From NCBI GenBank assembly GCA_023257515.1, contig JALRCA010000176.1, positions 1 to 33,562 on the forward strand: a stretch of 33,562 nucleotides of DNA, read 5' to 3'. The first letter of the stretch is position 1. The number at the start of each line of letters is the position of its first letter. A model generated the notes under the pieces. That model was given only the letters and a program-made list of their open reading frames with translations, ran no database searches and was not told where the DNA came from. The stretch is from Aeromicrobium sp. (GTDB lineage: Bacteria > Actinomycetota > Actinomycetes > Propionibacteriales > Nocardioidaceae). This document shows, piece by piece, positions 1-33,562 of this stretch. A program made the position numbers and the translations under genes.

Positions 1-501
1 CTGACTGGTCTCGCGGTGCGCGACACCGTCGTGCGGGCCGGCGTCACGCCAGGGCTCAAGTGGCCGAACGACGTGCTGGTCGACGGACGCAAGATCTGCG
101 GGATCCTGCTGGAGCGCGTCGAGACGCCCACCGGCGCGGCCGCGGTCCTCGGGATCGGGCTCAACGTCGACCTGACCCGCGAGGAGCTCCCGGTGCCCAC
201 GGCGACGTCGCTGCGGCTGGAGGGGGCGCTCACGATCGACCGCACCGACGTGCTCACGACGCTGCTGGGTCGGCTGGAGCACTGGTTGGACGCCTGGGAG
301 TCGCCCGGGGACCCCGTGCCCGCGGTGCGTGAGGAGTACCGGCGCGCCTGCTCGACCCTCGGGCGGCAGGTCGCGGTCGACCTGCCCGACGGCACCCGTC
401 TGGTCGGGCGGGCCGACGACGTCGACCCCGACGGCCGCCTCGTCGTCGACGGCCGTCCCCTGAGCGCGGGCGACGTCACCCACGTCCGCCCCACCTCCTG
501 A
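1..501 (+). CDS. birA: Biotin--[acetyl-CoA-carboxylase] ligase, C-terminal part (5' end outside window)
   Basis: The reading frame is open from base 1 and ends with TGA at 499-501, so about 166 C-terminal residues are present and the start lies upstream. The catalytic-domain motif KWPNDV, which binds biotin and ATP in biotin protein ligases, appears near the beginning, followed by GRKICGILLE and a conserved GIGLNV segment. The last ~45 residues form the small SH3-like BPL_C domain. The enzyme attaches biotin through biotinyl-AMP to the carrier lysine of acyl-CoA carboxylases in the cytoplasm. Whether an N-terminal DNA-binding domain exists cannot be seen; most actinobacterial enzymes lack it. 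The family assignment is firm. Confidence 0.95.
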   Translation: MTGLAVRDTVVRAGVTPGLKWPNDVLVDGRKICGILLERVETPTGAAAVLGIGLNVDLTREELPVPTATSLRLEGALTIDRTDVLTTLLGRLEHWLDAWESPGDPVPAVREEYRRACSTLGRQVAVDLPDGTRLVGRADDVDPDGRLVVDGRPLSAGDVTHVRPTS

Positions 502-518
502 CCCACCCCACCACCCCG

Positions 519-577
519 CTGAGCGTGACGATCCCGGGCCCAAACGGCCGATGTGCGCCCGGGATCGTCACGCTCAG
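519..577. repeat. 59-bp near-perfect palindrome, family A copy 1
   Basis: Two perfectly complementary 21-base arms (519-539 and 557-577; the left arm begins CTGAGCGTGACGATCCC) flank a 17-base centre containing ACGGCCGAT. It lies between birA and the PH-domain gene, 17 bases after the birA stop codon. As RNA it would form a long GC-rich hairpin and could end birA transcription, but no T-tract follows. A second copy of identical length, with one arm mismatch, lies at 22375-22433, so it behaves as a dispersed REP-like element and not as a gene-specific terminator. Confidence 0.85.
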
Positions 578-650
578 GGGCGAGGGGGAGCGGTCGGGGC
601 GGGTGGGGAAGGGGCGGACAGGGGCGAAGCCGGGGTGAGATGATCGACAC

Positions 651-1154
651 ATGACGTTGCCGCGCAAGCTGATGGTCGAGGGCGAGCAGACCATCGCGAC
701 CACGAGGACCCACGTCAAGGTCCTGTTCCTGCCGTTCGTGATCCTCGTGGTCGTCGCGGCCGCCGTCGGTTTCCTCGCTGCGCGTCTGGGTGATCGGGGC
801 GACGGCATCCCGCGGTGGATCGTCCTGGGCGTCGGCCTCGTGCTGCTGCTGTGGGGCACCGTGCTGCCGTTCCTGCGCTGGTACCTGTGGACCTACACCC
901 TCACCAACAAGCGCATCGTCGAGCAGAAGGGCATCCTGACGCGCACCGGACGGGTCATCCCCCTGAGCCGCGTCAACGACGTCGCCTTCGAGAAGAACCT
1001 GAACGACCGCATCCTCGGCTGCGGCACGCTGATCATCCACGACGCGAGCGAGCAGGCCGGTCTCGAGCTGCGCGACATCCCGGGGATCGAGGACTTCCAC
1101 CGCACCGTCACCGGTCTCGTCGACCAGGCCCATGCGCGGGGTGAGGGCATCTGA
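651..1154 (+). CDS. PH-domain (bPH2/YdbS-like) membrane protein
   Basis: A 167-residue protein with two membrane helices (about residues 24-46 and 56-78) followed by a bacterial PH domain of the DUF304/bPH2 type. The domain opens with the typical WTYTLTNKRIVEQKGILTR segment and continues through PLSRVNDVAFEKN to the end. Proteins of this build sit in the cytoplasmic membrane with the PH domain in the cytoplasm; their biochemical role is not established. The ATG at 651 follows a GATGAT box (639-644) by six bases, so this may be a leaderless start; no clear Shine-Dalgarno sequence is present. The stop is 16 bases before the cyclase start, so the two genes are probably co-transcribed. Confidence 0.85.
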   Translation: MTLPRKLMVEGEQTIATTRTHVKVLFLPFVILVVVAAAVGFLAARLGDRGDGIPRWIVLGVGLVLLLWGTVLPFLRWYLWTYTLTNKRIVEQKGILTRTGRVIPLSRVNDVAFEKNLNDRILGCGTLIIHDASEQAGLELRDIPGIEDFHRTVTGLVDQAHARGEGI

Positions 1155-1170
1155 TGAGCCGGGGACGACC

Positions 1171-2172
1171 ATGAGCCTCGACCGCGAGGCGCTGCGCGAG
1201 GAGCTCGCCCGGCTGATCCTGGGCGCGACCGGTGGGCTCGACATCACCCAGGTCGCCGAGAAGGGCGGGCTGGACCGCGAGAAGGTCGAGCGGCTCTGGC
1301 GTGCGATCGGCTTCCCGGACGCGGGCGACGCGCCGGCCTACGGCGAGGCCGACGTCGAGGTGGCCTCGGCCGTGGCCGCCGCACTCGACGCCGGGCTCCT
1401 GCGTGAGGAGACCGTCGTGCGACTCGGCCGGGCCCTCGGACACACGATGTCGCGCCTCGCCGACTGGCAGGTCGCGATCGTCGTCGACCAGATCGGCTCC
1501 GACGTCGCGGACGGGCGGGCGCCCAGCAGGCTCGTGTCGGCCGTCGAGCTCGCCCGGCAGGCCTCGCCAGGGTTCGAGCAGGTCATGCTCTACGCCTGGC
1601 GTCGGCACCTGGCGGCCGCCGCTGCCCGGGTCGAGGCGCTGGGCGCGGTCGACGCCGAGCTGCTGTCGACACCCATGTCGGTGGGGTTCGCCGACCTGAG
1701 CCGGTTCACCGCCATGACGAACTCGATGGACGAGTCCGAGCTCGGCGACCTGGTCGAGAACTTCGAGACCCGCGTCACCGACATCATCACCGCGGGCGAC
1801 GGGCGCGTCATCAAGGCGCTCGGTGACGCCGTCCTGTTCGTCAACACCGACACCCGCGCGGCGGTCGACACCGCGCTCGAGGTCGTGGCCAAGATCAGCG
1901 CCCGCGACGACCTGCCGAACGTGCGGGTCGGCATGGCGACCGGTTCGGTGCTGAGTCGTCTCGGCGACGTCTTCGGACCCCCGGTCAACCTGGCCGCCCG
2001 GCTGTCCAACGTCGCGCGCAGTCACCGGGTGCTCGTCGACCAGCGCACCGCCGACGCCCTGTCGGTCGAGGACTTCGACATGCGTCCGCTCCCGCCGCGC
2101 GTGCTGCGCGGGTTCGGCGAGGTCTCCCCGATCACCGTCTCGCGGCGACGGGCCTTCCGCGTCCGCCGCTGA
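1171..2172 (+). CDS. Class III adenylate cyclase with Rv1264-type regulatory domain
   Basis: A 333-residue soluble protein. Residues 1-~150 are a helical regulatory domain resembling the autoinhibitory pH-sensing domain of Mycobacterium Rv1264; residues ~165-300 are the cyclase homology domain. Visible catalytic residues are metal-binding Asp175 (FADLSRFT) and Asp219 (ALGDAVLF), ATP-selecting Lys215 and Asp266 (GDVFG), and transition-state Asn273 and Arg277 (VNLAAR). The spacings K-D 4, K-D 51, D-N 7 and N-R 4 match K261/D265/D312/N319/R323 of Rv1264, so ATP to cAMP is the expected reaction and all residues needed for a homodimer are present. The ATG at 1171 is chosen because an upstream in-frame start at 1132 would overlap the PH gene by 23 bases. 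Confidence 0.88.
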   Translation: MSLDREALREELARLILGATGGLDITQVAEKGGLDREKVERLWRAIGFPDAGDAPAYGEADVEVASAVAAALDAGLLREETVVRLGRALGHTMSRLADWQVAIVVDQIGSDVADGRAPSRLVSAVELARQASPGFEQVMLYAWRRHLAAAAARVEALGAVDAELLSTPMSVGFADLSRFTAMTNSMDESELGDLVENFETRVTDIITAGDGRVIKALGDAVLFVNTDTRAAVDTALEVVAKISARDDLPNVRVGMATGSVLSRLGDVFGPPVNLAARLSNVARSHRVLVDQRTADALSVEDFDMRPLPPRVLRGFGEVSPITVSRRRAFRVRR

Positions 2173-2181
2173 GGTCGGGAC

Positions 2182-2187
2182 TAGGCT
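2182..2187 (+). promoter_or_regulatory. Candidate -10 box TAGGCT for a leaderless purK mRNA
   Basis: TAGGCT lies eight bases before the purK GTG at 2196, so a transcript would begin at or next to the start codon. No Shine-Dalgarno sequence is visible. The arrangement matches those in front of purE, dksA, whiB2, the glycosyltransferase and the zincin-like gene. Confidence 0.55.
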
Positions 2188-2195
2188 TGCGAGCC

Positions 2196-3326
2196 GTGAC
2201 CGCACCCAGCCTGGCCGTCATCGGCGGCGGACAGCTCGCCCGCATGATGCAGCAGCCGGCCATCGCGCTCGGCGTGGACCTGCGTCTCCTGGCCGAGGGC
2301 CCCGACGTCAGCGCCGCACAGGTCGTCGTTGACCACGTCGTGGGTGACTACACCGACCTGCACGACCTGCGCGCGGTGGTCGGTGATCGCGATGTCGTGA
2401 CCTTCGACCACGAGCACGTGCCGACGCAGCACCTCGAGGCGCTGCAGGCCGAGGGACACGCTCCCCGGCCAGGCCCCCACGCGCTCGTGTTCGCCCAGGA
2501 CAAGGCCCTCATGCGTGACCGCATGGCCGAGATCGGGGCGCCGAGCCCGCGCTCGGCCCGCATCGCCTCGGTGTCCGACCTCGACGCGTTCGCGGCTGCG
2601 GGTGGCGGGTACCCCGTCGTGGTCAAGACCACCCGTGGCGGCTACGACGGCAAGGGGGTGTGGGTCGTCGACTCCGCCGCCGACGCCCGCGAGGCATTCA
2701 CCTCCGACCGCGAGCTCCTGGCCGAGGAGCTCGTCGACTTCCGTCGCGAGCTGTCGGCGCAGGTCGCCCGACGTCCCTCCGGCGAGGTCGTCGCCTACCC
2801 CGTGGTCGAGTCCCGCCAGCGCGGTGGCGTGTGCGCGGAGGTCGTGGCACCCGCGCCCGACCTCGATCCCGCCCTCGAGCAACAGGCACGCGACCTCGCG
2901 GTCCGCGTCGCGACCGAGCTCGACGTCACGGGCATGCTGGCCGTCGAGCTCTTCGAGACCGTCGACGGCCGCATCCTCGTCAACGAGCTCGCGATGCGCC
3001 CGCACAACACGGGCCACTGGTCGATCGACGGCGCCGTCACGAGCCAGTTCGAGAACCACCTCCGTGCCGTGCTCGACCTGCCGTTGGGCCCGTCGACACC
3101 GACGGCACCGTGGGCCGTCATGGTCAACGTGCTGGGCGGCAGCGTGACCGACCTGGCGTCGGCGCGTGCCGAGGCGCTGGCGGCCGTGCCGCACGCCAAG
3201 GTCCACCTCTACGGCAAGGCGGTCAAGCCCGGCCGGAAGGTCGGGCACGTGACCGTGACCGGCGACGACCCGATCCAGGTCCTCGCCGACGCTCGTCGGG
3301 CCGCCGCGCTGCTCACCGACGGGTGA
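2196..3326 (+). CDS. purK: N5-carboxyaminoimidazole ribonucleotide synthase PurK
   Basis: A 376-residue ATP-grasp enzyme that converts 5-aminoimidazole ribonucleotide, ATP and bicarbonate to N5-CAIR in de novo purine synthesis. The N-terminal [11 protein letters not shown] segment (residues 8-18) is the family hallmark. Lys144 and the glycine-rich RGGYDGKG loop (147-154) bind ATP. The metal and active-site segment [13 protein letters not shown] starts near residue 263. The C-terminal domain has the usual [16 protein letters not shown]. The GTG at 2196 is preferred over a TTG nine bases upstream because the family begins just before VIGGGQL and the TAGGCT box fits a leaderless GTG. purE follows after 22 bases, the standard purK-purE pair for this two-step route. 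Confidence 0.96.
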
Positions 3327-3335
3327 CGCCGCGGC

Positions 3336-3341
3336 TAGGAT
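3336..3341 (+). promoter_or_regulatory. Candidate -10 box TAGGAT for purE
   Basis: TAGGAT lies seven bases before the purE ATG in the 22-base gap after purK, with no Shine-Dalgarno sequence between. purE may therefore have its own leaderless transcript in addition to read-through from purK. Confidence 0.5.
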
Positions 3342-3348
3342 CTCGCGC

Positions 3349-3843
3349 ATGAGCGCATCGCCACGTGTCGGCATCGTCATGGGTTCGGACTCGGACTGGC
3401 CCACCCTGCAGGCCGCGGCCGAGGCGCTCGGCGAGTTCGACGTGCCCTACGAGGCCGACGTCGTGTCGGCCCACCGGATGCCCGACGAGATGCTGGCCTA
3501 CGGTCGCGACGCGCACGGGCGTGGACTCGAGGTGATCATCGCGGGCGCCGGGGGAGCGGCCCACCTGCCCGGCATGCTCGCCGCCGTGACGCCGCTGCCG
3601 GTCATCGGCGTCCCGGTGCCGCTCAAGTACCTCGACGGCATGGACTCGCTGCTCTCGATCGTGCAGATGCCGGCCGGCGTGCCGGTCGCGACGGTCTCGA
3701 TCGGCGGCGCCCGGAACGCCGGACTGCTCGCGGTGCGCATCCTGGCCGCGGGCGATCCCGACCTGACCCAGCGCATGCTGGAGTTCCAGGAGGCGCTGGC
3801 CGACCTGGCCCGCGCCAAGGGCGCGAACGTCCGCGACCGCTGA
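3349..3843 (+). CDS. purE: N5-carboxyaminoimidazole ribonucleotide mutase PurE (class I)
   Basis: A 164-residue cytoplasmic enzyme that moves the carboxyl group of N5-CAIR to C4, giving CAIR, directly after PurK. The class I active-site elements are all present: GSDSDW (Ser13 and Asp16, matching Ser16 and Asp19 of E. coli PurE), SAHRMP (His42 and Arg43, matching His45 and Arg46) and the [11 protein letters not shown] loop near residue 66. The downstream [20 protein letters not shown] segment is also typical. Length is normal for the octameric class I enzyme. It converges on mqo across a long palindrome. Confidence 0.97.
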
Positions 3844-3860
3844 GACCCCGCCCCCGCCCC

Positions 3861-3923
3861 CGCTGGCAGTGACGTATCTACCGCGACACGCTGGCGTGTC
3901 GCGTCAGAACGTCACTGCCAGCG
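3861..3923. repeat. 63-bp nested palindrome, family B, between convergent purE and mqo
   Basis: The outer arms (3861-3875 and 3909-3923, CGCTGGCAGTGACGT and its complement) are 15 perfect base pairs. The inner arms (3882-3891 and 3894-3903, CGCGACACGC and its complement) are 10 perfect pairs with a two-base loop, and a short TCT/AGA pair lies between them. The whole element folds into one long hairpin. It could act as a bidirectional terminator for purE and mqo, although no T-tract is seen. Its arms differ in sequence from family A but its build is the same. Confidence 0.85.
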
Positions 3924-3955
3924 AGGTGGGGGGTCAGCCAGCGAGGTGGAGGTCA
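3917..3955. repeat. Tandem duplication of a ~20-bp unit at the mqo stop
   Basis: The unit beginning GCCAGCGAGGTGG and ending GGTCA occurs at 3917-3936 and again at 3937-3955, differing by one inserted base and one substitution. The first unit overlaps the right arm of the palindrome; the second contains the mqo stop codon (TCA on this strand, 3953-3955). It looks like a local slippage or element-border duplication. Confidence 0.7.
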
Positions 3956-5476
3956 GGCGAGCTTGAGGGTCTTGTCGGTCCAGGCGCGCAGGTCGGCGAG
4001 CAGGCCCGGGTCGTCGGCGAGCGTGACGCCGTAGGACGGCACGAGCTCCTTGAGCTGCGGGCGCCAGCCCTCGATCTGACCGGGGAAGCAGCGCTCGAGC
4101 ACGTCGAGCATGGCCGAGACGGCTGTCGATGCGCCGGGCGAGGCGCCCAGCAGGCCCGCGATCGAGCCGTCGCCCGAGCTCACGACGGTCGTGCCGAACT
4201 CGAGCGCGCCACCACGGCCCTTCTTGCGCACGACCTGCACGCGCTGACCCGCGGTGATGATCTCCCAGTCGTCGTTCTCGGCCAGGGGCGCGAACGCCCG
4301 CAGCGCCTCGACCTTGCCGCGTCGGGTCTTGGCCAGCTCGGTCACGAGGTACTTGATGAGCGACCAGGACGTCACGCCGACCGCAGCCATCGGGCCGATG
4401 TTCGAGGGGCGGATCGAGAACGGCAGGTCGGTGAACGAGCCCTCCTTGAGGAACTTGGGCGTCCAGCCGGCGTAGGGGCCGAAGAGCAGCGAGCGCTGGC
4501 CGTCGATGACCCGCGTGTCGAGGTGCGGCACCGACATGGGCGGGGCGCCGACGGCGGCCATGCCGTAGACCTTGGCCTCGTGCTTGGCCGCGACCGTCTC
4601 GTCGAGGCAACGGATGAACTGCCCGCTGACCGGGAACCCGGCGAAGCCCTTGATCTCCTCGATGCCCGACTTCTGCAGCAGCGTGATCGCACCGCCGCCG
4701 GCGCCGACGAACACGAAGCGGGCCGAGATGTTCAGGGTCTCGCCCTGCGTGCGGTCCTTGACCTTGACGCGCCACGTGCCGTCGGTGTCGCGGTGCAGGT
4801 TCTTGACGTGGTGGTCGTAGCGGATGTCCGCGCCCTGCGAGGCGAGGTGGCCGAGCAGCTGCTTGGTGAGAGCGCCGAAGTCGACGTCCGTGCCGTGGTC
4901 GGTCCAGCTGACGGCGACGTCCTCGGACTCGTCGCGGCCCTCGGCCATGAGGGGCAGGCGGCGAGCGAACTCGGCGCGGTCGTCGATGAACTCCAGGCCC
5001 TCGAAGAGGGGGTGGCCCGCGAGGGCGTCGTAGCGCTGGCGCAGGTAGTCGATGTTGTCGGCTCCGCTCACGAAGCTGACGTGCGGCACCGGGTTGATGA
5101 ACGAGCCGGGATCACGCAGGACGCCGTTCTCGATGCCGTGCGCCCAGAACTGACGCGACAGCTGGAACTGCTCGTTGACCGTGATGGCCTTGCTGATGTC
5201 GACCGAGCCGTCGGCCAGCTGCGGCGTGTAGTTGAGCTCGCACAGCGCGGAGTGACCGGTGCCGGCGTTGTTCCAGGGTCCGCTGCTCTCGAGCGCCGGC
5301 TCGTCCAGTCGCTCGAGGACCGTGATCGTCCAGTCGGGCTGCAGGGTCTTGAGCAGCGTGCCGAGGGTGGCACTCATGACGCCCGCGCCGACGAGCAGCA
5401 CGTCGGTGGTGATGCGGCCGGGTGCGGCCGAGGAGCGGCGGGCAGGCAGGTTCGCGTCCGTGGTCAACGCTGACAT
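3953..5476 (-). CDS. mqo: Malate:quinone oxidoreductase
   Basis: A 507-residue FAD-dependent peripheral membrane enzyme that oxidises malate to oxaloacetate and passes electrons to the quinone pool, serving the TCA cycle and respiration. The FAD-binding segment [14 protein letters not shown] is at residues 27-39, and the signature [20 protein letters not shown] lies at about 61-80. SIRPSNIGP and related family blocks are present to the C-terminus. The start is uncertain: the ATG at 5476 has AGGAG directly before it with no spacer, and an in-frame GTG at 5515 has GAAGG directly before it. I prefer the ATG. An 8-base inverted repeat (5495-5502 with 5532-5539, GTGGAGCG) lies upstream and could form a leader hairpin. 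It is divergent from the acyl-CoA dehydrogenase gene. Confidence 0.95.
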
Positions 5477-5685
5477 CTCCTGGGATCGACGATGGTGGAG
5501 CGGTTCTCGCGCCACCCTTCAGTCTCGTCCGCGCTCCACGGGGCCCACGACTCGAACGGGTGTGATGTTCGTCGGGCCGCGTGTGATCTTGGTCATCCGG
5601 CCCGTCGGGCCGCCTGACCTGCGTCCGTCGACGATGCTCGGACGACCTACGATCGGTGCCGTTCGTCCCCCAGCGAGGAGTACCC

Positions 5686-6861
5686 ATGAGCAGCGCCGCG
5701 TCCGAGATGTTCGCCCTCTCCGAGGAGCACCAGGCGATCCGCGAGGCGGTGCGTGCCGTGGCCGAGGCGAAGATCGCGCCGTTCGCGGCAGAGGTCGACG
5801 AGGAGGCGCGGTTCCCGTCCGAGGCGAACGAGGCGCTGACGGCGGCGGACTTCCATGCCCCGCACGTGCCGGAGGAGTACGGCGGTGCCGGAGCGGACGC
5901 CCTCGCGACCGTGCTGGTGATCGAGGAGGTCGCGCGGGTGTGCGTGTCGAGCTCGCTCATCCCGGCGGTCAACAAGCTGGGCTCGCTGCCGGTGCAGATC
6001 GGCGGTAACGAGGAGATCAAGGCGAAGTACCTGGGCAAGCTGGCCGCGGGCGAGGGCGGGTTCTCCTACTGCCTGTCCGAGCCCGATGCCGGGTCGGACG
6101 CTGCGAACCAGAAGACCAGGGCCGTGCGCGAGGGTGACGGCTGGGTGCTGAACGGCGTCAAGCGCTGGATCACGAACGCGGGGGAGTCCGAGTACTACAC
6201 GGTGCTCGCGCAGACCGACCCGGAGAAGCGCTCGAAGGGCATCACGGCATTCGTGGTGGAGAGGTCCGACGAGGGCGTCTCTTTCGGTGCGCCGGAGAAG
6301 AAGCTCGGCATCAAGGGCTCGCCGACGCGCGAGGTCTACCTCGACGACGTGCGCATCCCGGAGGACCGCATCATCGGCGACGTGGGCGAGGGCTTCTCGA
6401 TCGCGATGAGGACGCTCGACCACACCCGCGTCACGATCGCCGCGCAGGCCGTGGGCGTCGCGCAGGGCGCGCTGGACTATGCGCTCGGCTACGTCCAGGA
6501 GCGCAAGCAGTTCGGCAAGCCGGTCGCGGAGTTCCAGGGCCTGCAGTTCCTGATCGCCGACATGGGCATGAAGATCGAGGCGGCGCGCCAGCTGACCTAC
6601 GCGGCCGCCGGTCGCTCCGAGCGCGGCGACAAGGACCTGACGTTCTTCGGCGCCGCGGCCAAGGCGTTCGCCTCCGACGTCGCGATGCAGGTGACGACCG
6701 ACGCGGTGCAGCTGCTCGGCGGCTACGGCTTCACGCGTGACTACCCGGTCGAGCGGATGATGCGCGACGCCAAGATCACGCAGATCTACGAGGGCACCAA
6801 CCAGGTCCAGCGCATCGTCGCCGCCCGCCAGCTGCTGTCGGGGATCCAGAGCACGCTCTGA
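5686..6861 (+). CDS. Acyl-CoA dehydrogenase
   Basis: A 391-residue FAD enzyme of the short/medium-chain acyl-CoA dehydrogenase family, introducing the alpha-beta double bond of an acyl-CoA and passing electrons to electron-transfer flavoprotein. Signature 1 is YCLSEPDAGSDAA, followed by the FAD/substrate segment NGVKRWITNAG. Signature 2 is the C-terminal QLLGGYGFTRDYPVERMMRDAK. The catalytic base is the Glu of IYEGTNQVQR (about residue 369), placed as in medium-chain enzymes. The exact chain length or branching of the substrate cannot be read from the sequence. The ATG at 5686 has GAGGAG six bases upstream; a TACGAT box at 5648-5653 is a possible -10. The gene stands alone, so pathway context is lacking. 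Confidence 0.93.
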   Translation: MSSAASEMFALSEEHQAIREAVRAVAEAKIAPFAAEVDEEARFPSEANEALTAADFHAPHVPEEYGGAGADALATVLVIEEVARVCVSSSLIPAVNKLGSLPVQIGGNEEIKAKYLGKLAAGEGGFSYCLSEPDAGSDAANQKTRAVREGDGWVLNGVKRWITNAGESEYYTVLAQTDPEKRSKGITAFVVERSDEGVSFGAPEKKLGIKGSPTREVYLDDVRIPEDRIIGDVGEGFSIAMRTLDHTRVTIAAQAVGVAQGALDYALGYVQERKQFGKPVAEFQGLQFLIADMGMKIEAARQLTYAAAGRSERGDKDLTFFGAAAKAFASDVAMQVTTDAVQLLGGYGFTRDYPVERMMRDAKITQIYEGTNQVQRIVAARQLLSGIQSTL

Positions 6862-6888
6862 GCACGTGGAGCGGGGACGTGCGGGGGT

Positions 6889-7031
6889 GCTGATTCCCAG
6901 GCTCGCCGGGGAATCAGCGCGGCGGGCACGGTTCGTGTGCGCGATGCCCGGGTCGTGACGCCCGTGTCGTAAGGGAAACCGGGCGTGGTGCGGGCTGGGG
7001 GTCGGATTCCCAGGCGAGCCTGGGAATCAGC
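6889..7031. repeat. Inverted palindrome doublet (REPIN-like), family C, between convergent genes
   Basis: A 19-base sequence at 6889-6907 (GCTGATTCCCAGGCTCGCC) occurs as its exact reverse complement at 7013-7031. Each end is also a palindrome on its own: 6889-6918 has 10-base arms with a 10-base loop, and 7005-7028 has 10-base arms (GATTCCCAGG) with a 4-base loop. The stop codon of the sigma factor gene (7027-7029) lies inside the second hairpin. The 105-base interior shows no gene. Two palindromes in opposite orientation flanking a spacer is the layout of REP doublets; the hairpins may also end transcription from both sides. Confidence 0.8.
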
Positions 7032-8169
7032 GGCCGGCGGAGTTGAGGCGGGCCGCCTGGCGGGTCAGGTGGTCACGCTCGGCGAGGGAGTCGGCGCGCT
7101 CGGCCGCCACGGCGTAGAGGCGGGCGGCCGTCGCCAGGTCGCCGTCGCGCTCACGCAGGTGGGCCTCGACCGCCGTGTAGCGGGGCAGGGACTCGTCGAG
7201 CGCAGCCAGGGCCGCCAGTCCGGCGCGCGGGCCGTCGGCCTCGCCGAGCGCGACCGCGCGGTTCAGCAGCACGAGCGGGTTGTCGGTCAGGGCCGCCAGC
7301 TCGTCGTACCACTCGACGACTTGCACCCAGTCGGTCTCCTCAGCCGAGCGGGCGTCGGCGTGCAGCGCGGCGATCGCGGCCTGGGCCTGGAACTCGCCCA
7401 GCCGGTCCTGGGCGAGCGCCGCCTGCAGGAGGGCCACGCCCTCGGCGATCGCGTCCGTGTCCCACCGACTCCGGTCCTGCTGGGCGAGGGGCACGAGCGA
7501 GCCGTCCGGAGCGGTGCGGCTCGCCCGGCGGGCGTGGTGCAGCAGCATGAGCGCGAGCAGGCCCGACACCTCCGGGTGGTCGAGCTCGACCCGCAGCTGA
7601 CGGGCCAGCCGGATCGCCTCGGCCGCCAGGTCGACGTCACCGGAGTAGCCCTCGTTGAACACCAGGTAGAGCACCCGCAGCACCGTGGCCACGTCGCCCG
7701 GGGCGTCGAGGCGGACGCCCGCGACCGTGCGCTTGGCGCGGCTGATGCGCTGCGCCATCGTCGCCTCCGGCACCAGGTAGGCCCGCGCGACCTGGCGGGT
7801 CGTGAGGCCGCCGACGGCGCGCAGGGTCAGCACCACGGCGGAGGCCGGGGTCAGGGACGGGTGCGCGCACAGGAAGTACAGCTGCAACGTGTCGTCCCGT
7901 CCCGACACGGGACCCGGCTCCGGCTCGTCGTCGACCGCCTCCTCGCGCCCGCGGCGCGCCGACTCCGAGCGCACGGCGTCGAGGAACCGGCGCCACGCGA
8001 CCGTGACCAGCCAGGCCTTCGGGTCACGTGGCGGCGACTCGTCCCACGTGCGCACCGCCTCGACGAGCGCGTCCTGCACCGCGTCCTCGGCCCCCGCGAA
8101 GTCGGCTCCGCGGCGGACGAGGATCGCGGTGACCGGCGGCGTCAGGGCCCGCAGGAGGGACTCGTCCAC
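7027..8169 (-). CDS. ECF42-type RNA polymerase sigma factor with C-terminal helical extension
   Basis: A 380-residue ECF sigma factor. Residues 1-~75 form region 2 (AEDAVQDALVEAVRTW, then DPKAWLVTVAWRRFLDAVR). Region 4 lies at about 111-155 and carries the helix-turn-helix LTTRQVARAYLVPEATMAQRISRAK. The remaining ~220 residues are an Ala/Leu-rich helical (TPR-like) extension with the family blocks LRVLYLVFNEGY and LVLLNRAVALGE. This build is that of the ECF42 group, in which the extension and not a separate anti-sigma factor is thought to control activity, and which is linked to DGPF proteins, exactly as here. Translation starts at the GTG at 8169, one base after the stop of the DGPF gene, so translation is probably coupled. 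There is no obvious anti-sigma gene nearby. Confidence 0.92.
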   Translation of the reverse strand: MDESLLRALTPPVTAILVRRGADFAGAEDAVQDALVEAVRTWDESPPRDPKAWLVTVAWRRFLDAVRSESARRGREEAVDDEPEPGPVSGRDDTLQLYFLCAHPSLTPASAVVLTLRAVGGLTTRQVARAYLVPEATMAQRISRAKRTVAGVRLDAPGDVATVLRVLYLVFNEGYSGDVDLAAEAIRLARQLRVELDHPEVSGLLALMLLHHARRASRTAPDGSLVPLAQQDRSRWDTDAIAEGVALLQAALAQDRLGEFQAQAAIAALHADARSAEETDWVQVVEWYDELAALTDNPLVLLNRAVALGEADGPRAGLAALAALDESLPRYTAVEAHLRERDGDLATAARLYAVAAERADSLAERDHLTRQAARLNSAGR

Positions 8170-8170
8170 G

Positions 8171-8578
8171 TCACTCCGTGACCGTGGTGGGCGCCGACAT
8201 CAGCGGACGGAGCTCGAGCCACTCGTGGATGGGCCGGCCGCCCTGACCGGGAGCGGCCGACAGCTCGCCGGCCAGCGCGACGGCACGCTCGTGGCTGTCG
8301 ACGTCGATGATCATGAATCCGGCGATGAGGTCCTTGGTCTCCGCGAACGGGCCGTCGGTGGCCGGCGGGCGGCCCTCGCCGTCGTAGCTGACCCACGATC
8401 CCTCGGGACGCAGCGCCTGGCTGTCGACGAACTCGCCGGTGTCGCGAAGCCTGTCCGCGAAGTCCTCCATGTACTGCATGTGGGCCGAGATCTCGTCCGG
8501 CGTCCACTGGTCCATCGGCGCGTCGTTGACGGGGGTCGGGGCGCCTCGGTAGTGCTTGAGCAGCAGGTACTTGGCCAT
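8171..8578 (-). CDS. DGPF/YciI-like domain protein
   Basis: A 135-residue protein of the YCII-related (DGPF) family. The naming motif DGPF is at residues 75-78, within ATDGPFAETKDLIAGFMII. The fold is a dimeric ferredoxin-like barrel. No enzymatic activity can be assigned; these proteins are best known as partners and targets of ECF42 sigma factors. The ATG at 8578 has a strong GGAGGAG seven bases upstream. The gene precedes the sigma factor gene with a one-base gap and is the first gene after the candidate ECF42 promoter. Confidence 0.92.
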   Translation of the reverse strand: MAKYLLLKHYRGAPTPVNDAPMDQWTPDEISAHMQYMEDFADRLRDTGEFVDSQALRPEGSWVSYDGEGRPPATDGPFAETKDLIAGFMIIDVDSHERAVALAGELSAAPGQGGRPIHEWLELRPLMSAPTTVTE

Positions 8579-8628
8579 GATGTTCTCCTCCGATGGGGTG
8601 CGGCCGTGGTGGCCGCGTTCATGCAGGG

Positions 8629-8655
8629 GACGGAGCCGATGTCGCGTCCTCGACA
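8629..8655 (-). promoter_or_regulatory. Candidate ECF42 autoregulated promoter
   Basis: On the minus strand, TGTCGA (8655-8650) is followed after exactly 17 bases by CGTC (8632-8629). ECF42 target promoters are described as TGTCGA at -35 and CGA/TC-like at -10. The predicted transcript would begin about 45 bases before the DGPF start codon and read through into the sigma gene. The -35 is part of a perfect dyad GATGTCG-N6-CGACATC (8638-8657), which could also bind a regulator. Confidence 0.6.
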
Positions 8656-8738
8656 TCCTGCCCGAACTTTCTCCCAGGAAGGTTTTCCGCCCGTGCGAGT
8701 GTGGGGTCGACCCCCGCAGCCCACCCCGAGGAGACCCC

Positions 8739-9767
8739 GTGCCCACGACCCAGATCCGTCTCGCCAGCCGCCCCCACGGCGAGCCGCAGGACAGCGACTT
8801 CGAGACCGTCGAGACCGAGCTGCCCGAGCTCGCCGACGGCCAGGTCCTGCTGCGCACGATCTACGTCTCGCTCGATCCGTACGTGCGCGGACGCATGAGT
8901 GACGCGGAGTCGTACGCCGACCCGATGCAGGTCGGCGACGTCGTGGTCGGCGGCACGGTGTGCGAGGTCGTGGAGTCGCGCTCCGACCGCCGGTCGGTCG
9001 GCGACGTCGTGCTGGCCTACACCGGCTGGCAGACCCACGCCGTGGTGGACGCGCGCGCCACGCGACGGCTCGACCCGGAGGCCGCGCCGATCTCGACCGC
9101 GCTCGGCGTGCTCGGGATGCCCGGCTTCACCGCCTACGCGGGGCTGCTGGCCATCGGCAGGCCGGCCGAGGGCGAGACGCTCGTGGTCGCTGCGGCCGCT
9201 GGTCCGGTCGGATCGGCGGTCGGCCAGATCGCGAAGATCAAGGGTCTACGCACCGTCGGCATCGCGGGCGGGCCCGAGAAGGTCCGCCTGCTCACCGAGG
9301 AGCTCGGCTTCGACGCCGCCCTCGACCACCGGTCCCCGGACTTCGTCGAGCAGCTCGTCGAGGCGACGCCGGCCGGCGTCGACATCTACTTCGAGAACGT
9401 CGGCGGTCCCGTCGGCGACGCGGTCTTGCGCCGACTCAACACCTATGCCCGCGTGCCCGTGTGCGGCCTCGTCTCCGGCTACAACGCGACCGAGCGGCCG
9501 CAGGGCGCAGACCAGCTGCCGGGGTTCTTCCGCCGCATCCTGACCAAGAGCCTGACCGTGCGGGGCTTCATCCAGGACGAGTTCGTGCCGACCCACCACG
9601 AGGACTTCCTGCGGGAGATGTCGGCCTGGGTCCGCGACGGCTCCGTGCGCTACCTCGAGGACGTCGCGCAGGGGCTCGAGCGCGCACCCGAGGCGTTCCG
9701 CGGAATGCTGGCCGGACGCAACGTGGGCAAGCAGCTGGTGCAGGTGGGCCCGGATCCGACGCGATGA
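8739..9767 (+). CDS. NADP-dependent oxidoreductase (MDR family, CurA/prostaglandin-reductase-like)
   Basis: A 342-residue zinc-independent medium-chain reductase. The segment LDPYVRGRM near residue 45 is typical of the double-bond reductase (CurA, leukotriene B4 dehydrogenase/PTGR) branch. The Rossmann motif AAAAGPVGSAVGQ (about 151-163) binds NADPH, and YFENVGG (about 217-223) is the conserved strand-turn of this branch. The likely reaction is NADPH-dependent reduction of an alpha,beta-unsaturated ketone or aldehyde; the natural substrate is unknown. The GTG at 8739 has GAGGAG five bases upstream; longer in-frame extensions lack family similarity. It is divergent from the DGPF-sigma operon across 160 bases. 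The stop (9765-9767) lies just before a palindromic promoter region for the next gene. Confidence 0.9.
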   Translation: MPTTQIRLASRPHGEPQDSDFETVETELPELADGQVLLRTIYVSLDPYVRGRMSDAESYADPMQVGDVVVGGTVCEVVESRSDRRSVGDVVLAYTGWQTHAVVDARATRRLDPEAAPISTALGVLGMPGFTAYAGLLAIGRPAEGETLVVAAAAGPVGSAVGQIAKIKGLRTVGIAGGPEKVRLLTEELGFDAALDHRSPDFVEQLVEATPAGVDIYFENVGGPVGDAVLRRLNTYARVPVCGLVSGYNATERPQGADQLPGFFRRILTKSLTVRGFIQDEFVPTHHEDFLREMSAWVRDGSVRYLEDVAQGLERAPEAFRGMLAGRNVGKQLVQVGPDPTR

Positions 9768-9770
9768 TTG

Positions 9771-9789
9771 TTGACAGGTCCCTGTCGAA
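9771..9789 (+). promoter_or_regulatory. Palindromic operator overlapping a -35 box before the VOC gene
   Basis: TTGACAGGTCCCTGTCGAA contains a perfect GACAGG-TC-CCTGTC dyad (9773-9786) and a consensus-like TTGACA -35 (9771-9776). Seventeen bases downstream GAAGGT (9794-9799) can serve as -10, seven bases before the GTG at 9806; GAAGGTGG could alternatively be a Shine-Dalgarno sequence. A repressor bound to the dyad would block the promoter. The winged-helix regulator at 10157-10594 is the nearest candidate; that link is inference. Confidence 0.55.
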
Positions 9790-9805
9790 CTGCGAAGGTG
9801 GTGCC

Positions 9806-10156
9806 GTGAGCAACCCACCGTCCCTCGTCAGGACCGTCGTCTCCGTCAACGACCTCGCCCAGGCCCTCGGCCTCTACGTCGACGTGCTCGGGCTGAGCCT
9901 GGAGCACCGCTCGGACGACCTGGCCACCCTCGGAACCGGAGGCGGCATCGGCGTCATGCTCCACGAGCGAGAGACCCCCGAGCCCGGTCATGCCGTGAGC
10001 CTCACCTTCGCGGTCGAGGCGCTCGACGAGGTCGTCGCCGCCTGGCGCGAGGCCGGAGGGGCGATCGTCGACGAGCCGGCGCGACAGCCCTGGGGCGAGG
10101 TCATGTCGGTCGTGCGTGACCACGACGGCCACGTCGTCTGCCTCCTGCAGGTCTGA
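9806..10156 (+). CDS. VOC (glyoxalase/bleomycin-resistance-like) family protein
   Basis: A 116-residue protein with a complete beta-alpha-beta-beta-beta repeat pair. It starts with VRTVVSVNDLAQALGLYVDVLGL and ends with RDHDGHVVCLLQV. In metal-dependent relatives the final motif is usually GNxxE; here the acidic ligand position is Cys, so a metal-dependent activity is doubtful and a ligand-binding role is possible. The GTG at 9806 is preferred over an ATG at 9764 that overlaps the previous stop, because the 14 extra residues would be encoded by the palindromic promoter. The stop directly abuts the stop of the opposite winged-helix gene, with no bases between. Confidence 0.8.
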   Translation: MSNPPSLVRTVVSVNDLAQALGLYVDVLGLSLEHRSDDLATLGTGGGIGVMLHERETPEPGHAVSLTFAVEALDEVVAAWREAGGAIVDEPARQPWGEVMSVVRDHDGHVVCLLQV

Positions 10157-10594
10157 TCACGGCGCGGCCGCATCGCCCAGTCGCCGAAGGACCGCGGCAG
10201 CCCGCTCCAGGTCGGCGCTCGTGGAGCCGTCGGCGACCTCGGCCGCCCATCCGCCCAGACGTGCCCGGACCGACACGAAGGCCGCCCTCCCCGCTGCGGT
10301 GGGTCGGTACCGCTCCGCCCGTCCGTCGACCCGCCCGGCGCGCTCGACGAGCCCAGCCTGCTCGAGACGCCCCAGGGTCTCGCGGACGCTCTGGCGTCGC
10401 AGTCCGCGGCGCCGCGCGACCTCGGCCGCGGAGCCCGGTTCCTCGACGAGGGCGCCGAGCACCAGCGTGCGTGCCGCCGTCAGGTCGTCCTCGGCCCCGA
10501 GCCGGTCGCCGACGGCGAGGAACGCGCCGTGGGCACGCACCACCTCGTCGACGAGCGCGAACACTGCCTCGACCGCCGCGTCGTCCTCGGGCAC
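10157..10594 (-). CDS. MarR-type winged-helix transcriptional regulator
   Basis: A 145-residue protein. Its core has a helical dimerisation start, then a winged helix: AAEVARRRGLRRQSVRETLGRLEQAGLVER is the helix-turn-helix, followed by the wing GRVDGRAERYRPTAAGRAAF. It ends with a C-terminal helix region. These features match small MarR-like repressors. The GTG at 10594 lies four bases after the stop of the LCP gene, so it is the second gene of an LCP-regulator operon. Its targets are unknown; the dyad at 9771-9789 before the convergent VOC gene is one candidate and autoregulation another. Confidence 0.82.
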   Translation of the reverse strand: MPEDDAAVEAVFALVDEVVRAHGAFLAVGDRLGAEDDLTAARTLVLGALVEEPGSAAEVARRRGLRRQSVRETLGRLEQAGLVERAGRVDGRAERYRPTAAGRAAFVSVRARLGGWAAEVADGSTSADLERAAAVLRRLGDAAAP

Positions 10595-10598
10595 GACG

Positions 10599-11753
10599 TC
10601 AGCCCTTGGGCAGGCCGTCGGGGGTGCAGAGGTCGCCGATCGACTGCGTCCGGTCAGCCTTGATGTCGTCGAACATCCGCTGGCTGCGCTGCTGGTCCCA
10701 CCGCACGGAGAAGTCGGCGAGGGGGACCGTGCAGCTGAGGCCGTCGGGCCCCATCGCCGACCGCAGCCCCAGCGCGAACTTGACGAGGGCGTACCGGCCC
10801 GTGTCCTCGCCGATGCGGACGGACTCGGCGGCGCCGGTGTTGACGCCCCAGTAGCGGAAGGGGTCGACGAAGGTCCACGGCGAGGCGATCTTGCGGGCGA
10901 TGCCCGCCATGACCTCGCGCTGGCTCTGCACGCGCTGGATGTCCTGGTTCGCGTAGGAGTGCCGGTTGCGCGAGTACGCCAGGGCGGTGGCGCCGTCGGC
11001 GTCCTGGCAGCCCTTCTCGACGTCCAGGCCGGAGTCCTTGTCCTTGAGCGCCTTCTTGGGGCAGATCTCGACGCCGTGCAGCGCGTCGACGACGTTGACC
11101 AGTCCGCCGAACCCGATCTCCACGTAGTCGTCGATGCGGATGCCGGTGTTCTTCTCGACGGTGCGGACCAGCAGCTGGGGGCCGCCGTAGGCGTAGGCGG
11201 CGTTGATCTTGGTCGAGCCGTAGCCCGGGACGTCGACGATCGAGTCGCGCGGGATCGACATGAGCAGCGAGGGACCGGCACCGGTGTGCAGCACCATGAT
11301 CGTGTCGGTGCGGCCCCGACCGCCGCCGTCCCCACCCGTGCTGAGCTTCTTGCGCTGCTCCGCCGAGAGGCCGGCGCGGCTGTCGGAGCCGACGACCAGG
11401 AAGGTGGTTCCCGGCTGCTCGTCGGGGCGACCGTCGCCCGGGTCGGCGTCGACCTTCTCGATCGTGGAGTAGGCGTACAGGGGGGTGGCGACCAGGAACA
11501 CGATCCAGGCCAGGACCAGGAGCAGGACGACGCGGAGCGTGCGCCGGCCCTTGCCGGCGCGTCGACCGCCCCCACCGCGATCGGATCCATCGCGACCGCC
11601 GTCGCCGCGCCCGCGCCCGCCCCGGCCCGATCCCGGCGGGGGGAGGTTCGGGGGCGGGAGGTCGTCGCGCACCTGCGTGGTGGGCCGGGTGCTGTCGTCG
11701 CCGCCTCCTCCGTACAACCAGCCGTACTGGTCCTCGGGGCGCTGCTCGGGCAT
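10599..11753 (-). CDS. LCP (LytR-CpsA-Psr) family cell-wall polymer ligase
   Basis: A 384-residue protein: a disordered N-terminus rich in Gly, Pro, Asp and Arg (1-~72), one membrane helix (about 73-95), then an extracellular LCP domain from about residue 115. Canonical phosphotransferase residues are visible: Asp124 (GSDSR), Arg148/Asp150 (RTD), Arg169/Asp170 (SIPRDS) and the KINAAYAYGG block (from 182). LCP enzymes move undecaprenyl-linked glycopolymers onto peptidoglycan or other wall acceptors. Of the three LCP proteins in this window it is the one with the classical single-helix build. A TACGCT box six bases before the ATG suggests a leaderless start. The winged-helix gene follows in the same operon. 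Confidence 0.93.
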   Translation of the reverse strand: MPEQRPEDQYGWLYGGGGDDSTRPTTQVRDDLPPPNLPPPGSGRGGRGRGDGGRDGSDRGGGGRRAGKGRRTLRVVLLLVLAWIVFLVATPLYAYSTIEKVDADPGDGRPDEQPGTTFLVVGSDSRAGLSAEQRKKLSTGGDGGGRGRTDTIMVLHTGAGPSLLMSIPRDSIVDVPGYGSTKINAAYAYGGPQLLVRTVEKNTGIRIDDYVEIGFGGLVNVVDALHGVEICPKKALKDKDSGLDVEKGCQDADGATALAYSRNRHSYANQDIQRVQSQREVMAGIARKIASPWTFVDPFRYWGVNTGAAESVRIGEDTGRYALVKFALGLRSAMGPDGLSCTVPLADFSVRWDQQRSQRMFDDIKADRTQSIGDLCTPDGLPKG

Positions 11754-11759
11754 GCAGAG

Positions 11760-11765
11760 AGCGTA
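11760..11765 (-). promoter_or_regulatory. Candidate -10 box TACGCT for the LCP-regulator operon
   Basis: On the minus strand TACGCT ends six bases before the LCP ATG (11753). No Shine-Dalgarno sequence is present, which supports a leaderless transcript. No convincing -35 was found. Confidence 0.4.
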
Positions 11766-11852
11766 GTTGACCAGGTGTCCCGTTCCGTGGCACGACGCGT
11801 GGTGGCGTCGCGACCGCCGGCGCCGGGTGCCCCGCTGCTTCCCGTGAATGAC

Positions 11853-12191
11853 TCAGCCGCAGGACACGCAGACGGGCGTCGCCGGCAGCGCCTCGAGCCG
11901 CCCCGCGGCGATCGCCCGGCCGCACGTGGTGCACGTGCCGTAGCTGCCGTCGTCGACCCGGACCAGGGCGGCGTCGACCTGGGCGAGCCGTCGACGGGCG
12001 GCGTCGCCGAGGGAGGAGATCATCGAGCGCTCGACGGCGATGGTCGTGCCCTCGGGGTCGTGCTCGTCGTCGAGGTTGCTGTCGCGCGCCGCGGCGACGA
12101 TCTCGTCGAAGCTCGCGTCGCTCGAGCGCAGCTGGCCGAGCGCCCGGCGGCGCTCCTCGACCAGTCGGGCTCGCGCCACCTCGGGATCCAT
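11853..12191 (-). CDS. DksA/TraR-type C4 zinc-finger protein
   Basis: A 112-residue protein with a helical coiled-coil N-terminal part containing the DDEHDPEG segment (residues 41-48), typical of DksA/TraR relatives. The C-terminal C4 zinc finger is intact (Cys87, Cys90, Cys108, Cys111; C-x2-C-x17-C-x2-C). Such proteins reach into the secondary channel of RNA polymerase or regulate transcription otherwise; for short actinobacterial members the role is not well defined. The ATG at 12191 is chosen because the family begins there; an upstream in-frame extension runs through the palindrome at 12248-12301 and has no family similarity. A TACCGT box lies six bases upstream. Confidence 0.85.
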   Translation of the reverse strand: MDPEVARARLVEERRRALGQLRSSDASFDEIVAAARDSNLDDEHDPEGTTIAVERSMISSLGDAARRRLAQVDAALVRVDDGSYGTCTTCGRAIAAGRLEALPATPVCVSCG

Positions 12192-12197
12192 CCCGCC

Positions 12198-12203
12198 ACG
12201 GTA
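12198..12203 (-). promoter_or_regulatory. Candidate -10 box TACCGT for the DksA/TraR gene
   Basis: TACCGT on the minus strand ends six bases before the ATG at 12191, as in the other leaderless candidates of the window. The intervening GGCGGG could alternatively serve as a weak, closely spaced ribosome site. Confidence 0.4.
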
Positions 12204-12247
12204 GACGCGAGGTCCGACAGATCCCCCCGATCGCGAGTGGGGGCGGG

Positions 12248-12301
12248 ACGAAGGATGCTGCGTTCCACACGACCGGTCGTGCGGGAAGCAGCATCCTTCG
12301 T
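12248..12301. repeat. 54-bp nested palindrome, family D, between divergent genes
   Basis: The outer arms (12248-12261 and 12288-12301, ACGAAGGATGCTGC and its complement) are 14 perfect pairs. Inside are a TTCC/GGAA pair and a perfect inner dyad CACGAC-CG-GTCGTG. It lies upstream of both the DksA/TraR gene and the LCP gene at 12424, so unlike families B and C it does not sit at a transcript end and cannot simply be a terminator. Confidence 0.8.
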
Positions 12302-12355
12302 GGTCCACGGCTCTCCCGGAGCGTCCGAAAGTCACCCGGCGTGTCGGGACCATGG

Positions 12356-12400
12356 CTCGACCTGGGGTCGAGGGTTCTGTGTGAGGATCGGGTCGACCTC
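12356..12400 (+). promoter_or_regulatory. Repeated GGTCGA dyads before the second LCP gene
   Basis: A perfect dyad CTCGACC-TGG-GGTCGAG (12356-12372) is followed 17 bases later by a second palindrome GGTCGACC (12391-12398). GAGGAT (12383-12388) between them is a possible -10. Two sites sharing a half-site and flanking a possible promoter suggest an operator pair; the regulator is unknown. Confidence 0.4.
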
Positions 12401-12423
12401 ATCCCTTCCCCAGTGAGGACACC

Positions 12424-13875
12424 ATGCAGGACGACCCCGCCGCCGAGCCGCGCCCCGAGCGCTCGCGCACGACGATCGCCTCGGACCGGATCCAGTTCCG
12501 CCGCGGCCTGACGCTGACCCTCATGACCCTCGTCATGCCGGGGTCGGCCCAGCTCGTGCTGGGCAACAAGCGCGTCGGCCGCATCGCGGTCCGGGTCTGG
12601 CTCGCCTGTCTGGCGGTCGGACTCCTCGTGCTCGTCCTCGCCCTCACGTCGCGCACCGGTCTGTTCGCCCTGGCGACGAACCCGCGGATCCTGACCCTCG
12701 GCCGCTGGCTCCTGATCGCCGGCGCCGTCGCGTGGGTCGCCCTCATGATCGACGCGTGGCGTCTCGGCCAGCCCCTGCGCATGGCGCGCGGGCATCGTCT
12801 CTGGATGACCGGGCTCAACGGGGTCCTGTGCTTCGCGACGGCGGGCGTGATGTTCTTCGCCGCCCACCTCGTCAACGTCCAGAGCGGCTTCATCGACACC
12901 GTCTTCGCCTCGTCGACGACGAGCAAGCCCGCGGCCGGTCGCTACAACGTGCTGATGATGGGCACCGACTCCGGTCCCGACCGCAGCGGCATGCGCCCGG
13001 ACTCCATGACCGTCGCCAGCATCGACGCCGAGACCGGTCGCACCGTCCTGATCGGCCTGCCGCGCAACCTGCAGGACGTGACGTTCCCGCGGGGCTCCTT
13101 CATGCACAAGAAGTTCCCTCGCACGTTCGACTGCGAGGGCTGCTACCTCAACTCGGTCAACACGTGGGCCAACGACCACCAGGCCGAGCTCGGCGCCGGC
13201 AAGGACCCGGGCATCAAGGCCACGATGGACGCGGTCGAGTCGATCACCGGTCTCGAGCTCAACTACTACGCGCTCGTCAACATGCGCGGTTTCTCCAAGC
13301 TCATCGACGCCGTCGGAGGCGTCACCGTCAACGTGCGCGAGCGCACCGCCATCGACGGCATCGGCAGACCCATCAGCGGATGGATCGAGCCCGGCCGGCG
13401 CAAGCTCAACGGCAAGCAGGCCCTCTGGTACGCGCGCAGCCGCGTCATGAACGACGACTTCTCGCGCATGGGCCGCCAGAAGTGCGTCATGAACGCGATG
13501 CTCCAGCAGCTCAGCCCCAGGAAGGTGCTCCTCAACGTCGAGGACATCGCGGACTCCAGCGCCACCCTGCTCCACACCGACATCCCGGCCAAGGACCTGA
13601 ACGTGTTCATGGACCTCGCCCTCAAGGCACGCCACGAGAAGGTCTCGACCGTCTCGCTCGTGCCGCCGGCGATCTACACCGGCAACCCCGACTACCCCAA
13701 GGTCAGGCGCATGGTCGCGGCCGCGGTCGACCGGGCGGAGGGCAAGGCGACGAAGAGGCCGACGACCGGCATCGTGGCCACCCGTCTGAAGCTGCCCGAC
13801 CTCGACGCGGCCGACGAGCCGGCGAAGGACCCCCGCAAGGCCAACCAGAGTGACAACCTGTCCAGCGCCTGCTGA
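12424..13875 (+). CDS. LCP family protein with four-helix membrane domain and C-terminal Cys (paralog 1)
   Basis: A 483-residue protein. The first ~150 residues hold four membrane helices (about 29-47, 54-74, 93-111, 128-149), the first followed by a PGSAQxxxGxxRxGR motif. The LCP domain follows from about 172, with Asp182 (GTDSG), Arg191/Asp193 (RPDS) and Arg214/Asn215 (LPRNL) at the usual pyrophosphate-binding positions. The domain is extended and contains a Cys pair (DCEGC, 237-240). The last residues are SDNLSSAC, closely matching the end of the next gene. It probably transfers a lipid-linked glycopolymer to the cell wall outside the membrane. GTGAGGAC five bases before the ATG is the ribosome site. 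About 80 bases separate it from its paralog. Confidence 0.92.
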   Translation: MQDDPAAEPRPERSRTTIASDRIQFRRGLTLTLMTLVMPGSAQLVLGNKRVGRIAVRVWLACLAVGLLVLVLALTSRTGLFALATNPRILTLGRWLLIAGAVAWVALMIDAWRLGQPLRMARGHRLWMTGLNGVLCFATAGVMFFAAHLVNVQSGFIDTVFASSTTSKPAAGRYNVLMMGTDSGPDRSGMRPDSMTVASIDAETGRTVLIGLPRNLQDVTFPRGSFMHKKFPRTFDCEGCYLNSVNTWANDHQAELGAGKDPGIKATMDAVESITGLELNYYALVNMRGFSKLIDAVGGVTVNVRERTAIDGIGRPISGWIEPGRRKLNGKQALWYARSRVMNDDFSRMGRQKCVMNAMLQQLSPRKVLLNVEDIADSSATLLHTDIPAKDLNVFMDLALKARHEKVSTVSLVPPAIYTGNPDYPKVRRMVAAAVDRAEGKATKRPTTGIVATRLKLPDLDAADEPAKDPRKANQSDNLSSAC

Positions 13876-13955
13876 TGAGGCGCTCGCCGATCCAGGGGGT
13901 CTTGAGCCACTCGCCTATGATGATGCCGATCAACGGCCGTGACACGTGAGGGACC

Positions 13956-15413
13956 ATGACGCATCGCGCGACTTTGCTGGGCCGCGGCTACGACGACCAG
14001 CTCGACTCGCCGCGTGTCAGGTTCCGTCGTGCCCTGGTCCTCGGAGGCCTCTCGATCGTCCTGCCCGGCAGTGCGCAGATCATCAAGGGTGTCCGCTGGC
14101 TCGGCGTCGTCGCGCTCCTGGCGTGGGTCGCCCTCGGCGCCGTGGGCGCCGGCGTGCTCTGGCACTACCGTGACGACCGCGCGGGCCTGATCGGGATGGC
14201 GGCGAGCCCGAGCACGCTGCTGACCCTGCGCATCACGCTCGCGGTCGTCGCGCTCGTGTGGTTCCTGCTCTTCGTCGACGCGATCCGCCTCGCGCAGCCG
14301 CGCAGCCTGCCGGGCTGGCGCCGGGCGTTCCTGCTGGTGACGGCGACGGTCACGAGCGTGGCGGTCGTGGGCGGCACGGCCTACGCCTCGCAGCTCGTCG
14401 GGGTGCAGCGCGACGTCGTGACCAAGGTGTTCACCGAGAAGGTGGTCAAGCCGCCGCTCGAGGGCCGCTACAACATCCTGCTCATCGGGTCCGACAGCGG
14501 CAAGGACCGCGAGGGCATCCGCCCGGACTCGCTCACCGTCGTCAGCATCGACGCCGACACCGGCCGCACCGTCCTGGTGTCGCTCCCGCGCAACCTCGAG
14601 AAGGTCCCGTTCCCCAAGGACTCGCCGATGCGTCGGTTGTACCCGTACGGGTACAACTGCGGCTCCGAGTGCCTCATCAACGCCGTCCACACCGAGGCCG
14701 CCAACCGCAAGGACCTCTACCCCAAGAGCAAGGACCCGGGGCTCTCGGCCACGATCGACGCGGTGCGAGGTGCCACGGGGCTCGACATCAACTACTACGT
14801 CATGGTGAACCTCCGGGGCTTCAGCTCGCTCGTCGACGCGGTCGGGGGCGTCGAGATGGACGTCAAGACGCAGATCGCGATGTTCGGCCACGACGACGCC
14901 TACAAGCAGCAGTACATCGAGCCGGGCCGGCAACGTCTCAACGGCTACAAGGCCCTCTGGTACGCCCGCAGCCGCGTGCAGTCCGACGACTACACGCGCA
15001 TGGGTCGCCAGAAGTGCCTCATGTCGGCGATGCTCTCGCAGCTGAGCCCGCAGACGGTCCTGCTGCGGGCCCAGAGGATCGCCGAGTCGAGCAAGGCCTT
15101 GTTCACGACGAGCATCCCGGCCAAGGAGCTCGGTCCGTTCGGCGACCTGGCCCTCAAGTCCCGCGACTCCAAGATCACGACGGTCTCGCTCGTGCCGCCG
15201 GTGGTCGACACGACGAACCCGGACTACCCCAAGATCCACCGTCTGGTGGCGCGGGCGATCAAGAAGTCCGAGGCCAAGGACGACCCTCCCGCGGGAACGA
15301 AGTCGCCGCCGGCCGTGAAGCCGTCGACCTCGCCGTCGCCGAGCGCGAGCGCCTCGCCCGACGAGAGCCAGGAGTCGGCGAACAACTCCGACGACCTGTC
15401 GACCGCCTGCTGA
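13956..15413 (+). CDS. LCP family protein with four-helix membrane domain and C-terminal Cys (paralog 2)
   Basis: A 485-residue paralog of the preceding protein, with the same layout. It has four N-terminal membrane helices with a PGSAQ motif (37-41), then an LCP domain from about 170 with Asp180 (GSDSG), Arg189/Asp191 (RPDS) and Arg212/Asn213 (LPRNL). A Cys pair (CGSEC) sits near the position of paralog 1's pair. A Pro/Ser/Thr/Lys linker near the end is followed by SDDLSTAC. The shared DxLSxAC ending, despite different linkers, argues that the terminal Cys matters. GAGGGACC precedes the ATG. The stop is one base from the stop of the opposite beta-lactamase-like gene. The pair arose by tandem duplication and has diverged well. 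Confidence 0.92.
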   Translation: MTHRATLLGRGYDDQLDSPRVRFRRALVLGGLSIVLPGSAQIIKGVRWLGVVALLAWVALGAVGAGVLWHYRDDRAGLIGMAASPSTLLTLRITLAVVALVWFLLFVDAIRLAQPRSLPGWRRAFLLVTATVTSVAVVGGTAYASQLVGVQRDVVTKVFTEKVVKPPLEGRYNILLIGSDSGKDREGIRPDSLTVVSIDADTGRTVLVSLPRNLEKVPFPKDSPMRRLYPYGYNCGSECLINAVHTEAANRKDLYPKSKDPGLSATIDAVRGATGLDINYYVMVNLRGFSSLVDAVGGVEMDVKTQIAMFGHDDAYKQQYIEPGRQRLNGYKALWYARSRVQSDDYTRMGRQKCLMSAMLSQLSPQTVLLRAQRIAESSKALFTTSIPAKELGPFGDLALKSRDSKITTVSLVPPVVDTTNPDYPKIHRLVARAIKKSEAKDDPPAGTKSPPAVKPSTSPSPSASASPDESQESANNSDDLSTAC

Positions 15414-15414
15414 G

Positions 15415-16221
15415 TCAGTCCACGTGGGCGCGCAGCAGCCGCCCCAGCCCGTGCATGCTCGCGAGCACGTCGTCGCGTGGATCGGTGTCGGCGGGCCACT
15501 CGGCGAGCGCCGCCCAGGCGACGGCGCGGCGGGGTCCCTCGACCACCCCGACGTCGATGCGCGCCGTGGAGATCGTCCCGGTCTTGTCGACGAGCCGGTA
15601 GCCGCGGTCGACCAGGTCGTGGGCGAGGGGATCGAGCCCGAACGCCGACGCCACCATCGACAGGTCGGTGTTGGCGCCGAGCCAGGCGAGCACCTGGGAG
15701 CTGACGCCGGGGGAGACCACGCGGCCCCGCTCGAGGCGGACCATCAGGTCGCTCAGCTCCGTGGCGTTGCCGCGTGACAGCGTCGGTGGGTCGTCGGGGC
15801 CGCGGTGGTCGCGCACGCGGTCGAGGAGCCCGGACTCGGTGTAGCCGAGCTCGCGGGTGAGCGCTGCGACGGCGTCGAGGCCCACGTGCCTGACGAGGAC
15901 GTTGGTCGCGAGGTTGTCGCTCACCGCGCCGACGAGCACGCCGAGATCGGCGACGGGCAACGTCCGGGTCGCGAGGCGGTACCAGAGCCCTGAGTCCTCG
16001 ACCGTCTCGTCGTCGTGCCACGTCAAGGGCTCGTCGTGCGGGAGCGTCCCGTCCTCGAGCCGTCGGGCGACCTCGACGAGCAGGAACAGCTTGCCGACGC
16101 TGGCCGTGCGCTGCACCTCGTCGGCCCGGTGCCGAGCCAGGACCGTGCCGTTCGAGGCATCGCGCACGCAGACCGACCACGTGGCGCCGGTCGCGAGGGC
16201 CGGCAGCTCGAGAGCGCTCAC
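15415..16221 (-). CDS. Class A beta-lactamase-like serine hydrolase, cytoplasmic and without the omega-loop Glu
   Basis: A 268-residue protein of the serine beta-lactamase/PBP fold. The three active-site motifs are present: SVGK (Ser41 and Lys44), SDN (101-103) and KTG (213-215). The segment that normally carries the deacylating Glu166 (ExxLN) is instead DHRGPDDPPTLS, with no Glu at that place. There is no signal peptide. True antibiotic-degrading activity is therefore unlikely; a D-amino-acid peptidase, esterase or amidase role is possible. The GTG at 16221 overlaps the stop of the M20 peptidase gene by four bases (GTGA), so the two are translationally coupled. Confidence 0.85.
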   Translation of the reverse strand: MSALELPALATGATWSVCVRDASNGTVLARHRADEVQRTASVGKLFLLVEVARRLEDGTLPHDEPLTWHDDETVEDSGLWYRLATRTLPVADLGVLVGAVSDNLATNVLVRHVGLDAVAALTRELGYTESGLLDRVRDHRGPDDPPTLSRGNATELSDLMVRLERGRVVSPGVSSQVLAWLGANTDLSMVASAFGLDPLAHDLVDRGYRLVDKTGTISTARIDVGVVEGPRRAVAWAALAEWPADTDPRDDVLASMHGLGRLLRAHVD

Positions 16222-17564
16222 ACGTGCTCCAGGAATCGGCCGAGGACGAGCCGGCCGCCACGCAGCGACTCGACGGGCACCCGTTCGTCGACCCCGTGGA
16301 TCCCACGCGCGAGGCGTCCGCCGGGGTCCAGGGTCAGGGGCGCGAAGCCGTAGCAGAGCAGGCCGATCCGGCTGAACGCCTTGGCGTCGGTACCGCCGCC
16401 GAGGCAGCCGGGCACGACGACGACCTCCGGGTCGATCGAGCGCAGGGCGTCGCCCATCGCGGTGAACCAGGGGGAGTCGATCGGAGCCTCGACCGGTGGG
16501 GCCGTCGTCAGGTGCTCGATCGTGACGTGCGGCCCGACGACCGCGGGCAGCAGCCGCGCCAGCTCGCCCTGGTAGCCCGGCGGGCAACGGACGTCGACCT
16601 CGGCCACGGCGACGCCCGGGATGACGTTGACCTTCGTCCCGGCCCGGACCACGGTCGGCGTCGTCGACGCCCGGATCGTGAACGGCGTGACGTCGGCCGC
16701 CGCGCCGAGCGCGTCGACGGCCGCCTCGACGCCGGCCTCGTCCTCGAGCGAGACGTCGAGGTCGAGCGCCTCGGCCACGCCGGCGATCTGCTGGCGGACC
16801 ACGGTGGACAGGTGGACGGGCCAGCGGTGGTGCTCCAGCCGGTGGAGCGCGTCGACCAGGTCACCCAGCGCGGTGCGCGGGGTGGGGCGTGACCCGTGCC
16901 CGGACGGCCCGCGGGCCATCAGGCGGGCATGCATCGTCCCGCGCTCGCCGGCACTCACCCGCGCGAGACGGACGGTGCGACCGTCGCGTGCCGTGTGGGC
17001 CTCGACCACGCCGCCGGACTCACCGATGGCGGCCTCGAGCCCGGCGAACAGCTCCGGGTGCTCGTCGACGAGCCACTCCGCGCCGTAGGCGCCGTCGGTC
17101 TCCTCGTCGGCGACGAAGGCCATGACGACGTCGCGGCGGGGGCGGGTGCCGCTCGTGCCCCACTCCATCAGGACCGACAGCATCGAGGCGCACATGTCCT
17201 TCATGTCGGTCGCCCCGCGACCGACCACGTAGCCGTCGCGCTCGACGGCGGCGAACGGGTCGACGCTCCAGTCCTCGGGCTCGGCCGGCACGACGTCGAG
17301 GTGTCCGTGCACGAGCAGCCCGGGAAGGTCCGGCTCGCGGCCCGGGACGCGCAGCACCAGGTTCTGACGGTGCGGTGCGTCCTCCCGCGCCAGCACCACG
17401 GGCGAGAACCCGACGGACTCGAGTGCCGCGCGCACGTACGCGACGGCCTCGGCCTCGCCGACGGCATCGCCCGGGCCGCGGTTGGTGGTGTCGATGCGGA
17501 TCAGGTCCCGCAGGATCGTCACGACGTCCTGCTCGACGGCCGTGCTCGCCTTTGCGGTACGCAT
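16218..17564 (-). CDS. M20 family metallopeptidase (ArgE/DapE/ACY1-like)
   Basis: A 448-residue cytoplasmic di-zinc hydrolase. The metal ligands and catalytic residues are visible: HGHLD (His88, then catalytic Asp90), GATDMKD (Asp120), DEETDG (catalytic Glu154 and ligand Glu155), and the C-terminal GGTDAKAF block. The lid/dimerisation domain has GPSGHGSRP. Family members cleave acylated amino acids or dipeptides; the substrate cannot be read directly. The ATG at 17564 is used; 20 further in-frame residues upstream would run through a palindrome and lack similarity. It is divergent from the peptide-transport operon, which suggests that the two units act together. Confidence 0.9.
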   Translation of the reverse strand: MRTAKASTAVEQDVVTILRDLIRIDTTNRGPGDAVGEAEAVAYVRAALESVGFSPVVLAREDAPHRQNLVLRVPGREPDLPGLLVHGHLDVVPAEPEDWSVDPFAAVERDGYVVGRGATDMKDMCASMLSVLMEWGTSGTRPRRDVVMAFVADEETDGAYGAEWLVDEHPELFAGLEAAIGESGGVVEAHTARDGRTVRLARVSAGERGTMHARLMARGPSGHGSRPTPRTALGDLVDALHRLEHHRWPVHLSTVVRQQIAGVAEALDLDVSLEDEAGVEAAVDALGAAADVTPFTIRASTTPTVVRAGTKVNVIPGVAVAEVDVRCPPGYQGELARLLPAVVGPHVTIEHLTTAPPVEAPIDSPWFTAMGDALRSIDPEVVVVPGCLGGGTDAKAFSRIGLLCYGFAPLTLDPGGRLARGIHGVDERVPVESLRGGRLVLGRFLEHV

Positions 17565-17567
17565 GAT

Positions 17568-17592
17568 GGTCCACCATGACGCATGGTGGTCC
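17568..17592. promoter_or_regulatory. Dyad just upstream of the M20 start
   Basis: GGTCCACCATG (17568-17578) faces CATGGTGGTCC (17582-17592), with one mismatch and a three-base spacer. Its position immediately before the M20 start codon would allow repression, or a leader hairpin masking the start. Confidence 0.4.
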
Positions 17593-17644
17593 CCGAAGTC
17601 CATAGCCCCTAAGTTCGTAGCCACTGGGGGCTCAGTCGCCGCAT

Positions 17645-17683
17645 GTTAAAGATTTGTGACGTATCTTGCGTCAATCATTGACA
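17645..17683. promoter_or_regulatory. AT-richer divergent control region with two overlapping dyads
   Basis: The stretch holds TGACG-N7-CGTCA (17657-17673) and, overlapping it, GTCAAT-C-ATTGAC (17670-17682). On the minus strand TTGACG (17674-17669) and TTTAAC (17650-17645) are 18 bases apart and form a plausible promoter for the M20 gene. On the plus strand TTGACA (17678-17683) could be a -35 for the transport operon, though no convincing -10 follows. The dyads overlap both -35 boxes, as expected for coordinated repression. Confidence 0.5.
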
Positions 17684-17753
17684 CCGTCCCACACGCCCTG
17701 GTTGGTTCGACACGTGCCCCGAGCGCCGGGCGCACGATCGAGGGGAGCCACTC

Positions 17754-19583
17754 ATGTCACTGACCCGAGACCGCGGGGCTCGCGTCCTGAGCCGCCCGGA
17801 CCTGCGCCGGCCGCTGGCCCTGCTGGCGGCTCTCCTCGTCGCCCTGGTGGCGCTCGTCGGGCTCGACCCGCGTCCCGCGAAGGCCGACGCCAGCGACACG
17901 ATCCGCATCGCCCTGACCGACGACGTCGACACGTTCAACCCGTTCCTCGCCGTCCTGCTCTCGAGCACGGGCATCAACCGCTACCAGTACGAGAACCTGG
18001 TCGGCTACGACCAGAAGAGCTCCGAGCCGACCGCGGGCATCGCGTCCAAGTGGTCGACCAGCGACGACGGCACCGTCTGGACGTTCACGATCCCCGAGGA
18101 CCGCGTCTGGTCCGACGGCGAGCCGATCACGGCCGAGGACGTCGTCTACACCTACACCTCGATCATGAAGAACCAGACGCTCCAGACCGCGAACGGCGGC
18201 CTCGTCACCAACTTCGACACGGTCGAGGCACCCGACCCGCAGACGGTGCGCCTGACCCTCAAGGAGGCCCAGGCCTCCAACCCCGGCGTCGAGATCCCGA
18301 TCGTGCCCGAGCACGTCTGGTCCAAGCAGGACCCCACGAAGTTCGAGGCCGACTCCGACGTCGTCGGCTCCGGCCCGTTCCTCATCACGAGCTACAAGAC
18401 CGGCCAGTCGATCCGGCTCAAGGCCAACAAGCGCTTCTGGCGCGGCGCGCCGAAGATCGACGGCATCACCTACACCCGCTACAAGAGCGTCGACGCCGCG
18501 GTCCAGGGTCTCAAGGCCGGCGACGTCGACCTGCTGAGCGGCCTGACGCCGGCGCAGTTCGAGAGCCTCGAGGACGCCGACGGCATCGCCACCAACGCCG
18601 GCAAGGGTCGCCGCTACCAGGCGATCGCCATCAACCCCGGCGCCGTCGACAACAAGGGCAAGAAGCTCGGTGACGGCAACCCCGTCCTGCAGGACCCCAA
18701 GGTCCGCGAGGCGATCTTCATGGCGATCGACAAGAAGACCCTGGTCAAGCGCGTGCTGCAGGGCTACGGCCGCGTGGGGGAGACCGAGGTGCCCACGGTC
18801 TACCCGCGGTTCTACGGCTTCGCCGACGGCCACGAGGCCGTGCCGTTCGACCTGGACGCGGCCAACGACCTGCTCGAGCAGGCGGGCTACGTCAAGGGTG
18901 CCGACGGCATCCGCGCCAAGGACGGCAAGAAGCTCGAGCTGCGGCTCATGGGTCGCAACTCCGACGTCGCGCACAGCCAGATGGCCGACTTCGTGGAGAG
19001 CTGGCTCAAGGACGTCGGCATCAAGCTCAAGATCTCGATGGTCTCGCCCGACCAGGTCAACGAGGACTCGACGCTCGGCCGCTACGACCTGTACTTCACC
19101 GGCTGGAGCATCGGGCCCGACCCGGACTTCCAGCTGTCGATGAACCGGTGCGCCTCGCGTCCGAACGCCGACGGTTCCGGACCCACGAGCGAGAACAACT
19201 GGTGCTCCCCGTCGTTCGACAAGATCTACGACCAGCAGCACGCCGAGCTCGATCCCGAGGCCCGTGGCGAGCTCGTGAAGCAGGCGTTCACCGAGATCTA
19301 CGACGCCCACGTCAGCAACCCGATCTACTACGCCGACCAGCTCGAGGCCTACAACAGCGACCGGTTCGCGGACTTCGGCCTGCAGCCCGCCAAGGGTGGC
19401 CAGATCCTGAACCAGAACGGCTACTGGGGCCTGTACGAGGCGGCCCCGGCCGACGAGGCGAGCGGGTCCGGCGGCACGCCGGGCTGGCTGCTGCCGGCCG
19501 CTGCGGTCGTGGTGGTCGCGGCGCTGGTCGGAGGCGTGCTCGTCGCCCGCCGTCGCGGGGCCTCGTCCGACGACCGGGAGTGA
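17754..19583 (+). CDS. Peptide ABC transporter substrate-binding protein (family 5) with C-terminal membrane anchor
   Basis: A 609-residue family 5 (DppA/OppA-like) binding protein. The N-terminus is a Sec-type signal peptide: positively charged start, hydrophobic core about 20-37, and likely cleavage after AKA at residue 44. There is no lipobox Cys. The binding domain includes VWSDGEPITAEDVVYT and the usual FDxxxANxLLxxAGY block (as FDLDAANDLLEQAGY). The C-terminus has a Gly/Ser linker, a membrane helix (about 577-599) and a basic RRR tail, so the protein appears anchored by its C-terminus and not by lipid. GAGGGGAG precedes the ATG. It heads a seven-gene operon and delivers peptides to the two permeases that follow. 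Confidence 0.93.
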   Translation: MSLTRDRGARVLSRPDLRRPLALLAALLVALVALVGLDPRPAKADASDTIRIALTDDVDTFNPFLAVLLSSTGINRYQYENLVGYDQKSSEPTAGIASKWSTSDDGTVWTFTIPEDRVWSDGEPITAEDVVYTYTSIMKNQTLQTANGGLVTNFDTVEAPDPQTVRLTLKEAQASNPGVEIPIVPEHVWSKQDPTKFEADSDVVGSGPFLITSYKTGQSIRLKANKRFWRGAPKIDGITYTRYKSVDAAVQGLKAGDVDLLSGLTPAQFESLEDADGIATNAGKGRRYQAIAINPGAVDNKGKKLGDGNPVLQDPKVREAIFMAIDKKTLVKRVLQGYGRVGETEVPTVYPRFYGFADGHEAVPFDLDAANDLLEQAGYVKGADGIRAKDGKKLELRLMGRNSDVAHSQMADFVESWLKDVGIKLKISMVSPDQVNEDSTLGRYDLYFTGWSIGPDPDFQLSMNRCASRPNADGSGPTSENNWCSPSFDKIYDQQHAELDPEARGELVKQAFTEIYDAHVSNPIYYADQLEAYNSDRFADFGLQPAKGGQILNQNGYWGLYEAAPADEASGSGGTPGWLLPAAAVVVVAALVGGVLVARRRGASSDDRE

Positions 19584-19585
19584 GC

Positions 19586-20617
19586 GTGAGCGTCGCTCCC
19601 GTCGACCCGGCGGCCGTGGCGGCTGCCGACGAGCTGCCGAGGGGCCCGAGCCTGGGGCGCTACCTCGCCCTGCGGGCGGGTGGCTCGCTCATCAGCCTCG
19701 TCATGGTCGTGGTGGTGGGCTTCTTCGCCTTCCGCATCCTGCCGGGGGACCCGGCGATCACGCTGACCCGTGGTCGCCAGGTCAGCCCCGAGGAGGTCGA
19801 GCGCCTGCGCCAGGAGCTGGGTCTCGACGACGCGCTCCCGGTGCAGTTCTGGCACTACCTGCTGGACCTGCTCCGGGGCGACCTCGGGACGTCGTACGTC
19901 TACCGCCGTCCGGTCTCCGAGCTCGTGCTCGAGCACCTCGGGCCGACGCTGCTGCTCACCGGGACGGCCGCCCTGCTCTCGGTCGTGCTCGGGCTCTGGC
20001 TCGGTCAGAAGGCGGCCTGGCGACGCGGAACCTGGTTCGACAAGATCCACACCGGTCTGGCCCTGACGTTCTGGTCGGTCCCGACGTTCTGGCTGGGGCT
20101 GCTGCTGCTGCTCGTCTTCGGCGGTGGCCTGGGCTGGTTCCCGACGGCAGGGATGGAGACGGCCGGGTCGGACGCGAGCGGGCTCGCGCACGTGCTCGAC
20201 GTCGCGCACCACCTCGTGCTGCCGGTCGTCACGATGGTCGCCGTCGTGTACGCGCAGTACCTCATGGTCATGCGGGCCTCGGTGCTCGAGGAGATGCACG
20301 AGGACTACCTGACGACCGCACGGGCCAAGGGGCTGCGCGAGGACCTCGTGCGCACGCGGCACGCGGTGCCGAACGCCCTGCTGCCGACGACGACGCTCAT
20401 CTTCCTGACGATCGGGTTCCTGGTGGCCGGCGCCGTGACGGTCGAGGCCGTGTTCTCCTGGCCCGGGCTCGGATACCTGGCCTACCAGGGCCTCAACGCA
20501 CCGGACCTGCCGCTGCTGCAGGGCACCTTCGTCGTGTTCTCGGCGGCCGTCATCGTCATGAACCTGGTGGCGGACCTGGTGTACCGGCTCATCGACCCCC
20601 GACTCAAGGCGGCGTGA
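19586..20617 (+). CDS. Peptide ABC transporter permease, DppB-type
   Basis: A 343-residue inner-membrane permease with an N-terminal cytoplasmic stretch and six predicted helices. The first helix is followed by the conserved RILPGDPA and the RLRQELGLD segment. The EAA loop that contacts the ATPase is EDYLTTARAKGL. These features define the DppB/OppB branch. GTG at 19586 has GGGAG five bases upstream; a GTG six bases earlier (19580), overlapping the previous stop, is the alternative. The stop overlaps the next gene's start by one base. Confidence 0.93.
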   Translation: MSVAPVDPAAVAAADELPRGPSLGRYLALRAGGSLISLVMVVVVGFFAFRILPGDPAITLTRGRQVSPEEVERLRQELGLDDALPVQFWHYLLDLLRGDLGTSYVYRRPVSELVLEHLGPTLLLTGTAALLSVVLGLWLGQKAAWRRGTWFDKIHTGLALTFWSVPTFWLGLLLLLVFGGGLGWFPTAGMETAGSDASGLAHVLDVAHHLVLPVVTMVAVVYAQYLMVMRASVLEEMHEDYLTTARAKGLREDLVRTRHAVPNALLPTTTLIFLTIGFLVAGAVTVEAVFSWPGLGYLAYQGLNAPDLPLLQGTFVVFSAAVIVMNLVADLVYRLIDPRLKAA

Positions 20618-21507
20618 TGGTGCGCCCCTCGTCGGCCGCTCGGCTGCGCCGTCGCGCCCGGCTCCGGGAGGTCTGGTCGGAGTTCGCCTCGCAGCGCTCC
20701 GGTCTGGTCGGTCTCGTGCTCCTGCTCGTGATCGTCGTGCTCGCGCTGCTCGCGCCGCTCCTGGTGCCGATCGAGCGGCTCGACGTCACGCGCGTCACGG
20801 CTCCCTCCAACGCGGCGCCGAGCGGTGGCCACTGGTTGGGCACCGACCCGCAGGGACGCGACGTCCTGGCGGTGCTGCTGTGGGGCTCGCGGGCCTCGCT
20901 CCTCGTGGGCTTCGCGGCGACCGCCGTCTCGATGGTGCTCGGCACCGTCGTCGGCATGGCCGCCGGCCACTTCCGCGGGCTCTGGCAGGGCGTCATCCTG
21001 CGCTTCGTCGACTTCTTCCTGGTGGTGCCGAGCCTCATGCTCGCGATCGTGCTGTCGTCGGTGCTCTCGCGCGGGCTCGGCACGATCATCCTCGCGATCG
21101 GTGTCACGAGCTGGGCCCAGACCGCGCGCATCGTGCGGGCGCAGACGCTCACGATCGAGTCACGTCCCTACATCGAGCGGTCGATCGCACTCGGCGCCGG
21201 CGACGTGCACGTGCTCGGCCGTCACGTGCTGCCGTCCGTCATGCCGCTCGTGCTGGCCAACACGACGCTCGCCGTGGGATCGGCGATCATCGCGGAGTCG
21301 ACGCTGTCGTTCCTGGGCCTCGGCGACCCGACGACGTTCTCGTGGGGCTCGATGCTCAAGTCCGCCCTCGACACGGGCGCGGCCACGGCGGGCTACTGGT
21401 GGTACGTGCTGCCGCCGGGCCTGGCGATCGTCGTGGTGGTCCTGTGCTTCACGCTCGTGGGCCGCGCCCTCGAGTCCGTCCTGAACCCCACGCTGAGGTC
21501 ACGATGA
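20617..21507 (+). CDS. Peptide ABC transporter permease, DppC-type
   Basis: A 296-residue partner permease. After a basic N-terminus and a first helix (about 31-51) it has the GTDPQGRDVLAVLLWGSRASLLVG block that marks the DppC/OppC branch. The EAA loop is RPYIERSIALGAGDVHVLGRH, and SFLGLGDPTTFSWG is near the C-terminus, both family-typical. It forms a heterodimer with the preceding permease. The ATG at 20617 shares its A with the preceding TGA, and its own TGA overlaps the ATPase ATG (ATGA), so translation is coupled through this part of the operon. Confidence 0.94.
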   Translation: MVRPSSAARLRRRARLREVWSEFASQRSGLVGLVLLLVIVVLALLAPLLVPIERLDVTRVTAPSNAAPSGGHWLGTDPQGRDVLAVLLWGSRASLLVGFAATAVSMVLGTVVGMAAGHFRGLWQGVILRFVDFFLVVPSLMLAIVLSSVLSRGLGTIILAIGVTSWAQTARIVRAQTLTIESRPYIERSIALGAGDVHVLGRHVLPSVMPLVLANTTLAVGSAIIAESTLSFLGLGDPTTFSWGSMLKSALDTGAATAGYWWYVLPPGLAIVVVVLCFTLVGRALESVLNPTLRSR

Positions 21508-23225
21508 GCGAGTCGACTCACGACGGACCCGCCCTCGCGTGGCGCGACGTCACCATCACGTACGCGACCGGGGTCGTCGCGGTGGACGGGGTCGACCTCG
21601 TCGTCCCGCGCGGTGCCACGATCGGCGTCGCGGGGGAGTCCGGCTCCGGCAAGTCGACGCTCGTCATGGCGGCCCTGCGACTCCTGCCCAGGGACGCCCG
21701 CCTCGAGGGCACCGTCGAGCTCGACGGCGAGGACGTCGGCGCCATGACGTTCGGCCGGCTCCGGGCGGTGCGATGGACGTCGGCCGCCATCGTGTTCCAG
21801 GGGGCGATGCACTCGCTCAACCCCGTGCGGACCGTCGAGCGGCAGGTCGCCGAGGCCCTGGAGCTGCACCGGGACGAGCAGTACCCGGACGCCGCCGCGC
21901 GGCGGGCACGCGTCCTGGAGCTGCTCGGACTCGTCGACCTGCCCGCCTCGACCGCGGGGGCCTATCCGCACGAGCTGTCCGGCGGCCAGAAGCAGCGCGT
22001 CATGATCGCGCTCGCGCTGGCGTGCGACCCCGACGTGATCATCGCCGACGAGCCGACGACCGCGCTCGACGTCGTGGTCCAGGCCCAGGTGCTCCGCGTG
22101 CTCTCCGGCCTGGTGGCGGATCGCGGCCTGACCCTGGTGATGATCAGCCACGACCTGGCGGTCCTGGCGGCCGTGTGCGAGCGCATCGTCGTCATGCGCG
22201 ACGGGCGCGTCGTCGAGGAGGGCCTCTCCCGCGAGGTGCTGACCGACCCGCAGCACGAGCACACGCGTGAGCTGGCGGCCGCGTTCCCGGTGATCGGCGA
22301 CGAGTCCGCCCGCTACACCGTCGGCCACGACCGCGAACGCATCCTCCCCACCACCGCCCCGGCCCTCGCCCCTGCTGAGCGTGACGATCCCGGGCGCGAC
22401 ACGGCCGATTCCGCCCGGGATCGTCACACTCAGGGGGTGGGTGGGGCGGTGCTGGCGGTGCGCGACCTCGTGGTCGACTTCCGCTCGCGGGGACGCGCCG
22501 TGCGTGCCGTCGACCACGTGAGCCTGGAGTGCGCGCCCGGCGAGATCGTGGCGCTCGTCGGTCAGTCGGGATCGGGCAAGACGACGCTCGCACGCTCGAT
22601 CCTCGGTCTGCAGCGCCCCACGTCGGGCGAGGTGCTGTTCGAGGGCGAGCCGATGCCGCGCGACCGGGCCGGTCTGCGGGCCTACCGCCGCCGCATCCAG
22701 TTCGTGCTGCAGGACCCGTCCGCCTCGCTCAACCCCAAGCACACGGTCTACGAGGCCGTCGCCGAGGGGCTGCGGATCCACCGGCTCGAGCGCGAGGGCG
22801 TCGACGAGGCGGCGCGCGTCGCCCAGGCGCTGGAGCAGGCCGAGCTGACGCCCACCGAGCGCTACGCGACGTCGCTGCCGTCCCAGCTCTCGGGCGGCCA
22901 GCGCCAGCGCGTGGTGATCGCGGGCGCTCTGGCGCTGGAGCCCAGCTACCTGGTCGCGGACGAACCCGTCGCGAGCCTCGACGCCTCGGTGCGAGGCGAG
23001 ATCCTCGCGCTGCTGCTCCGCCTGCGGCGCGACCTCGGGCTCGGTGCCCTGGTCATCACCCACGACCTCGGACTGGCGTGGAACGTGGCGGATCGCGTCC
23101 TGGTGATGCACCAGGGCCGGATCGTCGAGGACGGACCGGTCGAGGAGGTCCTGCTCGACCCGCAGCACGACTACACCCGCTCGTTGCTCGAGGTCGTGCC
23201 GTCACGTCTCGGGAGCCACGCATGA
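21504..23225 (+). CDS. Fused DppD-DppF peptide ABC transporter ATPase
   Basis: A 573-residue protein with two complete ABC ATPase domains. Domain 1 (about 10-265) has Walker A GESGSGKST (44-52), LSGGQ (158-162) and IIADEP (179-184). Domain 2 (about 315-573) has Walker A GQSGSGKTT (353-361), LSGGQ and VADEPVASLD, with both H-loops present (ISHD, ITHD). It powers the two permeases; one polypeptide replaces separate DppD and DppF subunits. The linker is unusual: residues 291-310 are encoded precisely by a copy of the 59-base palindrome (22375-22433) that also occurs at 519-577. The reading frame stays open through it. The start is coupled (ATGA) to the permease stop. Confidence 0.95.
   Translation: MSESTHDGPALAWRDVTITYATGVVAVDGVDLVVPRGATIGVAGESGSGKSTLVMAALRLLPRDARLEGTVELDGEDVGAMTFGRLRAVRWTSAAIVFQGAMHSLNPVRTVERQVAEALELHRDEQYPDAAARRARVLELLGLVDLPASTAGAYPHELSGGQKQRVMIALALACDPDVIIADEPTTALDVVVQAQVLRVLSGLVADRGLTLVMISHDLAVLAAVCERIVVMRDGRVVEEGLSREVLTDPQHEHTRELAAAFPVIGDESARYTVGHDRERILPTTAPALAPAERDDPGRDTADSARDRHTQGVGGAVLAVRDLVVDFRSRGRAVRAVDHVSLECAPGEIVALVGQSGSGKTTLARSILGLQRPTSGEVLFEGEPMPRDRAGLRAYRRRIQFVLQDPSASLNPKHTVYEAVAEGLRIHRLEREGVDEAARVAQALEQAELTPTERYATSLPSQLSGGQRQRVVIAGALALEPSYLVADEPVASLDASVRGEILALLLRLRRDLGLGALVITHDLGLAWNVADRVLVMHQGRIVEDGPVEEVLLDPQHDYTRSLLEVVPSRLGSHA
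22375..22433. repeat. 59-bp palindrome, family A copy 2, inside the ATPase coding sequence
   Basis: The 21-base arms 22375-22395 and 22413-22433 differ from perfect complementarity at one position. The left arm is identical to the left arm of the copy at 519-577. The 17-base centre shares ACGGCCGAT with that copy. The element plus one base (22374) makes 20 in-frame codons between the two ATPase domains. It encodes a charged linker rich in Asp and Arg. Confidence 0.88.
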
Positions 23226-24193
23226 GCGCCGATCGCGCGGTCCTGGCCCCGCTCGAGCCCGGTGCCCGGGTCGCCCTGGTGGCGACCGCCGGCCCGATCG
23301 TGCCCGAGCTGCTGGCCCGCGCTCGCGCCCTCCTCGAGACGTGGGGCCTCGTCCCCGTCGTCCTGCCGAGCGCGACGCTCGACCATCCCTGGGCGACGTA
23401 CCTCGCGGGCGAGGACGCCGTGCGGGCGCGCGACGTGCAGCAGGCGTGGTGCGACCCCGACGTCGACGCGGTCTTCTGCATCCGCGGCGGCTACGGCAGC
23501 GTCCGCGTGCTCGACCTGCTCGACGTCGAGGCGATGCGGGCCGCTCGTCCCAAGCCGTTGCTCGGCAGCTCCGACGTCACCGGGCTGCACGAGTGGATCA
23601 GGGAGAACCTGGGAGTGCCCGGCTGGTTCACCCCGATGCTGGCGACCGTCTCGCTGCTCGACGACCCGGGCGCCACCGCGTCGCTGCGCGACGCCGTGCT
23701 GGGGCCCGCCCGCGACCTGGTGCTCCGCCGGCCCGAGACCGAGCTGCTGGCCCACGACCCGGGTGCCGAGGGGGTGCAGGGGCGGCTCCTCGGCGGCAAT
23801 CTCTCGCTGCTGGCGATGACGCTCGGCGCCAGGGGTCGGCCGCCGATCGACCACCGCGGCTGCATCCTGCTGCTCGAGGACGTCGGGGAGGAGACCTACC
23901 GTCTCGACGGGTTCCTGCAGTCGATCCTGCGCGCCGGCGTCCTCGACGGCGTCGTCGGCATCGCGCTCGGCGGCTGGCACGAGTGCGGACCACTGCCCGA
24001 GATCCGCTCGCTCGTGCTCGAGGTGCTCGCGCCGCTGGGCGTGCCGATCCTGTGGGAGGTCGGGTTCGGTCATGGCGCGGGCGCGCCGTCCGTGCCGCTC
24101 GGAGTCCCCGGCGCGATCCGAGGTGGAGCCGAGCCCGCCCTCGTCGTGCGGGCGCGCGACTACGCCACGACGACGGCCGAGGAGGCGTCATGA
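23222..24193 (+). CDS. LD-carboxypeptidase (S66 family, LdcA-like)
   Basis: A 323-residue cytoplasmic serine peptidase. The S66 catalytic triad is visible: Ser117 (GSSDVT), Glu219 (LLLEDVGEETYRLD) and His284 (GFGHGAGAPSVPLG). The IRGGYGS segment near residue 88 is also diagnostic. LdcA-type enzymes remove the terminal D-Ala from murein tetrapeptides (an L,D bond) during peptidoglycan recycling; some relatives act on microcin-like peptides. Length is normal. The ATG overlaps the ATPase stop (ATGA) and its own stop overlaps the SIS gene start in the same way. Sitting behind a peptide importer, it probably processes imported peptides. Confidence 0.92.
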   Translation: MSADRAVLAPLEPGARVALVATAGPIVPELLARARALLETWGLVPVVLPSATLDHPWATYLAGEDAVRARDVQQAWCDPDVDAVFCIRGGYGSVRVLDLLDVEAMRAARPKPLLGSSDVTGLHEWIRENLGVPGWFTPMLATVSLLDDPGATASLRDAVLGPARDLVLRRPETELLAHDPGAEGVQGRLLGGNLSLLAMTLGARGRPPIDHRGCILLLEDVGEETYRLDGFLQSILRAGVLDGVVGIALGGWHECGPLPEIRSLVLEVLAPLGVPILWEVGFGHGAGAPSVPLGVPGAIRGGAEPALVVRARDYATTTAEEAS

Positions 24194-24849
24194 CGCAGGA
24201 GATCGAGGCGCCCCGGCGCCGCAGCGTCAGCCGGGCCCCGCGCTCGGCCACGGTGCTCAAGGGCCGGCTCCTGGCCGCCCAGCGGCGCGAGGTCGATGCC
24301 GGCCTGGAGTGGGTCGCCGACGACCCGATGGTCGAGGCGGCGGCCGCCCGGATCACCGGAGCGCGCAGACGCTTCGTCCTGGGTGCCGCGACGTCGTTCA
24401 CCTACGCCTCGCTGCTCGCGGCCAAGCTCAGCAACTCGTTGGCGCAGGTGACGCTGGTCGACGGCACGATCGTGCGACCCTTGGACGTGCTGTCGGACGT
24501 GCGAGAGTCCGACGTGCTGATCGTCGTCTCGCTGCGGCGCTACCGGAACTACACGATCGACAACGCGGTCCCGTTCGCCCAGTCGGGCGGGTCGCTGGTC
24601 GTGATCACCGACTCGGAGGAGAACCCGTTGGTCCAGCACGCGACCGAGGCCGTCGTCATCCCGTCCGTCGCCGACGCCGCCGAGGGCGACCTGCCGCTCC
24701 ACCCCGAGACGCCGCACGCCGCGCCGGCCGTCGTCGCGCTGGTGATCGACGTGCTCGCCGCCCTCTCGAGCGCGAGCGCCAAGGGCGCCGGCCGCCGCTT
24801 CGCCGAGCGCGAGCGCCTCGCCTCGGAGCTGGGGCTGCACCGTGACTGA
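24190..24849 (+). CDS. SIS-domain protein (RpiR/MurR-like, without helix-turn-helix)
   Basis: A 219-residue protein. Residues ~45-195 form a SIS (sugar isomerase) domain of the kind found in RpiR/MurR regulators: RFVLGAATSFTYASLLAAKL, then SDVLIVVSLRRYRNYTIDNAVPFAQSGG in the phosphosugar-binding pattern, then VVITDSEENPL. RpiR regulators have an N-terminal helix-turn-helix of about 75 residues; here the first ~45 residues are basic and show no such motif. It could be a phosphosugar or ligand sensor acting through another protein, or an enzyme. It is coupled on both sides: ATGA with the LD-carboxypeptidase and an eight-base overlap with the dipeptidase. Confidence 0.82.
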   Translation: MTQEIEAPRRRSVSRAPRSATVLKGRLLAAQRREVDAGLEWVADDPMVEAAAARITGARRRFVLGAATSFTYASLLAAKLSNSLAQVTLVDGTIVRPLDVLSDVRESDVLIVVSLRRYRNYTIDNAVPFAQSGGSLVVITDSEENPLVQHATEAVVIPSVADAAEGDLPLHPETPHAAPAVVALVIDVLAALSSASAKGAGRRFAERERLASELGLHRD

Positions 24850-25930
24850 ACCCACCACGAGCCCGCGCTACGCCGCGTCCGTCCAGGCCCGCCACGACGT
24901 CGTGCGCGAGGCGCTCGCGATCGCCCCGGTCGTCGACGGCCACAACGACCTGGCGTGGGAGATGCGCGACCAGCGCGACTACGATCCGGCCGGCTTCGAC
25001 GCAGACCTGACGGGCGTCATGCAGACGGACCTGCCGAGGCTGCGCCGCGGCGGCGTCGGCGGCCAGTTCTGGTCCGTCTACGCCGCCACCGACCTCGTGG
25101 GCGACGAGGCCGTCGTCTACACGCTGCACCAGGTCGACTTCGTGCACCGTCTCGTCGCCGCCTACCCCGACGACCTGGCGCTGGCGTGGTCGGGCGACGA
25201 CGTCCGCGCGGCGTGGGCCACCGGGCGCGTCGCCTCGCTGCTGGGCGCCGAGGGCGGCCACTCGCTGGGCACCGACCGGCCCTTGAGCGTCCTGCGCAGC
25301 CTGCGTCGCCTCGACGTCCGGTACATGACGCTGACGCACAACCACAACACGCGCTGGGCCGACTCCGCGACCGACGAGGCCGAGCACGGTGGCCTGAACG
25401 ACGAGGGCCGCGCGATCGTGCGCGAGATGAACCGGCTCGGGATGCTCGTCGACCTGTCGCACGTGGCGGCCACGACGATGCACGACGCGCTCGACGTGAC
25501 GACGTCGTCCGTCATCGTGAGCCACTCCGGCTGCCGGGCCGTCACCGACCACCCGCGCAACGTGCCCGACGACGTGCTGCGGCGCATCGCCGACAACGGG
25601 GGAGTCGTCATGATCGCGTTCGTCCCGCCGTTCGTGAGCGAGGAGTACGCGCGCTGGTCGCACCAGGGCAAGCTGCTGCGCGGGTCCCAGCCCGTCGTCA
25701 CGGTCGACCACGTCGTCGCGCACGTCGAGCACGCCGCCGAGACGATGGGCGTCGAGCACGTGGGGCTGGGCAGCGACTACGACGGCTTCGCGAGCTTCCC
25801 CGAAGGGCTCGAGGACGTCACGGGCTTCGCCGTCCTGCTGGACGCCCTGGCCGACCGGGGCTGGAGCGCCGACGACCTCGCCGCCGTCGCGGGCCGCAAC
25901 GCCCTGCGTCTGCTCGACAGCGTCCCGTAG
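24842..25930 (+). CDS. M19 membrane-dipeptidase-family metallopeptidase
   Basis: A 362-residue zinc dipeptidase with a TIM-barrel fold. The metal and active-site residues are present: DGHND (His34 and Asp36), GAEGGHSLG (bridging Glu137), DLSHV (His207), SHSGCR (His228) and GSDYDG (Asp312). The family hydrolyses dipeptides, including those with a C-terminal D-amino acid. There is no signal peptide, so it acts in the cytoplasm here. The GTG at 24842 overlaps the SIS gene by eight bases. As the last gene of the operon it would carry out the final cleavage of imported peptides. A hairpin at the stop codon probably ends the transcript. Confidence 0.93.
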   Translation: MTEPTTSPRYAASVQARHDVVREALAIAPVVDGHNDLAWEMRDQRDYDPAGFDADLTGVMQTDLPRLRRGGVGGQFWSVYAATDLVGDEAVVYTLHQVDFVHRLVAAYPDDLALAWSGDDVRAAWATGRVASLLGAEGGHSLGTDRPLSVLRSLRRLDVRYMTLTHNHNTRWADSATDEAEHGGLNDEGRAIVREMNRLGMLVDLSHVAATTMHDALDVTTSSVIVSHSGCRAVTDHPRNVPDDVLRRIADNGGVVMIAFVPPFVSEEYARWSHQGKLLRGSQPVVTVDHVVAHVEHAAETMGVEHVGLGSDYDGFASFPEGLEDVTGFAVLLDALADRGWSADDLAAVAGRNALRLLDSVP

Positions 25931-25935
25931 GGACG
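25921..25935. terminator. Hairpin between convergent dipeptidase and Wzt-type genes
   Basis: CGTCCC-GTA-GGGACG is a perfect six-base-pair hairpin with a three-base loop. It overlaps the dipeptidase stop (25928-25930) and ends two bases from the stop of the opposite ABC gene (25937-25939). It is short and has no T-tract, so its strength as a bidirectional terminator is uncertain. Confidence 0.45.
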
Positions 25936-25936
25936 G

Positions 25937-26680
25937 CTACCGAGACGCCTCGTAGGCGGTGACGACCTCGTCGGGCTCGCCGTCCATGACGAGGCGACCA
26001 CGGTCGATCCACAGGACGCGGTTGCACGTGTCGCGGATCGAGCGCATCGAGTGACTGACGAGGAACACGGTGCCGGCGGCGTCGCGGATCTCCCGGATGC
26101 GGGCCTCGCTCCGGTCGCGGAACGCCTTGTCGCCCACCGCGAGCGCCTCGTCGACGATCAGGATCTCGTGGTGACGGGCCGTGGCGATCGCGAACTTGAG
26201 CCGGGCCGTCATGCCCGACGAGTACGTGCGCATCGGCAGCTCGATGAACTCGCGGATGCCGGAGAAGTCGACGATGTCGTCGTAGCGCTCCGCGATCTCC
26301 TCGCGCGACATGCCCATCGCCAGGCCGCCGAGCACCACGTTCCGCTCGCCCGAGAGGTCCTTGATGAGCGCGGCGCCGACACCGAGCAGACTGGGACGGG
26401 ACGCGGCGTGGATCGCGCCACGCGAGATCGGGGTCAGGCCGACGACGGCGCGCATGAGCGTGGACTTGCCCGACCCGTTCGGGCCGATCACCCCGATGCT
26501 GTCGTTCTCGCGGGCGGTGAACGAGACTCCTCGCAGCGCGTGCACCGTGCGGGTCGACCGGCTGCGCTGCAGGAGGCGCCGGCCGGCATCGGGTCCCGTC
26601 GGACGCTTGCCGGTGGCGAGCACCTTGTACTCCACGTGCACGTCGTCGACCACGACGGCGGGCGGGCGCTCAGTCGACAC
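25937..26680 (-). CDS. Polysaccharide/teichoic-acid-type ABC exporter ATPase (Wzt/RfbE/TagH-like)
   Basis: A 247-residue ATPase. It has Walker A GPNGSGKS (66-73), the degenerate signature YSSGM (153-157) typical of polysaccharide-export ATPases in place of LSGGQ, Walker B ILIVDEA (173-179) and H-loop His210. It lacks the C-terminal carbohydrate-binding domain of E. coli O9a Wzt and so resembles mycobacterial Rv3781, which with Rv3783 exports the galactan precursor. It pairs with the permease encoded just upstream, overlapping it by 11 bases. The GTG at 26680 gives the family-typical start; longer forms run into the permease coding sequence. The likely cargo is a lipid-linked cell-wall glycan. 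Confidence 0.93.
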   Translation of the reverse strand: MSTERPPAVVVDDVHVEYKVLATGKRPTGPDAGRRLLQRSRSTRTVHALRGVSFTARENDSIGVIGPNGSGKSTLMRAVVGLTPISRGAIHAASRPSLLGVGAALIKDLSGERNVVLGGLAMGMSREEIAERYDDIVDFSGIREFIELPMRTYSSGMTARLKFAIATARHHEILIVDEALAVGDKAFRDRSEARIREIRDAAGTVFLVSHSMRSIRDTCNRVLWIDRGRLVMDGEPDEVVTAYEASR

Positions 26681-27545
26681 GGCCGTAACGCTCCTCGGCG
26701 GACCAGAAGAACACGGTCCCGGCGACCAGGACCGCGAGCGACCAGATGCTCGCGTAGACCCAGAACCGTTCGTCGATCGTGTACTGCGGACCGTCGAGCA
26801 GGATCGCACGCGCGAGGGAGAGGAACTCGTGGATCGGCTGCAGGTCCGCGACGCGGCGCAGCGGCGAGTCGGCCGGGAACCGCTCGTCGATGCTGAAGAA
26901 GATCCCCGACGTGTAGAAGAACAGGCGCGAGACGAACGGCAGGAGCTGCGTCAGGTCGCGGAAGTGCACGGTGAGCCTGGCCGTGAGGAGGGTGAGCCCG
27001 GTGTTGAAGACCGTGAAGAGCGCCACGAGCGGCGCCATGAGCAGCCACTGCCACGACGGCAGGTTCCCGAAGCCGATCGCGAACGCCATCGCGATCGCGA
27101 CCATCGGCACGAACTGCAGCAGGCGCTGCGTCACGAGGGACAGCGGCAGCGCCATGCGGGGGAAGCTGAGGCTCTGCACGAGGGCCGCGTTCGTCGTGAT
27201 CGACTTCGCGCCCGTCGTGAGGCACGTCGAGAAGTACTCGAACATGAAGACGCCGACGACGAGGAACGCGACGAAGTCGTCGACCTCGCGGTGCGTGCCC
27301 AGCAGCAGGCCGAACACGAGGCCGTAGACCCCGGCGTTGAGCAGGGGACGCAGCACGACCCAGGCCATGCCCAGGCGGTTGCGACCGTTCTCGGCCTCGA
27401 TGCGGAAGCGGGCGAGGGAGTAGACGAACTCCCGCCGGGCCCAGACCTCGCGCAGGTAGGGGAGCAGGGCGGGCCGGCCCCCGACGCGCCTCAGACCGGC
27501 GGGGACCGTCGTCGTGTCGTGGACCGGCTCGTCGGTGCGGGTCAT
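26670..27545 (-). CDS. Polysaccharide ABC exporter permease (Wzm/RfbD-like, ABC-2 type)
   Basis: A 291-residue membrane protein with about six helices, of the ABC-2 polysaccharide-export family. The amphipathic N-terminal segment REFVYSLARFRIEAENGRNRLGMAW leads into helix 1, as is typical. FSTCLTTGAKSITTNAALVQSLSFPR and the late YTSGIFFSIDERFP are family blocks. It forms the channel for the adjacent ATPase. The start is ambiguous: the ATG at 27545 with GAGGCG before it gives the usual length. A GTG at 27614 nine bases after a TAGAGT box would give a leaderless 314-residue form with a Pro/Gly-rich extension. I prefer the ATG. Confidence 0.9.
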   Translation of the reverse strand: MTRTDEPVHDTTTVPAGLRRVGGRPALLPYLREVWARREFVYSLARFRIEAENGRNRLGMAWVVLRPLLNAGVYGLVFGLLLGTHREVDDFVAFLVVGVFMFEYFSTCLTTGAKSITTNAALVQSLSFPRMALPLSLVTQRLLQFVPMVAIAMAFAIGFGNLPSWQWLLMAPLVALFTVFNTGLTLLTARLTVHFRDLTQLLPFVSRLFFYTSGIFFSIDERFPADSPLRRVADLQPIHEFLSLARAILLDGPQYTIDERFWVYASIWSLAVLVAGTVFFWSAEERYGRVD

Positions 27546-27623
27546 CGCCTCGGGCTCATGTGGTTCGGGACCTCCGGTGACGGGCGGCGTGCCACGACCT
27601 GGGTGCGGGCACACGGGCTCGCG

Positions 27624-27629
27624 ACTCTA
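27624..27629 (-). promoter_or_regulatory. Candidate -10 box TAGAGT for the exporter operon
   Basis: TAGAGT on the minus strand lies 79 bases before the permease ATG (27545) and nine bases before an in-frame GTG (27614). It is the best promoter candidate between the TIGR03089 gene and the exporter; no clear -35 is visible. Confidence 0.35.
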
Positions 27630-27655
27630 GGACTCCGGGCGCACGGACCGGTGGC

Positions 27656-27678
27656 TGTCGCGACACGTCACGGTGACG
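27656..27678. repeat. Two adjacent short palindromes downstream of TIGR03089
   Basis: TGTCGCGACA (27656-27665) is directly followed by CGTCAC-G-GTGACG (27666-27678); both are perfect. They lie between the TIGR03089 stop and the exporter promoter candidate on the same strand. They could be protein-binding sites for exporter control or contribute to termination. Confidence 0.4.
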
Positions 27679-27697
27679 ACCAGGTGAAGCGGTGGTG

Positions 27698-28372
27698 TCA
27701 GGCCACGTCCGTCCGCGTCGCCCTCTCCTGGTGGGCGATGCGCTCGACGGCGTCGTCGTCGGCGCCGCTCACGAGCACGAGCGAGCCCGACCCCTTCAGG
27801 GCCGCGACCAGCAGCCGTGCCTCCTCGACGAGGGACGGTTCCACGACCAGCACGCGTCCGGCCTCGGGCTCGGTCGTCGCGGCGAGCTCGCGGTGCGTCA
27901 GGACCAGGCCCGACACGTCGAGCGCGGGGGACTCCTCGACCGGCGGGTCGAGCGCCACGAACACGTCGGGCTGGCCCGGCACCTCGAGGGCGATGTCGAC
28001 GAAGCCCTGCGGCGGTTCCGCGAACCGCGCCCCCAGGGGACGCAGGGACGCGGCGAGGCGCACGGGCTCGTCGGCCCGGAGCTCGGGCCCGCTCAGCCCG
28101 ATCAGGGCGTCGTGGTCGACCACCACGGCGCCGACCGACCACGCCGACAGCAGCCACACCGGACGCAGCCAGTGCGTGGGCAGGCCGATGCGCAGGCGAG
28201 CGCCCGGCTCGACCTCGAGCTCGTCGGCGAGGAACCCCGAGGTCTTCGCGACCCAGTTCGCGAGCGTCACGGCGCTGAGCTCGACCCGCTCGCCGGTACG
28301 GTCGTCGTAGTACGTCACGAGCGGCGCCGCGGGATCGGCGTGGCGGGGCAGCAGGTCGGTCAGCGAGGTCAC
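27698..28372 (-). CDS. TIGR03089 family protein
   Basis: A 224-residue protein of the actinobacterial TIGR03089 family, which resembles the N-terminal part of AMP-forming acyl-CoA ligases (adenylate-forming enzymes) but is far too short to be one. The start PLVTYYDDRTGERVELSAVTLANWVAKTSGFL and the LPTHWLRPVWLLSAWSVGAVVV block are characteristic. The phosphate-binding and lysine motifs of real ligases are absent, so it is probably not an active ligase; its function is unknown. The GTG at 28372 is the only suitable start, because the ATG at 28380 is followed by a stop two codons later. The family usually sits near wall-polymer and WhiB genes, as here. Confidence 0.85.
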   Translation of the reverse strand: MTSLTDLLPRHADPAAPLVTYYDDRTGERVELSAVTLANWVAKTSGFLADELEVEPGARLRIGLPTHWLRPVWLLSAWSVGAVVVDHDALIGLSGPELRADEPVRLAASLRPLGARFAEPPQGFVDIALEVPGQPDVFVALDPPVEESPALDVSGLVLTHRELAATTEPEAGRVLVVEPSLVEEARLLVAALKGSGSLVLVSGADDDAVERIAHQERATRTDVA

Positions 28373-28440
28373 CCGACCATGCTGTCATCGACGTGGTCGC
28401 GTCCGACACGCCGGGACCTCGGGCTTTCTTGCCATTCGGC

Positions 28441-28469
28441 TTGACGTGTGCCAGACGAGGGCGTGTAAT
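28441..28469 (+). promoter_or_regulatory. Promoter of whiB2 (leaderless)
   Basis: TTGACG (28441-28446) and TGTAAT (28464-28469) are separated by exactly 17 bases, the best sigma-70-type promoter in the window. The expected transcription start, seven to eight bases after the -10, coincides with the ATG at 28477. No Shine-Dalgarno sequence is present, so translation is expected from a leaderless mRNA. Confidence 0.7.
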
Positions 28470-28476
28470 TACGGCC

Positions 28477-28731
28477 ATGTCATTCGATCTGGAACTGTCG
28501 CTGGAGCCCGACGAGGAGCTCATGTGGCAGGAGCGTGCGTTGTGCGCCCAGACCGACCCCGAGGCCTTCTTCCCCGAGAAGGGCGGGTCGACCCGCGAGG
28601 CGAAGCGGGTCTGCCTCACGTGCGACGTCCGCACGGAGTGCCTCGAGTACGCCCTGGCGCACGACGAGCGCTTCGGCATCTGGGGCGGTCTGTCGGAGCG
28701 CGAGCGCCGCAAGCTCAAGAAGCGCGCCTGA
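28477..28731 (+). CDS. whiB2: WhiB2/WhmD-type iron-sulfur transcription regulator
   Basis: An 84-residue protein with the four [4Fe-4S] ligands Cys23, Cys46, Cys49 and Cys55 (C-x22-C-x2-C-x5-C), the GIWGG turn (67-71) and a basic C-terminal tail (ERERRKLKKR). The segment WQERALCAQTDPEAFFPEKG is almost the same as in mycobacterial WhiB2 and Streptomyces WhiB, which are needed for septation and sporulation-type division. WhiB proteins bind region 4 of the main sigma factor and alter promoter choice. The ATG at 28477 is chosen because the promoter ends just before it. The glycosyltransferase gene follows after a GC-rich hairpin. Confidence 0.95.
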   Translation: MSFDLELSLEPDEELMWQERALCAQTDPEAFFPEKGGSTREAKRVCLTCDVRTECLEYALAHDERFGIWGGLSERERRKLKKRA

Positions 28732-28741
28732 GCCCGCGGAG

Positions 28742-28766
28742 GCGGCGGGGCCACGGGGCCCGCCGC
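28742..28766 (+). terminator. GC-rich hairpin after whiB2
   Basis: GCGGCGGG pairs with CCCGCCGC over eight perfect base pairs, with a partly paired loop between. It begins 11 bases after the whiB2 stop. There is no T-tract, which is common for actinobacterial terminators. It separates whiB2 from the separately promoted glycosyltransferase gene. Confidence 0.5.
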
Positions 28767-28784
28767 GCACTTGAGCGCGTCCAC

Positions 28785-28790
28785 TAGCGT
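28785..28790 (+). promoter_or_regulatory. Candidate -10 box TAGCGT for the glycosyltransferase gene
   Basis: TAGCGT lies eight bases before the GTG at 28799, the same arrangement as at purK. No ribosome site is visible, which supports a leaderless start. Confidence 0.5.
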
Positions 28791-28798
28791 TGACGCTC

Positions 28799-31609
28799 GT
28801 GGAACCAGACGAGGAGCCGGCGCACCCGTGGATGGCCTCGCCTCCGACGGTGGGCGCCGTCGTGGTGGTGCACCACGGCGGGCGGTGGCTCCCGAAGGTG
28901 CTGGCGTCGTTCGCGCAGATGGAGTTCGCCCCGACGGCCTGGCGGGTCGTCGACGTGGCGTCGTCGGACCGTGGCGCGGACCTGGTCCGGGACTCCTTCG
29001 GCGCCGACCGGGTGCTCTACGCCGGCAGCGGGACGGGCTTCGGAGAGGCGGTGCAGCAAGGTGTCGCCGCCCTGCCCGAGACCGACTGGATCTGGCTGCT
29101 GCACGACGACGCGGCGGTGCGGCCGGACACACTGGTGGGCCTCCTCGACGAGGCCACCACGAGTGACGACATCGGCGTCGTCGGTCCCAAGGTCCGCGAG
29201 TGGCCCTCCTTGAAGCGGCTGCTCGAGGTGGGCCTGACGATCACCTCGACGGGTGCCCGTGAGACGGGCCTCGAGACCGGCGAGCCCGACGCGGGTCAGC
29301 ACGACTGGCCCGAGGACGTCCTGGCCGTCGGCTCGGCCGGCATGCTCGTGCGGCGGTCCGTGTGGGAGGAGCTCGGCGGCTTCGACCCCGACCTGCGGCT
29401 CTACTTCGACGACATCGACTTCGGTTGGCGTGCCGCGCTCGCCGGCCACCGCACGCGCACCGCGCCGGGTGGCGTCATCTTCCACGCCGAGGCGTCGCGC
29501 CGTGGCTCGCGCCCACGCGGTGCGGGCGACCCGCCCCCGTGGGAGAAGCGTCGGGCCGCGCTCCACACGGTCCTGACGAACACGCGCGGGCCGCGCCTGG
29601 CCTGGACGGCGGTGCGACTGTTCGTCGGTTCGCTGCTGCGCGTGCTCGGTCTGCTCGTGGCGAAGGACCCCGAGGCTGCGCACGACGAGCTCATGGCGCT
29701 GCGCGAGGTCTACGGTCATCCGGGTCGCCTGCGTGCCTCACGCCGTCGCAAGGCCGAGACCGTCCGACTGCGGCGGCGCGACGTCAGGCACCTCTTCCCG
29801 CCGGCCTGGCTGCCGTACCGACACGCGCTGGACTCGGTGCGCGAGGTCTTCGTCGCCCTCATGCGACCCGAGACGTCCGAGACGTCCGGACGTCGCTCGA
29901 CCCTCGGTGACCAGACGCCGGACGACGTCGAGGACCTCGACGACGGCCCGCCGCTGTGGCGACGTCGCCCGTGGCTGGTCGTCGTCCTGGCGCTCGTGCT
30001 CGGATCCTTCGTCGCGGGACGCGGACTCATGGGGCTGGCGGAGCCGCTCACGGGTGGGGCGCTCCCTCCCACGCCCGAGTCGGTGGGCGCGTGGTGGCAG
30101 CTCATGCTCGAGCGCTCGCACGACGTCGGTCTGAGCAGCGCCGCGTTCGCCCCCGTCTACGCCGGCGTGCTGGCCGTCGTCGGTCTGCCGGTGTGGTTCT
30201 CGCCGGGACTCGTGACGACCGTCCTCCTGCTCTTCTGCGTGCCGCTGGCCGCCATGACCGCCCACCGGCTGGGCCGGCTGCTCACGGATCGTCGCCCCCT
30301 GCGCATGGTGTGGGCGGTCGGCTACGGCCTGACCGTCGCCGCGACCGGCGCCGTCGCCGAGGGCCGCCTCGGCACGGTCGTCGCCCTGGTCGTCCTGCCG
30401 GTCGTGGTCAACACGGGGCTGCAGCTGAGTGCCGGTCCCGGCTGGCAGCTGGCCGTAAGGCTGGGCATCTGGATCGCGCTCGCCGGCGCCTTCGCCCCGG
30501 TCGTCGTGCCGATGGCGTTCCTGGCCCTGGTCGCGCTCGGCGTGCTGCGCATCGTCACCGCGCGCGACGCCGGCATCGTGGCCGGTGTGACGCTGGTGCT
30601 GCTCGGGCCGTGGTCGTGGGAACGCGCCCTGCACCCGCTGCGCTGGTGGTGGGAGGCGGGCTACCCCGTCTCCGGCGACGCCTCGGCGCTGCAGGTCGTG
30701 CTGGGCCGCGCCGGTGACGTGGGCGCCCCCGCCTGGCTCACCGTCCCGCTGGTCGTCCTCGCGGTCCTCGCGATCGTGCCGTCGTCCTCCCGCGTCGCGG
30801 TCACGTGGTGCTGGGCGGTGGCCGTGACGGGGCTTGCGTTCGCCTCGCTCGGCAGCGTCCTGACCTACGGCACCGGATCGGGCGCCGACGGGCTCGTGCC
30901 GTGGGTCGCCGTCCCGGTCGTGGTGTGGGTCGCGGGGCTGGGCACCGCGGTGCTGCTCGCCGCCGCCGATCTGCGACTCCGGTCGCGTCCGTTCGCGATC
31001 GCCCTCGCGGTCCTCGCCCTCGTCGTGCCGGTCGGCTCCGCGGTGTGGTGGGTGGGCGCCGGCGACGACGGCCCCGTCCGCAGAGCTGATCCCACGCTCG
31101 TGCCGGCCTACCTCACCGAACGTCCTGGGGACACCCTGGTCCTCACCGGGTCGCCCGACCGAGGGGTGCGCACCCGGGTGGTGCACGGCGACGGTCCGTT
31201 CCTCGGCCAGGAGGCCGTCGAGCCCTCGCGGGCGTCGGCGGCGCGTCTCGACGCCGCTGTGGCGCGCCTGCTGACGCGCCCGTCGAGCGACGACGTCGAG
31301 ACGCTCGCCGACCTCGGGGTCGACGCGATCTACGCCCCTGACGTCGACACGGCGCTCGCCGATCGTGTCGACGCCGCCCCGGGCGTCGAGCAGTCCGGCA
31401 GCGACAGCCCGACCTCGCGCGTGTGGATCCTGTCCGAGACGCCCGACCTCGAGCGGGACCAGGCCGGTCCGTGGCGCCCGTTCCTCGGGGTGCTGCACGG
31501 GCTGCTGTGGCTCGCAGCCGTGATCTCGACCGCGCCCGTGCGTCGCCGCAGCGTCACCGAGGACGCGCCCGAGGAGGCGGACCCCGAGCCCGTGAGGATC
31601 GCCCGATGA
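28799..31609 (+). CDS. Large membrane glycosyltransferase, GT2 domain fused to multi-helix region
   Basis: A 936-residue protein. Residues ~15-260 are a GT2 (GT-A) glycosyltransferase: VGAVVVVHHGGRWLPKVLAS start, LLHDDAAVRPDT carrying the nucleotide/metal aspartates (~103-105), and YFDDIDFGWRAALAG with the catalytic acidic residues. After a basic stretch rich in Arg (about 300-390) comes a long region of about ten or more hydrophobic helices, then a soluble domain of about 150 residues and one last helix near the C-terminus. It probably builds or modifies a cell-wall glycan at the membrane; donor and acceptor are unknown. A TTG nine bases upstream is the alternative start. It overlaps the DUF5719 gene by four bases (ATGA). 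Confidence 0.9.
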   Translation: MEPDEEPAHPWMASPPTVGAVVVVHHGGRWLPKVLASFAQMEFAPTAWRVVDVASSDRGADLVRDSFGADRVLYAGSGTGFGEAVQQGVAALPETDWIWLLHDDAAVRPDTLVGLLDEATTSDDIGVVGPKVREWPSLKRLLEVGLTITSTGARETGLETGEPDAGQHDWPEDVLAVGSAGMLVRRSVWEELGGFDPDLRLYFDDIDFGWRAALAGHRTRTAPGGVIFHAEASRRGSRPRGAGDPPPWEKRRAALHTVLTNTRGPRLAWTAVRLFVGSLLRVLGLLVAKDPEAAHDELMALREVYGHPGRLRASRRRKAETVRLRRRDVRHLFPPAWLPYRHALDSVREVFVALMRPETSETSGRRSTLGDQTPDDVEDLDDGPPLWRRRPWLVVVLALVLGSFVAGRGLMGLAEPLTGGALPPTPESVGAWWQLMLERSHDVGLSSAAFAPVYAGVLAVVGLPVWFSPGLVTTVLLLFCVPLAAMTAHRLGRLLTDRRPLRMVWAVGYGLTVAATGAVAEGRLGTVVALVVLPVVVNTGLQLSAGPGWQLAVRLGIWIALAGAFAPVVVPMAFLALVALGVLRIVTARDAGIVAGVTLVLLGPWSWERALHPLRWWWEAGYPVSGDASALQVVLGRAGDVGAPAWLTVPLVVLAVLAIVPSSSRVAVTWCWAVAVTGLAFASLGSVLTYGTGSGADGLVPWVAVPVVVWVAGLGTAVLLAAADLRLRSRPFAIALAVLALVVPVGSAVWWVGAGDDGPVRRADPTLVPAYLTERPGDTLVLTGSPDRGVRTRVVHGDGPFLGQEAVEPSRASAARLDAAVARLLTRPSSDDVETLADLGVDAIYAPDVDTALADRVDAAPGVEQSGSDSPTSRVWILSETPDLERDQAGPWRPFLGVLHGLLWLAAVISTAPVRRRSVTEDAPEEADPEPVRIAR

Positions 31610-33036
31610 GTGACGACCGTTCCCGCCGCGCCCCCGGACGTCGCGTCGCGTCGCGTTCGGCGAGGTCGCGCGCGACGTCGCGCTCGCTCGCCCTGCCGGC
31701 CACGTTGGCGCTGCCGGTGCTGGCGGCTCTCGTCGTGCTCGCGACGCAGCTCGCCGGCCCGGCCGAGCCCGCCACGACACCGCCGCGCCAGGTCGCCCTC
31801 GACCGGGCCACCGTGGCATGCCCGACCGTGGGGGGTACGGTCGCGGCCGGTCAGGTGGCCGCCGGCCGGAGCGCGTCGGCGTCGAGCCTGCCGCGCCGGG
31901 AGCCGGTTCGTGACCTGCAGCGACCGGACCGGTGGCGCACTGCTCGGGTCGGCGGCGAGGCCGTGGTGCTCGACCAGACGGGACGCGGGAGTGGTGCCGT
32001 CGGCTTCGCGTCCGGAGCGGCGCCGCGCTCCCAGGGGGCCGGGCTCGTGGTCGGTTCGTGTCCCGAGGCGGGCAACGGGGGCTGGATCCTGGGGGCGGGC
32101 TCGGGCGGCCGTCACCAGACACGACTCGTGCTGACCAACCTGGCCGACACCCCGGCGGTCGTCGACGTCAGGCTGTGGGGGCCCTCCGGTCGGGTCGACG
32201 CCGTCAACGCGACGGGTGTCGTGGTCGAGCCGCGCGACGTCCGCACGATCGCCCTGGCCGATCTCGCCGCCGGCGAACCGCGCCTCAGCGCCCAGGTCGT
32301 GCGCCGGCGCGGTGCGCTGTCGGTGCAGGCGGTCGACGGCTCGACCGGGGCCCAGGCCGGCACCGAGGTCGTGCGATCGAGCCTGTCGCCGCGCCGTGAC
32401 CAGGTGGTCGGCCCGGTGCCGGCCGGACGGACCGGGCGCACCCTGACGGTCGTGAACCCGACCGACTCCGTCGCCCGGGTCGAGATCGACGCCCTCGGCA
32501 AGGACGGCCGCTTCACGCCGCGGGGCCTGGAGGACGTGCGTGTCCGGCCGAACCGCATGCTCGACGTGGACCTGCCGACGACCGTGGGTTCCGACGCGGT
32601 GGCGCTGCGCGTGCGTTCGTCGACCGACGTCGCTGCCTCCGTGAGGACGGCGCCCGGGGGAGCAGACTTCGCGACGTCCTCGGCGTCGACGCCCCTGCGC
32701 GGACCGGCCGTGGTGCCGATCGGACTGGACGTGAGGCGCGTGCCGACCCTGGTGCTCGCGAACACCGGGGACCGGGGTGCACGCGCCACCGTGACCGCCT
32801 ACGACGGCGCGATGAAGCGGCTCGGCTCCACCTCGGTGCGCGTCCCGGTCGGCTCGACGGTCGACGCGCGGATCCGCCGGGAGCTGCCGGTCGACCGCGC
32901 GGCCTACCTCGTCGTGCGGACGACGGGCGACCTCGTCGGCTCCGCGGTGTACGCCGACGGCGACCGTGTCGCGGTGCTGGGTCTGCGTCCGGCGCCGGTG
33001 ACGGCGGCCGGGCCGCGTGTCCGCCCGGCGGGCTGA
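31606..33036 (+). CDS. DUF5719 family exported protein
   Basis: A 476-residue protein. It has a basic N-terminus of ~27 residues, a hydrophobic helix (about 28-51) serving as signal or anchor, then a long Ala/Gly/Val/Arg-rich extracellular region. That region contains several similar beta-rich modules, for example TRLVLTNLADTPAVVDVRLWGPSG, RTLTVVNPTDSVARVEIDALG and PTLVLANTGDRGARATVTAYDG. The N/T-D spacing suggests repeated Ig-like beta-sandwich domains. The function is unknown. It is translationally coupled (ATGA) to the membrane glycosyltransferase, an arrangement commonly seen with DUF5719, and so probably works with it at the cell surface. Confidence 0.85.
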   Translation: MSDDRSRRAPGRRVASRSARSRATSRSLALPATLALPVLAALVVLATQLAGPAEPATTPPRQVALDRATVACPTVGGTVAAGQVAAGRSASASSLPRREPVRDLQRPDRWRTARVGGEAVVLDQTGRGSGAVGFASGAAPRSQGAGLVVGSCPEAGNGGWILGAGSGGRHQTRLVLTNLADTPAVVDVRLWGPSGRVDAVNATGVVVEPRDVRTIALADLAAGEPRLSAQVVRRRGALSVQAVDGSTGAQAGTEVVRSSLSPRRDQVVGPVPAGRTGRTLTVVNPTDSVARVEIDALGKDGRFTPRGLEDVRVRPNRMLDVDLPTTVGSDAVALRVRSSTDVAASVRTAPGGADFATSSASTPLRGPAVVPIGLDVRRVPTLVLANTGDRGARATVTAYDGAMKRLGSTSVRVPVGSTVDARIRRELPVDRAAYLVVRTTGDLVGSAVYADGDRVAVLGLRPAPVTAAGPRVRPAG

Positions 33037-33051
33037 CCGGGCCGGGACCGC

Positions 33052-33513
33052 TCAGCGCCGGCGCGGGTCGATGTCGTCGGGGGAGACCTGCCAGACCTCG
33101 GCCAGCCGGTCGAGCAGGACCTGCCACACGAGGTCCGTCAGGTCCTCGGGATCGTTCGCACGGTCGGTCAGGGTCCAGCGGTAGAGCACGATCCGCGTCA
33201 GGTCACCCGAGCGGACCACGGAGCTGAGCGGCACCTCGTCGGACCACTCCGGCGGCAGCAGCGGCACGTCCTCGACGACGACCTCGACCTCGTCGGGCTC
33301 CGCGGCGAAGTGCTTGTCGAGCGCACTCAGCACGTCGGCCACGAGCGCGTCGAACCGCGCGCGGGGCCCGCGGTGCACCGGGACGCTGCGGGGGGACAGG
33401 GGCCCAGGCAGCGCGAACGGCCCACGAGGTCCGCGTCCACGCCGGTCGCGCATGCGCCCCGGACGAGGACCCACGACCAGACCGGGAGGCGGTGGGTGAT
33501 CGCGCTCGGGCAT
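33052..33513 (-). CDS. Zincin-like 'metallopeptidase family' protein lacking HExxH
   Basis: A 153-residue protein with an N-terminal Pro/Arg-rich tail (1-~50) and a zincin-like domain with the family pattern FDALVADVLSALDKHF, VEDVPLLPPEW, RIVLYRWTL and DLVWQVLLDRLAEVWQVSPDDIDP. In active relatives the last block carries HExxH; here those places are Trp130, Gln131 and Leu134, so zinc binding and peptidase activity appear lost. The mycobacterial relative near whiB2 (Rv3259) also has a partly degraded motif by my recollection. The gene converges on DUF5719 with a 15-base gap. The ATG is six bases after a TAGGCT box. Confidence 0.82.
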   Translation of the reverse strand: MPERDHPPPPGLVVGPRPGRMRDRRGRGPRGPFALPGPLSPRSVPVHRGPRARFDALVADVLSALDKHFAAEPDEVEVVVEDVPLLPPEWSDEVPLSSVVRSGDLTRIVLYRWTLTDRANDPEDLTDLVWQVLLDRLAEVWQVSPDDIDPRRR

Positions 33514-33519
33514 GGCTCG

Positions 33520-33525
33520 AGCCTA
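33520..33525 (-). promoter_or_regulatory. Candidate -10 box TAGGCT for the zincin-like gene
   Basis: TAGGCT on the minus strand ends six bases before the ATG at 33513, the same hexamer as at purK. It indicates a leaderless transcript. The -35 would lie close to the window edge and is not clear. Confidence 0.5.
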
Positions 33526-33562
33526 GGGCACGTCCGCGGTCGCGACGGGTCGAAGCGCTCGG

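Follow-up and report, generated by a model that had tools for sequence, protein, structure and literature searches.

Dispersed palindrome families of an Aeromicrobium genome, several of which bracket predicted nuclease genes

Introduction

The closest described relatives of the elements considered here are those of the REP/REPIN-RAYT system ('REPtron', TnpA-REP). Like the present elements, these are short extragenic palindromes that occur in many copies, are lineage-specific and bracket their partner gene with the same palindromes. The two systems differ in the partner, which here is an AbiEi-Vsr-like nuclease and not a Y1 HUH transposase. They also differ in the elements themselves, which in the DNA studied here are 54–143 nt long and, by eye, show no GT[AG]G foot (GTAG) on any of the listed copies. 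Because the defining HUH enzyme is missing, the system is not filed under REP/RAYT.

A second comparison is with the CGTC-tagged REPs (Di Nocera et al. 2013), likewise dispersed palindromes that, as far as the excerpted text of that paper goes, are without a RAYT partner and are built from stems of 8–9 bp with a CGTC tag and CCA-like tails (PMC3733652). The arms of three families described below (A, B and D) are longer, at 14–21 nt, and follow a layout other than the one given in that excerpt (PMC3733652). Many copies of family D end in TTCGTC but, by eye, are without the CGTC-REP layout. For one large class of RAYT-less palindromic repeats the same excerpt leaves the spreader open (PMC3733652), and the pairing reported here suggests where to look.

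On the protein side, the C-terminal region of the nuclease matches the Vsr/DUF559/MTES_1575 group, PvuRts1I and 3hrl by profile; these differ in that no description of them as partners of dispersed palindromes was found. In the portion of the source consulted, MTES_1575 is presented as a Vsr REase domain found in giant proteins with many domains (PMC3710099). The N-terminal region matches PADLOC models of AbiEi, a likeness shared with AbiE type IV toxin-antitoxin systems, from which the present genes differ in carrying a nuclease-like domain on the AbiEi-like ORF itself. Among the matches listed in open-licence PMC full text there was no apparent description of a link between such a nuclease and palindromes.

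Palindromes of the window

The window, meaning the whole stretch of 33,562 nucleotides that was analysed, is contig C198 of a 3.54-Mb draft genome of Aeromicrobium sp. (G000, here the source genome) that consists of 288 contigs and is 87.7% complete. Labels for genes of the window, and for those next to the units described below, come from reading the sequences, library annotation being used for the nuclease only. The features are as follows.

519–577, unstranded: family A, copy 1 (A1), perfect arms of 21 nt round a centre of 17 nt
16–501, + strand, and 651–1154, + strand: genes on either side of A1, presumably birA-like and PH-like
3861–3923, unstranded: family B palindrome, between the convergent genes 3349–3843 (+ strand) and 3953–5476 (- strand), which we take to be purE-like and mqo-like
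6889–7031, unstranded: family C, two palindromes of 30 nt lying 83 nt apart, with further dyads enclosed
5686–6861, + strand, and 7027–8169, - strand: convergent neighbours of C, which overlaps the end of the second gene by 5 nt
12248–12301, unstranded: family D palindrome, between the divergent genes 11853–12191 (- strand) and 12424–13875 (+ strand)
22375–22433, unstranded: family A, copy 2 (A2), with one mismatch, in frame within the ORF 21504–23225
21504–23225, + strand: host ORF of A2, outside the palindrome-nuclease system, presumably a double ABC-ATPase with A2 in its linker

The arms of A1 are CTGAGCGTGACGATCCCGGGC, and its hairpin score is 21. An earlier note on this DNA had described four palindrome families, and all four are real, lie where it placed them and are multi-copy in the source genome. 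The layout it gave for A, B and D, perfect outer arms round a short centre, is borne out by the 21-nt arms of A1 and by B and D, which are as it described. It was also right that one palindrome lies inside a gene (A2) and that D lies between divergent starts. Its description of the families as unrelated applies to C and D, but not to A and B, which have GCTG...GTGACG in common. One hybrid element (G000 C76:5307-5367) has a left arm of B type and a right arm of A type.

Folded as RNA, the five elements, A and B together with part of their flanks, give z-scores of -6.4 to -9.6, and in each case none of 200 shuffles is equally stable. Hairpins scoring at least 15 number 24 in 400 kb of the source genome, compared with 0 in one triplet shuffle of the same sequence. 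Rfam gives no match above the gathering score in the window. Selection on RNA structure within family A was considered and rejected, since compensatory change (0.868 at paired positions, 0.857 in shuffles) shows no excess.

The D-type elements of a second genome, G018 (L153-L158, L265, L266 and L272), span about 115 nt and consist of four nested palindromic arms. In the source genome, several D copies (on C114, C262 and C277) still have a third arm at a distance of about 38 nt, which gives them the look of the four-arm form minus one arm.

Dispersal and lineage specificity

Counting each arm in the full genome, a check proposed in the earlier note, finds all four families multi-copy, whereas the reversed-pattern controls total 0 to 3 matches. 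With up to two mismatches allowed, the A arm has 29 forward and 31 reverse matches in the source genome (control 0 and 0). The corresponding figures are 15 and 15 for the B arm (control 1 and 2), 40 and 51 for the C arm (control 1 and 1) and 16 and 14 for the D arm (control 0 and 0). The sequence fetched from the source genome holds 21 elements or clusters of B, 43 of C and 20 of D.

At up to one mismatch, the A arm occurs 54 times in the source genome (28 forward, 26 reverse). One or two matches, each of them mismatched, are present in 18 of the 117 related genomes compared, and the others have none; the reversed arm has a single match in one genome of the 117. A named-genome collection, in which the window's own record is perhaps absent, has no exact copy of the A palindrome. 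Relatives of the D arm (two mismatches) occur in species-specific spellings, with 94 in G018, 92 in G039, 29 in G005, 24 in G028 and fewer elsewhere, and C-like arms are present in a few species. Families A to D are dispersed, lineage-specific repeats: many-copy, extragenic palindromes of the kind by which REP/RAYT systems are recognized.

Uptake-sequence-like single arms were considered as an alternative for family A and rejected: a match to the A arm typically has its partner at a fixed offset, has a partner arm of more degenerate sequence, or lies where the end of a contig truncates the element. The exceptions are four isolated matches with two mismatches (C44, C152, C239 and C267). Seven draft contigs (C12, C30, C76, C79, C133, C202 and C266) end inside or beside family A palindromes. 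The contig pairs C30/C133 and C202/C266 each seem to represent the same site on two contig ends, which suggests that the hairpins break the assembly; C133:24, the same site as C30:64, is kept in the A counts. One C element is found with the same neighbouring letters in G045:C305 (L170) and at G000 C46:34300, possibly reflecting a contig shared between bins.

The sites of the palindromes differ between species, as a comparison proposed in the earlier note shows. In the birA-PH spacer, where A1 lies, the hairpin score is at most 11 in all 18 congeners examined and reaches 14 in none of them; at the D site it reaches 14 in none of five. The purE-mqo site of B carries long hairpins (score at least 14) in 4 of 10 congeners, of other sequence. 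The situation named in that note as favouring ordinary terminators or operators, single-copy palindromes conserved in position, is not what is seen, A to D being multi-copy and the A1 and D sites without a hairpin of that score in the congeners examined. Orthologues of the ORF 21504–23225 in six congeners are 70.8–71.9% identical to it and, by eye, lack A in the linker. In three of the six (L174, L176 and L177) the linker instead carries a different, TTTCGACAAGCTCAA-like repeat, also identified by eye. With A2 in the source genome and this other repeat in three congeners, the linker (window 22340–22460) has the appearance of a spot where repeats land. Inspection by eye of the listed copies of A to D revealed no target-site duplication of the kind that marks MITEs, and no empty site is near enough in sequence to define the ends. 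The REP-type reading of the earlier note, in the sense of dispersed, lineage-specific elements whose sites vary between species, is upheld by these comparisons.

Placement relative to genes

Gene calls for the analysis of placement came from a codon-usage script; copies of B that overlap A were removed, and mismatch limits tighter than those of the earlier count dropped chance matches. Three of the families have most of their intergenic copies within 60 nt 3' of a stop codon, with 21 of 24 such copies of A (random mean 8.7), 21 of 21 of B (7.6) and 30 of 42 of C (12.8); for each, none of 1000 random placements gave as high a count. For family D the count after stops is close to random (8 of 20, random mean 7.2), and 10 of its 20 copies are near starts. 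Copies of family B seem to occur in two orientations.

A predicted nuclease gene between matching palindromes

In the source genome, close pairs of same-family palindromes were found for B on C79, for C on C52 and for D on C104. Each pair encloses one ORF, and the three ORFs are of the same type.

C79:18216-19199: partner nuclease gene of B, between two B copies
C52:14256-15242: partner nuclease gene of C, between C copies
C104:658-1539: partner nuclease gene of D, between D copies

The genes between the close pairs on C59, C242 and C277 are of other kinds. A hairpin census covering 400 kb each of the source genome, G018 and a third genome, G034, followed by a search for same-family pairs, returned two G034 pairs with a gene of this nuclease type between them. 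The other pairs in the census are an E pair of the source genome round a gene that is presumably of MFS type, a pair of terminator-like hairpins round two genes in the same genome, and five adjacent, gene-free pairs in G018.

A profile built from the bracketed genes returned eight rows, corresponding to seven distinct genes, among 1944 predicted proteins from 2.0 Mb. All seven have the same palindrome on both sides by eye, five of them having been picked beforehand for that feature and two (L279 and L218) not. In all seven units a single predicted ORF of about 0.9–1.0 kb lies between the palindromes, which leaves the unit without an AbiEii partner; at least four of the seven ORFs end inside the downstream palindrome. 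An apparently decayed nuclease gene in G034 (L278:13930-14934, E 2.4e-13) has a palindrome beside it and gave no flank match in a quick test.

The seven-protein profile matched 109 of 118 genomes of the genus, family and order, the source genome included. For 30 loci, one per genome, the two 410-nt flanks were compared by a local score that does not itself demand a palindrome. The score reaches 16 in 26 of these loci and 20 in 23, whereas only 12 and 1, respectively, of 537 control genes of 600–1400 nt do so (Fisher p 1.3e-31 for the first threshold, 9.1e-34 for the second). The controls were drawn from three genomes (source, G018 and G034), the nuclease loci from many. The sole control gene scoring at least 20 is an MFS-type gene between two E palindromes (L246:7347-8694). 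A further 20 loci, picked by hand from the match list with their flanks unseen at picking, gave 18 with a score of at least 16. This brings the total to 44 of 50 loci with matched flanks (41 of 47 when the seeds L296, L297 and L330 are left out) against 12 of 537 controls. Most of the listed stretches shared by the two flanks are palindromic. Twelve of the 50 loci are from outside the genus, and 10 of these pass; the six loci lacking matched flanks are L298, L299, L317, L319, L336 and L340. When called genes were used, several of which were misplaced, matched flanks had a median score of 23.5 and a null of mismatched flanks a median of 10, with 36 of 870 null pairs at 16 or more.

Six of the eight profile matches in the source genome were examined, and their nucleases are bracketed by six different palindrome families (B, C, D, E, F and G). 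Further copies of E, F and G, at a single site in the case of G, are present elsewhere in 0.74 Mb of source sequence. Within 0.43 Mb of G034, L331 and L332 have palindromes that were found at the unit only, and that of L294 was found only within 2.3 kb of its unit, so that dispersal is established for some pairs and not for every one. G018 holds a second family (L265, L266, L267 and L272), with two hairpins about 22 nt apart at several places, and a similar palindrome brackets the nuclease gene of G028 at L313.

The units share a further feature. Of the 50 loci, 32 carry the TCCACAGG box upstream of the ORF and none carries it there in reverse orientation, compared with 2 of the 537 control upstream regions (p 1.5e-37). 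It lies 45–158 nt ahead of the start of the profile match, for example in L326, L327 and L328. We take it to resemble the right part of a DnaA box, and one might guess that such a likeness fits a coupling to replication.

The predicted protein

The ORF is predicted from profile matches to encode an AbiEi-like N-terminus followed by a Vsr/DUF559-like PD-(D/E)XK nuclease. In an alignment of 24 members, E239, D269, E278 and G281 are invariant, and G264, H284, D293 and R296 are conserved in at least 90%. Both the order of the motifs and the presumed catalytic role of these residues are, we assume, as expected for a Vsr/DUF559-like PD-(D/E)XK domain. At E values up to 0.1, Pfam assigns DUF559 to 11 of the 24 proteins, AbiEi_4 to 9 and MTES_1575 to 6, the DUF559 support being weak per protein. 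The commonest AbiEi model of PADLOC matches the N-terminal region in 22 of 24; this domain is presumably a winged helix. Profile matches in the PDB to the C-terminal region include 3hrl, an endonuclease-like protein (E 3.3e-5), and PvuRts1I (E 0.005), and NCBIfam gave one weak unrelated match. A tblastn search with the D-type nuclease found nothing among 72,556 records of plasmids and 50,697 of phages, and two scans of viral contigs returned no relative.

Parallel change of palindromes and nucleases

Palindromes and nucleases change in parallel. Over 1085 between-genome pairs from 48 loci with matched flanks, the similarity of the nucleases correlates with that of the palindromes (rho 0.305), a value that none of 500 permutations reaches (maximum 0.228). 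The co-variation is modest, the palindrome of the nearest relative being the best match for 13 of the 48 loci. For the C nuclease of the source genome the nearest relative is G018 L342 and for the B nuclease G034 L331, and in both cases the palindrome ranks first of 42.

The neighbouring genes of many units are shared by several species, and these conserved chromosomal positions suggest that units are mostly inherited. The neighbours of L307, L324/L325, L327 and L341 lie 44–120 nt apart and are free of the unit in a congener, the neighbour genes of L341 being only 44–55% identical. In one orthologous group from six species, the two palindromes of a locus match with a median score of 27 (at least 16 in five of six; L317 scores 13), whereas between orthologues the median is 7 and the maximum 17. 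Two other orthologous groups give 26 within loci vs 17 between, and 25 vs 7.5. A match within the locus combined with a mismatch between orthologues suggests that both flanking palindromes tend to change together.

Interpretation

These observations are best accounted for by a partnership like that of REP and RAYT but built on an unrelated nuclease, with the palindromes spread by that nuclease. The probability of this reading is put at roughly 60%. The palindromes would be short, dispersed, REP-like elements of several families, each family having its own partner gene in the form of an ORF of about 0.9–1.0 kb between two copies of the same palindrome. The bracketed gene would be the 'master' unit, and solo palindromes, such as A to D of the window, its gene-free copies. 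The N-terminal domain may bind the cognate palindrome as a duplex or a hairpin, and the nuclease may nick it; hairpin copies could then be pasted at new sites during replication or repair, and copies of A, B and C would accumulate after stop codons. A nuclease acting as mobiliser would be the simplest account of cognate pairing together with dispersal. The suggestion in the earlier note that several families would imply several enzymes agrees with the finding that B, C and D each bracket their own nuclease gene, encoding what look like dedicated enzymes.

It is unlikely, although conceivable, that the palindromes are spread by something else and that a selfish nuclease gene cuts the palindromes and either inserts into them or is retained by them. 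Nucleases of the PD-(D/E)XK type are familiar as cutting enzymes, not as transposases acting alone, solo palindromes outnumber the nuclease genes, and some neighbour pairs are without the unit, all of which would suit such homing. However, different families in one genome have different nucleases, and the palindromes of orthologous units differ by species yet match on both sides of the gene. Cognate recognition would therefore be needed under homing as well.

Quite improbable, too, is a function as operators, in which the palindromes would be sites for an AbiEi-like regulator, one pair autoregulatory and the rest a regulon, with no movement. An N-terminal region resembling AbiEi in as many as 22 of 24 proteins, a palindrome upstream of each nuclease gene and the position of D, found near starts and after stops in similar numbers (10 and 8 of 20), are in keeping with this. 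It does not explain the second copy downstream, inside which the ORF ends in at least four of seven units, or the position of A, B and C after stop codons, and it is at odds with the absence of A from orthologous sites and the copy inside a coding linker.

There is very little probability in the view that the families are ordinary bidirectional terminators kept alike through concerted evolution. The enrichment of A, B and C just after stops, and the presence of other long hairpins at purE-mqo in congeners, speak for it, and these three families, in which no T run was seen by eye, could act as bidirectional terminators. Against it, D is without a stop bias, and neither end of A1, B, C or D has a T run beside it by eye. 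A terminator scan calls none of these four, although with loops limited to 3–8 nt it is blind to A. Compensatory change in A does not exceed that of shuffles, and the bracketing of one gene family is left unexplained. The assertion of the earlier note that the palindromes are not terminators is borne out only partly, the placement of A, B and C after stops weakening it and that of D not.

True REP/REPIN elements moved by a RAYT, the mobiliser that the earlier note had proposed, would fit the multi-copy extragenic palindromes and the REPIN-like build of C (paired short palindromes with inner dyads), but are scarcely credible here, since the Y1_Tnp profile (PF01797) matched none of 49 genomes of the genus, the source genome included, vs 5 of 14 control genomes, which, as far as the profile is sensitive, refutes a RAYT for the genus. 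The G018 genome, assembled as one contig and rated 100% complete, combines its 94 D-arm matches with no Y1 match.

If the nuclease-borne reading is correct, genes listed as AbiEi in a defence-system library (as many as 22 of the 24 members) would be re-labelled. At about even odds, the reading may extend to Actinobacteria as holders of mobile palindromic DNA moved by an AbiEi-Vsr-like nuclease and not by an HUH or DDE transposase, with several co-evolving, sequence-switching pairs per genome; proteins labelled AbiEi antitoxins or DUF559 would then be the enzymes behind RAYT-less repeats. The analysis names a specific, testable partner for several palindrome families at once, with a clear control, and offers many natural nuclease-palindrome pairs for studying the joint change of an enzyme and its DNA target.

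The partner of family A

No nuclease gene lies near copies of A in the fetched flanks (up to 1.5 kb). Because several copies of A are at contig ends, its partner may be in an assembly gap. Judged by the likeness of the palindromes, this partner should belong to the clade of C79 of the source genome and L331 of G034. A palindrome of G034 with A-like arms (CCCGCTGAGTGCGACG) brackets a nuclease gene, and among the compared loci in other genomes the nearest relative of this nuclease is the one on C79, the partner of B.
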